NCBI GenBank assembly: GCA_902592445.1
Contig: CACJEN010000002.1
Coordinates: forward strand, 124,001-188,000
Source of the DNA: an uncultured Pelagibacteraceae bacterium
GTDB taxonomy: Bacteria > Pseudomonadota > Alphaproteobacteria > Pelagibacterales > Pelagibacteraceae
Length of the DNA: 64,000 bases
Direction: 5' to 3'
The notes below the pieces were generated by a model. That model ran no database searches. It was not told where the DNA came from and saw only the letters and a program-made list of their open reading frames with translations. The position numbers were made by a program, and so were the translations under genes. Positions 1-64,000 of the stretch are shown here, in pieces. The first letter of the stretch is position 1. Each line of letters opens with the position of its first letter.

Positions 1-501
1 TCTAAACATGCCTTGAAGAAAATCATTTATCCTTGCTAATTCGTTATTCACAAAATCAATTTCAAAATCATCCATCCATTTAAATGTCATGATATGTTCT
101 TTACTGATAAGTGGGTCACCCAATTCATCATTTTTTAAACAATATTCAACGAGCGGATATTCAAGGACTGTTCCGTCTTCAATACCTAGTCTTTTAGTTA
201 ATGAACCAGTTGCTATATTTCTTACAATAAATTCTATTGGAATTATCTCAACATGTTGAATTAGCTGCTCTCTCATATTAAGACGTTTTACTAAGTGATT
301 TTTAATTCCTACTTGATTTAAATTTGTAAGAATATGTTCTGAAATTCTATTATTTAAAATTCCTTTACCATCTATTACATCTTTTTTTTGGTTGTTAAAA
401 GCCGTAGCATCATCTTTGAAGTGCTGGATGACTAGGTTTTTATCACTCGTTGCAAAAATTATTTTTGCTTTACCTTCGTATAATTTTTTTCCTTTTTTCA
501 T
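1..501 (-). CDS. purC: Phosphoribosylaminoimidazole-succinocarboxamide synthase (5' part; runs off window)
   Basis: Reverse-strand frame from cat at 499-501 reads MKKGKKLYEGKAKIIFATSDKNLVIQHFKDDATAFN...; classic SAICAR synthase N-terminus. Confidence 0.93.
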   Translation of the reverse strand, partial: MKKGKKLYEGKAKIIFATSDKNLVIQHFKDDATAFNNQKKDVIDGKGILNNRISEHILTNLNQVGIKNHLVKRLNMREQLIQHVEIIPIEFIVRNIATGSLTKRLGIEDGTVLEYPLVEYCLKNDELGDPLISKEHIMTFKWMDDFEIDFVNNELARINDFLQGMFR

Positions 502-1793
502 TATTTAAAAACTCTATTAAATATATAACTTATATTTTTAAAATGTTTAGAATATGTAAATATTTTATTAATTTTGTTTTCAGAAATTTTTTCGGTAATT
601 CTTTTATCTTTTTTAACAAGATCAATTAAATTTATATTTTTTGAGAAACTAGATTTTGCGTGTCCTTGGACTAACCTATAAGCCTTCTCTCTTTGCATTC
701 CAGATTTAGTTAATTCAAGCATTAGTTCTTGAGAAAACACCAATCCTTTTGTAAAATTTAAATTTTCTAACATTTTCTTTGGATAAACTATCATTTTATC
801 TAAAATATTAGCCAATCTAACAAGTGCGAAATCTAGAGTTATATTTGCATCGGGGCCTATATTTCTTTCAACACTTGAGTGCGAAATATCTCTTTCATGC
901 CAAAGAGCAATATTTTCTAGAGCAGGGACTACATAACTTCTAACCATTCTCGCTAAGCCAGTTAAATTTTCACTTAATATTGGATTTTTTTTATGAGGCA
1001 TTGCTGAAGACCCTTTCTGATCTTTAGAAAAAAATTCTTGTAATTCATAAACCTCTGATCTTTGAAGATGACGTATTTCTGTAGCAACTCTCTCAACAGA
1101 GCCTGCAATAATACCTAATATTGCAAAATAATGTGCATGTCGATCTCTTGGAATAATTTGCGTTGATATAGGTTCAGGTTTGAGTTTTAATTTTTTTGCT
1201 ACATACATTTCTATTTTTGGATCTATATTTGCAAAAGTTCCAACTGCTCCTGAAATAGCGCAAGTTGATATTTCCTCGATCGCATCCTTAAGTCTTTTTT
1301 TATTACGTTTAAACTCTTCGTAAAAAGATGCCAATTTCAGTCCAAATGTTATTGGTTCAGCATGAATACCGTGGCTTCTACCAATACAAGGTGTCATCTT
1401 ATATTTTTTTGCTTGTTTTTTTAAAACTGATAAAATTTTATCTATATCGTTTAATAATATATTTCCTGATTGAACTAATTGTATATTAAAACTTGTGTCT
1501 AAAACATCAGACGAGGTCATTCCTTGATGAAGGTATCTTGCTTTAATTCCAGCCTGTTCGGTAATTGATGTTAAAAACGCAATAACATCATGTTTTACTT
1601 TTGCTTCAATATCATGAATTCTTTTGACTTTAATTTTGCCTTTTCTTTTAACAATTGAAGCTACACCTCTTGGAATTATTTTGTATTTTTCCATTGCTTC
1701 TGCTGCTGCAATTTCAACATCAAGCCAAATTTTATATTTGTTTTCCTCTGACCAAATATTGACTAATTCTTTTCTTGAATATCGAGATATCAT
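501..1793 (-). CDS. purB: Adenylosuccinate lyase
   Basis: Signature GSSAMPHKKNPILSENLTGLAR; adjacent to purC. Confidence 0.97.
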   Translation of the reverse strand: MISRYSRKELVNIWSEENKYKIWLDVEIAAAEAMEKYKIIPRGVASIVKRKGKIKVKRIHDIEAKVKHDVIAFLTSITEQAGIKARYLHQGMTSSDVLDTSFNIQLVQSGNILLNDIDKILSVLKKQAKKYKMTPCIGRSHGIHAEPITFGLKLASFYEEFKRNKKRLKDAIEEISTCAISGAVGTFANIDPKIEMYVAKKLKLKPEPISTQIIPRDRHAHYFAILGIIAGSVERVATEIRHLQRSEVYELQEFFSKDQKGSSAMPHKKNPILSENLTGLARMVRSYVVPALENIALWHERDISHSSVERNIGPDANITLDFALVRLANILDKMIVYPKKMLENLNFTKGLVFSQELMLELTKSGMQREKAYRLVQGHAKSSFSKNINLIDLVKKDKRITEKISENKINKIFTYSKHFKNISYIFNRVFK

Positions 1794-2572
1794 TAAATTT
1801 TATATGGAGGCCTTTTATAACCTTTAACAGATTCTGTAAAAATTTCATAAGAATCCTCTGTAATTCCTATTGTATGTTCAAATTGTGCTGATAATGATTT
1901 ATCTTTTGTGACTGCTGTCCACCCATCATTTAAAACTTTTACATCATATTTACCATCATTAATCATTGGTTCAATTGTGAAAGTCATTCCTGGTCTTAAT
2001 TCAAGTCCAGTATTTTTTTTTCCATAATGTAAAATATTTGGAGGTTCATGAAAAATATTACTTATTCCATGACCACAAAAGTCTCTTACAACTGAATACC
2101 CTTTTTCTTCAACATAAGATTGTATTTCGTAACCTATATCTCCTAATTTTTTACCAGGTTTTAATATTTCAATTCCTTTCATCATAGACTCATAAGTCGT
2201 ATTAATTAAATTACTTGCCTTAACAGACACATCACCAATTACAAACATCCTACTAGTATCCCCATAGTATTCATCAACTATTGCTGTAACATCAACATTA
2301 ATAGCGTCACCCTCTTTTAAAATTCTGTCAGATGGAATTCCATGACAAACAACATGATTTAATGAAGTGCATAATGATTTCTTAAAACCTCTATAAAATT
2401 GTGGAGCAGAATAACCGCCATTATCTTTTATAAATTCATAACCTAATTTATCAATTTTATCTGTTGAGACACCTTCATTTATTTCATTTGTTAGCATATC
2501 CAAAGTTTTTGCAGCAAGATTTCCTGCAATTCTCATTTTTTCAAATTTTTCAAGATAACTATTTTGCATCAA
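1793..2572 (-). CDS. map: Type I methionine aminopeptidase
   Basis: CHGIPSDRILKEGDAINVDVT, GHGISNIFHEPP, GMTFTIEPM motifs. Confidence 0.96.
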   Translation of the reverse strand: MMQNSYLEKFEKMRIAGNLAAKTLDMLTNEINEGVSTDKIDKLGYEFIKDNGGYSAPQFYRGFKKSLCTSLNHVVCHGIPSDRILKEGDAINVDVTAIVDEYYGDTSRMFVIGDVSVKASNLINTTYESMMKGIEILKPGKKLGDIGYEIQSYVEEKGYSVVRDFCGHGISNIFHEPPNILHYGKKNTGLELRPGMTFTIEPMINDGKYDVKVLNDGWTAVTKDKSLSAQFEHTIGITEDSYEIFTESVKGYKRPPYKI

Positions 2573-3254
2573 TTATTTTTATTTTTTTTTCAATTTTAAT
2601 TTGTTTAGAATTTAAAGAGCATCTATATGCTAAAAATTTAACTCCAGCTTTTCTTGCTTCGATATAACCCTTAAAATAATTCGGATCAATTTCTTTAGCT
2701 ATTCTAAAATTATTTATACCCTGAATTTGAGTTAAAAATAAGACATATGGCTTATAACCCTTTTCCATTGAATTAATTAACATTTTTAAATGTTTTAAAC
2801 CTCTTTCAGTTACAGCATCTGGAAATTCAGCAACCTCATCATCACTTATCAATGTAACATTTTTAACTTCCAATAAACTTTTATCACACAAAAAATCAAA
2901 TCTTGTATCTGGAGAGTATTTAAATTCTGGTTTGATATTTTTAGTACTTTTAAATTCAGATATTAATTTATTTTCTAAGCCATGTTGCACAATTCTATTT
3001 GCTCTGTGTGTATTTACACCAACTAATTTTTTTTTAACCTTTATTAATTCAAGAGTAAATTTAAGTTTTCTAGAAGGATCATTTTGTGGTGAAATCCACA
3101 CTTCGTTACCTTTATCTAAAAGTCCTTTCATAGAACCTGTATTAGGGCAATGCGCTGTTACGATTTTATTATTTACTTCTATATCTGTGAAAAATCTTTT
3201 ATATCTTTTTACTAATTTGCCTTTAATAAGTGTATTGGTAAAATTCATAAACAT
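2559..3254 (-). CDS. sfsA: SfsA family DNA/RNA nuclease-like protein
   Basis: AHCPNTGSMKGLL, LEVKNVTL, FPDAVTERGLKHL motifs. Confidence 0.93.
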   Translation of the reverse strand: MFMNFTNTLIKGKLVKRYKRFFTDIEVNNKIVTAHCPNTGSMKGLLDKGNEVWISPQNDPSRKLKFTLELIKVKKKLVGVNTHRANRIVQHGLENKLISEFKSTKNIKPEFKYSPDTRFDFLCDKSLLEVKNVTLISDDEVAEFPDAVTERGLKHLKMLINSMEKGYKPYVLFLTQIQGINNFRIAKEIDPNYFKGYIEARKAGVKFLAYRCSLNSKQIKIEKKIKIIDAK

Positions 3255-3269
3255 TATTTATATTTGTAA

Positions 3270-4022
3270 ATGATTAATAAAAAAGAAATAAATGCTGGGA
3301 TTTTAATTATTGGAAATGAGGTTTTATCTGGACGTACTAAAGATATCAATACAAGTACTCTTGCAACATGGTTAAATTCATTGGGTATAAAAGTAAAAGA
3401 AGTGAGAGTTATCCCTGATGAGGAACAAGTAATTATCAATACAGTCAATGAGCTTAGAAAAAAATATACATATATATTTACAACTGGTGGAATAGGGCCA
3501 ACACATGATGACATTACTTCAGAGTCGATTTCTAAGGTATTTGATGTTGAATACAATTTTCATCCTGAAGCTTTCAAAATATTAGAAAGTTATTATAAAC
3601 CCGGTGAATTTACTGAAGGACGACAGAGAATGGCTAAAATGCCAATAAGCTCAAAATTAATTTTAAATCCTTCTAGCGGTGCGCCTGGATTTTATATAGA
3701 GAATGTTTTTTGCCTACCAGGGGTTCCCTCAATAATGCAATCAATGTTGGGAGGATTAGAAAATGTATTAGTAGGAGGAGATCCTATATTAAGCTCGACT
3801 ATTAACTTAAGAACCGTTGAAAGTGAAATAGCAAAGTCATTAAGTAAAGTACAAAATAATAATAAAGATGTTGATATAGGAAGTTATCCTTTTTTTAAGG
3901 CAGGAAAACTTGGTGTTTCAATTGTATTAAGATGCACCGATCAAAATAAGATTAATCAATGCAATGATCAAATAATAGACTTTGTAAAAGAGAAAAAAAT
4001 TGAAATTGTTGAGAAAGATTAA
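3270..4022 (+). CDS. Molybdopterin-binding / CinA N-terminal family protein
   Basis: IIGNEVLSGRTKDINTSTLA, FTTGGIGPTHDDIT motifs. Confidence 0.88.
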   Translation: MINKKEINAGILIIGNEVLSGRTKDINTSTLATWLNSLGIKVKEVRVIPDEEQVIINTVNELRKKYTYIFTTGGIGPTHDDITSESISKVFDVEYNFHPEAFKILESYYKPGEFTEGRQRMAKMPISSKLILNPSSGAPGFYIENVFCLPGVPSIMQSMLGGLENVLVGGDPILSSTINLRTVESEIAKSLSKVQNNNKDVDIGSYPFFKAGKLGVSIVLRCTDQNKINQCNDQIIDFVKEKKIEIVEKD

Positions 4023-4429
4023 TGCTTTATTTTGCTTACGGAAGTAATCTTAATCATTTTCAAATGAAGAGAAGGTGTAAAGATAGTATTTATTTAAAAA
4101 AGATTAATTTAAAAGATTATAGATTAACATTTAGAAGCAAATACAGAGCCGCTGATATAGAGCCTAAAAAAAATTCAATTGTTCCTGGTGGATTATTTGA
4201 AATATCAAAAAGTGACGAAAAAAAATTGGATCTGTATGAAGATTTTCCAACTTTGTATAAAAAATTTTACTTTGAGTACTATGGAAAAAAAGTGATGACT
4301 TATACCATGGTAAAAAAAACTTCTTTTATGTACCCAACTGAGAGATATTTAAATGTTATAAAACGTGGATATAAAGATTGTAAATTAGATATCAAATATT
4401 TAAAAATTGGGTTGTTACCAAGGCTTTAA
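4022..4429 (+). CDS. Gamma-glutamylcyclotransferase (AIG2)-like protein
   Basis: MLYFAYGSNLNHFQMKRRC start; VPGGLFEI. Confidence 0.8.
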   Translation: MLYFAYGSNLNHFQMKRRCKDSIYLKKINLKDYRLTFRSKYRAADIEPKKNSIVPGGLFEISKSDEKKLDLYEDFPTLYKKFYFEYYGKKVMTYTMVKKTSFMYPTERYLNVIKRGYKDCKLDIKYLKIGLLPRL

Positions 4430-4483
4430 AGTATATATTTTAATTTTATTGATCTGATTATTTAAATACCATAACTTAATTGA

Positions 4484-5647
4484 ATGAATAAAATTTTTAT
4501 AAAAATAACAATTTTCTTATTTTTGTTAATAAACAATGCATATCCATCAACACTAGTCGGTTCTGATGGTAAGTCTTTTGAAGTTAATCAGAAAGATACT
4601 GTTCCATTGAGCGTTATAGGTGAAATTCCTAAAGGAGAGCAGTATATGGTAGATCGTGCTTTAAAACAAAATCCTAACTTAACAAGAGATGATATACATA
4701 GAATAGAATTTGAGGCTGGCACTTACTACGGACAAATCAATTCCAGGGGAGTTCCTAATGGTTATGGAATTTTAGGAGTTGGAGATGCCGCAATGGAAAC
4801 TAATTTTAAAAATGGCAAGGTCAAACGTGGTGCCGACCCTACAATTGTATCATCGACAGGTAAAGTAGTTACTGGAAATGATGCAGTGGATTTTCAAAAT
4901 CGTGCATTCAACAACGGTTTTGATGTATCTGTTGTAATGAGTAATCTAATCGAAAATATTGATATGAACTATCTTGTTGATGAACTGGAGGTTTTATCCG
5001 AAATGATTGCAAAAAAAAATGGTGTTGCATTGACAAATGATTTTAGCAAAAAGTTTAATACTTTAAGGGATCTTTTGACTATGGAGGGAAAAAGAAACGT
5101 AGAGCAACAAAATCTTTTGGAAAATATTCTCATAGGAATTTCATTAGGTTTTGATGCAGAAAGTGATGAGATTAGAGATAAAATCAATTTAGAACGATCA
5201 TTTCTGGAGGGCTTTACTTTAATTGAACTTTTAGTTTCGACACACTCTCGCTTCGAAGTGAATAGTAGAATTGCATATTTACGAGGAGAACTAGAAACAA
5301 TAAATAATACAATGTTTACTCTTAGTATGCTATTCCAAATAGGAGCATTTACAAATGCTCAAACAGTTACTTATGCAGATGCTCTTTCTGTGTTATGGCA
5401 AAGTTATAATAAGCAACCAGAATATGGTTTACCGGAGTTAACAGATATTAGAATATATTCTAACGTAAATTTAAGAAGAAATACTGTCGGGGATGCCGTG
5501 ATTGAAGGAAAATTTAACGGTCAATTTTATGAGATGGAAATTGATAGATTGACTTCGAAACTCGCATTATCTGAGCAAGGTAGAAGAGAATTTAATAGAG
5601 ATCAGTCTGGAGATAATGATCGTGAAGGCGGTGGCGATGGAATGTAA
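4484..5647 (+). CDS. Secreted hypothetical protein with MORN-like motif, paralogue A
   Basis: N-terminal signal peptide; GTYYGQINSRGVPNGYGIL; C-terminal NDREGGGDGM shared with next gene. Confidence 0.7.
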   Translation: MNKIFIKITIFLFLLINNAYPSTLVGSDGKSFEVNQKDTVPLSVIGEIPKGEQYMVDRALKQNPNLTRDDIHRIEFEAGTYYGQINSRGVPNGYGILGVGDAAMETNFKNGKVKRGADPTIVSSTGKVVTGNDAVDFQNRAFNNGFDVSVVMSNLIENIDMNYLVDELEVLSEMIAKKNGVALTNDFSKKFNTLRDLLTMEGKRNVEQQNLLENILIGISLGFDAESDEIRDKINLERSFLEGFTLIELLVSTHSRFEVNSRIAYLRGELETINNTMFTLSMLFQIGAFTNAQTVTYADALSVLWQSYNKQPEYGLPELTDIRIYSNVNLRRNTVGDAVIEGKFNGQFYEMEIDRLTSKLALSEQGRREFNRDQSGDNDREGGGDGM

Positions 5648-5689
5648 ATTAGATAATATTTTATAATATTTTTTATAGGACTATTTGAT

Positions 5690-6895
5690 ATGAAAAAACT
5701 TTATATATACATATTCTCAATATTTTTACTATTTTTAACCAATGTAAATTCAGTTGAAGATTTTGAAAAGGGTGAAGCTTATCAACTTGTTCGCTCTGAA
5801 GTCCCAGCAAATGAACAATGGATGGTTAATCGTCTTTCACAACAATATCCTAATTTAGAAGAAACAAAAATTTTTAGAATTCAAACTTCATTTGGTACTT
5901 ATTATGGAGCGATAAATAATAGAGGACTACCACATGGTCCAGGTATACTTAATGTAAGTAAAAATGGAATTCCAACTGGAACAGCTTTAGAGGCTGAATT
6001 TAAAAAAGGTAAATTAAATGATACAGATGAATTTAAACTTCTTGGAATAACTGACAGAGTCTTTGAGATTAATAACGAAGATATGATGGTAGCCGCAAAA
6101 AATCGAGTTTTTAATAATGGTTTTGATTTAATAGCCAATGTAAACAATATAGTTAAAGCAAATATATCAAAACTTTTAATAGATGGAGCCCAATGCAATA
6201 ATGATATATGTGAACGTGTTTATGATCGATTAGAAAATATCAATAACCAAGATTATTCTGACAATCCAATTTATTTATTTATTGAATTAGAAAATTTGCT
6301 TTATGATATTTTAATAGCAAAAGATGATACTCGTTACGCTTGGTATCGTAAACTTTCAAATGAAGAACGATTCCAACGTGATTATATGAATATATTTTTT
6401 TCAATGATGGGTTTCAACGAAACAAGAAGAAATGTAGCTAGAGATAATTATAATTTCTATAGTGAAATTGCAGAGAGCATATCTTATCTTGTAGGATATG
6501 GTGGTTATGGCTTTGATGATTTGACAGATTTTCAAAGTTATATGAGAAATTTTGTTGAAAGAGATAGAAATTCTCTTTTTGATTATTTCATTAAAAAAGA
6601 TAACCCACTTTATTTTAGTAACTTCGTATTAAATCAGTATTTAGACGATAGAAATGAAAATCGATATGATGAAAATGATTATAATCAGTTTGAAGAATTT
6701 AGGTTTGTAAATAATTTTAATTTTAGAAAAGATGAAAATGAAGACGTTATACAAGGTAAGTTAAATGGAAAATGGTATGATCTTGAACTTAATCCTAATA
6801 GTCTCACATATCGTATGACAGATTCTGCAAGAAGAGATTTTGAAAATAACAATTCAGATTCAAATGATAGAGAGGGTGGTGGCGGTGATTGGTAA
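5690..6895 (+). CDS. Secreted hypothetical protein with MORN-like motif, paralogue B
   Basis: Signal peptide; GTYYGAINNRGLPHGPGIL; C-terminal NDREGGGGDW. Confidence 0.7.
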   Translation: MKKLYIYIFSIFLLFLTNVNSVEDFEKGEAYQLVRSEVPANEQWMVNRLSQQYPNLEETKIFRIQTSFGTYYGAINNRGLPHGPGILNVSKNGIPTGTALEAEFKKGKLNDTDEFKLLGITDRVFEINNEDMMVAAKNRVFNNGFDLIANVNNIVKANISKLLIDGAQCNNDICERVYDRLENINNQDYSDNPIYLFIELENLLYDILIAKDDTRYAWYRKLSNEERFQRDYMNIFFSMMGFNETRRNVARDNYNFYSEIAESISYLVGYGGYGFDDLTDFQSYMRNFVERDRNSLFDYFIKKDNPLYFSNFVLNQYLDDRNENRYDENDYNQFEEFRFVNNFNFRKDENEDVIQGKLNGKWYDLELNPNSLTYRMTDSARRDFENNNSDSNDREGGGGDW

Positions 6896-6978
6896 ATTAT
6901 TTCAAATATTTTTGATCAATATTTAAAGAATATAGGGTTCTCCATTAAGTAAAAACTTTAATTAAAAAAAAGAAAATT

Positions 6979-7671
6979 ATGTCCAAAAAGACAGAAAATT
7001 TAATTAAGGGTTTTTATGATGTTTGTCCTTTACTTTTACCAGTTGTACCTTTCGGTATAATATTTGGAGCAATTGGTATTGAATTAGGTTTTGGACCTTA
7101 CATTACATATGCTACATCAATTATAATTTTCAGTGGAGCCAGTCAGATAGTCTTTTTTCAACTTTTATCAAATGGAGCATCTCCACTAATTGCAATTACC
7201 TCATCCTCAGTTGTTAGTACTAGACATCTTTTATATGGGGCGGTGGTTGCACAATACTTGTCAAAATTATCGTTAATATGGAAGTTATTTTTATCTTATT
7301 TATTAACAGATCAATCATTTGCAGTATCGCAAGATTATTTTAAAAAAAATTTAAATGATAAATATAAACATTATCATTTACTAGGAGCTGGACTAACCCT
7401 TTGGACTGTTTGGCAAGTAACAACTATTATAGGCATTTTACTTGGTTCTATTGTTCCAGAGGAATTGGGATTAACTTTTACCATACCACTTACCTTTTTA
7501 GCATTACTTGTTAATTACTTTAGAAAAATCGATCATTTATTTGTAATTTTTATATCAGGACTTCTATCAATTATATTTTATGAAGCACCATTCAAATCTT
7601 ACATCATATTATCAAGTTTATTTTCATTATTGGCTATTTTTCTTTTTTTAAAATTTAAGAAAAAAATATGA
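6979..7671 (+). CDS. azlC: AzlC family branched-chain amino-acid exporter subunit
   Basis: LPVVPFGIIFGAIGIELGF, IFSGASQIVFFQLL; followed by AzlD. Confidence 0.92.
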   Translation: MSKKTENLIKGFYDVCPLLLPVVPFGIIFGAIGIELGFGPYITYATSIIIFSGASQIVFFQLLSNGASPLIAITSSSVVSTRHLLYGAVVAQYLSKLSLIWKLFLSYLLTDQSFAVSQDYFKKNLNDKYKHYHLLGAGLTLWTVWQVTTIIGILLGSIVPEELGLTFTIPLTFLALLVNYFRKIDHLFVIFISGLLSIIFYEAPFKSYIILSSLFSLLAIFLFLKFKKKI

Positions 7672-7982
7672 GTATTTGGATATCAATTATAGTTGCAGGG
7701 ATCATAAATTATCTTTCTCGACTAGGATCGGTTTTATTAATTAAACCTGAAAGATTAAATGAGAGCACCAAAAAAATATTAGGTTATGTGCCATCTGCTG
7801 TATTTCCAGCTATAATATTTCCAGCAGTATTTTTAAACGAAACAAATGCAATCGTACATATAAACGATCCAAAAATTATTGGTTTTATTGTAGCTATTAT
7901 AATTGGATATATAACTAAAAATATTATCACTACAATTATATCTGGATTAATATCATATTGGATAGTTATATTTATATTTTAA
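7668..7982 (+). CDS. azlD: AzlD family transporter subunit
   Basis: Small 4-TM ORF overlapping azlC by 4 nt; YVPSAVFPAIIFPAVF. Confidence 0.88.
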   Translation: MSIWISIIVAGIINYLSRLGSVLLIKPERLNESTKKILGYVPSAVFPAIIFPAVFLNETNAIVHINDPKIIGFIVAIIIGYITKNIITTIISGLISYWIVIFIF

Positions 7983-7984
7983 AA

Positions 7985-9277
7985 ATGTATTTATACTCAA
8001 AACTTCAAAATAAATCTGAGCCTATAAAAATTGCTTTTATAGGATGTGGTAAATTTGTTTCAATGTTTTTAGCTCAATATAATCAATTAGAAAAAATTCA
8101 AATAGATACAATTGTTGATGTAAATATTGATCAAGCAAAAAAAAATTGTCTTAATAGTGGGCTTAGTAAAAAAACTATAACTGATATTAATTTTGCTAAT
8201 TCCTTAGATGATGTTTTAGAAAGAGATATTGAAATTTTTATTGAGGCAACAGGCAATCCAATAGTCGGAACTGTTCATGCAAAAAAAATATTAGATAACA
8301 AAAAACATTTAATATTAGTAAATGTTGAAGCAGATGTAACTTGTGGAAAATTCTTATCAGATTTAGCTATAAAAAATAATGTTGTTTGTTCGATGGCTTA
8401 TGGAGATCAACCTTCTTTAATTATGGAACAAATAGAGTGGGCTAGATTAAATGGATTCCAAGTTATCTGTGCGGGTAAAGGAACAAAATATCATCCCACA
8501 TTTGAATATTCTACACCAGAAACTGTTTGGGAACATTACGGATTAACAAAAGAAAGAGCTGAAATTGAATCAGGGATGAACCCAAAAATGTTCAATAGTT
8601 TTTTATGTGGTGATAAATCAGCAATTGAAATGTGTGCTGTTAGTAATGCAGCTGACTTAAAATGTCCAAAAGATGGATTAACATTTCCACCTGTTGGTGT
8701 CTATGATATTGCAAAAAAACTAATTCCAAAAGATGAAGGTGGTTTAATTGATTATATTGGTCAGGTCGAGGTCATCTCCAGTATTGATTTAAAAAAAAAA
8801 GATATTGCAAATGATTTACGATGGGGTGTGTATATAGTTATTAAAGCACAAAATGAATATGTTAAAAATTGTTTTAAAGATTATGGGATGGTTACAGATA
8901 ATTCTGGCAATTATTCAGCCATATGGAGACCATATCACTACATTGGACTTGAATTAGCTCAATCAATTTATTCTATTTCGCTAGACTTAAAACCAACAGG
9001 ATTTACAAAAAATTATAATTCTGATGTTGCGGCAATAGCAAAAAAAGATTTAAAGATCGGTGAAAAACTAGATGGCGAAGGGGGATTTTGTGCACGTGGA
9101 AAATTAATAAGTTCTCAAAAATCAAAAGAGGATAGAATTCTTCCTCTTGGTTTAACAGATAGTGCTATAATTAAAAAAAATATTAAAAAAGATGAATTAA
9201 TAAAACTTACTGATGTTGAGCTGCAATTGCCAAAAGAAGTTATAGAAGCTAGGGAATATCAGTATAATTTAATATAA
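7985..9277 (+). CDS. NAD(P)-binding homoserine-dehydrogenase-like protein with C-terminal SAF domain
   Basis: IAFIGCGKFVSMFLAQY Rossmann start; C-terminal AAIAKKDLKIGEKLDGEGGF SAF-like; ATG at 7985 more plausible than ORF start 7958. Confidence 0.82.
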   Translation: MYLYSKLQNKSEPIKIAFIGCGKFVSMFLAQYNQLEKIQIDTIVDVNIDQAKKNCLNSGLSKKTITDINFANSLDDVLERDIEIFIEATGNPIVGTVHAKKILDNKKHLILVNVEADVTCGKFLSDLAIKNNVVCSMAYGDQPSLIMEQIEWARLNGFQVICAGKGTKYHPTFEYSTPETVWEHYGLTKERAEIESGMNPKMFNSFLCGDKSAIEMCAVSNAADLKCPKDGLTFPPVGVYDIAKKLIPKDEGGLIDYIGQVEVISSIDLKKKDIANDLRWGVYIVIKAQNEYVKNCFKDYGMVTDNSGNYSAIWRPYHYIGLELAQSIYSISLDLKPTGFTKNYNSDVAAIAKKDLKIGEKLDGEGGFCARGKLISSQKSKEDRILPLGLTDSAIIKKNIKKDELIKLTDVELQLPKEVIEAREYQYNLI

Positions 9278-10996
9278 TCTTTTTTTTAAAAGTTCGTATA
9301 TTTCGTCATTAATAAAGTCCCAATTATTAAATTTTTTTTGTTGGTATAATTTTAATTTTGGATATGGATTGAATTTATTAAATTCTCCCCATCTCCAATC
9401 TGGATAAAGACATAATATACCCCATGTTTCTACATTCAATGTTGCTGCGAGATGTAAAAGAGATGTATCAGATGTAATAACAAGATCTAACTTAGATATT
9501 AAAGAGGAAATTTCACCTAACTTATAATCACCAAAATTTATAAGATTTGAGGAATGAAATGCTTGTAAATCCCTTTCCCATACTTCATTTTGTAATGCAT
9601 AAAAATTAGCATCTAAATTTAGAATATTACTGAAATTTTGTAGAGGAATTGATCTATAAGGTTCGTTAGGTCCCAAGAAAGAACCTGACCAAACAATTCC
9701 AATATTTTTTTTTGAAAAATCTATTTTATTTTCTAAATTTAAGTCCTTTGACACATTTAATTGAAGAAAATTATCATCAAAGTTAATTTTTTCTTTGTAA
9801 AAGTGTTTTATTAAAGAACCAAGAGAAATTTTATAATCAAATATTTGATTTTTACATTTTTGATAGGTTTCAACATTTATATTTTTTGAATTTTTAAATA
9901 AATTTTTAATATTTTCCTGTACAACAAAAGTAACTTGTTTTGCAACTTTTGATAAAGGTACCAAATATTTTGAAAATTGAATTGAATCACCAAGACCTTG
10001 CTCGTTGTAAACAACTATTGATTTATCTTTAATATTTATTCCATCCCATTCTTTTATTTCTTGAAAAAAATGAGTTAATTTTGATTTTCTATATTCATAA
10101 TATTTCCAACCTTCATCAAAATTTCCCTCATATAAATATCTAATTCCAAGATAGTTATAAAAATCTGGATCATTTTTTAACAATTCTCTAGATTTATTTA
10201 GAAGTTCATTACCTTTACTATTTTGGCCAGAGTTAAAATAAAGTCTTATTAATGTTATTAAAAATTTTGTAATATTTTTATTCTCATCTAAAATTTTTTC
10301 AGCATCCTGTATTTGATTTTTTAGAATTAAATATTCCGCCTTGTTATGCAAAAATTCAATATAATCACTGTCTATTAATTCTGCTTTTCTAAAATATTCC
10401 TCAGCTTTAGTTACATCTCTAAGGTATAAATAACAAAGTAAAATATTATTGACTAAAACTTTATTATTACTGTCTAATTCTAATGCTTTGGAAAAATAAT
10501 TTATTGAAGTTTTTGGTTTGCCTTTTCTTAAATATATATTTCCAATATTATTATATCCTCTTTTTTTATCACTACCATTTGTGCTAATAAATTGTTCATA
10601 ATATTTTATTGCATCATCAAAATTTTTATTTAATTCGTGAGCAGATCCTATTTGAAATATATTCAATGGGTTTGAGTTATCTAAATTGTATAATTTAGTT
10701 GAAAAATTGAGCAATTTTTTGAATTCTTTTGTATTAGCATAAATTATGCAAAGATTTCTTATTGGATCTTGAAATTGATCATCTATTTTAATCGAGTTTA
10801 AAAAATTTTTTTCAGCCTCTGCCAAATCTTTTTTAATAAAATAAATAACACCAATAAAATTATAAATAATTTCTTTATTATTTGAATTCTCGTTTAATTT
10901 GCAAAGTTCTAAAGCTTTATCTAATTTTTTATTTTTTATATTTTCAGCGATAAGCTCTAATTGATTCATATAATGCCTATAAGTACTATTAAACAA
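9269..10996 (-). CDS. TPR protein with C-terminal glycosyltransferase-9-like domain
   Basis: Repeated TPR units; C-terminal IGIVWSG...SKLDLVITSDTSLLHLAATLNVETWGIL. Confidence 0.75.
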   Translation of the reverse strand: MFNSTYRHYMNQLELIAENIKNKKLDKALELCKLNENSNNKEIIYNFIGVIYFIKKDLAEAEKNFLNSIKIDDQFQDPIRNLCIIYANTKEFKKLLNFSTKLYNLDNSNPLNIFQIGSAHELNKNFDDAIKYYEQFISTNGSDKKRGYNNIGNIYLRKGKPKTSINYFSKALELDSNNKVLVNNILLCYLYLRDVTKAEEYFRKAELIDSDYIEFLHNKAEYLILKNQIQDAEKILDENKNITKFLITLIRLYFNSGQNSKGNELLNKSRELLKNDPDFYNYLGIRYLYEGNFDEGWKYYEYRKSKLTHFFQEIKEWDGINIKDKSIVVYNEQGLGDSIQFSKYLVPLSKVAKQVTFVVQENIKNLFKNSKNINVETYQKCKNQIFDYKISLGSLIKHFYKEKINFDDNFLQLNVSKDLNLENKIDFSKKNIGIVWSGSFLGPNEPYRSIPLQNFSNILNLDANFYALQNEVWERDLQAFHSSNLINFGDYKLGEISSLISKLDLVITSDTSLLHLAATLNVETWGILCLYPDWRWGEFNKFNPYPKLKLYQQKKFNNWDFINDEIYELLKKRLY

Positions 10997-11002
10997 TAAT
11001 GT

Positions 11003-12724
11003 TTAAGTATTTGCTAGCCAAATTGTTTCAAAAGGTTTCAAAGTAAATGTATTTTTATTTTCAAATTTAATGTTAGGATTTATTAAATTTTTCCAATTAC
11101 TATATTTTTTATCTATTTTAGTATTTTGCAGTTTTGATGTTAGATTAGTTAAACAAATGATTGTTTGTTTTTTGTCTAAACTTAATCTTTTTATGCAAAA
11201 AAAGTTTTTACCTAGATTAATATTGGTCCTGAAAGCATTAGGATGAAATGCTTTCTGTGCTTGTCTTATAGTTAGTAAATGTTTTAGTGTCTCAAAAATA
11301 ATAAATTCTTTCTTTTTTTTATCATTCATTTTCTTTAAAATAATTGTTTCATTCCACCTGTATCTATTTACATCTCGATTATTACCAGTAATTATATATT
11401 TTGCTTCATCATTCGATTTTCCAAAAAGTGAATTAAAGTATATCGCTGGTACACCTTCAAATGAAAACATAATGGCATGGGCCGCAATATATCTTTCAAA
11501 ATTGTATAGACCTTTTGTGTCAATGTCTGAGATTTTTAGTGCATCAAATACTGTAATGTTTGACTCGTAAACTTTCCTTTTTTTATTATTTAATTTTCTA
11601 TATGAAAACTTCGATCCATTTTTTTTTAATCTTGTTAATAAATCTTTAATTGATTTTTTATTGAGGATACCTTCAATAGGTCTCATTCCTATACCATCAT
11701 GAGAGGCGATAAAATTTAAATAAGAATTACCTATTTTCGTTAATGGCAGTTTTTTACTCCAGGCATTTAAGTAAGATGCATTTTCAAATAATAATGCATG
11801 GATTAATAAAGGTGGTAGAGTGAAGTTATAAATCCAATTTGCCTCGTCATTATTACCTAAATAGCTTAAATTTTCTTTTTCTGGTAAGTTTGTTTCGGTA
11901 ATAATTAAGGTTTCTATATTTAATGTGCTAGATATAATTCTTAAAATTTTTACAATTTCGTGAGTCTGTTTTAAATTAATACATTTTGTGCCATTCTCTT
12001 TCCAAAGATAAGCAATAGCATCTAGTCTAAAAATAGTTACACCGTGCTTAATCAAATTTATCATTATTTTTATAAATCTGACCAACACTTTTGGATTTTT
12101 GAAATTTAAATCTATTTGATCGTCACTAAAAGTTCTCCAAAGATAATCTTTTCTTTTAAATATGTTGATTTCTTTCAGTAATTTATGGTCTCTTGGCCTA
12201 ACAACTCTTGAAACATTAAATTTAGAATTAACTAAAAAAAAATAATCCTTTCCAGGTTTTTTCTCTTTTAAAAAATTTTTAAACCATAAACCTCTGGCGG
12301 ATGCATGATTAATTACTATATCTGCCATTATATTTTTATTTCTAGAAAACTTTTTAAAATCTATCCAATTTCCAAATTTGTTATCTATTTTATAATGATC
12401 TTTCACTGCAAAACCACTGTCACTGCTAGATGGGTAAAAAGGAAGAAAGTGAATTGTATCAATAAATCTACTTAATTTTTTATTAAAAAATTTCTGAAAT
12501 GTTTTTAAGTTTTTTTGATTTTGTTTATAAACACTGTCGCCGTAACAGATAACCATTGCTGTTTTTTCTGAGATTAGCTGTTTTTTCTTTTTATTATTTT
12601 TATTAAAATAATTAATTATTTCTGAAATTTCTTCATAGCAAAGGTCAATTTCTTTATTGGGTAAAAAATTGTAAATTTTTTTTAATTTATATTTAATTTT
12701 TTTTTTGTTTATCTGAGATAACAT
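11003..12724 (-). CDS. GH13_18 sucrose-phosphorylase-like enzyme, likely glucosylglycerate phosphorylase
   Basis: HFLPFYPSSSDSGFAVKDHYKID, FRLDAIAYLWKE, FIASHDGIGMRP; adjacent to GpgS/GpgP-like genes. Confidence 0.8.
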   Translation of the reverse strand: MLSQINKKKIKYKLKKIYNFLPNKEIDLCYEEISEIINYFNKNNKKKKQLISEKTAMVICYGDSVYKQNQKNLKTFQKFFNKKLSRFIDTIHFLPFYPSSSDSGFAVKDHYKIDNKFGNWIDFKKFSRNKNIMADIVINHASARGLWFKNFLKEKKPGKDYFFLVNSKFNVSRVVRPRDHKLLKEINIFKRKDYLWRTFSDDQIDLNFKNPKVLVRFIKIMINLIKHGVTIFRLDAIAYLWKENGTKCINLKQTHEIVKILRIISSTLNIETLIITETNLPEKENLSYLGNNDEANWIYNFTLPPLLIHALLFENASYLNAWSKKLPLTKIGNSYLNFIASHDGIGMRPIEGILNKKSIKDLLTRLKKNGSKFSYRKLNNKKRKVYESNITVFDALKISDIDTKGLYNFERYIAAHAIMFSFEGVPAIYFNSLFGKSNDEAKYIITGNNRDVNRYRWNETIILKKMNDKKKKEFIIFETLKHLLTIRQAQKAFHPNAFRTNINLGKNFFCIKRLSLDKKQTIICLTNLTSKLQNTKIDKKYSNWKNLINPNIKFENKNTFTLKPFETIWLANT

Positions 12725-13944
12725 TAACTATATTTTTTGTTATCTTCATTTACCGCTTCTTTTAGTCTTTTTAAAAAATCTGGAATTGCACTTTTAATTC
12801 TACTCCAAGTTGGTATGAAAGGCGTATCCATGGGATTTAATATAAAGGCTTCTCCTGCCTTCATAATATTTCTAGCAAATAACTCAACAGTCTTTTCCTC
12901 GGTATGTGTATCTAATTTCAAACCATTCATTTCAGCATCACTTCTATATATATCAATCAAATCTAAAGCAGATCTATAATATGTCGCTTTTAATGATCTA
13001 AATTTTTCTCTACTAAAAGTATTTCCTTGTGTTGCTAATTTTTTAATAAAAGTTTTGATTATATCAATTGACATCCTTGATAAACCTTTTGTCTCATCAT
13101 CAATTGATAAAATTTGATGTTTATGATCGTATGTATCAGCTAAATCAACCTGACATATATTTTGAGGAGAAAAACTTCTTTGCATCTCTGATAATATTCC
13201 AACTTCAATTCCCCAATCCGATGAAATTCTTAGCTCAGGTAAAACATTTCTCCTAAATGAGAATTCACCAGCTAAAGGATATTTAAATGATTTCATAAAT
13301 TCTAAATAATCACTTTTTCCAATAGTTTTTTCTAAAGCAGTTAACAAAGGAAAAACCAGCAATCTTGCAACTCTACCATTCATTTTATTACTAGCTATTC
13401 TTGGATAATATCCCTTACAAAATTCAAAATTAAATGTTGGATTTACGACTGGATAAAACAGTTTTGCTAGCATTCTTCTGTCGTAAGTTTTTATATCACA
13501 ATCATGTAATGCAACAGAACGAGCACTATCTCTTGCTATACACATTCCTAGACAATACCAAACATTCCTTCCTTTACCGAGTTCATTTGGTGCGAGATCC
13601 TTCTTTTTTAACTCTTGATCAAGTTTTTTTAAGCTTGGACCATCATTCCAAAGAATTGAAAACGGCGTGTTAAGTTTTTTAAAAAATTTCCATGCCTTTT
13701 TGGCTTGTTTGGAATTTGCTTTATCGAGGCCAACTATTATGTGATCCAAATAATTTGTTTTACTAATTTCTTTTACAATTTTAGGTAATGCACTCCCCTC
13801 TAATTCAGAGTATAGACAAGGAAGTATTAATTCCATTTTTCTTTGTTTAGAAAATGAAAGTAGCTCCTTTTCGATTTCAGATGTAGTTTTAGTACCAAAA
13901 TCATGCAAAGTTGAAATTATTCCATTTTGTGAAAATTCACTCAT
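12724..13944 (-). CDS. GT81-like glucosyl-3-phosphoglycerate synthase
   Basis: GKGRNVWYCLGMCIARDSARSVALHDCDIKTYDRRML with DxD motif; neighbour of phosphatase and phosphorylase. Confidence 0.77.
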   Translation of the reverse strand: MSEFSQNGIISTLHDFGTKTTSEIEKELLSFSKQRKMELILPCLYSELEGSALPKIVKEISKTNYLDHIIVGLDKANSKQAKKAWKFFKKLNTPFSILWNDGPSLKKLDQELKKKDLAPNELGKGRNVWYCLGMCIARDSARSVALHDCDIKTYDRRMLAKLFYPVVNPTFNFEFCKGYYPRIASNKMNGRVARLLVFPLLTALEKTIGKSDYLEFMKSFKYPLAGEFSFRRNVLPELRISSDWGIEVGILSEMQRSFSPQNICQVDLADTYDHKHQILSIDDETKGLSRMSIDIIKTFIKKLATQGNTFSREKFRSLKATYYRSALDLIDIYRSDAEMNGLKLDTHTEEKTVELFARNIMKAGEAFILNPMDTPFIPTWSRIKSAIPDFLKRLKEAVNEDNKKYS

Positions 13945-13952
13945 ATTAAACT

Positions 13953-14759
13953 TTAGACATTATAATTTAATTTAACTAGCGCCAATTTAATCACATCAGC
14001 CCAGCCCTCAGGAGATGGCTTGTTTGAAATTATTAAATTATCAATATTTATTTGGTCCTCTTTAAATTGGTCGTTAAATACTAAACATGGTAAATCGCTA
14101 TTTTTTAACATATCTAAATCATTATAGTTATCTCCAACAGCTATTACTTTAATATTACTTTGTATTTTTTTGTAAATTTTTAAAACTTTATTCATGGATT
14201 TAACTTTGTTTACATTATCACAAAGATTAATTAAACGTCCTCCCTCCTGAATTGTTAATGAATTTTTTTTTAAAATTTTTGATAAATCCTTTTTTTCTTT
14301 TTTGCTACCCTCAAATAAAAAAGGTTCAGTATATTTTCGATCTAAAGCTTTTTTTAACTTTATCTCAGTTAGTCCAAAAATATTAATTTGATTTTTTTTT
14401 GTTAAAGTCGAAATAAATTTACATTTATTTTGTAAATTTTCAGGCACTATATTTTTAAAAATTTTTATGAGTTCATCTTTTTCTCTACTTAAAATTATTT
14501 TGCTTGGGAAATTTGAATTAAGCAAATTGAGACCATTAATAACTGAACCATTTTCTGAAATATAAGCTAAATTTTCACCTAGATCCTGATTAAAATCAAT
14601 TATCTCACATTCTGTTTTGCTTGAATTAGGAATTATGTGTATTCCTGAGCTTATTAATTTTTTTATATAATCTTTGATCTTATCAAATTTAAAAGTATCC
14701 CTATCAAGAACAGATCCATCAAGATCAGTAAAAATTACTATAATATTTTTTTTCTTCAC
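13953..14759 (-). CDS. HAD family mannosyl/glucosyl-3-phosphoglycerate phosphatase-like protein
   Basis: VIFTDLDGSVLD, PNSSKTECEI, ISENGSVI, AVGDNYNDLDML HAD motifs; GTG start overlaps upstream stop (TAGTG). Confidence 0.82.
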   Translation of the reverse strand: MKKKNIIVIFTDLDGSVLDRDTFKFDKIKDYIKKLISSGIHIIPNSSKTECEIIDFNQDLGENLAYISENGSVINGLNLLNSNFPSKIILSREKDELIKIFKNIVPENLQNKCKFISTLTKKNQINIFGLTEIKLKKALDRKYTEPFLFEGSKKEKKDLSKILKKNSLTIQEGGRLINLCDNVNKVKSMNKVLKIYKKIQSNIKVIAVGDNYNDLDMLKNSDLPCLVFNDQFKEDQINIDNLIISNKPSPEGWADVIKLALVKLNYNV

Positions 14760-17700
14760 TAAATTCCGGTCTTCATTCTACCAACTATTGTATATGGCGC
14801 CCAATATATTGGATGGCTAGTCTCGGGATTTTTTAACATTTTATTTTTTGATTTCATCAACGCTAGAGTTATGTCACCTTCACTTTCATCTAGAAAATCA
14901 AAAGTATCTGTCATTAATTCAACTGACGTATCTGAAATAACGGCCCAATGTGTAACAATTAGACTTTTAGCACCAGAATAAAAAAATGAATTTGCCAATC
15001 CTGATAATGACTCGCTATTAGCATTACCGTCTGATGATGCTGTGTTACAAGCAGATAAAATCACTAAATCAGAGTTTATATTTAATTCTATTATTTCAGA
15101 TGCAGTTAACAGACCATCGTTTGATTTTGTAATTTCTTTTGGCAAACTCAAAACAATAGAGGGTTCCGATAGACCATCAATTTCTCCTACAACTAAAGCA
15201 TGTGATGCAAAACTTACAACTTTATATTTGCTAAAATCTATTGAATTTATAGTATTTTCATTAAATTCATCTCTTAGATATAATTTTGAATTATCATCAA
15301 ATTTTGTAGAAATTTTTTTTAATTCAGTTGCAGTCTCCGGAAGTTCAGGAAACATCTTTAAATATTTAAGATCAATATTTCCACCTCGGGTAAATACTTT
15401 CGAAAATTCTAATTCAAGAACATCACTAAAATTTTTTTTGTTTTCAGCTTTTAAACCTTTTATGTTGGGGTCACCGAATCCAATAAAGCTATTTCCACTA
15501 TTAAATTTTAAATCCTCAGAATAATTAAGAGCAACATAGCTGTAAGCACTTGGGCTAATTGATATTGCATATTTCTCCACTAACCAATTATCATTTTTTT
15601 TGTCATGAAGTATTTCAAAGGGTATCCCATAAAGAGGTCCATCAGGTATTATTATAATTTTTTTTTTATCTTTTATGTAATCTTCTAGGCCTAATATCAA
15701 AATATCATAAAGATCTTGTGCTTCTGCTAATGCAAATGTTTGTGGCTTACCATTCTTTAATTCTAAGCTATTTCTGACATTTTTAATTTTTGTCATCAAT
15801 TTCTGTTGATTAGCTTTAATTCCAACAATGTTATAATTTTCTGAAGTTATTATAGAAGCATAGGATAGAAAATTTCCAACAGTATATTGAATTAAAACTT
15901 CATCTTTTGGCATTTGCTGATTGAGTATACTGCCACCTACAACTTGATTAGAAAAATTTTTTTTAATGTCTGGATATTTACTGATTACAATTTTTAATGA
16001 TTTATCTATTTCGTTATTCAATTTCTTAATATCAAGATTTCTTTTTTTGATTTGATCTGGATCTAAAGAATCTATTTTTAAAAGTTCTTTTCGTTTATCG
16101 AGTAGGGATGTGTATTTTTTTAATTCTGAACCAACATTCTCATCTTTTGCAATTTGTCTTGTTATAGATTCTGATAATTTGACAGTTAATTTATTTGATT
16201 TGACTACTTGCTGAAGAGTAAAAATAAGATCTAAAAAATTAACATCTTTATAATTATCTAGGATTTCAGCATTATTATGTGAATGTTTTATAACTTGAAG
16301 AATAAAAGTTTGTACTATGTCTTTATAAACACTAATTGATTGATAATCAGTCTCAAAATTTAAATTAAAGTTCTGTTCATCAAATTTATATAAAATTATC
16401 CCCATTGCTTTAAATAAAAAATCAAAACCCTTTTTTATTTCTTTTTTCTGAAAATGGCAGGCGTTTAGTAAATTATAATTGTTTATGAGCCTTTCATCTT
16501 TTGGGTTTACGCTTTCTAAAGTAGTGGCTGTTATTTTTTGATATTTGATACAACCATCATAATCTTTATCCAATAAAGCTACTAAATCTGAGTAATTATA
16601 TAAAAATGTATAATAAGGAAAAATGTTGTTTACCATTTTTTCTTCAACATATTTTATAGCTTCATCGTAATAATTTTTTGCTTTAGTGTAATGTGTTGCT
16701 TTTAACTCAGAGTTTTTTTCAAAATGTCCTTTTCTTAAGTAATAACCACCCAAGAAATTTATTGTATTAACAAATGTATCAGAATTTTTACTAATAGTTT
16801 TCGATTGATTAAATAAATTATAAGCTTTTGTTGAATATTTTAAAACATCTTCTTCATTAAATGTTAATGCAGCTGAATTATTGTAACTAGTTATCAAAGC
16901 AAAGTCATCTTGAACAGAATTTTCTTGTCGTTTTGTTGCAAGCGCTATGTATTTTTCAGCTAATTCAAATTCTCCAGCATCATCATAAGCCAATGCCAAA
17001 TTATTTAGCACAGTTGTTTCTAATTCAACATCTTTCTCAAATGAATTGTTTAAAATATCTAAAGCTAACAAAAAACTATCTATTGCTTCTCTATATTTTT
17101 TTTGACTTGAGTAAATTCGTCCATATAAATTTTTCAAGTCAACCTTATCTCTGATTTCTGAAATACCAGTGTCGTTTTTTTCGTAACCTTCTAACTCTTT
17201 TGCAATATTTAAGGCACTATCTAAATTTTCTAAATCTAAATCATTATAGGCTTCATCAAATAAAAGAATTCTTTTATCAGATTTAAAAAGCTCAACTCTC
17301 CAATTTTCATTCAATTTTTTTGCTTCATTAATTTGTTTTTCAACTAATTCTTTTGCTTTGTTTAAATTGATTTTTATATTTTCATAATCTTTGATAAGAC
17401 TATAATATTGAATTAAAACTGAGTATGGAGTAGTGCTTTTATCAAAAAGTTTTAATTCATCATTTATTTTTTGAAATTCTAAATGAACTTCTTTATATTT
17501 ATCTAAATTAAGTTCAATATTTTGTTCTGAATTAAGTTTTCCAAGTAAAGATAATTCTTTTTCTGTTAATAAATCTCTCTTGTAATTGTAATCATTATTT
17601 TTTTTAACTCCTAGAGCTGCAAATTTTAAAGACAGGTCATAATGGTAAATAGCTTTTTTATACTGATTTAAATCTTTATACCTACTGGCGAATTGTCTAT

Positions 17701-18463
17701 TAATTTTTGCTTGTAACTTAAAATTATCTTTATTGTACTGTTGAATTATATCATATCTCAAACTTAAATATTTATATTCATTCTTCGAGTCACCTAATCT
17801 TGAGTAAGCAAATTCAATTTCAGATAATGCATTTAAATAATTTTCAGAAGATATTTCATTTAAATTTTTAATTGAAACAAGATCTATATATCTTTCAAAA
17901 TCTTTTATAGCCTCATCATACATAAATATGTCAAGATATGTTCTTGCTCTTGTTACAACCTGATATGAAAATTCCTTAGGACCAAAATATTCAGATACTC
18001 TATAATTTTTTTCCTCAAACTCATTTGCTATATTAATTGCTAAAGTAGAAATATTTATACTTTCTTCAAAAAAATTATTATCTCTTAATAAAGTGCTTAA
18101 AAAATAATAACACTGTAATAGATTTTGTTTTTTAATGTTATATTTGATTTTTTTGAAATCTTTTTTATGTTCCTCACATGCTTTGGTTTGATATTCCAAA
18201 GCTAATTTTATATCTCTCTCCTTTTGTAAAAAATCTGCTTTTTGTCTGTAAGCATAGCCTAACCAAGGCCAGTTTTTATTAGGTTTTTCCAAATAATGAT
18301 TTATTGTGCTATCAACTAATTCATGTGCTTTAATGGGATTTTTTGAATAAACTTTTCTTGCCTTTTCTAGATCATTGAATTTGAAAATTTTTCCATATAA
18401 ATTATTACTGATGCTAATGGAGAAGATGATTGTGAAAAAAATATATTTGACAATTTTGTTCAT
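14759..18463 (-). CDS. Secreted TPR-CHAT domain (caspase-like) protein
   Basis: Signal peptide; TPRs; CHAT core IPDGPLYGIPFEIL, SFASHALVVGE (His), VILSACNTASSDG (Cys). Confidence 0.9.
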   Translation of the reverse strand: MNKIVKYIFFTIIFSISISNNLYGKIFKFNDLEKARKVYSKNPIKAHELVDSTINHYLEKPNKNWPWLGYAYRQKADFLQKERDIKLALEYQTKACEEHKKDFKKIKYNIKKQNLLQCYYFLSTLLRDNNFFEESINISTLAINIANEFEEKNYRVSEYFGPKEFSYQVVTRARTYLDIFMYDEAIKDFERYIDLVSIKNLNEISSENYLNALSEIEFAYSRLGDSKNEYKYLSLRYDIIQQYNKDNFKLQAKINRQFASRYKDLNQYKKAIYHYDLSLKFAALGVKKNNDYNYKRDLLTEKELSLLGKLNSEQNIELNLDKYKEVHLEFQKINDELKLFDKSTTPYSVLIQYYSLIKDYENIKINLNKAKELVEKQINEAKKLNENWRVELFKSDKRILLFDEAYNDLDLENLDSALNIAKELEGYEKNDTGISEIRDKVDLKNLYGRIYSSQKKYREAIDSFLLALDILNNSFEKDVELETTVLNNLALAYDDAGEFELAEKYIALATKRQENSVQDDFALITSYNNSAALTFNEEDVLKYSTKAYNLFNQSKTISKNSDTFVNTINFLGGYYLRKGHFEKNSELKATHYTKAKNYYDEAIKYVEEKMVNNIFPYYTFLYNYSDLVALLDKDYDGCIKYQKITATTLESVNPKDERLINNYNLLNACHFQKKEIKKGFDFLFKAMGIILYKFDEQNFNLNFETDYQSISVYKDIVQTFILQVIKHSHNNAEILDNYKDVNFLDLIFTLQQVVKSNKLTVKLSESITRQIAKDENVGSELKKYTSLLDKRKELLKIDSLDPDQIKKRNLDIKKLNNEIDKSLKIVISKYPDIKKNFSNQVVGGSILNQQMPKDEVLIQYTVGNFLSYASIITSENYNIVGIKANQQKLMTKIKNVRNSLELKNGKPQTFALAEAQDLYDILILGLEDYIKDKKKIIIIPDGPLYGIPFEILHDKKNDNWLVEKYAISISPSAYSYVALNYSEDLKFNSGNSFIGFGDPNIKGLKAENKKNFSDVLELEFSKVFTRGGNIDLKYLKMFPELPETATELKKISTKFDDNSKLYLRDEFNENTINSIDFSKYKVVSFASHALVVGEIDGLSEPSIVLSLPKEITKSNDGLLTASEIIELNINSDLVILSACNTASSDGNANSESLSGLANSFFYSGAKSLIVTHWAVISDTSVELMTDTFDFLDESEGDITLALMKSKNKMLKNPETSHPIYWAPYTIVGRMKTGI

Positions 18464-19628
18464 TTCACTTTCATTTATATCAATTTCCTCTGTCTACTCT
18501 CAAGAAGATATTAACTTACTTTTTAATGAAAATATGAATGAAAATATTACAAGAGGAGGTACGTCCATTGGTGATTATTCAATTAACGAAAATTTTACGA
18601 CCATTGGAAAAGAGATATTCCCTTTTGAAACTTTGAAAATTATTAATAAGCTTGAAAATGATGAAAATAAAACAAGAGGATCAGTTGGCCAAAATATTTA
18701 TGGCAAATATTCAAGAAGTGTAGTCCTTATTTATAACGATGATAATAAAAATACTGGATCTGGTTCCGTAATTTTAAAAGATATAGGTGCAATAATTACT
18801 AATTGGCATGTAATACAAAATGCTAAATCTGTGGGTGTAATTTTCAAAAAAGATGGAGAGATTAAGAAAAGCGATGTTTACATAGCAGATGTGGTTGGCT
18901 ACGATGCAACTAAAGACTTAGCAGTATTGCAACTTTCTGGAAAAGTTCCTGATGATGTAAATGAATTAAGATTATCCAATAAACTTCCTGAGGTCGGATC
19001 AGACGTTCATGCAATTGGTCACCCAGGGTCTCTTTCTTGGACATATACAAAAGGATACGTTAGCCAGTTAAGAAATAACTATAAATGGACTTATGAAAAA
19101 ACACTGCACGAGGCATCAATAATTCAAACTCAAACCCCAATTAGCCCTGGAAACTCCGGCGGACCTTTAATCGGACCAGATGGTTTATTAATTGGTGTAA
19201 ACTCGTTTAAAGCAAAAGGAGAAAATTTAAATTTTGCAGTCAACTCATTAGAGGTAATTAACTTTTTAAAAAATATAAAACAAATTGGAAAAAAAGAACC
19301 AAAGCTTAGAGAAACAGATAAAAAAGTTAAAAAAGTTGTTAAAAAAATTGATACTGATAATGATGGTAAACCAGATACATTTTACTATGATGATGATGGA
19401 GATGGTATTTTAGATACAGTCGTTCAAGATAAAAATCAAAATGGAAAACCTGAAATGGTTGGAGTAGACACTAATAAAGATGGACGACCAGACGTTATTG
19501 GACATGATAAAAATGAAGATGGCTCAATTGATGCTTGGGTAGTAGACAGTGATTTTGATGGTAAAGCGGACTCAATTGGTATCGATACTGATGGAGACGG
19601 TAAACCTGACAAGTTTAATAAAGTTTAA
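18426..19628 (+). CDS. Secreted trypsin-like (S1C) serine protease with C-terminal 13-aa Asp-rich repeats
   Basis: Signal peptide MIVKKIYLTILFISLSFISISSVYSQ; NWHVI (His), DATKDLAVLQL (Asp), SPGNSGGPLIG (Ser). Confidence 0.88.
   Translation: MIVKKIYLTILFISLSFISISSVYSQEDINLLFNENMNENITRGGTSIGDYSINENFTTIGKEIFPFETLKIINKLENDENKTRGSVGQNIYGKYSRSVVLIYNDDNKNTGSGSVILKDIGAIITNWHVIQNAKSVGVIFKKDGEIKKSDVYIADVVGYDATKDLAVLQLSGKVPDDVNELRLSNKLPEVGSDVHAIGHPGSLSWTYTKGYVSQLRNNYKWTYEKTLHEASIIQTQTPISPGNSGGPLIGPDGLLIGVNSFKAKGENLNFAVNSLEVINFLKNIKQIGKKEPKLRETDKKVKKVVKKIDTDNDGKPDTFYYDDDGDGILDTVVQDKNQNGKPEMVGVDTNKDGRPDVIGHDKNEDGSIDAWVVDSDFDGKADSIGIDTDGDGKPDKFNKV
19350..19622 (+). repeat. Seven tandem 39-bp (13-aa) repeats encoding DxDxDGxxDxxxx units
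   Basis: DTDNDGKPDTFYY/DDDGDGILDTVVQ/DKNQNGKPEMVGV/DTNKDGRPDVIGH/DKNEDGSIDAWVV/DSDFDGKADSIGI/DTDGDGKPDKFNK read in frame. Confidence 0.93.
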
Positions 19629-19635
19629 TTGAATA

Positions 19636-19738
19636 AATTTTACTTATTTCTCTTGTTCAATTATAAATATTATCATAAATACTCATGAAATTCACAAATG
19701 CCCTCGTGGTGAAATTGGTAGACACAAAGGACTTAAAA
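19636..19738 (+). repeat. Partial tRNA-Leu: upstream region plus 5' 39 nt of tRNA, ending in the anticodon loop
   Basis: 39/39 match of 19700-19738 to 21779-21817; 64-bp upstream flank matches 21715-21778 with 9 differences. Confidence 0.93.
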
Positions 19739-19876
19739 GCCGAGTAATAGAAGTTAAAGTCAGTCCTTAGTAGTCCAAGGTAGTCTAAATATCCTGAAAA
19801 AATCTTATAACTCTAATTTAGCTTTCAATTAAGATTAGAAAATAAGGCTTAATTAATTTCCTCAAACTGTTACAAG

Positions 19877-19896
19877 ACTATTACACAGAGAGATAA
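19877..19896 (+). repeat. 20-bp direct repeat actattacacagagagataa, copy 1
   Basis: Exact match with 21688-21707. Confidence 0.93.
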
Positions 19897-19937
19897 TTCA
19901 AATAGTACATTTTTGAGGTTTTTGATAATATTTGATA

Positions 19938-21653
19938 ATGAAGAAAGGCAAATCAAAAAAAAATTGGTTTAAAGTTCAATTTGAAAAGCATCCTTATATT
20001 TACAGCGCTCTAATTGGTTGGCCAATTCTTTATTACATTTTATTGATAATTGATGATAATTCTAAAGTTGATGCGGAAGTTTTGCTTATAATTTTATTAT
20101 CATTTCCGATTATAATATTTTTCCTATGGTTTCGTAAGAATAAATCAAAAGTAAAATCTTTTTATAAAAGGAATAATAAAATATTTAATAGAGTTTATTT
20201 CTATCTAGGTAGTGTTTTTTCCCTAATTCCTATTGCTTGCATAGTTGGAATTATAGCAACTGGTAGTGTTAGTAATTTTATAGAGAGAGCCAAATTTGAG
20301 ATAAATGCTGCGGTATTGACTTATAGCGAATATGATTATTGCCAGTCACCGGATCTTATTGCTTATTCAGGATATCCTAAAGATAACAGAATATATTTTT
20401 TTAAAGAACAAACTCAATATATAGATTATTTTGAAAATGAACTTCCTGGACTTATCTTAAGAGATTTAGACCTTTTTAATGTTAATCACTGTATAGGCAC
20501 AAGATATCTTTTAAAAGAAGCTCAAAATGGAAGTGAATTAGCAAAAGAAATTCTTGTTGCTTATCCTCCTGAGTTGAGGAATTGGTATTCCTTTCCATGG
20601 GATACAGAAAATAATAAATACATCTTTTCAAGATATGAAAAAAATATAGCAAACATGGATCTTGATAACCCCGCTATAGCATATAGTTATGCTGTGTATC
20701 TTGACAAAAATTTAGATGAGGTTTGGTGGTCAATGGATGAAATTAAATCTCCTATTAAACCTGAGGCATTAAAATATTTAAAACAATCTGCAGAGGACGG
20801 ATACCTTTTAGCAATGTCTACATTAACATTATCTAGTCTATCAAAGAATTATGCTCATATTAATTGTGATAATTTTATGAAATACATTTATGCTCTTTCA
20901 GAAAAGAATTCGTTAATAGCATATCATAATTTAATGAACGCATATATGGGTAAACTTTCTACTGATATGAATAAACATATTTATAAATGTTTAAATCAAA
21001 GTCCTAATTTCTCTAAAGCTTTTTTAATGTTATCAGATATGCCTTTTAATGGATCGTCACGAAGCACAGTAAAAAAATCAAATAACCTTAAATCATCTGT
21101 GCCAGCTATTTTTTATTTATATGGATTAGGAGATGTAGAACAAAATTATGATAAAGCGTATGAACTATTTAGTTATAGTGATGATAAGATAAATAATGAA
21201 GGTATACCCGATCATGCTTATTTGGCTTATATGAACTATATGGGCATGGGTGTTCAACAAAATCAAAACAAAGGCAAAGGTTTAACTATAGAATTAATCA
21301 AAACAAACATTCTATATAGTTTAAAAACAGATAAATCAGGCTTACTACAATCTTGTACTAATTTTGATAATTATGAAAATTTCAGAAGAGAAATTAGAAA
21401 AGCAAATAAGTTGGATAATGAGATATCGGAAAAATACATTGATAACGATAGATATGTACCTGATGAAGAAATTAATAAAAATCTTATGATTTTTTTAAGC
21501 GACATAAGAAATACACTAGGTCAATGCCTTTTAAACTCTGATCATGAGGTAAGTATTAAATTTTTAGAAGGCTATATATATAACAGAGTGAGTGAATGGT
21601 TTCAAAATCCAGAGTTAGTTAAAAATTTAAACTATCTAGGAAAACCAAATTAA
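19938..21653 (+). CDS. Membrane-anchored Sel1/TPR-like hypothetical protein (cargo of tRNA-Leu element)
   Basis: N-terminal TM segments; ALKYLKQSAEDGYLLAM, YDKAYELFSYS Sel1-like units. Confidence 0.65.
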   Translation: MKKGKSKKNWFKVQFEKHPYIYSALIGWPILYYILLIIDDNSKVDAEVLLIILLSFPIIIFFLWFRKNKSKVKSFYKRNNKIFNRVYFYLGSVFSLIPIACIVGIIATGSVSNFIERAKFEINAAVLTYSEYDYCQSPDLIAYSGYPKDNRIYFFKEQTQYIDYFENELPGLILRDLDLFNVNHCIGTRYLLKEAQNGSELAKEILVAYPPELRNWYSFPWDTENNKYIFSRYEKNIANMDLDNPAIAYSYAVYLDKNLDEVWWSMDEIKSPIKPEALKYLKQSAEDGYLLAMSTLTLSSLSKNYAHINCDNFMKYIYALSEKNSLIAYHNLMNAYMGKLSTDMNKHIYKCLNQSPNFSKAFLMLSDMPFNGSSRSTVKKSNNLKSSVPAIFYLYGLGDVEQNYDKAYELFSYSDDKINNEGIPDHAYLAYMNYMGMGVQQNQNKGKGLTIELIKTNILYSLKTDKSGLLQSCTNFDNYENFRREIRKANKLDNEISEKYIDNDRYVPDEEINKNLMIFLSDIRNTLGQCLLNSDHEVSIKFLEGYIYNRVSEWFQNPELVKNLNYLGKPN

Positions 21654-21687
21654 TAAATATAGGATTTTATAGGACAACTATTACTAA

Positions 21688-21707
21688 ACTATTACACAGA
21701 GAGATAA
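21688..21707 (+). repeat. 20-bp direct repeat actattacacagagagataa, copy 2
   Basis: Exact match with 19877-19896. Confidence 0.93.
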
Positions 21708-21714
21708 ATTAAAA

Positions 21715-21817
21715 AATTTTACTTATTAACCTTGTTCAATTATAAATATTAGCATAAACACTCATGAAAATAACTCATGCCCTCGTGGTGAAATTGGTAG
21801 ACACAAAGGACTTAAAA
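21715..21817 (+). repeat. Second copy of tRNA-Leu upstream region plus 5' half (part of the intact tRNA)
   Basis: Direct repeat partner of 19636-19738. Confidence 0.92.
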
Positions 21818-21864
21818 TCCTTGCCCTTTTGGGAGTGCCAGTTCGAGTCTGGCCGAGGGCACCA
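21779..21864 (+). tRNA. tRNA-Leu(TAA), CCA encoded
   Basis: GCCCTCG/CGAGGGC acceptor, anticodon loop CTTAAAA, variable arm, GTTCGAGTC T-loop. Confidence 0.96.
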
Positions 21865-21868
21865 CTAA

Positions 21869-22642
21869 GTGATTAAACCTCATATACTTTTTGATAATAA
21901 TAATTACTCGATTAAAATTAAAAATTTCATAAAGAAGAAACTAGGTCATTACACTATAATTAAATCTAATGTGATTGTAGTAGTTGGGGGAGATGGTTTC
22001 ATGCTTGGATCTCTTAAAAAATATCATAAATTCAATAAAAAGTTTTATGGAATAAATTCTGGAAACTATGGTTTTTTAATGAATAAATTTTCAACAAAAC
22101 ACACAATTAGCAACTTATCCAAATCTTTAAGAGTTGTAACAATTTCTCCATTAGAGATGACTGTAAGAACAAAATCAAAAATCACAAAAAAATCTATCGC
22201 AATAAACGAAGTTTCAATATTAAGACAAAGTAAACAGGCTGCATCACTTTCAATTTCAAATAATACAAAAACTATTATAAAAAATTTAGTCTCTGATGGA
22301 GTATTGGTATCTACACCAGCTGGGAGTACAGCGTATAATTTATCAGTTCATGGCCCAATATTAGATATAGATTCAAAAAAATTGGCTATTAGTCCAATAA
22401 GCCCTTTTAGACCTAGAAGATGGAAGGGAAAAATAATTGGCGATAAGTCTAAAATCATTATTAAAAATATAAATCCCAAAAAGAGACCAGTAAGTGCAGT
22501 TGCAGACAATGTAGAAGTAAGAAATGCGACTACTATCACAATTAAAATTAATAAAAAAATTAGATTTAATCTTTTATATGACTCAAACAGAAGTCTTCAA
22601 AAAAAAATTAAAATTGAACAAATTAGAAATGAAACTAATTAA
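21869..22642 (+). CDS. nadK: NAD kinase
   Basis: VVVGGDGFML, GINSGNYGFL, VSTPAGSTAYNLS; GTG start. Confidence 0.92.
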   Translation: MIKPHILFDNNNYSIKIKNFIKKKLGHYTIIKSNVIVVVGGDGFMLGSLKKYHKFNKKFYGINSGNYGFLMNKFSTKHTISNLSKSLRVVTISPLEMTVRTKSKITKKSIAINEVSILRQSKQAASLSISNNTKTIIKNLVSDGVLVSTPAGSTAYNLSVHGPILDIDSKKLAISPISPFRPRRWKGKIIGDKSKIIIKNINPKKRPVSAVADNVEVRNATTITIKINKKIRFNLLYDSNRSLQKKIKIEQIRNETN

Positions 22643-23104
22643 ATGAGAAAATTTATTTTTTATATTTTTTTTGCTAACTTTTTAATGTTTAATGCAGTTG
22701 CTACAAACATTAAAATTGATCACGAAATTAATACCTCATTTCAATGTAAATTTGAAAAAATTATAATTAAAAATGCTGAATATAATTATAAAGTTTTTAC
22801 TTCAGACGAAATTGAAAATGAAAATTTAAATAATTTTGAAATTATCTCCAAAAGACCAAATGATTTAATTATTAATGGTTTATCATCTTTTTTAAGCGAT
22901 CCTGAAAACCTAGAGGTAAAAATAGTAAATACAGATGTAGTATTATTTAAAGGGTTAGACAAAAATAAGAATTATTCAGAGTCTGGAATTATTAATAGAA
23001 AATCAGGAGAGCTAGTTCACGAAATAACAAGAGATATCAATAGCGAAACAACTGAAAAGGATATTACTTTTTATGATTGCAAGGAAACTAACAAAAACGT
23101 TTAA
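22643..23104 (+). CDS. Secreted hypothetical protein
   Basis: Signal peptide, no family recognised. Confidence 0.55.
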   Translation: MRKFIFYIFFANFLMFNAVATNIKIDHEINTSFQCKFEKIIIKNAEYNYKVFTSDEIENENLNNFEIISKRPNDLIINGLSSFLSDPENLEVKIVNTDVVLFKGLDKNKNYSESGIINRKSGELVHEITRDINSETTEKDITFYDCKETNKNV

Positions 23105-23110
23105 AGATTA

Positions 23111-23581
23111 ATGAAAAAACTCTTAGGGATCGTGTTTCTGGGTTTGTTGTGGTTCAATATATCTAATGCACAGATTTTTAATTTTGAAAAAGTCTATATG
23201 TGTGGACCTAAAAAAATTTCATATGATGAGCAACATAAATCTAGAGGTTGGTACTATACAATTCATTTAGATAAAGATGAGAGATTTATTATTAGAAATA
23301 ATGAATATAATTATTCTTCTTTTGAAAAAACATACTATCATACTTTATGGGTTCAAAATGGCAAAATAACTTCAGCAGAACTCTCTAAAGACTCAACTAC
23401 TTATTATTTTGAGCTTACAAGTATATATTTACCTGGTGCCACAGATTCTTATAAACGAATAAAATATTTAGATATTAATTTTGACTCGATGACCTATGTA
23501 CAAAAAATCAAAGATATAAATGTTGATGGCACATCAAAAATGTTAAATCCCAAAAGTGGAGTTTGTTGGAAAGAGTGGTAA
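23111..23581 (+). CDS. Secreted hypothetical protein
   Basis: Signal peptide MKKLLGIVFLGLLWFNISNAQ; no family recognised. Confidence 0.55.
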   Translation: MKKLLGIVFLGLLWFNISNAQIFNFEKVYMCGPKKISYDEQHKSRGWYYTIHLDKDERFIIRNNEYNYSSFEKTYYHTLWVQNGKITSAELSKDSTTYYFELTSIYLPGATDSYKRIKYLDINFDSMTYVQKIKDINVDGTSKMLNPKSGVCWKEW

Positions 23582-23660
23582 AAATAATTTTATTACTTGC
23601 TTGATTGATCCACCCTCTATACACAATTAAAATGTATAGTGAGTAAAGACTATTAGCTGA

Positions 23661-24260
23661 ATGAATTTTCTTTTTTATAATAAGAAAAATATAACCAAAA
23701 AAAATTTCTTTTTTAGATTAATCTTATTTTTAATAGTTTTTTGGTACAGTTTTAATATAGTCAAATTAACCATTAATGGATTTAATGATCCAGATATTCC
23801 CTTTTCATTTCTTCATAATGTAGATTTAATTTTTCATGAAGCAGGACATTTAATATTTAGTTTTTTTGGAGACTTCATCACTGCTCTAGGGGGGACGATG
23901 ATGCAGTTAATAATTCCTTTGACCTGTTCGTATGTATTACTAGTTAAATCTAAAGATCCTTTTGGTAGTGCAATATGTTTCTGGTGGGTTGGAGAAAATT
24001 TTTTAGATATATCTATATATATGAATGATGCGGAGCGAATGTGGCTTCCATTATTAGGTGGAAGATTTGGACATTCAGCTCCTTATGGGGTGCACGATTG
24101 GAATTATATTTTTACCGAATTAAATATTTTAGGACTCTGTCAATTTTTTGCAAAATTAGTTTTTTTCTTAGGTTTAATAATTATAATTATTTCAATGATA
24201 TGGGCTTTGATTTTATTAATTAACCACTATAGTTTAATTAAAAATGATTTAAGGAAATAA
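23661..24260 (+). CDS. Membrane protein with HExxH (M50-like putative metalloprotease)
   Basis: FHEAGHLIFSFFGDF in multi-TM protein. Confidence 0.6.
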   Translation: MNFLFYNKKNITKKNFFFRLILFLIVFWYSFNIVKLTINGFNDPDIPFSFLHNVDLIFHEAGHLIFSFFGDFITALGGTMMQLIIPLTCSYVLLVKSKDPFGSAICFWWVGENFLDISIYMNDAERMWLPLLGGRFGHSAPYGVHDWNYIFTELNILGLCQFFAKLVFFLGLIIIIISMIWALILLINHYSLIKNDLRK

Positions 24261-24274
24261 TTTCTTTTTAATTA

Positions 24275-24802
24275 ATGAAACAAAGAGGCTTCACCCTAAT
24301 AGAACTCCTAGTTGTTGTAGCTATCATCGGTATTCTAGCTGCTGTAGGAGTGGTTGCATATAATGGGTATACAATTAGTGCAAAAAAAAATGCCACTAAG
24401 GCAAATCACAAAATTATTATAAAATTTATGCAAGCCGAGACTAGAAAATGCGAAATGGACTCTACATTAGGTATATTTAACCTAAATGGAACTAATCTTC
24501 TAAATTGTTCTGATATATTTGGACCATCCGTAAGTACATCAAAAATAAATTTTGCAATGAAAAATTTTTTTCAATCAACAATTAAAAATGTTTTTAATGA
24601 TAGCAGGGAGTCTATCCATCCGGGCCCTTATCAAGGTAAATGTTATCCAAGTGGTAGTCAAAGTTCTTACTTAAATGAACAAGGTGTACATCACTTAGCA
24701 GTAGGTTGGTATCCATCTCAGAATAGACTTACACTTTATCTAGATACTTGTATTGAGGATAGTGGAAAAGCAACAAGTGTAACATATAATATTCGTGATT
24801 AA
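24275..24802 (+). CDS. Type IV pilin-like prepilin
   Basis: KQRGFTLIELLVVVAIIGILAAVGVVAYNGY type III signal peptide. Confidence 0.9.
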   Translation: MKQRGFTLIELLVVVAIIGILAAVGVVAYNGYTISAKKNATKANHKIIIKFMQAETRKCEMDSTLGIFNLNGTNLLNCSDIFGPSVSTSKINFAMKNFFQSTIKNVFNDSRESIHPGPYQGKCYPSGSQSSYLNEQGVHHLAVGWYPSQNRLTLYLDTCIEDSGKATSVTYNIRD

Positions 24803-24828
24803 TTACAGCCTTAGTCTGCTCAGAGCAC

Positions 24829-24855
24829 AGTTAAAAAACGTAATTTAACTTTTTT
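24829..24855 (+). terminator. Rho-independent terminator after pilin
   Basis: agttaaa-aaacgtaa-tttaact followed by ttttt. Confidence 0.6.
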
Positions 24856-24883
24856 ATAAAATTAAGTCTTATTTATTGAGTGA

Positions 24884-24931
24884 TGGTGCCCCCGCACGGA
24901 TTCGAACCGCGGACCTATTGATTACAAATCA
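24884..24931 (-). repeat. att-like 3'-half fragment of tRNA-Thr (48 bp perfect)
   Basis: tggtgcccccgcacggattcgaaccgcggacctattgattacaaatca identical to 32375-32422. Confidence 0.96.
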
Positions 24932-25008
24932 GTAAGCGTAAATAATTTTCCTTTCATTAAGGTTGATACTACTTAACTTTTACACTCCCGTCTACAAACA
25001 TCATTTAT

Positions 25009-25029
25009 AAAGACTACAAAAAGACTACA
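25009..25029 (+). repeat. 21-bp direct repeat aaagactacaaaaagactaca, left copy
   Basis: Exact match with 32251-32271. Confidence 0.94.
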
Positions 25030-25071
25030 CTTAGGTTAGACATTATTTTAATCTTTTGGTAGCTTTTAAAA

Positions 25072-25776
25072 ATGATCACTCTGTTAATTACATTGGTTCC
25101 TCCATTGTTAATTTTATTATATTTTGTATTAACTGATAAATTTAAAGAACCTAAAGGCACTGTAATATTAATTTTCTTTCTTGGTTTTTTAATTTGTTTA
25201 CCTGCAGGAATATTGAATGGTCTAAGTCATGATTTTTTTTACGATGGATCAAAATATTCTGAAAATTTAACTAGTAGTTTCTTAGGTCCAGCGTGGGCTG
25301 AAGAGTTGTTAAAGTTTTCAATTCTTTATTTAATAGTTTTAAAAAGAAATGAATTCAATGAACCTATGGATGGTTTGGTTTATGGAGTCGTTGTTTCTTT
25401 AGGTTTTGCAACTTATGAGAATTATACTTACGTATATGAATGGGCTGAGCAAATAGCAAAAGACGAGGGTTATGATTTTGCTGAATTATCATATTTAGTA
25501 GCACTAGGCAGATCATACTCCGCCATTCCTTTGCATGGACTTAACGGTGCTGTAATGGGCTATTATTTTGGAATGTATGCTTTCACCGGAAATAAAAATT
25601 ATTTGATATTGTCATTAATTTTACCTTATCTATTTCACGGTTTTTATAATTTTCTTGGATGGCCAGACTCAATGTGGATCATACTTACTTTAGTTTTTTC
25701 TTCTCTGTATCTGCATAAACAATTAAAAAATAAGCAAAAATTAAAAAAGAGAGAACAAGAAGTTAAAAAAATATAA
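25072..25776 (+). CDS. PrsW family intramembrane metalloprotease
   Basis: GPAWAEELLKFSILYL, MDGLVYGVVVSLGFATYENYTYV, LHGLNGAVMGYYFG. Confidence 0.88.
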   Translation: MITLLITLVPPLLILLYFVLTDKFKEPKGTVILIFFLGFLICLPAGILNGLSHDFFYDGSKYSENLTSSFLGPAWAEELLKFSILYLIVLKRNEFNEPMDGLVYGVVVSLGFATYENYTYVYEWAEQIAKDEGYDFAELSYLVALGRSYSAIPLHGLNGAVMGYYFGMYAFTGNKNYLILSLILPYLFHGFYNFLGWPDSMWIILTLVFSSLYLHKQLKNKQKLKKREQEVKKI

Positions 25777-25783
25777 TTCAAAT

Positions 25784-26644
25784 ATGTCTAGATTATTTTT
25801 ATTAAGATTTTCTTTTTTATCTATTAAAAATTTAGTCAATACAAAATTAAATCTATTAGTAAATTTATCAATTTTTGTAATTATTTTTGCTTTAACAGCT
25901 TCGTTTATTTCAATTTTATTTGAGAATAGAATTGAACAACTCGAGACTAAAGTAACACAAAATGAGGTTAATCAAATATTGTATACCAAATGGTTAAACA
26001 GAACTCCAAAAATCATTTCTCAGATCGATAATGTATATCAAAGCAGAAAGGATGAAACTTTATTTTCGATGATTGTAACAGGATTGCCAGATGATGATGA
26101 TGACGAAACATCACAAATTTATTCTATGCGAGAACAGTTCCATAATTATTATTATTTTTTAAGTGATATTGCTCAAATAAATTTTCAAAATATAGATTTA
26201 GCTTTAACAGATGCAATATTATTATCCAATTCCAATGAAGATATTGAGTCTGTTGAAAGACAAAAAATATTATTTAGAAATTTAATTATAGAATTTGATA
26301 GAAATTCACAAGAAAGATTGGTGTATAGAGAGAGCCACGACTTTAAGGAAGGATGGAATAAAACACAATTACACTATAAAGGTTATTCAGTTTTTGTAGA
26401 TAAAAAAATAGAGATTATTCAAAAACAAAAAGATTTTTTTTTAAATTTTGGTACAGAATTTTTTTCAAAAAAAAGAAAGTCTTACTCAAATGATAATATT
26501 ACAAATCTTCAAGAGATAAAAGATTTTGCTAAATTAGAGACAAGATTTATTTTTTTTGCTTTTGTAATTCAATTTGTAATTTTCATAGTTTTGCAAATAT
26601 TTGAAATAACCATTGAAAGAGATAGGAAAAATGAGAAGAATTAA
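25784..26644 (+). CDS. Hypothetical two-TM protein with long extracytoplasmic/cytoplasmic helical region (A)
   Basis: N- and C-terminal TM helices; overlaps next gene. Confidence 0.65.
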   Translation: MSRLFLLRFSFLSIKNLVNTKLNLLVNLSIFVIIFALTASFISILFENRIEQLETKVTQNEVNQILYTKWLNRTPKIISQIDNVYQSRKDETLFSMIVTGLPDDDDDETSQIYSMREQFHNYYYFLSDIAQINFQNIDLALTDAILLSNSNEDIESVERQKILFRNLIIEFDRNSQERLVYRESHDFKEGWNKTQLHYKGYSVFVDKKIEIIQKQKDFFLNFGTEFFSKKRKSYSNDNITNLQEIKDFAKLETRFIFFAFVIQFVIFIVLQIFEITIERDRKNEKN

Positions 26645-27458
26645 AAATGTATCCAATAAAATAATTATATTAGTAATTCTCTCAGGGTTTTTTAATTTGT
26701 TATCATATTGTTTCGATCAACTAGTAATTCAAGCAGAACTTAAAAATCGAGATCTTGAAAGAAGACTAGTTTCTAATAGGATCAGTTTAGAGACTTTGTC
26801 TTATGAAATATCAACATTAAATGATTTGAGATTTGAAATTGTAAAATCTACAGATTATTTTCACAAACATTTACCAACAAATTTATATGGAGCAATAAGT
26901 TTTTTAGGTAAAGATAAAAACTCAGAATTTAGTTGGCAAAAAATTTATGATGAAAAAACAGCAAAGAAGATTGGTGATAATTTTCTTAATAATTTAAATC
27001 AATTAATTTTAGACTATAATAAAAAAACTGATGATATTGATAAAGTTTTTAAATCAATATTTCCAGAACCTGTATTCTATAACAGACTACTTGGAAAATA
27101 TTATCCAATAAAAGAATTAAAAATTAACGAAAAGATTTTGAATACATTTAATACAAACGTATCTGAGGATGAAGATGAACAATACAAAAGAGACTCAGAA
27201 AATTATAAAATTTATACAAAAATTTATGAATCCATTAGAGAATTTAAAACTCTTGAATATCAATTTGATTATTATTTGAAAAGATCAGAACGTAAATATG
27301 TAATTCAATTTTCAGATTTTTTTAATTTTGTTGATGAATATGCTAAAGAACAAAATAAAATTAATTACTTTATCCTTTTAAGCATAATTGCACAAATAAT
27401 GGGTATTTTATTTATACTTCTTTTGTTTAAATCAATAATGATCAATAAAAATAATTAA
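26631..27458 (+). CDS. Hypothetical two-TM protein (B), same topology as A
   Basis: N- and C-terminal TM helices; start chosen at MRRIKNV. Confidence 0.65.
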   Translation: MRRIKNVSNKIIILVILSGFFNLLSYCFDQLVIQAELKNRDLERRLVSNRISLETLSYEISTLNDLRFEIVKSTDYFHKHLPTNLYGAISFLGKDKNSEFSWQKIYDEKTAKKIGDNFLNNLNQLILDYNKKTDDIDKVFKSIFPEPVFYNRLLGKYYPIKELKINEKILNTFNTNVSEDEDEQYKRDSENYKIYTKIYESIREFKTLEYQFDYYLKRSERKYVIQFSDFFNFVDEYAKEQNKINYFILLSIIAQIMGILFILLLFKSIMINKNN

Positions 27459-28706
27459 ATGATCAGAAATTTTTTATATTTAGTATTTTTTTTACTTTTT
27501 TTTAAAAATGTTTTTGCTAACGATGATAAAAATCTAACTGATTTATCTACAGTATACGATGAGTATGATGAATGTATTTATATTAATACAAAAAAAGGAA
27601 ATACATTAATCAGGGAATATGACTTATATGATTTAGTAATTAAAAAGAGTACATCTCCTTTTATTTATGAATGTAATAAGATCTTCTCTAAAATAATTAA
27701 TAGTGAAGAAATTAATTTTAAAAAAATAATTGAATCAAGCATTCAAAAAAATGAAGGTGAAAGCAAAAATAAATACATCAAAATATATAAAAAATTTCAT
27801 AGAAACATTATTTTTCACTCAAAAAATATTAATGAGGTTAAAAATTCTTTAGATGAGTTGGAAAATAATTATTTTAAAAAATCAAATGTAAATATCAATC
27901 AGGATGCAGCAAAAATGGCAGGTACTTTAGGATGGTTTTATTATGTACATAAAGACCTGTTTAATTTTGAAAAAGCAGAAAAGTATCTATCTATAGCAGT
28001 AGAAAAAACAAAGGATCATTATAGCTTAAAGTACTATCAAAACAATTTAGGAATCATTTATGATCAAGATAGAAATTCAAATTTTACAAAAAAAAAAAAT
28101 AATAAAATAGCATTTGATTTATATAGTAAGGCAGCTAAATTAGGTTTGCATCATGCATACGGAAATCTAGGTAAATTTTATATACTTGGCTTAGGTGGAA
28201 TAAAACCAGATTATGATAAAGCAATCAAAAATTATAAATTAAAAAGAATCTCATCATTTGGTGACGATAATTTCTCAGATATTAAAATCTTATATAGTAA
28301 ACAAAGACTCCCAAAAAATTTGGATGAATATTTGTTTTGGCTTGAAGAATATCTAGTAGAAAATCAGGACTCTAAAGTTTTTCAACAACTTGCTTGGTTC
28401 ACAGACGAGGACGAATCTTCTGCTACTAGTTTAATTCAGCATATGAGAATATATAAGTGGCAATATTTGTGCTTTAAGTATTGTGAATCTTATTATTCAA
28501 GAGAAAGATCTGAGTCAGAATTGAGCATTTTAAAAACTAAACATCTCTCAAAAGACCAAATTAATGAAGCTATAAAACAAGCTGATCTTTGGGAAAAGTC
28601 TAACTGGAATAAAGAAATTAAAAAATTTAAAAAAAAAACTAATATACTTAAAAAGAAAGATTTGGTTGATTTAATCAAAAATGCATTGATAAGGAATGAG
28701 AATTAA
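27459..28706 (+). CDS. Secreted Sel1-repeat protein
   Basis: Signal peptide; AYGNLGKFYILGLGGIKPDYDKAIKNYK Sel1 unit. Confidence 0.7.
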   Translation: MIRNFLYLVFFLLFFKNVFANDDKNLTDLSTVYDEYDECIYINTKKGNTLIREYDLYDLVIKKSTSPFIYECNKIFSKIINSEEINFKKIIESSIQKNEGESKNKYIKIYKKFHRNIIFHSKNINEVKNSLDELENNYFKKSNVNINQDAAKMAGTLGWFYYVHKDLFNFEKAEKYLSIAVEKTKDHYSLKYYQNNLGIIYDQDRNSNFTKKKNNKIAFDLYSKAAKLGLHHAYGNLGKFYILGLGGIKPDYDKAIKNYKLKRISSFGDDNFSDIKILYSKQRLPKNLDEYLFWLEEYLVENQDSKVFQQLAWFTDEDESSATSLIQHMRIYKWQYLCFKYCESYYSRERSESELSILKTKHLSKDQINEAIKQADLWEKSNWNKEIKKFKKKTNILKKKDLVDLIKNALIRNEN

Positions 28707-29209
28707 AATTCTCTTTTTTTTTGATTTTTATAATCTGTTTTATCACCTAAATTTAACTTAAGTTTAAGTTCAGCAATTTTTTTTTCTAATTCAATTACTT
28801 CTATTGAAATTTGTTCCTTCTCATTTTCATCAACCTTATCATCGTCAAGAGCTTTTCTGGTTTCTTCCATTACATCACCTATAGACTCACCTAATCTAAG
28901 TAAATTATTGATTATTTCGTCACTAGTATCGTGATCTTTTCTATTGGCAATTTCCTTTCTAAGTAAGGTTTCATAAGCTGTAAGAAAAGGGGTTCCTTTA
29001 CCAATCCTTTTACAATGAATATCTAATTCCAACCCATCTTGTATATGAAGTTGCCGATCTTTGAAATTAGGGTTTGAGATATGTTCAATAGCTTTTCTTT
29101 TTTTTTCTATAACAGTTTCAATATTTTCATAACCAATATCGTCAGCTAAATCTTTTAAAACTCTTTCAAATGAATATGGCTTTCTTGGATAGCCTTTTCT
29201 TTTACTCAT
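28703..29209 (-). CDS. Hypothetical small basic protein, possibly phage-regulator (CP76/CII)-like
   Basis: C-terminal DDDKVDENEKEQISIEVIELEKKIAELKLKL resembles phage CII-like proteins (weak). Confidence 0.4.
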   Translation of the reverse strand: MSKRKGYPRKPYSFERVLKDLADDIGYENIETVIEKKRKAIEHISNPNFKDRQLHIQDGLELDIHCKRIGKGTPFLTAYETLLRKEIANRKDHDTSDEIINNLLRLGESIGDVMEETRKALDDDKVDENEKEQISIEVIELEKKIAELKLKLNLGDKTDYKNQKKREF

Positions 29210-29233
29210 AAATTTAGATTATTAGAAATTCAT

Positions 29234-29263
29234 CCGTAGGCAAAGTCAAAAGTTAACCTACGG
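29234..29263. other. Hairpin ccgtagg-(16)-cctacgg
   Basis: 7-bp perfect inverted repeat. Confidence 0.6.
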
Positions 29264-29293
29264 GTAAAGCATTTTAAAATCACTATAAATAGG

Positions 29294-29318
29294 GTGTGTT
29301 TAATTTTATTGAACACAC
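29294..29318. other. Hairpin gtgtgtt-(11)-aacacac
   Basis: 7-bp perfect inverted repeat. Confidence 0.6.
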
Positions 29319-29322
29319 AAAA

Positions 29323-29406
29323 GATTAAGAGGAAGTGAGCAAATTGATCTTTGGTTAAATTATAGTTCTTAACTTCCTTTCTGCAATTTGTGAATTCCTC
29401 TTAATC
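29323..29406 (+). ncRNA. 84-nt long stem-loop; candidate structured RNA/leader or DNA structural element
   Basis: gattaagaggaa/ttcctcttaatc 12-bp stem, internal loop, caaattg/caatttg 7-bp stem, gttaa/ttaac apical stem. Confidence 0.6.
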
Positions 29407-29430
29407 CTAAACACTAACAAAGAGGAGAAA

Positions 29431-29667
29431 ATGAAGAAAACAAAAATAGAGAAAAAAAACAGTAATGATGAAATGATGATTGATTTGCCTAGCGGAGTAT
29501 TTGGCTATTTAGGAATACTTTTTATAGGATTTGCAGTTGTAGATTATGCTGCGTCTAGGATGGGGACAAATTTAACCGCATTCTTAGGACCTATGTCACA
29601 GTTCACTCCAATTGCAGCAGGTTTAATTGGAGGAATATTTTTAACAATAGGCGATAAAAGTGAATAA
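29431..29667 (+). CDS. Small membrane protein
   Basis: RBS gaggag; two hydrophobic segments. Confidence 0.6.
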   Translation: MKKTKIEKKNSNDEMMIDLPSGVFGYLGILFIGFAVVDYAASRMGTNLTAFLGPMSQFTPIAAGLIGGIFLTIGDKSE

Positions 29668-29679
29668 ATCGTCAACAAC

Positions 29680-29707
29680 ATCCCCTGTAAAGGAACAGGG
29701 GATTTTA
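29680..29707 (+). terminator. Hairpin atcccctgt-aaagga-acaggggat + tttt
   Basis: 9-bp perfect stem followed by T-run between small ORFs. Confidence 0.75.
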
Positions 29708-29726
29708 ATCAAACAAAGGAGATAAA

Positions 29727-29927
29727 ATGGCAGATCCAAATAAATATAAATCAGTAAGCATACCTAGAGATACTTATGAAACTTTAGAATGGCTAAGAAA
29801 AGGTAACATTATTAATGCAGAATTAACATTTAGTAAGGTTATTGAATATTTAGCCAAAAGTAAAATCAAAGAAATTCAGCATAAGTCAAATGAGTGGAGT
29901 GCTGAAGAAGATCTAACAATTAACTAA
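29727..29927 (+). CDS. Small RHH-like putative DNA-binding protein
   Basis: YKSVSIPRDTYETLEWLRKGN resembles ribbon-helix-helix start; RBS aaaggag. Confidence 0.5.
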   Translation: MADPNKYKSVSIPRDTYETLEWLRKGNIINAELTFSKVIEYLAKSKIKEIQHKSNEWSAEEDLTIN

Positions 29928-29954
29928 TAAATTAAATAAAGGAGTAAAATAAAT

Positions 29955-31340
29955 ATGAGTCAACTAATAATAACATGTCCTAGCTGTAATGAAACTTTTT
30001 CTGCAGATCAGGCATTACAAAATCACTTAAAGAGCAAAGAAAAAGAGTACCAAGAAGAAATTAAGGTTAAGGAAAAGCTTTTAAAAGAAAAATTTAATCT
30101 TGATTTCAAGCTAAAAGAAAAAAATTTAGAGAAAGAACTTTCATTAAAAGCACAAAACGAAAGTAAAGCGAAAGTTCAGGCATTGCAGTCTAAAATTTTA
30201 GAGGCCGAAAAGAGTAGAAAAGATACTGAATTAAAGATGACAGCAACGCTAAAGCAAAAAGAAAAAGCAATTGAAGATAAACTTAAGGCTAAAGAAAAAG
30301 CAATGGAGAAAAGTTCTAAAGAGGCAGAGTTTAAGTTAATTGCCAGTTTGAAGCTTAAGGAAAAAGAAATCGAAAAACAGTTAAAAGAGAAAGCTTTAAT
30401 TAGAGAAAATAAGCAAAGAAAAGAGCTTATGGATCTTCAAACTAAAGTTGCACAAGCTGAGAAGAATAAAAAACAAATTGAAGCTAAGTTAATTGCAGAT
30501 CTTAAACAAAAAGAAAAAGCTATTGAACAAAAAATTAAAGAAAAATCTGAAAGCGATGTTCAAAAACTTAAAGATCTGATGGCTAAAAAAGACAAAGAAA
30601 GAGAAATAGAAAAAAGGCGTACTCAAGTAAAAATTGATGAAATGTCTAAACAACTAAAACAAAAATCGATGGAAGTTCAAGGTGAAGTTCAAGAAGAACT
30701 TATTGAGGATTACCTTCGAAGTAAATTTCCACAAGATACTGTAGAAGAAGTTAAAAAGGGAGCAAAAGGTGCAGATTGTATACTTACAATTAATAATAAA
30801 GATCAAGAAAAACTTGCACAGATTTACTTTGAAAGCAAAGATCACAAAACTTTTAAAGAAGAATGGGTAAGCAAACTATTAAGTGATATGAAAGATAAAA
30901 ATATCAATTATGGTGTTTTAATTACTACAGCTATGCCAAAAGACTATAATAAACAACATGATGGCTATGTTGAAAGACATGGTAAAAGAATTATTATCAT
31001 TCCAATGAATTATCCAATAATTCACATGTTAGTAAGTTTTATTAAAACTAACTTGATAAATGAACATAAATCTAAGAAGGATTTTGATGCACCAAAAATG
31101 ATGAAAAGACTTTGGGATCATATAATGGGTCCATCATTTCAATTACCTGTAAGAAATTTGTATCAATCAATGATTAAAATGAATGATCTTATGGGAAAAG
31201 AAAAAAAGTTTTTTGAAAACAGTATTGCTAACAAGGAAAGAGCTATGCTTGATATGGAAGAAGACTTTAGAGATATGATAAGATCTTTTACACTTAAAGT
31301 TGGACCTGATTGTATAATTCAAATTGAAGAGAAAAAATAA
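29955..31340 (+). CDS. DUF2130-type protein: zinc-ribbon-like start, long coiled coil, PD-(D/E)XK-like C-terminal domain
   Basis: ITCPSCNETF; repeated LKQKEKAIE.KLKEK; GADCIL...IYFESKDHKTFKEEWVSKL. Confidence 0.8.
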   Translation: MSQLIITCPSCNETFSADQALQNHLKSKEKEYQEEIKVKEKLLKEKFNLDFKLKEKNLEKELSLKAQNESKAKVQALQSKILEAEKSRKDTELKMTATLKQKEKAIEDKLKAKEKAMEKSSKEAEFKLIASLKLKEKEIEKQLKEKALIRENKQRKELMDLQTKVAQAEKNKKQIEAKLIADLKQKEKAIEQKIKEKSESDVQKLKDLMAKKDKEREIEKRRTQVKIDEMSKQLKQKSMEVQGEVQEELIEDYLRSKFPQDTVEEVKKGAKGADCILTINNKDQEKLAQIYFESKDHKTFKEEWVSKLLSDMKDKNINYGVLITTAMPKDYNKQHDGYVERHGKRIIIIPMNYPIIHMLVSFIKTNLINEHKSKKDFDAPKMMKRLWDHIMGPSFQLPVRNLYQSMIKMNDLMGKEKKFFENSIANKERAMLDMEEDFRDMIRSFTLKVGPDCIIQIEEKK

Positions 31341-32249
31341 GTGAAATTAGAATTTAAAAAAGGTTCAAAATATTCAAGAAAAGATATTGGTTGGGTTTGC
31401 TTTCCTGACAAGGGCAGACCTGCCGGCGGTGATTGGGATACAGGTTATGTACGTGTCGAAGATAATTTAATAATCTTCATGAATATTGGTGTGCCTGGAA
31501 CAACAGAACATGATTTTGATAATCATTATGATCATTCAAAAGGAGTTATTGTTTGGTACGGAAAACCAAGATCTCATTCTCAACAACCAACTTTTCAAAA
31601 GTTATTATCCGGTGAAATGACGCCACATTTTTTTGCGCGTTGGGATAATAAAGATCCCCAATTCACTTATCTAGGTATTGGAAAAGTTGTTAGTTTTAAG
31701 GATGGTGTTCTTTGTTTAGATGGAAATAAAAAAGAGGTAGAAACTATAGAATTAAAATTAACTGTTGAAGATTCTGGTGAGATAATTCCTATTCAAAATC
31801 AAACTAATGTTAATAATGAAAAAGATTATTCAATTGAAAATAATTCAGTTCCTAAATCTTCTTTTTTATTAGAAAAACATCTTGAGGATTATATTATTAG
31901 AAATTGGACCAATATAGAGTTGAATAAAGATTATGATATTCATAAAGAAAACAACAAACTTTGTACTCAATATTCAACAGGATCTGGTCCTTTAGATATT
32001 TTAGCAATTAGTAAAGATAAAAAAGAATTTTTAGTTATAGAATTAAAGAAGGGTAGAGCTAGTGATGTAGTTATGGGTCAGATCCAAAGATATATGGGGC
32101 ATATTAAAAATAATTTAGCTGGTGATAAAGATGTTAAGGGACTTATCATTGCATTAGAGGATGATAAGAATTTAAGAGATGCATTATCTGTTGCACCAAA
32201 TATAAAATTTATGAAATATGAAGTATCTTTCAAATTAAGTTCTTTTTAG
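31341..32249 (+). CDS. N-terminal DUF3427-like reader domain + C-terminal NucS/DUF91-like nuclease
   Basis: GTG directly after TAA of previous gene; GSGPLDILAISKDKKEFLVIELKKGRASDVVMGQIQRYMGHI; N-term PQFTYLGIGKVVSF. Confidence 0.68.
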   Translation: MKLEFKKGSKYSRKDIGWVCFPDKGRPAGGDWDTGYVRVEDNLIIFMNIGVPGTTEHDFDNHYDHSKGVIVWYGKPRSHSQQPTFQKLLSGEMTPHFFARWDNKDPQFTYLGIGKVVSFKDGVLCLDGNKKEVETIELKLTVEDSGEIIPIQNQTNVNNEKDYSIENNSVPKSSFLLEKHLEDYIIRNWTNIELNKDYDIHKENNKLCTQYSTGSGPLDILAISKDKKEFLVIELKKGRASDVVMGQIQRYMGHIKNNLAGDKDVKGLIIALEDDKNLRDALSVAPNIKFMKYEVSFKLSSF

Positions 32250-32250
32250 C

Positions 32251-32271
32251 AAAGACTACAAAAAGACTACA
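32251..32271 (+). repeat. 21-bp direct repeat aaagactacaaaaagactaca, right copy
   Basis: Exact match with 25009-25029. Confidence 0.94.
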
Positions 32272-32374
32272 GTCAGTTCTTCTTCCTTCCATTCTATATT
32301 ATTATTCAACGATTTTTTGTTTTTAAAAAAGTTAAGGAAATTATTATGTTTGTTGAAAATAAATGAGATTTTAG

Positions 32375-32450
32375 TGGTGCCCCCGCACGGATTCGAACCG
32401 CGGACCTATTGATTACAAATCAATTGCTCTACCAACTGAGCTACAAGGGC
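32375..32450 (-). tRNA. tRNA-Thr(TGT), CCA encoded
   Basis: Reverse complement GCCCTTGTAGCTCAGTTGGTAGAGCAATTGATTTGTAATCAATAGGTCCGCGGTTCGAATCCGTGCGGGGGCACCA. Confidence 0.96.
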
Positions 32451-32483
32451 ATTGAGGGTTTTGTAATCTCATTTTTTATATTA

Positions 32484-33227
32484 TCAAGATATTTTTTTAT
32501 GTTGATTTATATGATGAAAAACTATGGCTGCACTGTTAGAAATATTTAAACTTTCTACTTTTTTATTAATATTAATTTTAACAGAAAAATCAGTGTACTT
32601 ATTAGTGTGATGTTTGATCCCAGTCCCTTCAGAACCAAATAATAAAATATTTTTTCCATCCCATTTAATATCCATAAAATTTTTATTACTTTGTGAATCA
32701 AATCCATAAACCCAAAAATTTTTGTCTCTTAAAAATTTGAGTGTTGTATTTATATTTGATACCTCAAAAATATTAAGATGCTCAACACATCCACTTGCAG
32801 ATTTGTACATTAATTTACTCTCTTTTGGAAAATGTCTTTCCTTAACAATTAATCCATCTATGTTAAAAGATGCTGCACTTCTAATTAATGAGCCTATATT
32901 TCTTGGATCAGTAACTTCATCTAAACATACAAGTGTTAAATTATTTTTATTTATTATAAATTCCTTTAATTCAATTTTTTCTAAATGTTCTATTTCCGCA
33001 ACATAGCCTTGATGAAGTATTCCTTCATTTTTGCAATATTTGTCTAATTCTTTCTTAGTTTTGAAATTTATTTTGACGTCTTTTAACAAATTTTTCTTTG
33101 GACTTAATCTGTGAATATTTTTTTTACTCTCTTCAGTTAGAAATAATCTTAAAATCTTTCTTTTTTCATTTTTTAATGCCTCAAAAACAGCGTGCTTTCC
33201 AACAATAAAAAAAGATGATTTGTTCAT
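32484..33227 (-). CDS. rlmB: TrmH/RlmB family 23S rRNA 2'-O-methyltransferase
   Basis: DEVTDPRNIGSLIRSA, LFGSEGTGI, VESLNISNSAAIV. Confidence 0.9.
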   Translation of the reverse strand: MNKSSFFIVGKHAVFEALKNEKRKILRLFLTEESKKNIHRLSPKKNLLKDVKINFKTKKELDKYCKNEGILHQGYVAEIEHLEKIELKEFIINKNNLTLVCLDEVTDPRNIGSLIRSAASFNIDGLIVKERHFPKESKLMYKSASGCVEHLNIFEVSNINTTLKFLRDKNFWVYGFDSQSNKNFMDIKWDGKNILLFGSEGTGIKHHTNKYTDFSVKININKKVESLNISNSAAIVFHHINQHKKIS

Positions 33228-33361
33228 GATAATTATTGATTTTTATAAGCTTTTTTAACTATTTTACCAATATTTCACCTATTGCTTTTGTACAATAAAA
33301 ATATATAAAACGCGTGTTGTTTAAAGCTTTATTGAACATGGGGACTCTTCCCCAAAATTGA

Positions 33362-33447
<86 letters not shown>

Positions 33448-33490
33448 TTCAATATAATTTTTTAAACAACTAGGAGTGTACTTGGGTGAT

Positions 33491-33564
33491 GCGGGTGTAG
33501 TTCAATGGTAGAACGCTAGCCTTCCAAGCTGGATGTAAGGGTTCGATTCCCTTTACCCGCTCCA
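33491..33564 (+). tRNA. tRNA-Gly(TCC)
   Basis: GCGGGTG...CTTCCAA...GTTCGATTCCC...CACCCGCTCCA-type cloverleaf. Confidence 0.95.
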
Positions 33565-33607
33565 AAAAATATTAAATAAAAAGTAAAAAAAAAGAGGTAA
33601 ACAAGTA

Positions 33608-34798
33608 ATGTCAAAAGAAAAGTTCGTAAGAAATAAACCGCACTGTAATATCGGTACAATCGGTCATGTCGATCACGGTAAAACTACGTTAACAGCTGCG
33701 ATCACAAAAGTTTTAGCTGAGTCAGGCGGTGCGCAATTTACTGCTTATGATCAAATTGATAAAGCTCCAGAAGAAAAAGAGAGAGGAATAACAATTTCAA
33801 CAGCTCACGTAGAATATGAAACTGCAAACAGACACTATGCACACGTAGATTGCCCAGGTCACGCTGACTATGTAAAAAATATGATTACAGGTGCAGCACA
33901 AATGGATGGAGCAATTTTAGTTGTAAATGCTGCTGATGGGCCAATGCCTCAAACAAGAGAGCACATTCTTTTAGCAAGACAAGTAGGCGTACCTGCAATA
34001 GTTGTTTACTTAAACAAAGTAGATCAAGTTGATGATAAAGAAATGATTGATCTTGTTGAAGAAGAAATTAAAGATTTATTAACATCATATAAATTCCCAG
34101 GTGACAAGACACCTATAGTTAAAGGTTCTGCACTGGCAGCTGTTGAGGGAAGAGATGATGAAATTGGAAAAAATTCTATAATGGATTTAATGAAGGCTGT
34201 AGATGAATTTATTCCACAACCGGATAGACCAAAAGATAAAGATTTCTTGATGCCTGTTGAGGACGTTTTCTCAATCTCTGGAAGAGGAACAGTAGTAACA
34301 GGTAGAGTAGAATCTGGAATAATCAAAACTGGAGATGAGATCGAGATAGTAGGTATTAGAGAAACAAAGAAAACAGTTTGTACTGGAGTTGAAATGTTTA
34401 GAAAACTTTTAGACTCAGGAGAAGCTGGAGATAATATTGGAGCTCTTTTAAGAGGTGTTGAAAGAACTGATGTTGAAAGAGGTCAAGTTCTTTGTAAACC
34501 TGCATCAATCACTCCACATACTAAATTTGAAGCTCAGGCCTATGTATTAAAAAAAGAAGAAGGTGGAAGACACACACCATTCTTTACAAAATACAGACCT
34601 CAGTTTTATTTTAGAACAACCGATGTTACTGGTGAAGTTGAATTACCTGCTGGAACAGAAATGGTTATGCCTGGTGATGATGCTAAATTTACGGTTAAAC
34701 TTATTACACCAATTGCAATGAATGAAAAATTAAACTTTGCAATAAGAGAAGGTGGTAGAACAGTAGGAGCTGGAGTAGTAACTAAGATTATAGAGTAA
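33608..34798 (+). CDS. tuf: Elongation factor Tu
   Basis: [40 protein letters not shown]. Confidence 0.99.
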
Positions 34799-34805
34799 AC
34801 TCCAT

Positions 34806-34881
34806 AGGAGTGTAGCTCAATTGGTAGAGCGCCGGTCTCCAAAACCGGAGGTTGGGGGTTCGATTCCCTCCGCTCCTGCCA
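34806..34881 (+). tRNA. tRNA-Trp(CCA)
   Basis: AGGAGTG...CTCCAAA...CGCTCCTGCCA. Confidence 0.95.
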
Positions 34882-34896
34882 AGAACGTTAAAAATT

Positions 34897-35088
34897 ATGA
34901 AAAACCCTTTAAAGTTTATTCAAGATGTAAAACAAGAGGCTTTTAAAGTTACTTGGCCAACAGGCAAAGAAACATTGCAAGGTGCTCTTATGGTAGTTGC
35001 AATGGCTATAATAGCATCATTATTTTTTTTATTACTGGATCAAGTTTTAAAGTTTTTTTTAGAATTAATTCTTAAGGTAAGTTTATAA
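34897..35088 (+). CDS. secE: Preprotein translocase SecE
   Basis: FIQDVKQEAFKVTWPTGKETLQGALMV; start moved from 34852 (inside tRNA-Trp) to ATG 34897. Confidence 0.94.
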   Translation: MKNPLKFIQDVKQEAFKVTWPTGKETLQGALMVVAMAIIASLFFLLLDQVLKFFLELILKVSL

Positions 35089-35618
35089 TGAAAAATTGGT
35101 ACATAGTTCAATCTCATTCAAGTTTTGAAAATAAAGTTGCTGGTTTAATTAAAGAGGAAGCCGAAAAAGCAAAAGTTTCAGATAAAATTGAGGAAATTAT
35201 TGTACCAACTCACGACATTACAGAAGTTAAAAGAGGAAAAAGAATTCAAAGAAAAAAGAAGTATTTTCCTGGTTATGTTCTTATAAAAAGTGAAATGGAT
35301 AATGAACTTTACCATATGATCAAAGGTATAAAGAGAGTAAGTGGATTTTTAGGTTCAAAAGGAATGCCAATACCTGTATCAGATAAAGAAATTGAAAAAA
35401 TTTTAGGCCAAATAAAAGATGGTGTAGCCCAACCAAAATCTGCTATAGAGTACACCGTTGGTGAAAAAGTTCAGGTGATCGATGGGCCTTTTGCATCTTT
35501 TAGTGGTCTTGTAGAAGATATTGATGAAGAGAAGCTAAGACTTAAAGTTTCAGTTTCAATTTTTGGTCGTCCAACACCTGTTGATTTAGAATTTAACCAA
35601 GTAGAGAAAGCAAGTTAA
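35088..35618 (+). CDS. nusG: Transcription antitermination factor NusG
   Basis: [40 protein letters not shown]. Confidence 0.98.
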
Positions 35619-36046
35619 TGGCAAAAAAAGAAATTAGTGGATATATAAAGTTACAGATTAATGGTGGACAGGCTAATCCTGCACCTCCTGTTGGTCCTGC
35701 TTTAGGTCAAAGGGGAATTAATATCATGGAATTCTGTAAAGCATTTAATGAGAAAACAAAATCTTTTGCAGGAAAACCTGTACCAGTAATCATAACAGTA
35801 TATAAAGACAAAAAATTTGACTTTGTTTTAAAATCACCACCAGCATCTCATTTTATTAAAGAAGCAGTAAAACTTAAAAGTGGTTCAAAAGAACCTGGTA
35901 GAAATATTGTTGCTTCAATATCAAAAAAACAACTAGAAGAAATTGCAAAAAAGAAAATGGAAGACTTGAATGCACATGACTTAGAGGAAGCATCAAAAAT
36001 TATTGCAGGATCTGCAAGATCAATGGGAATAGAGGTTAAAGAATAA
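35618..36046 (+). CDS. rplK: Ribosomal protein L11
   Basis: [28 protein letters not shown]. Confidence 0.98.
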
Positions 36047-36735
36047 TGCCATCAAAAAGATTTAAAAAATTGCCTGAGAATACTAACACTCTACCATCTG
36101 AAAGTTTTGAGAAATTGGTATCATTAGTTAAACAGAATTGTACAACTAAATTTGACGAATCAATAGATTTAAGTTTTCAAATTAATAACAAACAAAAAAA
36201 AAATGAAATTAATATAAGAACTGCTGTAAATCTACCTGGCGGAACAGGAAAAACCGTAAAAGTTGCGGTTGTTTGTGAGGATACTAAATCTCAAGAAGCA
36301 AAAGATGCTGGAGCAGATATTGTTGGAGGAGATGAGTTTGTAGAAAAAATTAAAGGTGGTGAATTAAACTTTGAAAAATTAATCTGCACACCAGGCATGA
36401 TGATAAAATTATCAAAATTAGGTAAGGTTTTAGGACCAAAAGGGCTAATGCCAAATCCTAAACTTGGTTCAGTAACAAATGATTTAGCAAAAGCTGTTTC
36501 TGATGCAAAGTCTGGACAAGTAGAAATTAGAAACGACAAAGATGGAAATATTGGTGTCAGCATAGGAAAGAAATCTTTTGATGATGAAAAATTAGTTCAA
36601 AATTATAATGCAATCATTGATGCATTAGAAAAAGAAAAAGCAAATAATACTCTTAAAGGTGATTTGGTCAAACAAGCTTTTATAACATCATCTATGGGAG
36701 TTTCTTATAAAGTGAAATTAGGTAAGAGTATTTAA
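36046..36735 (+). CDS. rplA: Ribosomal protein L1
   Basis: LGKVLGPKGLMPNPKLGSVT. Confidence 0.98.
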   Translation: MPSKRFKKLPENTNTLPSESFEKLVSLVKQNCTTKFDESIDLSFQINNKQKKNEINIRTAVNLPGGTGKTVKVAVVCEDTKSQEAKDAGADIVGGDEFVEKIKGGELNFEKLICTPGMMIKLSKLGKVLGPKGLMPNPKLGSVTNDLAKAVSDAKSGQVEIRNDKDGNIGVSIGKKSFDDEKLVQNYNAIIDALEKEKANNTLKGDLVKQAFITSSMGVSYKVKLGKSI

Positions 36736-36737
36736 TT

Positions 36738-37259
36738 ATGATGAATAAAGAACAAAAGAAACAGTACATAAGTGATATGTCAACTCAGTTTGATAAATCA
36801 GAGGCTGTAATAGTTACTCATTATCAAGGCTTAACTGTTTCTCAGTTAGATGAATTAAGAAAACAAATGAGAGAACATGGTATTAAATTTAAAATAACTA
36901 ATAATAGAATTACAAAATTAGCTTTAGAAAAAACTAGATGTAAAGATTTATCAGATTTATTCAGTGGCCCAACAGCTGTAGCAATGTCTGAGGATGCAAT
37001 TACATCTGCAAAAATTTTAACGAAATTTTCTAAAGAGAATCAGAATTTAAAAATTTTAGGTGGTATAATGGGTTCTGACGTTTTAGATGTTGCAGGAGTA
37101 CAAAATGTTGCGACATTACCATCTCTAGATGAAGCAAGAGCAAAAATAGTAGGTATTTTGAGGTCTCCAGCACAAAAAATTGCAAGTATTTTACTTGCGC
37201 CAGCGTCAAAAATCGCTATTTTAGCGCTCGAAAAATCAAAAAATAACCAGGGACATTAG
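36738..37259 (+). CDS. rplJ: Ribosomal protein L10
   Basis: Position before rplL; HYQGLTVSQLDELRKQMR. Confidence 0.97.
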   Translation: MMNKEQKKQYISDMSTQFDKSEAVIVTHYQGLTVSQLDELRKQMREHGIKFKITNNRITKLALEKTRCKDLSDLFSGPTAVAMSEDAITSAKILTKFSKENQNLKILGGIMGSDVLDVAGVQNVATLPSLDEARAKIVGILRSPAQKIASILLAPASKIAILALEKSKNNQGH

Positions 37260-37265
37260 ACTAAT

Positions 37266-37637
37266 ATGGCTGACTTAAATAAAATTATAGAAGATTTATC
37301 AAGTTTGACTGTTGTAGAAGCAGCTGAACTTTCAAAACAACTTGAAGAAAAATGGGGTGTAACAGCAGCAGCAGCAGTTGCAGCAGCACCGGCAGCTGCA
37401 GCAGGTGCGGCGCCAGCTGAAGAAAAAGATGATTTTACAATTATGCTTACAGCAGCAGGTGATAAAAAAATAAATGTAATTAAAGAAGTTAGAGCTATTA
37501 CTGCTCTAGGATTAAAAGAAGCTAAAGACTTAGTTGAAGGAGCACCTAAAGAAGTAAAATCTGGTGTTAACAAAAAAGAAGCTGAGGAGATCAAGCAGAA
37601 ACTTGAAGCAGCTGGCGCAAAAGTAGAACTTAAGTAA
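37266..37637 (+). CDS. rplL: Ribosomal protein L7/L12
   Basis: [19 protein letters not shown]-terminal domain. Confidence 0.98.
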
Positions 37638-37655
37638 TTAAAACAGGAATTTTTG

Positions 37656-37678
37656 CTGATTTAAATTTTTTAAATCAG
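37656..37678 (+). promoter_or_regulatory. Perfect 10-bp hairpin between rplL and rpoB
   Basis: ctgatttaaa-ttt-tttaaatcag. Confidence 0.7.
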
Positions 37679-37683
37679 TAGGT

Positions 37684-40600
37684 GTGATGCAATTATCTTT
37701 TACTAAAAAGAAAAACATAAGAAAAAGTTTCGGTAAACTAAAAGAAAGTTTATCTATTCCAAATTTAATTGAGGTTCAAAAAAATTCTTATAGAGAACTG
37801 ACCGAATTTAGACACGATGTTGAACAACATTTAATCAAAGGCTTTGATAGAGTATTTAAAAGCATTTTTCCAATTGAGGATTTAAACGACAAGGCAACAT
37901 TAGAATATGTTTCATATAAATTAGAAAAACCAAAATTTGACGTTGAAGAATGTATTACAAGAGGCTTAACTTATTCTGCAGCTTTAAAATGCACATTAAG
38001 ATTAGTTGTGTATGAAATAGATCAGGAAAATAATACTAAAGATATTTTATCAGCAAAAGAACAAGAAGTTTATATGGGTGAGGTTCCAATGATGACTAAC
38101 AGTGGAACTTTTATAACTAATGGTGTTCAAAGAGTTGTTGTTAATCAAATGCACAGAAGCCCTGGCGTATTTTTTGATCATGATAAAGGTAAATCTCATG
38201 CAAGTGGAAAGCTGTTATTTAATTGCAGAGTAATACCTAATAGAGGTTCTTGGTTGGATTTTGAATATGATGTTAAAGACTTTCTTTATTTTAGAATTGA
38301 TAGAAAGAAGAAAATATTAGTTTCAACTTTACTTCAGGCACTTGGATATTCAAAAAATGATATAGTCAACGAATTTTATGAAAAGGACATTTATAATTTT
38401 GATGAAAAACTTAATAAATGGAAAACTAAATTTGATCCTGAAAATTATAAGTCTAAAAATTTTTCAGAAGAAGTAATAGATGCCAAAAATAGCAAAGTTA
38501 TTGTCAAACAAGGTGAAAAAATTAACTTTTTAACTGCAAAAAAACTTTCAAACGACGGGCTTAAAGAAATATTTGTATCTAGCGAGTCTTTGTTTGGAAA
38601 GTTTCTTCATAAGGACATTCAAATAGGTGAAGATGTATTTAAAATAGGTACAGAGTTAAATGATACTATTGTTCAAAAAATAATTGAAGCAAATATAAAA
38701 TCTATCGAAATTTCTAAAACAAATTCTATTACAAAAGGACCATACTTATTATTAACTTTATTAAATGATAAGAATGAAACTAAAAATGATGCCATCACTG
38801 AAATTTATAAGGTTTTAAGACCGGGTGAGCCACCAACTATTGAGATTGCTACTCAGATTTTCAACAACCTATTCTTTAGTTCTGACAGGTATGATTTATC
38901 AGATGTTGGCAGGGTAAAAATGAATTCAAGATTAAATCTTAATTGTTCAGATAAAATAACAATTCTTAGAAACGATGACATATTAGCCATTGTTCAAAAA
39001 ATGTTAGATCTGAGAGATGGTAAGGACGAAGTTGATGATATCGATCATCTTGGGAACAGAAGAGTAAGGTCAGTTGGTGAATTGGTTGAAAATCAAGCTC
39101 GTATTGGTGTTTACAGAATGGAAAGAGCAATAAAAGAAAAAATGACCACTTTAGATGTTGAGTCTGCAATGCCTCAGGATCTTATAAATGCTAAACCTTT
39201 AACGATTTCTTTAAAAGATTTTTTTGCAACTTCCCAGCTTTCTCAATTTATGGACCAAACAAATCCATTGTCAGAAATTACTCATAAAAGAAGAGTGTCT
39301 GCATTAGGACCAGGTGGTCTTACAAGAGAAAGAGCAGGATTTGAAGTTCGTGACGTTCATCCAACACATTATGGAAGGATCTGCCCAATTGAAACTCCTG
39401 AGGGACCAAACATTGGTTTAATAAATAGCCTTTCTACTTATTCCAAAATTAATAAATACGGTTTCATAGAAAGCCCATACAAGAAAGTAGAAAATGGGGT
39501 TGTTCAAGATAAAATTGAATACCTTTCTGCAATGGAAGAAACCAAATTTACAATTGCTCAAGCAAATTCAGTTATTGATAAAAACGGTAAATTTAAAGAA
39601 GATCTTGTATCATGTAGAGAAAATCTAAACTTTATTTTATCAAAACCAGAAAATATCGATTACATAGATGTATCACCAAAGCAGTTAGTCTCAGTTGCCG
39701 CATCTTTAATTCCATTTTTAGAAAATGATGATGCCAATAGAGCATTAATGGGATCAAACATGATGAGACAGGCAGTACCTTTATTAAAACCTGAAGCACC
39801 TCTAGTTGGAACTGGTATTGAAAGTGATGTAGCCTTGGACTCAGGTGTTACAATTGTTGCAAGGAGAGATGGAGTTGTCGACAAAATTGATGGAAAAAGA
39901 ATTGTAATCAAAGCATCAAATGAAAAAGATTATTCTCAGTCAGGTGTTGACATCTATAACTTACAAAAATTTAAAAGATCAAATCAAAATACTTGTATAA
40001 ATCAAAAGCCATTAGTTAGAGTTGGTGATAAAGTTAAATCAGGAGATATTATAGCAGATGGTCCATCCACAAAAATTGGTGAACTTGCTTTAGGTAAAAA
40101 CGTTACTGTAGCGTTTATGCCATGGCAAGGTTACAATTTCGAAGACTCAATTCTTATATCTGAGAGATGTGTAACGGATGATGTATTTACTTCAATACAT
40201 ATAGAAGAATATGAAGTAATGGCTCGTGATACAAAATTAGGTGAAGAGGATATCACAAGAGATATACCCAATGTAAATGAAGAAGCTTTGAAAAATTTAG
40301 ATGAGTCGGGAATTGTTTATATAGGAGCAGAAGTAAAACCAGGTGATATATTAGTTGGAAAAGTAACTCCAAAAGGTGACTCAGCTTCTGGACCTGAAGA
40401 AAAATTGTTAAGATCTATTTTTGGGGAAAAAGCAATCGATGTTACTGATACATCTTTAAAAATGCCAAGTGGAAGCGGTGGGATTGTCGTAGATGTAAGA
40501 GTTTTTAATAGGCATGGTATAGAAAAAGACGAAAGGTCAATTACAATCGAAAGAGCGGAGATAGAAAGCGTTCAAGAGGATAAAAAAGTTGAGGAAGAAA

Positions 40601-41769
40601 TTTTAGAAAGAAGTATTAAACAAAGAGCGGCAACATTCTTAGCTGGTTCCTCATTAGATAAAAAAATAAAAGACCTTGATGCTGGAACTAAATTGGATGA
40701 GGATAAAATTAATAGTTTATTAATTTCTGATTTATTTAAAGTAACTACAAATGATGCAAAAAATTCAGACTTATTATCACAGCTTAAAGATCAATATAAT
40801 AGTGCAAAAAAAGATATTCAGGATCGTTTTGAAGATAAAGTATTAAAAATCAGACAAGGTGATGATTTATTACCAAGCGTCATGAAAATGGTAAAAGTCT
40901 TTGTAGCTATCAAAAGAAGACTTAGACCAGGTGATAAAATGTCAGGAAGACATGGTAATAAAGGAGTGGTTAGTAAAATTGTTCCAGTAGAAGATATGCC
41001 ATATAGGGAAAATGGAAAACCAGTTGATATAGTTTTAAATCCATTAGGAGTACCTAGTAGAATGAATGTAGGTCAAATTTTAGAAACTCATTTAGGATGG
41101 TCTTGCACTGAACTTGGTGAAAAATTAAAAAATTTAGTTAACGAAAATCAGAAAAAAATCGAAAAAACTGAAAAAATGAAAACATTTTTGAAATCTGTTT
41201 ATGGTGATGATGTTTATGAGGAAAACATCGATAAATTAACAAATACAGAATTTAAAGATCTATGTGATAACATTCAAAATGGTGTTCCTATAGCGACACC
41301 AGTTTTTGATGGTGCTAAAGAACAAGATGTAACAAACATGCTAGATCTAGCAGAACTCCCAAACTCTGGACAAACACATTTATGGGATGGAAGAACAGGT
41401 GAAAAATTTGACAGACCAGTAACTGTTGGAACAATTTATATGCTCAAGTTACATCACCTTGTTGAAGATAAAATCCATGCAAGATCAACAGGGCCTTACA
41501 GCTTAGTTACTCAACAACCACTCGGTGGAAAAGCGCAATTAGGTGGACAGAGATTTGGTGAAATGGAAGTTTGGGCATTAGAAGCATATGGTGCCTCATA
41601 TACTTTACAAGAAATATTGACAGTAAAATCAGATGATGTTGCTGGTAGAGTAAAAGTTTATGAAACGATTGTTAAAGGTGAAGAGAACTTCGAGTCTGGA
41701 ATACCGGAGTCATTTAACGTTTTAGTAAAAGAAATAAAGTCATTAGCACTAAATGTGGAGTTAAATTAA
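37684..41769 (+). CDS. rpoB: RNA polymerase beta subunit
   Basis: Full-length; [29 protein letters not shown]-type motif, [15 protein letters not shown]. Confidence 0.98.
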
Positions 41770-41770
41770 T

Positions 41771-44700
41771 ATGAGTAAAGAATTAACAGATTTATTTAAA
41801 GGTTCTGAAATTTCAGAGGCTCAAAATTTTAATAGTATTAAAATTACATTAGCTAGTCCTGAAAAAATTAAATCTTGGACATATGGTGAGATTAAAAAAC
41901 CTGAGACAATAAATTATCGAACATTTAGACCAGAAAAGGATGGTTTGTTTTGTGCAAGAATTTTTGGACCGATAAAAGATTATGAGTGTTTGTGTGGAAA
42001 ATACAAACGAATGAAATTTAGAGGAATTATATGTGAGAAATGTGGTGTTGAAGTAACAAAATCAAATGTAAGAAGAGAAAGAATGGGTCACATAAACCTT
42101 GCAACCCCTGTTGCTCATATATGGTTTTTAAAATCTCTTCCTAGCAGAATTTCATTGGCGATTGATATGAAACTTAAAGAGGTTGAACGAGTTCTTTATT
42201 TTGAAAATTTTATAGTTATTGAACCTGGATTAACCGGTTTAAAGAAAAATCAATTACTTGGTGAAGAGGAATTAATTAAATATCAGGATGAATATGGGGA
42301 AGAATCTTTTACTGCAGGAATTGGCGCAGAGGCAATACTTGAAATTTTAAAATCTATTAATCTTGAAGAGGAAAAAAAAAGTTTAATAAAAACAATAAAA
42401 GAAACGAAATCAAAAGTATCAGAGGAAAGATCAATAAAAAGATTAAAGTTGATTGAATCATTCATAGAAACTGGAAATAAGCCTGAATGGATGATTTTAA
42501 CAACAATTCCTGTTATTCCTCCTGAATTAAGACCTTTAGTTCCATTAGATGGTGGCAGATTTGCAACTTCAGATCTGAACGACTTATATAGGAGAGTGAT
42601 AAATCGAAATAATAGACTAAAGAGATTAATGGATCTTAAAGCCCCAGATATTATTGTTAGAAACGAAAAAAGAATGCTTCAAGAATCTGTTGATGCATTG
42701 TTTGATAATGGAAGAAGGGGTAGAGTTATTACTGGAACAGGCAAAAGACCATTAAAGTCTTTAGCTGAAATGTTAAAAGGTAAACAAGGAAGATTCAGAC
42801 AAAATTTATTAGGTAAAAGAGTAGATTATTCAGGAAGGTCAGTAATAGTCGTAGGGCCTGATCTAAAACTACATGAATGTGGTCTTCCAAAAAAGATGGC
42901 TCTTGAATTATTCAAGCCATTTTTATATGCAAGATTAAATAAGTTAGGCTTAGCATCAACCATTAAACAAGCAAAGAAATTAGTCGAAAGAGAGAGAAAC
43001 GAAGTTTGGGATGCATTAGAATTAATAGTTAGAGAACACCCAGTCATTTTAAATAGAGCTCCAACACTACATAGATTGGGAGTACAAGCTTTTGAACCAA
43101 AACTTATTGAAGGAAACGCGATTGAACTTCATCCATTAACTTGTGCTGCATTTAATGCTGACTTTGACGGTGATCAAATGGCAGTACACGTTCCGCTTAG
43201 TTTAGAAGCACAATTAGAAGCACGAGTATTAATGATGTCTACAAATAATATTTTAAGTCCATCTAATGGTAAACCTATAATTGTACCTAGTCAGGACATG
43301 ATTTTAGGAATTTATTATTTGTCTCAGCCACCGTATCAAAAAGAGAGAGTAGAGGGTTATTTTGTTAATACTTCCGAAATAGAACATGCACTTGAAATTG
43401 GTCAAATCAAAGTTCACTCAAGAATAGTTTCAAGATTTGAAACTGTTGATGAGAAAGGAAATACTAAATTTGAAAAACACATCAGTACGGCAGGAAGATT
43501 TCTATTGTCAAATTTAATACCAAAAAATGTTAATAACAAATTTTCATTAGTAGATAGACTTTTACCCAAAAAAGTTGTTTCTGAGGTTATTGATCATGTG
43601 TTCAGGTTCTCAGGACAAAAAAGGACGGTTATATTCTGTGATAAGTTAAAAGATTTAGGTTTTAAACACGCGTTTAAAGCTGGAATTTCATTTGGTAAAG
43701 ATGATCTAGTGATACCGGATAATAAACAACAACTAATTGATGAGACAAAAAAATTAATTTCAGATTATGAAAACCAATATGCTGAAGGATTGATTACTAG
43801 AGGTGAAAAATATAACAAAGTGATTGATGCATGGTCAAAATGTACTGATAGAGTTGCATCTGAGATGATGAAGAGGATTTCTGCTACAGAGGTTACAGAA
43901 GATGGTCTTAAAATCAATTCAGTATTCATGATGGCTGATAGTGGTGCAAGAGGATCTGCTGCCCAAATGAAACAATTAGCTGGAATGAGAGGTTTGATTG
44001 CGAAACCATCAGGCGAAATTATCGAGTCACCCATTACTTCAAATTTCAAGGAAGGTCTCACTGCTCTTGAATACTTTAATTCAACACACGGTGCTAGAAA
44101 AGGTTTAGCTGATACAGCTTTGAAAACTGCAAGTTCAGGATATTTGACTCGAAGGTTATGTGATGTTGCCCAAGATTTAACAATTACAAAACAAAAATGT
44201 GATAAGCCAGGTTTTATCAAGCTATCTGAAGTCTTAGAGGGCGGAAATATTATGGTAAGCCTTTCAGAAAGATCATTAGGACGTGTTACAGCAAAAGATG
44301 TAAAAAATCCTTTAACTGGTGATGTTATAATTAAAAAAGGTCAAATGATAGATGAAGCTGCATGTGAAAAAATAGATGCGGCTGGGGTTAAAACATTGAA
44401 TGTTTATTCAGTAATGACTTGTAGTCTTAAAGAAGGAGTTTGCGCAACATGCTATGGAAGAGACTTATCTAGAGGTAAAATGGTACACGTTGGTGAGGCT
44501 ATTGGAATGATTTCTGCTCAATCAATTGGTGAACCGGGTACACAATTAACAATGAGAACTTTTCACGTTGGTGGAACTGCCTCTGTTAAACAAGACTCAC
44601 AAATTGTATCAAGCTCAGATGGAATATTGAAAATTGTAAATACTAATCTATTAGAAGATTCCAAGAAAAATCAAATAGTGATGGGTAGAAATACTGAGCT

Positions 44701-45934
44701 TTCAATAGAAGATGGAAACGGATTACAGGTTGCTTCTTACAAAGTTCCCTATGGTTCAAAACTATTTTTTCAAAACGATGATAAAATTAAAAAAGGTGCA
44801 AAGATATGTGAATGGGACCCATACACAACACCTGTAATTGCAGAGAAAGATGGAATTGCTAATTACGTTGACTTAATTGATGGAGTTTCCCTTGCCGAAA
44901 CTGTTGATGATGCTACGGGAATTTCAACAAAAGCAGTTGTTGATTGGAAAACACAATCTAAAAATACTGATCTAAAACCAAGAATTACACTTAGAGATTC
45001 AAAAGGTAATGTGATTAAAAAAGCTGATGATAATGAAGCTAGATATTATTTAGTTCCAGATTCAATTTTATCAGTAAAGGATGGACAGAAAATTTCAGCA
45101 GGTGATGTTATTGCAAGATTGCCTAAAGAAACAACCAAAACAAAAGATATTACTGGAGGCTTACCAAGAGTAGCAGAATTGTTTGAAGCAAGGAAAGCTA
45201 AAGACAGTGCCATAATTGCTGAAAATGACGGAAAAGTAATATTTGGAAAAGAGGTAAGAGGTAAACAAAGAGTAACAATTGAATCCGAGAACGGAGAAAC
45301 TTCAAGTTATTTAATTCCTAAAGGAAAGCATATCAATTTTAATCAAGGTGAAAAAATTAAAAAAGGTGAATATCTTTTAGATGGCCAACCTTTACCTCAT
45401 GACATTTTAAGAATTTTAGGTATTGAGGAATTAACTGAATACTTTGTTAATCAAGTTCAAGATGTTTATAGACTTCAAGGAGTTATAATTAACGATAAAC
45501 ATATCGAAGTAATTTTAAGACAAATGCTTAAAAAAATTGAGGTTAAAGAACCAGGTGATAGCAGTCTGTTACCTGGAGAAGTTATAGATAGAATAAGATT
45601 TGAACAAATTAATGAAAATTTAAAAGCTGAAAGTAAAAAACCAGCGGTTGGTGAGAGAGTTTTGATGGGTATTACTAAAGCATCACTACAAACAGAGTCA
45701 TTTATATCTGCTGCATCATTCCAAGAAACAACAAGGGTATTAACTGATGCTGCAATAAAAGGTAAAGTCGATAAATTAGTTGGATTGAAAGAAAATGTTA
45801 TTGTTGGCCGACTAGTTCCTGCTGGTACAGGTTCAATTAAGAACAATTGGAATAGAAAAGCGTTAGATGATGATAAAAAATTCCTAACTGAACAAGAGAC
45901 CTCAGAACCATCAGAAGCTCAAATTAATCAATAA
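41771..45934 (+). CDS. rpoC: RNA polymerase beta' subunit
   Basis: [16 protein letters not shown]; zinc motif [22 protein letters not shown]. Confidence 0.99.
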
Positions 45935-45962
45935 AATCAGGCAAAATTTAACTGCTTTTAAT

Positions 45963-45990
45963 TTGACAAATACAATTTCTAATGTATTTT
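45963..45990 (+). promoter_or_regulatory. Candidate sigma70 promoter for str operon (TTGACA-N16-TATTTT)
   Basis: Box matches 97-124 nt upstream of rpsL. Confidence 0.5.
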
Positions 45991-46013
45991 GGCCATGTTT
46001 TTGGTTGGAATGT

Positions 46014-46060
46014 AGTGACTTGATCACTAAACGCTGCCACAAATAACCTGTCAGTTATTT
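46014..46060 (+). promoter_or_regulatory. rpsL leader with two hairpins
   Basis: agtga-cttga-tcact and aaataac-ctgtca-gttattt. Confidence 0.5.
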
Positions 46061-46086
46061 CATCAAAAATAAAAAAAAATAAATTT

Positions 46087-46458
46087 ATGCCAACAATAAA
46101 CCAGTTGTTAAGAAAAAGTAGAACACGACCGTTAGCAAGGAACAAAGTTCCAGCTTTACAAAAACAACCTTTAAAAAGAGGTGTGTGTGTTAAAGTTTAT
46201 ACAACAACTCCAAAAAAACCCAATTCAGCACTAAGAAAGGTTGCAAGAGTTAGGCTTTCAAATGGTTTTGAAGTTACAGCATATATCCCGGGCGAAGGAC
46301 ATAATCTTCAAGAACACTCAGTAGTTTTAATCAGAGGAGGAAGAGTAAAAGATTTACCAGGTGTAAGATATCATATTTTAAGAGGTAATCTTGATACCCA
46401 AGGTGTTGCCAATAGAAAACAAAGAAGATCACTCTACGGAACAAAAAAAGGTAAATAA
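46087..46458 (+). CDS. rpsL: Ribosomal protein S12
   Basis: [20 protein letters not shown]. Confidence 0.99.
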
Positions 46459-46461
46459 TAA

Positions 46462-46932
46462 ATGTCTAGAAAAAGAAAAGCTCCAAAAAGAATTCCTGTT
46501 TTAGATCCTAAATATAAATCTGTAATTATTCCAAAATTAATAAATTCAATTATGTATGATGGAAAAAAAACTGTAGCAGAAAAAATTGTTTATGATGCAA
46601 TTGATAAAATTAAATCAAAATCTAAAGATGAACCAATTACTGTTTTTAATGACGCTATAAACAATGTTAGACCAACTGTTGAGGTTAGATCAAGAAGAGT
46701 AGGTGGCGCTACATACCAAGTCCCTGTTGAAGTAAAAGCAAAAAGATCTCAAGCATTAGCTTTAAGATGGATTATTGATGCATCAAGAAAAAGAAAAGAC
46801 AAAAATATGTCTGATAAACTGTTCAATGAGATTTTTGATGCATATCAAAACAGAGGATCGGCAATAAAAAAGAAAGAGGATACTCACAAGATGGCGGAGT
46901 CAAACAAAGCTTTCGCACACTTTAGGTGGTAA
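46462..46932 (+). CDS. rpsG: Ribosomal protein S7
   Basis: VRSRRVGGATYQVPVEV. Confidence 0.98.
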   Translation: MSRKRKAPKRIPVLDPKYKSVIIPKLINSIMYDGKKTVAEKIVYDAIDKIKSKSKDEPITVFNDAINNVRPTVEVRSRRVGGATYQVPVEVKAKRSQALALRWIIDASRKRKDKNMSDKLFNEIFDAYQNRGSAIKKKEDTHKMAESNKAFAHFRW

Positions 46933-46935
46933 TCA

Positions 46936-49011
46936 ATGGCAAGAACTCACACATTAGATAAATATAGAAACATAGGCATTATGGCTCACATAGATGCAGG
47001 AAAAACCACAACAACTGAGAGAATTTTATATTACACAGGAAAAAGTCACAAAATAGGTGAGGTTCATGATGGGGCTGCAACTATGGACTGGATGGAACAA
47101 GAGCAAGAAAGAGGTATAACAATTACTTCTGCTGCAACTACCTGTTTTTGGAGAGAACATAGAATTAATATTATCGATACACCAGGTCACGTAGATTTTA
47201 CAATTGAGGTAGAAAGATCATTAAAAGTTTTAGATGGCGCTGTTGCTGTGTTTGATGGTGTAGCTGGTGTAGAGCCTCAATCCGAAACAGTGTGGAGACA
47301 AGCAGATAAATATAAAGTTCCAAGAATTTGTTTCGTAAATAAATTAGATAGAACGGGTGCAGATTTTTTTAGATGCGTTGGAATGATTAAAGATAGATTG
47401 GGTGCAAAACCGCTCGTAATGCAGGTTCCAATTGGTATCGAAGCATCTTTAAAAGGTGTTATTGATCTGATCAAAATGAAAGCCATCGTTTGGAAAAATG
47501 AAGATTTAGGTGCTGAGTGGGAAGAACAAGATATACCAGAAGATTTAAAAGAAACTTGTGACAAATATAGACAAGAACTAGTTGAAACAGCAGTAGAACA
47601 AGATGAAAAACTAATGGAAGCCTATCTAGGTGGTGAGGAAATTAGCCAAGAGGATCTAATTAAATGTGTAAGAAAAGGTTGTTTAAATTTTGATTTCGTT
47701 CCAGTTCTTACTGGTTCTGCATTTAAAAATAAAGGTGTTCAGCCACTTTTAGATGCAGTTGTTAATTACTTACCAAGCCCCAAAGATATAGGTTCTATAA
47801 CTGGTACAAAACAAGGATCTGATGACGAAATGGAAATGAAATTTGAGGATAACGCACCTTTTTCAGCGTTAGCGTTTAAAGTTGCAAATGACCCATTTGT
47901 AGGAAGTTTAACATTTATTAGGATTTATTCTGGGACAGTTAAGTCTGGAACAGGGATCTATAATACATCTAAAGATAAGGAGGAAAGAGTTGGCAGAATG
48001 TTGCTTATGCACGCTAATTCTAGAGAAGATATTAAAGAGGCAAATGCTGGTGATATAGTTGCTTTAGCAGGACTAAAAAATACTATTACTGGTCATACTT
48101 TAGCGAACAAGGACACGCCTGTATTGTTAGAGCCAATGGAATTTCCGGATCCAGTAATTGAAATAGCAGTTGAACCAAAAACTAAGGCTGACCAAGAAAA
48201 AATGGGTGAAGCTTTAGGCAGACTAGCTAAGGAAGATCCATCTTTTAGAGTTACATCTGATGAGGAGTCAGGACAGACTATTATTAAAGGTATGGGAGAG
48301 TTACACCTAGATATAATTGTAGATAGAATGAAAAGAGAATTTAAAGTAGAAGCAAATGTTGGAGCTCCACAAGTTGCATACAGAGAAACAATATTAAGTG
48401 CAGCAGAATTTGATTACACACACAAAAAACAAAGTGGTGGAGCAGGTCAATTTGCTAGAGTTAAACTATCTGTAGAGCCACTTGAACCAGGAAAAGGAAG
48501 AGAAGTAGAAAGTAAAATTAAAGGTGGAGCAATCCCAAAAGAATTTATTCCTGGTGTAGAGAAAGGTGTAGAAACTGTTGCAGATGGTGGAATATTAGCT
48601 GGATTTCCACTAATAGATTATAAAGTTACAATTTTAGATGGACTACATCATGATGTTGACTCTAGTGTTCTTGCATTCGAATTAGCATCTAGACAGTGTT
48701 TTAAAGAAGCATGCACTAGAGGTACTTTAAAATTACTTGAACCTATTATGAGAGTTGAAGTAGTTACACCTGAAGATTACATGGGAGATGTAATTGGTGA
48801 TTTAAATAGTAGAAGAGGTCAAATAAATACCCAAGAACAAAGAGGCAATGCAACTGTCATTACAGCAATGGTTCCATTAGCTAACATGTTTGGTTATATA
48901 AATAATTTAAGATCGATGTCTCAAGGTAGAGCTCAATATACAATGTTTTTTGATCATTATGATAAGGTTCCACAAAACGTTCAAGATGAGGTAACAAAGA
49001 AAACAGGATAA
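46936..49011 (+). CDS. fusA: Elongation factor G
   Basis: [31 protein letters not shown]. Confidence 0.99.
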
Positions 49012-49012
49012 A

Positions 49013-49321
49013 ATGGAAAAACAAAATATTAGAATTAAACTAAGAGCTTACGATAATAAAGTTTTAGATCAATCTACTGAAGAAATTGTAAATACTGTAA
49101 AAAGAACAGGCGCAAATATAAAAGGACCTATACCTCTTCCGACAAAAATTGAACGTTACACTGTTTTGAGATCCCCACATATTGATAAAAAAAGTAGAGA
49201 ACAATTTGAGACCAGAACTCACAAAAGATTAATTGATATTATAGAACCAACACCCGCAACAGTAGAGGCTTTAATGAAGTTAGATTTAGCTTCAGGTGTA
49301 GACGTGGAGATAAAAATTTAA
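49013..49321 (+). CDS. rpsJ: Ribosomal protein S10
   Basis: [27 protein letters not shown]. Confidence 0.98.
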
Positions 49322-50031
49322 TGTCTGAGATAGCACTAGTTGGAAAAAAAATTGGTATGACAAGAGAATTTTATAAAACTGGTCAATCAGTTCCTGTGAC
49401 AGTTCTTAAAATGGAAACTGGAAGGGTGATACAAGTTATTGATCAAGATAAAAGAGGATATAAAGCAGTTCAAATCGGCTTTGGTAAAATTAAAAATAAC
49501 AAACTGACAAAAGCTATGAAAGGTTATTTTGCAAAAAAGAACACTGAACCAAAAAAATTGCTGAAAGAATTTAAAGTAAATTCAACAGATAATTATAAAG
49601 AAGGTAATGAATTTGGCCTGGAGATATTTAACGACATCAAATTTGTTGATGTTAAATCAAAAACGATAGGAAAAGGTTTTGCAGGAGCAATGAAAAGGCA
49701 TAACTTTGGAGGTTTAAGAGCATCACATGGTGTATCAATTTCTCACCGTTCACACGGATCAACAGGTCAAAGACAAGATCCAGGCAAAGTTTTTAAAGGA
49801 AAAAAAATGGCTGGTCACATGGGCGATAAAATCAGAACAATGCAAAATATTGAAATAATCAAATCAGATAAAGACAATAACTTATTGTATTTGAAAGGTT
49901 CTATACCTGGAGCAAAAAATGCTGAAGTAGTCATTAAAAAGGCTGTCAAAAATTTAAGAAAACTAACAATGTTAGAAAAAATAGAGCAGATCGAGAAAAT
50001 GAAAAAATCTGCAGACAAAAAGAAAAAATAA
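49321..50031 (+). CDS. rplC: Ribosomal protein L3
   Basis: VGKKIGMTREF, SHGVSISHRSHGSTGQRQDPGKVFKGKKMAGHMG. Confidence 0.98.
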   Translation: MSEIALVGKKIGMTREFYKTGQSVPVTVLKMETGRVIQVIDQDKRGYKAVQIGFGKIKNNKLTKAMKGYFAKKNTEPKKLLKEFKVNSTDNYKEGNEFGLEIFNDIKFVDVKSKTIGKGFAGAMKRHNFGGLRASHGVSISHRSHGSTGQRQDPGKVFKGKKMAGHMGDKIRTMQNIEIIKSDKDNNLLYLKGSIPGAKNAEVVIKKAVKNLRKLTMLEKIEQIEKMKKSADKKKK

Positions 50032-50655
50032 ATGAAAATAGATAAATTAAACTTAGATGGAAAAAAAGATTCAATAGAAGTTTTGGATAAAATATTTTCA
50101 GCTAAAATTAATAAGCAACTTGTAAGTAATGTATTGTATAAAACGAATGCGAATTACAAAGGGAGAAAAGCTAAAACAAAACAAAAGAATGAAATTATTG
50201 GATCTACTGCAAAGATATATTCCCAAAAAGGCACTGGAAATGCGAGACATGCTAGTAAAAAAGCACCTATATTTGTTGGAGGTGGTGTTGCACATGGTCC
50301 AAAAGGAGAAAGCAACTATAAGATTAGAAAATTAAATAAAAGTGAAAAAAAATTAAGTATTGCCTCAATTATTACTGAAAAAAATAAAAGTAATAATCTT
50401 TTAGTATTTAATGATTTTAATGAAAAAATTCAAAAAACAAAAGATGTAAATAAAATTTTACTGAAGTTTGATGCAAAAAATTCGATCTTAATTGTAGATA
50501 AAAAATCAAAAGAGAACATTGAAAAAGCAACAAGAAATATTCCAAATGTAAAGATTACAGATATTGGACATTTTAGTGCATTTGATCTTGTAAAATATAA
50601 AAAAATAATTTTTACAGAAAGCTCAGTTAAAGAATTAGAAAAAAGGTATCAATAA
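50032..50655 (+). CDS. rplD: Ribosomal protein L4
   Basis: QKGTGNARHASKKAPIFVGGGVAHGP. Confidence 0.97.
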   Translation: MKIDKLNLDGKKDSIEVLDKIFSAKINKQLVSNVLYKTNANYKGRKAKTKQKNEIIGSTAKIYSQKGTGNARHASKKAPIFVGGGVAHGPKGESNYKIRKLNKSEKKLSIASIITEKNKSNNLLVFNDFNEKIQKTKDVNKILLKFDAKNSILIVDKKSKENIEKATRNIPNVKITDIGHFSAFDLVKYKKIIFTESSVKELEKRYQ

Positions 50656-50948
50656 TGAATAAAGTTCATCTTTACGATAAAATTTTGTCTCCAATTGTTA
50701 CTGAAAAATCAACAAACCTTTCAGAGCAAAATAAAATAATTTTTAAAGTTCCATCTAAGGCAAACAAAAAAAACCTTAAATCAAATATTGAAAAAATTTT
50801 TAAAGTAAATGTTACAAAGATTAATATTATAAATAAAAAAACTAGAACTAAAGTTACTCGAGGAAAAAAAGTAAAAGTCAGAGGATTTAAAAAAGCAATC
50901 ATAACACTTAAAAAAGGTCAAAATATTGACCTTACAACAGGAATTTAA
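50655..50948 (+). CDS. rplW: Ribosomal protein L23
   Basis: SPIVTEKSTNL; operon position. Confidence 0.97.
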   Translation: MNKVHLYDKILSPIVTEKSTNLSEQNKIIFKVPSKANKKNLKSNIEKIFKVNVTKINIINKKTRTKVTRGKKVKVRGFKKAIITLKKGQNIDLTTGI

Positions 50949-50951
50949 AAT

Positions 50952-51785
50952 ATGGCCTTAAAAACATTTAAACCATACACCAAATCAACAAGAGGAACTG
51001 TATTAGTAAGCAGGGATGGATTGTGGAAGGGTAAACCTTATAAACCACTTACTTCTACAAATAATGCTTCAAAAGGAAGAAATAACTATGGAAGAATTAC
51101 CTCTAGAAACCATGGAGGTGGTCACAAACATAAATACAGAAGGATTGATTTTTATAGAAAAAAATTCGGTATGCCTGCAGAGATAGAGAGAATTGAATAT
51201 GATCCAAATAGATCATGTCATATCATGTTAGTAAAATTCGAAGATGGCGAGAGAGCATATTATTTAGCACCTCAAGATGTTAAGATTGGAGATAAAATAC
51301 AAAATGGTCCTAATTCTGAAATAAAAGTTGGTAACTGTTTATCTCTTCAGGATATTCCAGTAGGTATAAATATACATAATGTAGAATTACAGCCAGGAGC
51401 AGGTGGTAAAATTGCAAGAGCTGCTGGTTCATCCGTTACTATTTCAGGAATAGATGGAAATTATACAATAATAAAAATGAGTTCTGGTGAAGTCAGAAGA
51501 ATAGACTCAAGATCTTTAGCAACAATTGGTGTTTTATCAAATCCAGATCAGAAAAATATTAAAATAGGAAAAGCAGGTAGATCTAGATGGTTAGGAAGAA
51601 GACCTCATACAAGAGGAGTTGTCAAAAATCCGGTTGATCACCCTCATGGTGGTGGTGAAGGAAAAACAGCTGGTGGTAGACATCCAGTTTCACCTACAGG
51701 ACAATCTGCTAAAGGTCTTAAAACAAGAGACAATAAGAGAACAGATAAATTTATAATTAGAAGAAGAAAGAAGAAGAGAGCATAA
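50952..51785 (+). CDS. rplB: Ribosomal protein L2
   Basis: VVKNPVDHPHGGGEGKTAGGRHPVSPTG. Confidence 0.99.
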   Translation: MALKTFKPYTKSTRGTVLVSRDGLWKGKPYKPLTSTNNASKGRNNYGRITSRNHGGGHKHKYRRIDFYRKKFGMPAEIERIEYDPNRSCHIMLVKFEDGERAYYLAPQDVKIGDKIQNGPNSEIKVGNCLSLQDIPVGINIHNVELQPGAGGKIARAAGSSVTISGIDGNYTIIKMSSGEVRRIDSRSLATIGVLSNPDQKNIKIGKAGRSRWLGRRPHTRGVVKNPVDHPHGGGEGKTAGGRHPVSPTGQSAKGLKTRDNKRTDKFIIRRRKKKRA

Positions 51786-51788
51786 ACT

Positions 51789-52094
51789 ATGGCAAGATCA
51801 GTTTGGAAAGGACCTTTTGTAGAAGAAAGTTTAATTAAAAAAGTTGAAAAAGTAAAAAATGATCCAAATAGAAAACCAATTAAAACATGGTCTAGAAAAT
51901 CAACAATTATTCCAGATTTTGTCGGTTTTAGTTTTTTAATTTACAATGGAAAAAAATTCATCCCAATTACAGTTTCAGAAGATATGGTTGGTCACAAATT
52001 TGGTGAGTTTGCACCAACTAGACAATTTTTTGGACATACACCAGCTGATAAAAAAGCAAAGGTTGAGGGTGGAGCAAAGGGTACTGGTAAGTAA
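51789..52094 (+). CDS. rpsS: Ribosomal protein S19
   Basis: [23 protein letters not shown]. Confidence 0.98.
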
Positions 52095-52099
52095 ATAAA

Positions 52100-52495
52100 A
52101 TGAGCAAAAAAGATAAAAAGATTGATATCAAAACAGTAAAATCTGTTAATAAAAATATCAGATCAAGTGTAAGAAAACTTAAACCAATTTTAAAATCTAT
52201 AGTTGGAAAAAAAGTGGACGTGGCCATGAGAGATCTTACTTTTTCTGAAAAAAGAATTTCTAAAGATGTTAAAAAAACTATTTCATCTGCAGTTGCAAAT
52301 GCTGAAAACAATTATCAATACGATATTGATAATTTAATAGTAAAGGAAGCCTATTGTGGAAAACAAATAATAATGAAACGATTTAGAGCAAGAGCAAAAG
52401 GAAGAGCAGCTGAAATTATGAAACCTTATTCAAATGTGACGATTATTTTAACAGAACAAACAAAACAAACGGATAGAGATGGGGCAAAAGGTTAA
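52100..52495 (+). CDS. rplV: Ribosomal protein L22
   Basis: Position; [24 protein letters not shown]. Confidence 0.96.
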
Positions 52496-53138
52496 TCCAA
52501 TAGGTTTAAGGCTAGGTATAAACAGGGGATGGGACTCTGTTTGGTACGCTAAGAAAAAAGATTTTGGTAACTATTTAATTGAAGACTTTAAAATCAGAGA
52601 ATACATAAAAAAAAATGTAATTAACTCTGGTGTTTCTAAAGTAATGATTGAGAGAACTTCAAAAAAATGCTTTGTGACAATCTATACTTCAAGACCTGGA
52701 TTTGTGATAGGTAAAAAGGGAAGTGATATAGAAAAAATTAAAGGAAAGCTTTCAAATCTTACAACAAATGAAGTTGTCCTAAATATTAAAGAGGTAAAAA
52801 AACCTGAAACGAATGGTTATTTAGTTGCAGAAAATATTGCTCAACAATTAGTAAAAAGAGTTTCATATCGTAGAGCAATGAAAAGAGCTATGCAATCAGC
52901 TTTAAGATTAGGCGCTAAGGGAATTAAAGTTTCTGTTAGTGGAAGGCTTGGTGGCAATGAGATTGCGAGAACAGAGTGGTTAAGGGATGGTAGTATTCCA
53001 TCACATACTTTGAGAGCTGATATTGATTATGCTGAAGCAGAAGCGTTGACTACATATGGAATAATTGGAATTAAAGTCTGGATTTATAAAGGCGAAATAT
53101 TCACAAAAGAATTTAGCCAGGAGAGGAATAAAGCGTAA
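52479..53138 (+). CDS. rpsC: Ribosomal protein S3
   Basis: [20 protein letters not shown]. Confidence 0.99.
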
Positions 53139-53545
53139 TGTTGCAACCAACTAGAACAAAATTCAGAAAAGCGCATAAAGGACGAATACATGGGAATGCG
53201 TCCAGATGTAATGTAATGAATTATGGAGCATTTGGGCTAAAAGCTATTCAGCCTGAAAGAGTGATTTCAAAGCAAATTGAGGCAGCCAGAGTTGCATTAA
53301 CAAGACATATGAAAAGACAAGGAAGAGTTTGGACTAGAATGTTTCCTAACATACCGGTTTCAAAAAAACCTACTGAGGTAAGAATGGGAAAAGGTAAAGG
53401 CTCGCCAGAGTTTTGGGCGTGTAGAGTTAAACCAGGAAGAATTTTGTTTGAAGTTGACGGTGTATCAGAACAAATAGCTAAAGAAGCATTATACAAAGCA
53501 TCTGCAAAACTTCCTATTAAATGTAAATTTATAAAAAGAATATAA
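53138..53545 (+). CDS. rplP: Ribosomal protein L16
   Basis: [31 protein letters not shown]. Confidence 0.98.
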
Positions 53546-53546
53546 A

Positions 53547-53735
53547 ATGAAGCAAAAAGACATAAAAAAACTAACTAAAGATCAAGCTCTTAAAGACTTG
53601 GAGAAATTAAAAAAAGACTTATTCAATTTTAGATTTCAAAAAGTAAATGGACAAGTCAAAAGTCCAGCTAAAATTAATGAAACAAAAAAAACTATAGCAC
53701 GTTTAAAAACATTACTAGAGGGAAAAAATGCCTAA
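53547..53735 (+). CDS. rpmC: Ribosomal protein L29
   Basis: LKKDLFNFRFQKVNGQ. Confidence 0.95.
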   Translation: MKQKDIKKLTKDQALKDLEKLKKDLFNFRFQKVNGQVKSPAKINETKKTIARLKTLLEGKNA

Positions 53736-53964
53736 AAAAGTACTAAATGGTATAGTTGTTAGCGATAAACCAAACAAAACGATTACTGTGATGGTTGAAA
53801 GAAAATATCAACATCCTGTGTTAAAAAAAGTGATTAAGGCAAGAAAAAAATACAGTGTCCATGATGAAGAAAACAAATTTAAAAATGGTGATAAAGTTTT
53901 AATAAGAGAGTGCAAACCATATTCAAAGTCGAAAAAATTTGAAGTAATAGGAGATGTTAAATGA
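53728..53964 (+). CDS. rpsQ: Ribosomal protein S17
   Basis: [23 protein letters not shown]. Confidence 0.97.
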
Positions 53965-54329
53965 TACAGGTACAAACAGAATTATTTGTAGCTGATAATA
54001 CTGGTGCAAAAAAAATTGAATGTATTAAAGTTTTAGGCGGTTCAAAAAGAAGATATGCAAGTATTGGTGACACCATTGTAGTAGCTGTTAAAGAGGCAAT
54101 ACCAAAAGGTAAAGTAAAAAAAGGAGCTGTGCACAAAGCAGTAGTAGTAAGAGTAAAAAAGGGCATTCATAGAAATGATGGATCAAAAGTAAGATTTGAT
54201 AATAATGCTGCAGTTCTAACAGACGATAAAGGTGAACCAATTGGAACTAGAATTTTTGGTCCTGTAACAAGAGAGTTAAGAAGTAGAGGACAAATGAAAA
54301 TAATATCTTTAGCTCCGGAGGTCCTTTAA
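53961..54329 (+). CDS. rplN: Ribosomal protein L14
   Basis: [27 protein letters not shown]. Confidence 0.99.
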
Positions 54330-54574
54330 TGATCAAAAAAGGTACTAAAGTAAAAGTATTAGTGGGCAAAGATAAAAATAAAGATGGTGAAGTAATGGAA
54401 ATAGACCGTTCAAATAATCGTGCAAAGGTAAAAGGGATTAATATGGTTAAGAAACATGTAAAAACAACAAAAGAAAAAAAAGGTGGAATTGTTTCAAAAG
54501 AAAATTTTATACATCTTTCAAACTTATCCATACTTGATAGTAAAAAATCAAAAAAAGTTGAGGCCAAAAAGTAA
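54329..54574 (+). CDS. rplX: Ribosomal protein L24
   Basis: [24 protein letters not shown] motif. Confidence 0.96.
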
Positions 54575-55128
54575 TGCAACCTAGATTAAAAGACTTAATT
54601 GTTAGAGAAATACAACCAAACTTAAAAGAAAAATTTGGTTACAAGAATTTGTATATGGGACCTCAAATTTCAAAAGTAGTCATAAACATGGGTCTAGGTC
54701 TAGACGGCAACGATGCCAAAATTTTGAAATCATGTGAAGAGGATTTAGCAAATATAACAGGACAAAAACCAGTCACAACAAAATTTAAAAAATCAATTGC
54801 AAATTTTAAAACTAGAAAAAATACAAATGCAGGACTAAAGGTCACTTTAAGAAAAAATAAGATGTACGAGTTTATTGACAGACTAGTAAATATTGCATTA
54901 CCTAGAATTAAAGACTTTAGAGGATTAAACCCAAATGGATTTGATAAATTTGGTAATTATTCTTTTGGAATAAAAGAACATATTGTTTTTCCTGAGGTGA
55001 ACTTTGATAAAGTTGATAAAATTAGAGGCTTAGATATTACAATAACGATTAAAAACCAAGATAAGGAACATAGTTTTGAGCTGTTAAAACAGCTAAATTT
55101 TCCATTTATTGAAAAGAGGAGCAATTAA
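54574..55128 (+). CDS. rplE: Ribosomal protein L5
   Basis: [35 protein letters not shown]. Confidence 0.98.
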
Positions 55129-55129
55129 T

Positions 55130-55435
55130 ATGGCTAAAATGAGTGCAGTAAATAAGAATAATAAACGAATTAAATTATCAGACAAATTATTTAAGAAAAG
55201 GCAAATGCTTAAAAAAATAATTATGGATAAAAAATTACCTTTAGAAGAAAGATTTAAAGCACAACAAAAATTATCAAAATTGCCGCGAAATTCTGCAAAA
55301 ACAAGAGTAATGAATAGGTGTCAAATTACAGGCAGACCACATGGTGTTTATAGAAAATTAAAAATATCAAGAATAGCTCTTAGACAATTAGGTTTGGAAG
55401 GGAAAATTCCTGGTATGGTAAAGTCAAGTTGGTAG
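55130..55435 (+). CDS. rpsN: Ribosomal protein S14
   Basis: [25 protein letters not shown]-like [15 protein letters not shown]; start adjusted from 55109. Confidence 0.96.
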
Positions 55436-55445
55436 AAAGGATAAT

Positions 55446-55841
55446 ATGAGTTTAAGTGATCCAATAGGAGATATGTTGGCGAGAATTAAAAATTCTCTAA
55501 TGAGAAATCATAAAAATGTAGAACTTCCATCTTCAAAATTTAAAGTGAAAATAGCTGAAGTTTTGAAATCTGAAGGTTATATAATTGACTACAAAGTTAC
55601 TGAGAATGACAAAAAACCTAATTTAGAAATTAACTTAAAATATAATTCTGGTAACCCAGTTATAAGTACAATTGAAAGAGTTTCAAAGCCTGGTAGAAGG
55701 ATATTTTCAAGCGCTGAAAGTCTTCCAAAAATAAATAATGGTCTCGGTATAGCAATAGTTTCAACACCAAAAGGTGTTATGACTGATATAGATGCGAGAA
55801 AGCAAAAAATTGGTGGAGAAATAATCTGTAAGGTATTTTAA
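55446..55841 (+). CDS. rpsH: Ribosomal protein S8
   Basis: DPIGDMLARIKNSL; RVSKPGRRIF. Confidence 0.98.
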   Translation: MSLSDPIGDMLARIKNSLMRNHKNVELPSSKFKVKIAEVLKSEGYIIDYKVTENDKKPNLEINLKYNSGNPVISTIERVSKPGRRIFSSAESLPKINNGLGIAIVSTPKGVMTDIDARKQKIGGEIICKVF

Positions 55842-56380
55842 TGTCTAAAATAGGTAAAATAAATATTCCCATTCCAGATAAAGTTAAAGTGTTGTTGAGC
55901 GGAAATATAATTAATATTGAAGGTCCATTAGGTAAAAAATCACTTAATATTGATTTAGATGTCTTTGAATTAAAAATAAATGAGGGTAAAGAAGTTTCAA
56001 TAAAACCAAAAAAAATTGATCAAAACTCAAAAAGACTATGGGGAATGAACAGGAGTTTATTAAATAATGCCATTATTGGAGCAAGCAAGGGATATAATAA
56101 AACTCTTGAATTAGTTGGGGTTGGGTTCAGGGCTGCTTTAAAAGGAAAACAACTCAATATGCAGTTAGGTTTCAGTCATGATATTAATTTTGATATTCCA
56201 GAAGGAATAAAAATTGCTGTTGAAAAACAAACATTGTTAAAAATAAGTGGACCAGATAAACAATTGGTTGGAATGGTTGCATCTCAAATTAAAAGTATTA
56301 GACCACCAGAACCCTACAAAGGAAAAGGTATAAAAGAACAAGGTCAGTATATTTTAAGAAAAGAAGGTAAAAAGAAATAA
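55841..56380 (+). CDS. rplF: Ribosomal protein L6
   Basis: [35 protein letters not shown]. Confidence 0.98.
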
Positions 56381-56733
56381 TGAAAATTAGCACGCTAGAT
56401 AGAAAAAAATTCAGAGTAAGAAAGAAACTAAAAAAAGTTTCAAACAAAGATAGATTTAGGCTGTGTGTTTCTCGTTCAGCTAAAAATATAAGTGCTCAAA
56501 TTATTGATGATGTTAATAAAACAACTTTAGTTTCAGCATCATCAGTTGAAAAAAACATAAGAGAGCAAAAAAAATCAAAATTAGAACTTTCTACTTTAGT
56601 TGCCGAAATGCTTGCAAAAAAAGCACAAGAAAAAAAAATTACCAAAGTTTATTTTGATAGAGGTATTTATAAGTATCATGGTAGAGTAAAAATATTTGCT
56701 GAAACGTTAAGAAAAAATGGGATGGAATTTTAG
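56380..56733 (+). CDS. rplR: Ribosomal protein L18
   Basis: [34 protein letters not shown]. Confidence 0.97.
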
Positions 56734-56736
56734 AAA

Positions 56737-57237
56737 ATGGAAAAAAATACAGACTTTTTAGAAAAACTTGTTCATATAAACAGAATAACAAAAGTTGTTA
56801 AAGGTGGGAGAAGATTTGGATTTTCAGCATTAGTTGTAGTTGGCAATCAAAATGGTAAAATCGGTATTGCACATGCCAAGGCAAAACAAGTTCCAGATGC
56901 TATTAAAAAAGCAAATGAACTTGCAAGAAGAAATTTAGTTCAAGTTCCATTACGAGAAGGAAGAACGATACATCATGATATTTTTGGTAAGGATGGAGCG
57001 GGAAAAATAAAACTAAGAGCAGCGCCGAAAGGTACGGGTATTATTGCTGGCGGACCCGTTCGGGCTGTATGTGAAGTTTTAGGTATTAAAGATATAGTAG
57101 CAAAATCACTTGGTACGGCTAATCCACATAATGTTATAAGAGCATGCATGAAAGCATTGTCCAAACAGAATTCACCAAAAAATATTTCAACTTTAAGAAA
57201 TAAAAAAATATCAGAAATAATTGAAAAAAGAGGATAA
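56737..57237 (+). CDS. rpsE: Ribosomal protein S5
   Basis: [23 protein letters not shown]. Confidence 0.98.
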
Positions 57238-57698
57238 TGACCAATTTAAATACAACATCTTCAATTAAAATTAAAAAGATTAGAGTAGGTAGAGGAATAG
57301 GTTCAGGCAAAGGCAAAACTTCTGGAAGAGGTGTAAAGGGTCAAAAATCAAGATCAGGTGTAGCAATTAAAAGCTTTGAAGGGGGTCAAATGCCATTATA
57401 TAGAAGACTTCCAAAAAGAGGCTTTAACCCAATTAGAAAAGATAAAATCGCAAAGATTAATTTAGATTTATTAAATAAATTGTTAGTTTCTAATAAAATT
57501 AATTCATCTGAGAAAATTAATATCGAATATTTAAAGAAAAATAAAATTATATCTAAGTCTGTTACTCAATTTAAAGTTTTAGGAAATGGTGAATTAAATT
57601 CAAAGTTAAATATAGAGGCTGATTTTTCCTCTAAATCAGCAATACAAAAAATTGAGAAAGCGGGCGGAAGTATTTTAGTAAAATCAAATAAAGATTAA
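57237..57698 (+). CDS. rplO: Ribosomal protein L15
   Basis: RVGRGIGSGKGKTSGRGVKGQKSRSG. Confidence 0.98.
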   Translation: MTNLNTTSSIKIKKIRVGRGIGSGKGKTSGRGVKGQKSRSGVAIKSFEGGQMPLYRRLPKRGFNPIRKDKIAKINLDLLNKLLVSNKINSSEKINIEYLKKNKIISKSVTQFKVLGNGELNSKLNIEADFSSKSAIQKIEKAGGSILVKSNKD

Positions 57699-58978
57699 TG
57701 AGCTCTTCAACTCAATCTCACGACTTAAGAAACAGAATATTATTTACTATACTTATACTAGCTATTTACAGACTCGGCACGTTTGTCCCACTTCCTGGAA
57801 TTGATCCAGAGCAACTTCAAATAATGATGGAAAGTAATCAAAAAGGTTTATTAGGTATGTTTAATGTTTTTGCTGGTGGAGCTGTAAGCAGAATGGCAAT
57901 ATTCGCACTTGGCATAATGCCTTACATATCTTCATCTATCATTGTGCAATTACTTACAGGAGTTTCTGATTACTTCAAAAATTTAAAAGCACAAGGGGAG
58001 ATAGGTAGACAAAAAATTACGCAAATTACACGATATGGAACTGTTTTATTGGCAACAATCCAAGGTTATGGTTTAGCGGTTGGATTAGAGTCTTCTGCAA
58101 ATCTGGTGATTAATCCTGGTATGTTTTTTAAAATATCTACCGTAACAACAATTGTTGCTGGTACAATATTTTTGATGTGGTTAGGAGAACAAATCACACA
58201 AAGAGGTATCGGAAATGGTATTTCTCTAATAATTTTTTCTGGTATTGTTGCAGAAATTCCAAGAGCTTTAGTAACTACGTTTGAACTTGGTCGTACTGGT
58301 GCGATCTCTACAATTATGATTATAGGTATATTTGTTTTATTGGTTTTAACTATTCTATTTATTGTTTTTATGGAGCGAGCTCTACGTAAAATTTTAATAA
58401 ATTACCCAAAAAGACAAATGGGTAACAAAATGTATGGTGGAGACTCTTCGCATTTACCACTTAAAATAAATTCAGCCGGAGTAATACCAGCTATATTTGC
58501 ATCTGCTTTATTACTTTTACCTGTAACATTTTCAAATTTTAATATTTCTCAGAACGAAACATTTTTAAACATTTCATCGTATTTTTCTCAAGGTCAACCG
58601 CTTTATATGATCTTATATGCTAGTGGAATAATATTTTTTACTTTTTTTTATACTTCAATTACATTTAATCCAAATGAAACAGCTGAGAATTTAAGAAAAT
58701 ATGGTGGATTTATTCCTGGCATTCGTCCAGGTGAAAGCACAGCAATCTACATAGATACCATACTTACAAGATTGACGACCATAGGTGCTTTGTATCTTAC
58801 ATTAGTTTGTTTAATGCCTGAATTTTTAATAGCAAATTATCCAATACCATTTTATTTAGGTGGAGCATCAGTTTTAATTGTTGTTGTTGTAGCTATAGAT
58901 ACAGTTACTCAGATACAGACACGTTTAATGAGCTCTCAATATGAGCAGCTAATTAAAAAAACAAAATTTGGTAGATAA
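57698..58978 (+). CDS. secY: Preprotein translocase SecY
   Basis: GTFVPLPGID; GIGNGISLIIFSGI. Confidence 0.99.
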   Translation: MSSSTQSHDLRNRILFTILILAIYRLGTFVPLPGIDPEQLQIMMESNQKGLLGMFNVFAGGAVSRMAIFALGIMPYISSSIIVQLLTGVSDYFKNLKAQGEIGRQKITQITRYGTVLLATIQGYGLAVGLESSANLVINPGMFFKISTVTTIVAGTIFLMWLGEQITQRGIGNGISLIIFSGIVAEIPRALVTTFELGRTGAISTIMIIGIFVLLVLTILFIVFMERALRKILINYPKRQMGNKMYGGDSSHLPLKINSAGVIPAIFASALLLLPVTFSNFNISQNETFLNISSYFSQGQPLYMILYASGIIFFTFFYTSITFNPNETAENLRKYGGFIPGIRPGESTAIYIDTILTRLTTIGALYLTLVCLMPEFLIANYPIPFYLGGASVLIVVVVAIDTVTQIQTRLMSSQYEQLIKKTKFGR

Positions 58979-59542
58979 GTGAACATCATATTATTTGGCC
59001 CTCCTGGAGCTGGAAAAGGTACTCAGGCCAAATATTTAGTTAAAAAATTGAAAGGTTTTCAAATTTCTACAGGCGATATCTTAAGAGATGAAATCAAAAA
59101 AGATACATATATAGGTAAAAAAATAATAAATGAAATGAACGATGGAAAATTTGTAAGCGATGAGATTGTAAATACAATAATCAAAAAATTTATCTTTGAT
59201 CCTCAAAAGAAAAATAAATTAATATTTGATGGATATCCTAGGTCTCTAGATCAAGCTAAAAATTTAGATTGTTTACTAAATGATTCTGAGCAAAAAATTG
59301 ATTTTGTGTTTTATTTAAACGTTAATAAAGAGACTATTGTAAAAAGACTTGAAAAAAGAAAGTTTATAGAAAAAAGAACTGATGACGATTTAGATACCAT
59401 CCTTAAGAGGTACGACACATACATGGAGACCACAAAACCAGTTTTAGATTTTTACTCAAAAAAAAAAAATTTTCATGAGATTGATGGATCTGAAAATATC
59501 AATGAAATAACAAGGAAAATAGAGGCTTTTGTTAATGTTTAA
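58979..59542 (+). CDS. adk: Adenylate kinase
   Basis: NIILFGPPGAGKGTQAKYL; FDGYPRSLDQA; GTG start. Confidence 0.97.
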   Translation: MNIILFGPPGAGKGTQAKYLVKKLKGFQISTGDILRDEIKKDTYIGKKIINEMNDGKFVSDEIVNTIIKKFIFDPQKKNKLIFDGYPRSLDQAKNLDCLLNDSEQKIDFVFYLNVNKETIVKRLEKRKFIEKRTDDDLDTILKRYDTYMETTKPVLDFYSKKKNFHEIDGSENINEITRKIEAFVNV

Positions 59543-59546
59543 TGCG

Positions 59547-59574
59547 TTGACTTTGACTAATTCTCTTATATAAA
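59547..59574 (+). promoter_or_regulatory. Candidate promoter for rpsM-rpsK-rpoA-rplQ (TTGACT-N16-TATAAA)
   Basis: Only sizeable gap in spc/alpha block; box matches and spacing. Confidence 0.55.
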
Positions 59575-59598
59575 AGGCACAATTTTATCACAAAAACT

Positions 59599-59982
59599 AT
59601 GGCTCGTATTGCAGGTGTAAACATACCACAAAATAAATTAGTTCATGTTGGATTAACTTATATTTATGGAATAGGTAATAAATATTCTAACGAAATATGT
59701 AAATCTTTAGAAATTCCTAAATCAAAAAGAGTTAATGAGTTAACAGATGATCAAATTTTGAAGATAAGAGAATACATTGATCATAAATTTACTGTTGAAG
59801 GTGACTTAAGAAGAGAAAATTCACTCAGCATAAAAAGACTTATAGATTTAGCTACCTACAGGGGATCAAGACATAGAAAGAAATTACCTGTGAGAGGACA
59901 AAGAACAAGATGCAATGCTAGAACTAGAAAAGGTAAAGCTATTGCTATTGCTGGTAAAAAATTAACACCACTTAAAAAGTAA
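59599..59982 (+). CDS. rpsM: Ribosomal protein S13
   Basis: [39 protein letters not shown]. Confidence 0.99.
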
Positions 59983-59984
59983 TA

Positions 59985-60428
59985 ATGACTAAAGATGTAA
60001 CAGAAAATAAATCTTCAACAAAAGAGTCATCTTCAAAGAGTAAGAAAAGTTCATATTCTAAAAAGAAAAAAGGAAAAAAGAATATTTTAAACGGAATTGC
60101 TTACGTTCAATCTACATTTAACAATACCATTGTATCTATTGCAGATACAAATGGAAATGTAATTTCTTGGGCATCTTCGGGTCAAAAAGGTTTTAAAGGA
60201 TCAAGAAAATCCACGCCATATGCTGCTCAAGTTGCTGCTGACGCAGCTGCGGCTAAAGCATTAGAAGTAGGAATGAAAGTTTTGTCTGTCGAAGTTAAAG
60301 GACCTGGATCTGGAAGAGAAACAGCTCTTAGAGCATTACAAGCTAGAGGATTTAAAATTATTTCAATTAAAGATACAACACCAATGCCTCATAATGGTAC
60401 GCGACCACCAAAAAAAAGGAGAGTATAA
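59985..60428 (+). CDS. rpsK: Ribosomal protein S11
   Basis: [29 protein letters not shown]. Confidence 0.98.
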
Positions 60429-61457
60429 ATGGAACAAACAGAAGTAAATTCAAAAAATTGGAAATCATTAATTAAACCTACAAAATTAGATGTCCAGCTC
60501 AGTGATGATAAATCTTTTGCAAAAATAGTAGCCGAACCTTTAGAAAAGGGTTATGGTTTAACCTTAGGAAATTCTCTTAGAAGAATTTTATTATCATCTA
60601 TAAGAGGAACAGCTGTTACAGCAATTCAAATTGACGGTGTTCTTCACGAATTTACGTCAATAAAAGGTGTAAGGGAAGATGTAACTGATATTGTGTTAAA
60701 TATAAAGTCTTTAGCACTTAAAAGTAATTCAGATACATCCAAAAAACTTATATTAGATGCAAAAGGTCCAGGAGAAATTAAAGCATCAGACATATCACCT
60801 GTAACTGATATTGAAATTTTAAATCCGGACTTAGTTATTTGTAATTTAGATGAAAAAACAAACTTTCATATGGAAATGACAATAGGTACAGGAAAAGGAT
60901 ACATATCTGCTGAAATGAATAAGCCAGAAGAACCACCCTTAGGTCTAATACCAATAGATTCATTATTTAGTCCGGTAAAAAAAGTATCGTACTCTGTAAG
61001 TACAGCTAGAGAAGGTAAGGCCCTAGATTACGACAAATTAACTATGGAAGTTGAAACTAATGGATCTATCTCAGCCGAGGATGCAGTTGCGTACTCAGCG
61101 AGAATTTTTCAAGATCAACTTGGAATGTTTGTAAATTTTGACGAGCCACAAGAAGTTTTAGTTAGAGAGCAACCAGCTGAACCAGAATTTAATAAGAACT
61201 TGTTGAGAAAAGTAGATGAACTAGAATTGTCTGTAAGATCAATGAATTGTCTTAAAAATGATAACATTATTTACATAGGTGATTTAGTTCAAAAATCTGA
61301 GGGTGAAATGTTGAGGACACCTAATTTTGGAAGAAAATCACTTAACGAAATAAAAGAAGTTCTAACTGGAATGTCACTTTATTTAGGTATGGAAATACCT
61401 AATTGGCCACCTGATAACATTGCTGAATTATCTAAGAAACTTGAGGAAGCTATTTAA
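60429..61457 (+). CDS. rpoA: RNA polymerase alpha subunit
   Basis: [40 protein letters not shown]. Confidence 0.99.
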
Positions 61458-61900
61458 TGAGACATAAGTTTGGATATAAAAAATTAAACAGAACTTCAGA
61501 ACATCGAAAAGCTTTAATTAAGAATATGTTGAATTCATTAATTAAATATGAACAAATTACTACAACACTACCCAAAGCTAAAGTATTAAAACCTCAGGCT
61601 GATAAAATAATTACTTTAGGAAAAAAAGATAACTTACAAAATACAAAAACTCTAATTTCAAAATTACAAGACGCAAAATCTGCCAATAAAGTAAAAAAAA
61701 CACTTTCAAAACGATATGAAAATAGAAAAGGTGGCTATACAAGAATAATTAAAGCTGGCTTTAGATATGGTGATAATGCACCAATGGCTGTTATTGAGTT
61801 TGTAGACAGAGACGTTGAGGCGAAAAGAGTAGATAAAAAGAAAAAAGATGTGGCAACTGCATCATCTAAATCAGAAGACAAAAATCAAGCCACTGCTTAA
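61457..61900 (+). CDS. rplQ: Ribosomal protein L17
   Basis: [20 protein letters not shown]. Confidence 0.98.
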
Positions 61901-61944
61901 TTAAAATATACAATAGTATTATCTTTGATTTTTAAAATCAATAA

Positions 61945-62877
61945 TTGATACTTTGGTTTATCCTTATGAAAAAAATAATACTAGTCAAAACATCTTATAA
62001 TAATATGCGTATAGATAGATTTTTAAGAAATTATTTAGGAAAAATACCACAAGGATTAATAGAAAAAAATTTAAGAAATGGAAAAATTAAGTTAAATCAA
62101 AAAAAAGTCAAAAGTTCTCAAAAAGTTAGAACAGATGATAAAATAATTTTTTTTAATTTTAATTTTGAAGAAAACATTAAACAATCCAAAACCAAATTTA
62201 ATCCTAATAACGAAATTGTTAAACAGAATGAAGATTTGATTATTGAAAACAATGATAACTTTATAGTATTAAATAAAGCTTCAGGAATCTCTGTACAAGG
62301 TGGAACTAAATCAAAAAAAAATCTAGTTGATATTTTTACTAAAAGCGAAATTTTTGAAGGATCTAAACCATACTCTGTTCATAGACTAGACAAAGACACA
62401 TCCGGTGTATTTATAATTGCAAAGAATAGAGAAAGCGCTCAATTATTGACTTCTTTATTTAGGTTACGAAAAGTTCACAAAACTTACTTAGCTATCTGTC
62501 AAGGAGAGATAACTAATAACTCTGGCACATGGGAAGATGATTTAATTAGATATGATGGAGACAAAAAAATCATAGAAAATGCAAAAACAATTTATAAAGT
62601 GTTGGACAAAAATTCTGAGGCTAGTTTATTAGAGTTAAAACCTATTACAGGAAGAAAGCATCAATTACGTAAACAATTGTATGCAATAGGTAATCCTATT
62701 TTTGGAGATACAAAATATAAATTATCAAATTCCAATAAGGGAATAAATAAAAATTTAATGTTACACTCATATCAAATAAAATTTAAAATTAATGATGTAA
62801 AGCATACGTATTCAGCGTTATTACCAGATTATTTTAAAAGATTGTTAAAATCAAAACGCCTTAGATTTTCAAATTAG
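61945..62877 (+). CDS. RluC/RluD family pseudouridine synthase
   Basis: S4-like N-terminus; [29 protein letters not shown]; probable start at internal ATG 61966. Confidence 0.93.
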
Positions 62878-63478
62878 AAACAAAATTTTCTATTAATTTA
62901 TCACCAAGTTTTGAATAATCCTGATTTATAATATTTTTTAAATTCGTAACTCCTTTATCTGAAATACCACATGGTACAATTTTTTTATATTTCTCTAAAT
63001 CATTATTTATATTTATTGCAAAGCCATGATATGCAATCCATTTGCTAACTCTAATTCCTATAGCTGCAACTTTATTTACTTCATTGTTTACTTTATACCA
63101 GATTCCTATGTTTTCTTTATCTGGAAAAGTTTCAATATTGTATAACCTCAAGGTTTGAATAATAGTTTTTTCAATTAGATTAATAAATTTTCTAATATCT
63201 TTTTTTTTTCTTAAATCTAAAACGAAATAACAAATTAATTGTCCTGGTCCATGATAGGTTATTTTACCACCTCTATTTGTCTCAAATATCTCTATTGATT
63301 TATCAATTATTTCATTTTCACTATAAGACGTTCCTGCAGTGAAGATTTCATCGTGCTCTAAAGTCCAAATCAATTCTTTACCATTATTCTCATATAAATC
63401 TTTTAATCTACTTTCTAAAAGATTAATGGCCTCATAATATTTTACTGGTTTTGCTGACTTTTTGATCTCTAAGTTCAT
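62861..63478 (-). CDS. lipB: Lipoyl(octanoyl) transferase
   Basis: [43 protein letters not shown]. Confidence 0.95.
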
Positions 63479-63539
63479 TTATAATTTGTATTATCTTAAT
63501 TATGTATTAATAGTGCAAATCACAATTATAGGTAGATTT

Positions 63540-64000
63540 ATGTCTTTAAACAAAAAAACTAAAGATAAAAAAGTTAATTTTGAATTTAACAAAGAATATT
63601 TAAGAGTTGTAACATCAAAAATTGCCAATAATGATACTCAATTTATAAACAATTCATTTAATGAGATGCATCCCGCAGATGCTGCAGATATAATTGAACA
63701 TTTAAGCCAAAATGATAGAGAAAGCTTAATAAAATTAAATAATTTTAATATAGATCCTGAAGTTTTTGTTGAGCTAAATGAGTCAATCCAAACTGAAATT
63801 ATTACTTATTTATCTTCAGATTCTATAGTTGGTATACTTAAAGGTTTAGAATCAGATGATGCAATTTCTATTTTAGAAAATGTTCCTGAGGAGGACAAAA
63901 ATTCAATTTTAAGTTCTCTACCACCTAAAGACCGATTTGCTCTACTTGAAAGTTTAAGTTATCCAGAAGACACAGCAGCAAGATTAATGCAACGTGAGTT
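63540..64000 (+). CDS. mgtE: Magnesium transporter MgtE (5' part; runs off window)
   Basis: MSLNKKTKDKK...NEMHPADAADIIEHL...VPEEDKNSILSSLPPKDRFALLESLSYPEDTAARLMQRE. Confidence 0.9.
   Translation, partial: MSLNKKTKDKKVNFEFNKEYLRVVTSKIANNDTQFINNSFNEMHPADAADIIEHLSQNDRESLIKLNNFNIDPEVFVELNESIQTEIITYLSSDSIVGILKGLESDDAISILENVPEEDKNSILSSLPPKDRFALLESLSYPEDTAARLMQRE

What the first reader, a model, noticed from the sequence alone, without database searches (positions are those of the whole stretch)
29955..32249. Candidate undescribed two-nuclease module: DUF2130-type coiled-coil nuclease plus reader-domain/NucS-like nuclease
Seen: two translationally coupled ORFs (TAA immediately followed by GTG) inside a tRNA-Thr island. 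The first has a CPSC zinc-ribbon-like start, a long charged coiled coil and a C-terminal GADCIL...YFESKDHKTFKEEW stretch fitting a PD-(D/E)XK core. The second ends in PLDILAIS...LVIELKKGRASDVVMGQIQRY, the NucS/DUF91 catalytic pattern. Its N-terminal region (YDHSKGVIVWYGKPRSHSQQPTFQ...PQFTYLGIGKVV) reminds me of DUF3427/modified-base reader domains. Inference: a modification-dependent (type IV-like) restriction or other anti-MGE system, possibly controlled by the preceding RHH-like 66-aa protein.
Basis: partly seen in the sequence, partly recalled or inferred. Interest (0 to 1): 0.75.

Follow-up and report, generated by a model that had tools for sequence, protein, structure and literature searches.

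The report
Modified-DNA-cutting nuclease on SAR11 mobile cassette
In the abundant ocean bacterium SAR11, a small mobile DNA cassette carries an enzyme that probably recognises chemically modified (foreign) DNA with one half and cuts it with the other; it usually travels alone, and here has a second nuclease gene directly in front of it.

Summary
ORF1 (29955-31340) is a DUF2130 coiled-coil PD-(D/E)XK protein; ORF2 (31341-32249) starts directly after its stop codon. ORF2 joins a DUF3427/SRA-fold reader to a NucS/EndoMS-type nuclease. Both domains are under strong purifying selection. ORF2 is most likely a small, NTP-independent, modification-dependent (type IV) restriction enzyme with a new reader-nuclease pairing.

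The two-gene module is not obligate: in 8 of 11 SAR11 genomes with full-length ORF2 no DUF2130 gene was found. The pair recurs intact in three genomes, once at another locus.

The element (about 24884-32428) is bounded by copies of the tRNA-Thr 3' half, has a 21-bp repeat near each end and no integrase. Solo ORF2 cassettes show the same layout with different end repeats, so they look like non-autonomous cassettes moved in trans. A viral contig with tRNA-Thr attP, integrase, small terminase and a CII-like homologue is a possible autonomous relative. Cleavage and target base were not tested.

The parts
31341..32249 (+). ORF2: SRA-like (DUF3427) reader plus NucS/EndoMS-type PD-(D/E)XK nuclease, 302 aa, GTG start
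   Evidence: dN/dS about 0.02 in both domains
31341..31775 (+). Reader domain, residues 1-145. Predicted base-flipping pocket residues T34, Y36, F46, N61, W72 align with SauUSI M829, Y831, F841, D858, W868
   Evidence: DUF3427 E 2e-7; SauUSI 7clg TRD E 4.6e-7; AF2 pLDDT 81.7; Foldseek hits MspJI, LpnPI, ScoMcrA SRA, TagI, UHRF1; pocket columns invariant; mapping
31857..32246 (+). Nuclease domain, residues 173-302; conserved E178, D219, E234-L-K236, Q247, Y251
   Evidence: NucS_C; invariant columns in 13 relatives; Foldseek top hits NucS 2vld and EndoMS 5gke
29955..31340 (+). ORF1: DUF2130 protein: N-terminal C2H2-like finger, long coiled coil, C-terminal PD-(D/E)XK core with D274 and E293-S-K295
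   Evidence: D and E-S-K invariant in 9 relatives
29727..29927 (+). 66-aa small protein, ribbon-helix-helix-like by eye, upstream of DUF2130; similar small proteins precede DUF2130 in L009 and L024
   Evidence: no significant profile match
29431..29667 (+). 78-aa predicted membrane protein, conserved in the two other complete elements
28703..29209 (-). CII/CP76-like phage regulator, homologous to a CII-like protein in the satellite-like viral contig L060
   Evidence: phrog_101 E 2.1e-7; BLASTP E 4e-12 to L060
25784..28706 (+). Variable cargo: two membrane proteins and a Sel1-repeat protein; replaced by other genes in the homologous elements of G881 and G882
25072..25776 (+). PrsW-like membrane protein (by eye), constant left-end gene of the element
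   Evidence: Conserved in G881 and G882, 93.6% aa identity
24884..24931 (+). 48-bp exact copy of the tRNA-Thr 3' half: left attachment site
   Evidence: in G881 homology begins at the core CCTATTGATTACAAATC
25009..25029 (+). Left end repeat AAAGACTACAAAAAGACTACA (putative integrase arm site)
   Evidence: Only two places in the 64-kb window (up to 2 mismatches), here and at 32251
32251..32271 (+). Right end repeat AAAGACTACAAAAAGACTACA (putative integrase arm site)
32375..32450 (-). tRNA-Thr (TGT), integration target; its 3' half is the right attachment site

Best explanation
ORF2 is a stand-alone modification-dependent (type IV) restriction endonuclease. Its N-terminal SRA-fold DUF3427 domain flips out a modified base, probably a 5-substituted cytosine, from incoming phage or plasmid DNA. 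Its C-terminal NucS/EndoMS-type PD-(D/E)XK domain then cuts nearby, without NTP. The host is spared because its DNA lacks the modification, so no partner methylase is needed. Shown by computation: the two folds, the intact catalytic and pocket positions, strong selection on both domains, absence of a methylase, helicase or ATPase in the cassettes, and spread on tRNA-Thr cassettes without an integrase. Inferred: base flipping, the target base, cleavage, and a role against phages. DUF2130 (ORF1) is an optional, translationally coupled second nuclease in one element type, perhaps degrading the cut DNA; this last step is conjecture.
For: Reader: DUF3427 over cut-off; SauUSI 7clg TRD is the best PDB profile match, E 4.6e-7; SauUSI cuts 5mC/5hmC DNA and its TRD has an SRA fold (PMC7913695); AF2 model pLDDT 81.7 whose first 13 Foldseek hits are modified-base readers, MspJI E 1.6e-5, LpnPI, ScoMcrA, SUVH6, TagI, PvuRts1I, UHRF1; pocket columns invariant in all homologues aligned. 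Nuclease: NucS_C, Foldseek NucS/EndoMS, catalytic residues invariant in 13 relatives. Relatives of the nuclease sit inside type I R-M operons or next to a methyltransferase. Selection: dN/dS 0.023 reader, 0.20 linker, 0.018 nuclease. No C5-cytosine methyltransferase in 11 of 11 carriers against 37 of 150 congeners over cut-off, p 0.05.
Against: No biochemical data on this protein or a close relative. The key base-contacting Asp858 of SauUSI is Asn61 here, so the target base may differ. The methyltransferase exclusion is borderline (p 0.05), many of these genomes are incomplete, and carriers are not independent. Profile searches also give spurious antibody matches (down to E 7e-4). SauUSI itself was not among the 50 listed Foldseek hits. 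NucS/EndoMS proper is a mismatch-repair nuclease, so a repair role cannot be excluded.
Confidence: 0.75

Rival explanations
1. A true two-component restriction module: ORF2 senses and nicks or cuts modified DNA, and DUF2130, made by coupled translation, binds with its zinc finger and coiled coil and completes degradation; both are needed for full defence.
For: Translational coupling TAA|GTG is kept in three genomes; the pair moved together to a different chromosomal locus in G881; both genes are constrained there.
Against: 8 of 11 genomes with full-length ORF2 have no DUF2130 gene (some are incomplete). DUF2130 is found without ORF2 in 17 of the 18 sampled family genomes that match it, often next to an ExoI-like exonuclease.
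Confidence: 0.2
2. ORF2 is a DNA-repair nuclease (EndoMS/NucS-like) that uses the SRA-like domain to find damaged or deaminated bases in the host's own DNA.
For: The nuclease fold is closest to NucS/EndoMS; SRA/PUA-like domains can in principle recognise lesions (general knowledge).
Confidence: 0.1
3. ORF1 and ORF2 are independent cargo genes that happen to be adjacent at the right end of one island type; DUF2130 serves DNA processing for the element or host.
For: What lies to the left of ORF2 varies between cassettes while ORF2 stays at the cassette edge; DUF2130 has its own partners elsewhere.
Against: Stop-start coupling with no intergenic space is kept in all three genomes that have both.
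Confidence: 0.35
4. ORF2 mainly protects the mobile element: it attacks competing phages or elements with modified DNA, in the manner of defence genes on phage satellites.
For: The element carries a CII-like gene related to one on a viral contig with an integrase, a small terminase and a tRNA-Thr attP.
Against: The window element has no integrase, terminase or replication gene, so satellite status is not shown.
Confidence: 0.3

Closest known systems
MspJI / LpnPI family (modification-dependent restriction endonucleases)
SauUSI (type IV, Staphylococcus aureus)
   Same: DUF3427/SRA-fold target domain with matching pocket positions (PMC7913695)
   Different: SauUSI has a PLD nuclease and an SF2 ATPase and needs ATP; ORF2 has neither. 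Asp858 is Asn61 here
NucS/EndoMS mismatch endonuclease
   Same: C-terminal catalytic domain fold and motifs
   Different: Different N-terminal domain; fails the NucS equivalog cut-off; accessory, not core
PADLOC PDC-S02 candidate family
   Same: C-terminal 140 residues match two models at E 1.7e-58 and 3e-53
   Different: The match covers only the nuclease half; no experimental data found; the N-terminal part of the model is not matched
DUF2130 proteins (Pfam PF09903)
   Same: ORF1 matches over 225 residues
   Different: ORF1 has an N-terminal C2H2-like finger and long coiled coil, and ORF2 as its downstream gene
tRNA-integrated marine elements (tycheposons, phage satellites)
   Same: tRNA 3'-half attachment sites, phage-type regulator, accessory cargo
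   Different: No integrase inside the window element; membership not established (comparison from general knowledge)

Membership tests
Type IV (modification-dependent) restriction endonuclease | Domain that reads modified bases | tested here: met
   By homology and fold only: DUF3427 over cut-off, SauUSI profile match, SRA fold in the AF2 model
Type IV (modification-dependent) restriction endonuclease | Nuclease domain with intact active site | tested here: met
   NucS_C match and conserved E178, D219, E234, K236
Type IV (modification-dependent) restriction endonuclease | No cognate methyltransferase in the system | tested here: met
   None recognised among the ORFs of the element (profile scans) or of the solo cassettes (read by eye); no PF00145 in any of 11 carrier genomes
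Type IV (modification-dependent) restriction endonuclease | Cuts modified DNA only | not testable with these tools
   Needs biochemistry or plaque assays
Type IV (modification-dependent) restriction endonuclease | Host lacks the target modification | tested here: inconclusive
   0 of 11 carriers have PF00145 against 37 of 150 congeners over cut-off, p 0.05, genomes incomplete
Pfam DUF3427 (PF11907) | Score over gathering cut-off | tested here: met
   31.0 against 27.7 bits for residues 1-157; not reported in the full-length scan
NucS/EndoMS | NucS_C catalytic domain | tested here: met
   30.9 against 24 bits
NucS/EndoMS | Full-length NucS equivalog (NF003270) | tested here: not met
   35.9 against 216 bits
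SauUSI-type enzyme | PLD nuclease and SF2 ATPase domains | tested here: not met
   Absent from ORF2 and ORF1 in Pfam scans
MspJI family | SRA-like N-terminus plus C-terminal PD-(D/E)XK nuclease | tested here: met
   Architecture only
MspJI family | Mrr-type nuclease homologous to MspJI | tested here: not met
   ORF2's nuclease matches NucS_C, not Mrr_cat
PADLOC PDC-S02 | Match over the whole model | tested here: not met
   Residues 161-300 match model positions 165-306 of 308 only
DUF2130 / PD-(D/E)XK | Score over cut-off and conserved D and ExK | tested here: met
   108.1 against 26.7 bits; D274, E293, K295 invariant
Obligate two-gene module ORF1-ORF2 | Co-occurrence in all genomes with ORF2 | tested here: not met
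   3 of 11
Phage satellite | Integrase and packaging or replication genes | tested here: not met
   None among the window element's ORFs; the one integrase match in the genome assembly is on another contig. Possible relative L060 has integrase, small terminase and primase-like genes

The most novel reading that the evidence does not exclude
SAR11 keeps a system of minimal, integrase-less gene cassettes at tRNA-Thr, each bounded by tRNA 3'-half copies and by its own matching end repeats, which different integrases acting in trans can move one at a time. The SRA-NucS restriction enzyme is a favoured passenger, and in one element type it works together with a coupled DUF2130 nuclease as a two-step modified-DNA destroyer.
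Probability: 0.25. Interest if true: 0.7.

Novelty: new variant of a known kind. Interest (0 to 1): 0.55.

Why it matters
SAR11 is among the most abundant cell types on Earth and little is known of how its small genomes resist phages. A single-gene, methylase-free enzyme that destroys modified DNA would be a cheap defence for such a genome, and would imply that modified DNA is a real threat to it. The att-bounded cassettes give a testable model of how single accessory genes are exchanged between SAR11 strains.

Tried and rejected
Full-length AF2 of ORF2 gave a poor reader (pLDDT about 50); modelling the domain alone with four distant homologues fixed this. phmmer with the single reader sequence against the PDB found nothing. 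A scan of viral contigs for DUF2130 relatives found none; isolated phage genomes hold only distant DUF2130 relatives, in Helicobacter prophages. No match to ORF2 in isolated phage genomes. In-frame read-through of ORF1 into ORF2 was considered: the frames coincide only because the start follows the stop directly, and the slightly higher DUF3427 score of the joined frame is not evidence of fusion. ORF1-ORF2 as an obligate module was rejected on co-occurrence. L060's integrase as the direct mover of the window element was not supported: its attP matches but it lacks the AAAGACTACA repeats.

Full report
WHAT IS THERE. The window is from a SAR11 (Pelagibacter-type) genome: the closest loci are titled uncultured Pelagibacteraceae. 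ORF1 is DUF2130 (E 5.9e-31) with a significant Mrr_cat hit and a borderline C2H2-like finger; its D274 and E293-S-K295 are invariant among nine aligned SAR11 sequences. ORF2 ends in a NucS_C domain.

THE READER DOMAIN. Residues 1-157 scanned alone match Pfam DUF3427 over its cut-off (E 2e-7, 31.0 against 27.7 bits); in the full-length scan HMMER did not report it. A profile of the domain with distant homologues has the SauUSI target-recognition domain (7clg, residues 807-916) as its best PDB match, E 4.6e-7. SauUSI cuts 5mC/5hmC DNA; its TRD has an SRA fold and a modelled flipping pocket of Met829, Tyr831, Phe841, Ile842, Asp858 and Trp868 (PMC7913695). These align with T34, Y36, F46, M47, N61 and W72; all but M47 are invariant in the homologues aligned. 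The domain modelled with ten sequences has pLDDT 81.7. Its first 13 Foldseek hits in the PDB are all modified-base readers: MspJI (E 1.6e-5), LpnPI, ScoMcrA, SUVH6, TagI, KRYPTONITE, PvuRts1I, UHRF1. SauUSI is not in the 50 hits listed.

THE NUCLEASE DOMAIN. In the full-length model this part is well predicted in most ten-residue blocks (pLDDT mostly 65-94) and matches NucS 2vld (E 7e-6) and EndoMS 5gke. E178, D219, E234, K236, Q247 and Y251 are invariant in the 13 sequences aligned.

SELECTION AND DISTRIBUTION. Full-length ORF2 orthologues are rare (5 of 399 congeners) yet 89-99% identical in protein, while the neighbouring core genes rlmB and NAD kinase are only 68-81% identical to the window's, which points to horizontal transfer.

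MODULARITY. The nuclease occurs with MrcB_N in SAR11 (L004, L005) and with an unassigned, PUA-like-looking N-terminus in SAR11 (L003) and elsewhere (L038, L051). Relatives lie inside type I R-M operons in Acinetobacter and Paracoccus plasmids and after a methyltransferase in Sphingobium. PADLOC lists the nuclease half as candidate PDC-S02.

IS IT ONE MODULE? Of 11 genomes with full-length ORF2 only three carry DUF2130, in each directly upstream with TAA|GTG kept. In the others ORF2 is alone. In other SAR11 genomes DUF2130 is often adjacent to, and in several cases overlaps the start of, an ExoI-like exonuclease gene (by eye). The pair is therefore optional, though stable where present.

THE MOBILE ELEMENT. 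The tRNA-Thr 3' half is copied exactly at 24884-24931. The 21-mer AAAGACTACAAAAAGACTACA occurs in the window (up to 2 mismatches) only at 25009 and 32251, about 80 bp inside the left attachment site and directly after ORF2. In G882 the same element lies between att copies with both repeats. In G881 it sits at another locus (neighbours by eye include trigger factor, clpP, clpX and lon), and homology at its left end begins at the core CCTATTGATTACAAATC. The ends (PrsW-like gene on the left; CII-like gene to ORF2 on the right) are constant and the middle cargo differs. In six solo loci ORF2 starts about 90-95 bp after an att copy, and short repeats at that end recur about 60-95 bp before the next att copy (the tRNA-Thr gene in five of them), with different repeats in different cassettes. 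None has an integrase between att copies in the ORFs listed. I read these as integrase arm sites; this is inference. Viral contig L060 joins a tRNA-Thr attP, an integrase (phrog_1, E 4e-53), a small terminase (phrog_51) and a CII-like protein homologous to the window's (E 4e-12), so it may be an autonomous relative; it lacks the window's end repeats. In 201 congeners about 55 have two or more copies of the tRNA-Thr 3' half (my count from the listing).

HOST MODIFICATION. None of 11 ORF2 carriers has a C5-cytosine methyltransferase, against 37 of 150 congeners over the Pfam cut-off (Fisher p 0.05; 44 of 150 and p 0.03 with weak hits). This is what a 5mC-dependent nuclease predicts, but it is borderline, on incomplete and related genomes.

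CONCLUSION. It works like MspJI (reader plus PD-(D/E)XK in one chain, no NTPase) with a SauUSI-type reader and a NucS-type nuclease. It is not a member of either family by sequence. It is best filed as a new domain combination among modification-dependent restriction enzymes, carried by tRNA-Thr cassettes in SAR11. The target base, cleavage and any role of DUF2130 remain to be shown.

Noticed in passing
24884-24931, 25009, 32251, 32375-32450; L007, L008, L010, L011, L012, L014: att-bounded cassettes at tRNA-Thr with matching short repeats at both ends, different in different cassettes and without an integrase; several stacked in tandem (three att copies in L007).
   Followed up: partly
L060:1-8916: Viral contig with tRNA-Thr attP, tyrosine recombinase, small terminase, primase-like gene and CII-like gene: looks like a SAR11 phage satellite.
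   Followed up: partly
window 23111-23581; L010, L011, L012, L013, L014 directly after ORF2; L004, L005, L008: Many different SAR11 proteins share a nearly identical signal peptide (MKKLLGIVVLGLL...), conserved in DNA, with unrelated mature parts; it abuts the stop codon of solo ORF2 genes, as if it were a recombination border. L007 and L008 keep only a broken remnant there.
   Followed up: no
window 24275-24802; L007:2678-4738: Pilin-like genes (GFTLIELLVVVAIIGILAAVGVVAYNGYT) in the same hotspot, one in the window and four in L007.
   Followed up: no
L019, L021, L024, L025, L026, L028, L029: In SAR11, DUF2130 is next to an ExoI-like exonuclease gene and, in several of these, a 128-137-aa basic protein: an apparently uncharacterised conserved gene set.
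   Followed up: no
L017, L052, L060, window 28703-29209: CII-like genes recur near nuclease cargo, on the opposite strand to it in the window, L017 and L052; L052 and L060 also share a small lipoprotein with the motif YKPVIDTAGRSGTF.
   Followed up: partly
L038 and L049 (Acinetobacter plasmids): Between hsdS and hsdR of type I R-M operons one plasmid has a NucS-type protein and another an HNH protein in the same slot.
   Followed up: no
L080:841-1851: SAR11 protein with a DUF3427-like N-terminus and a different putative nuclease C-terminus (IEVKTTKG motif).
   Followed up: no
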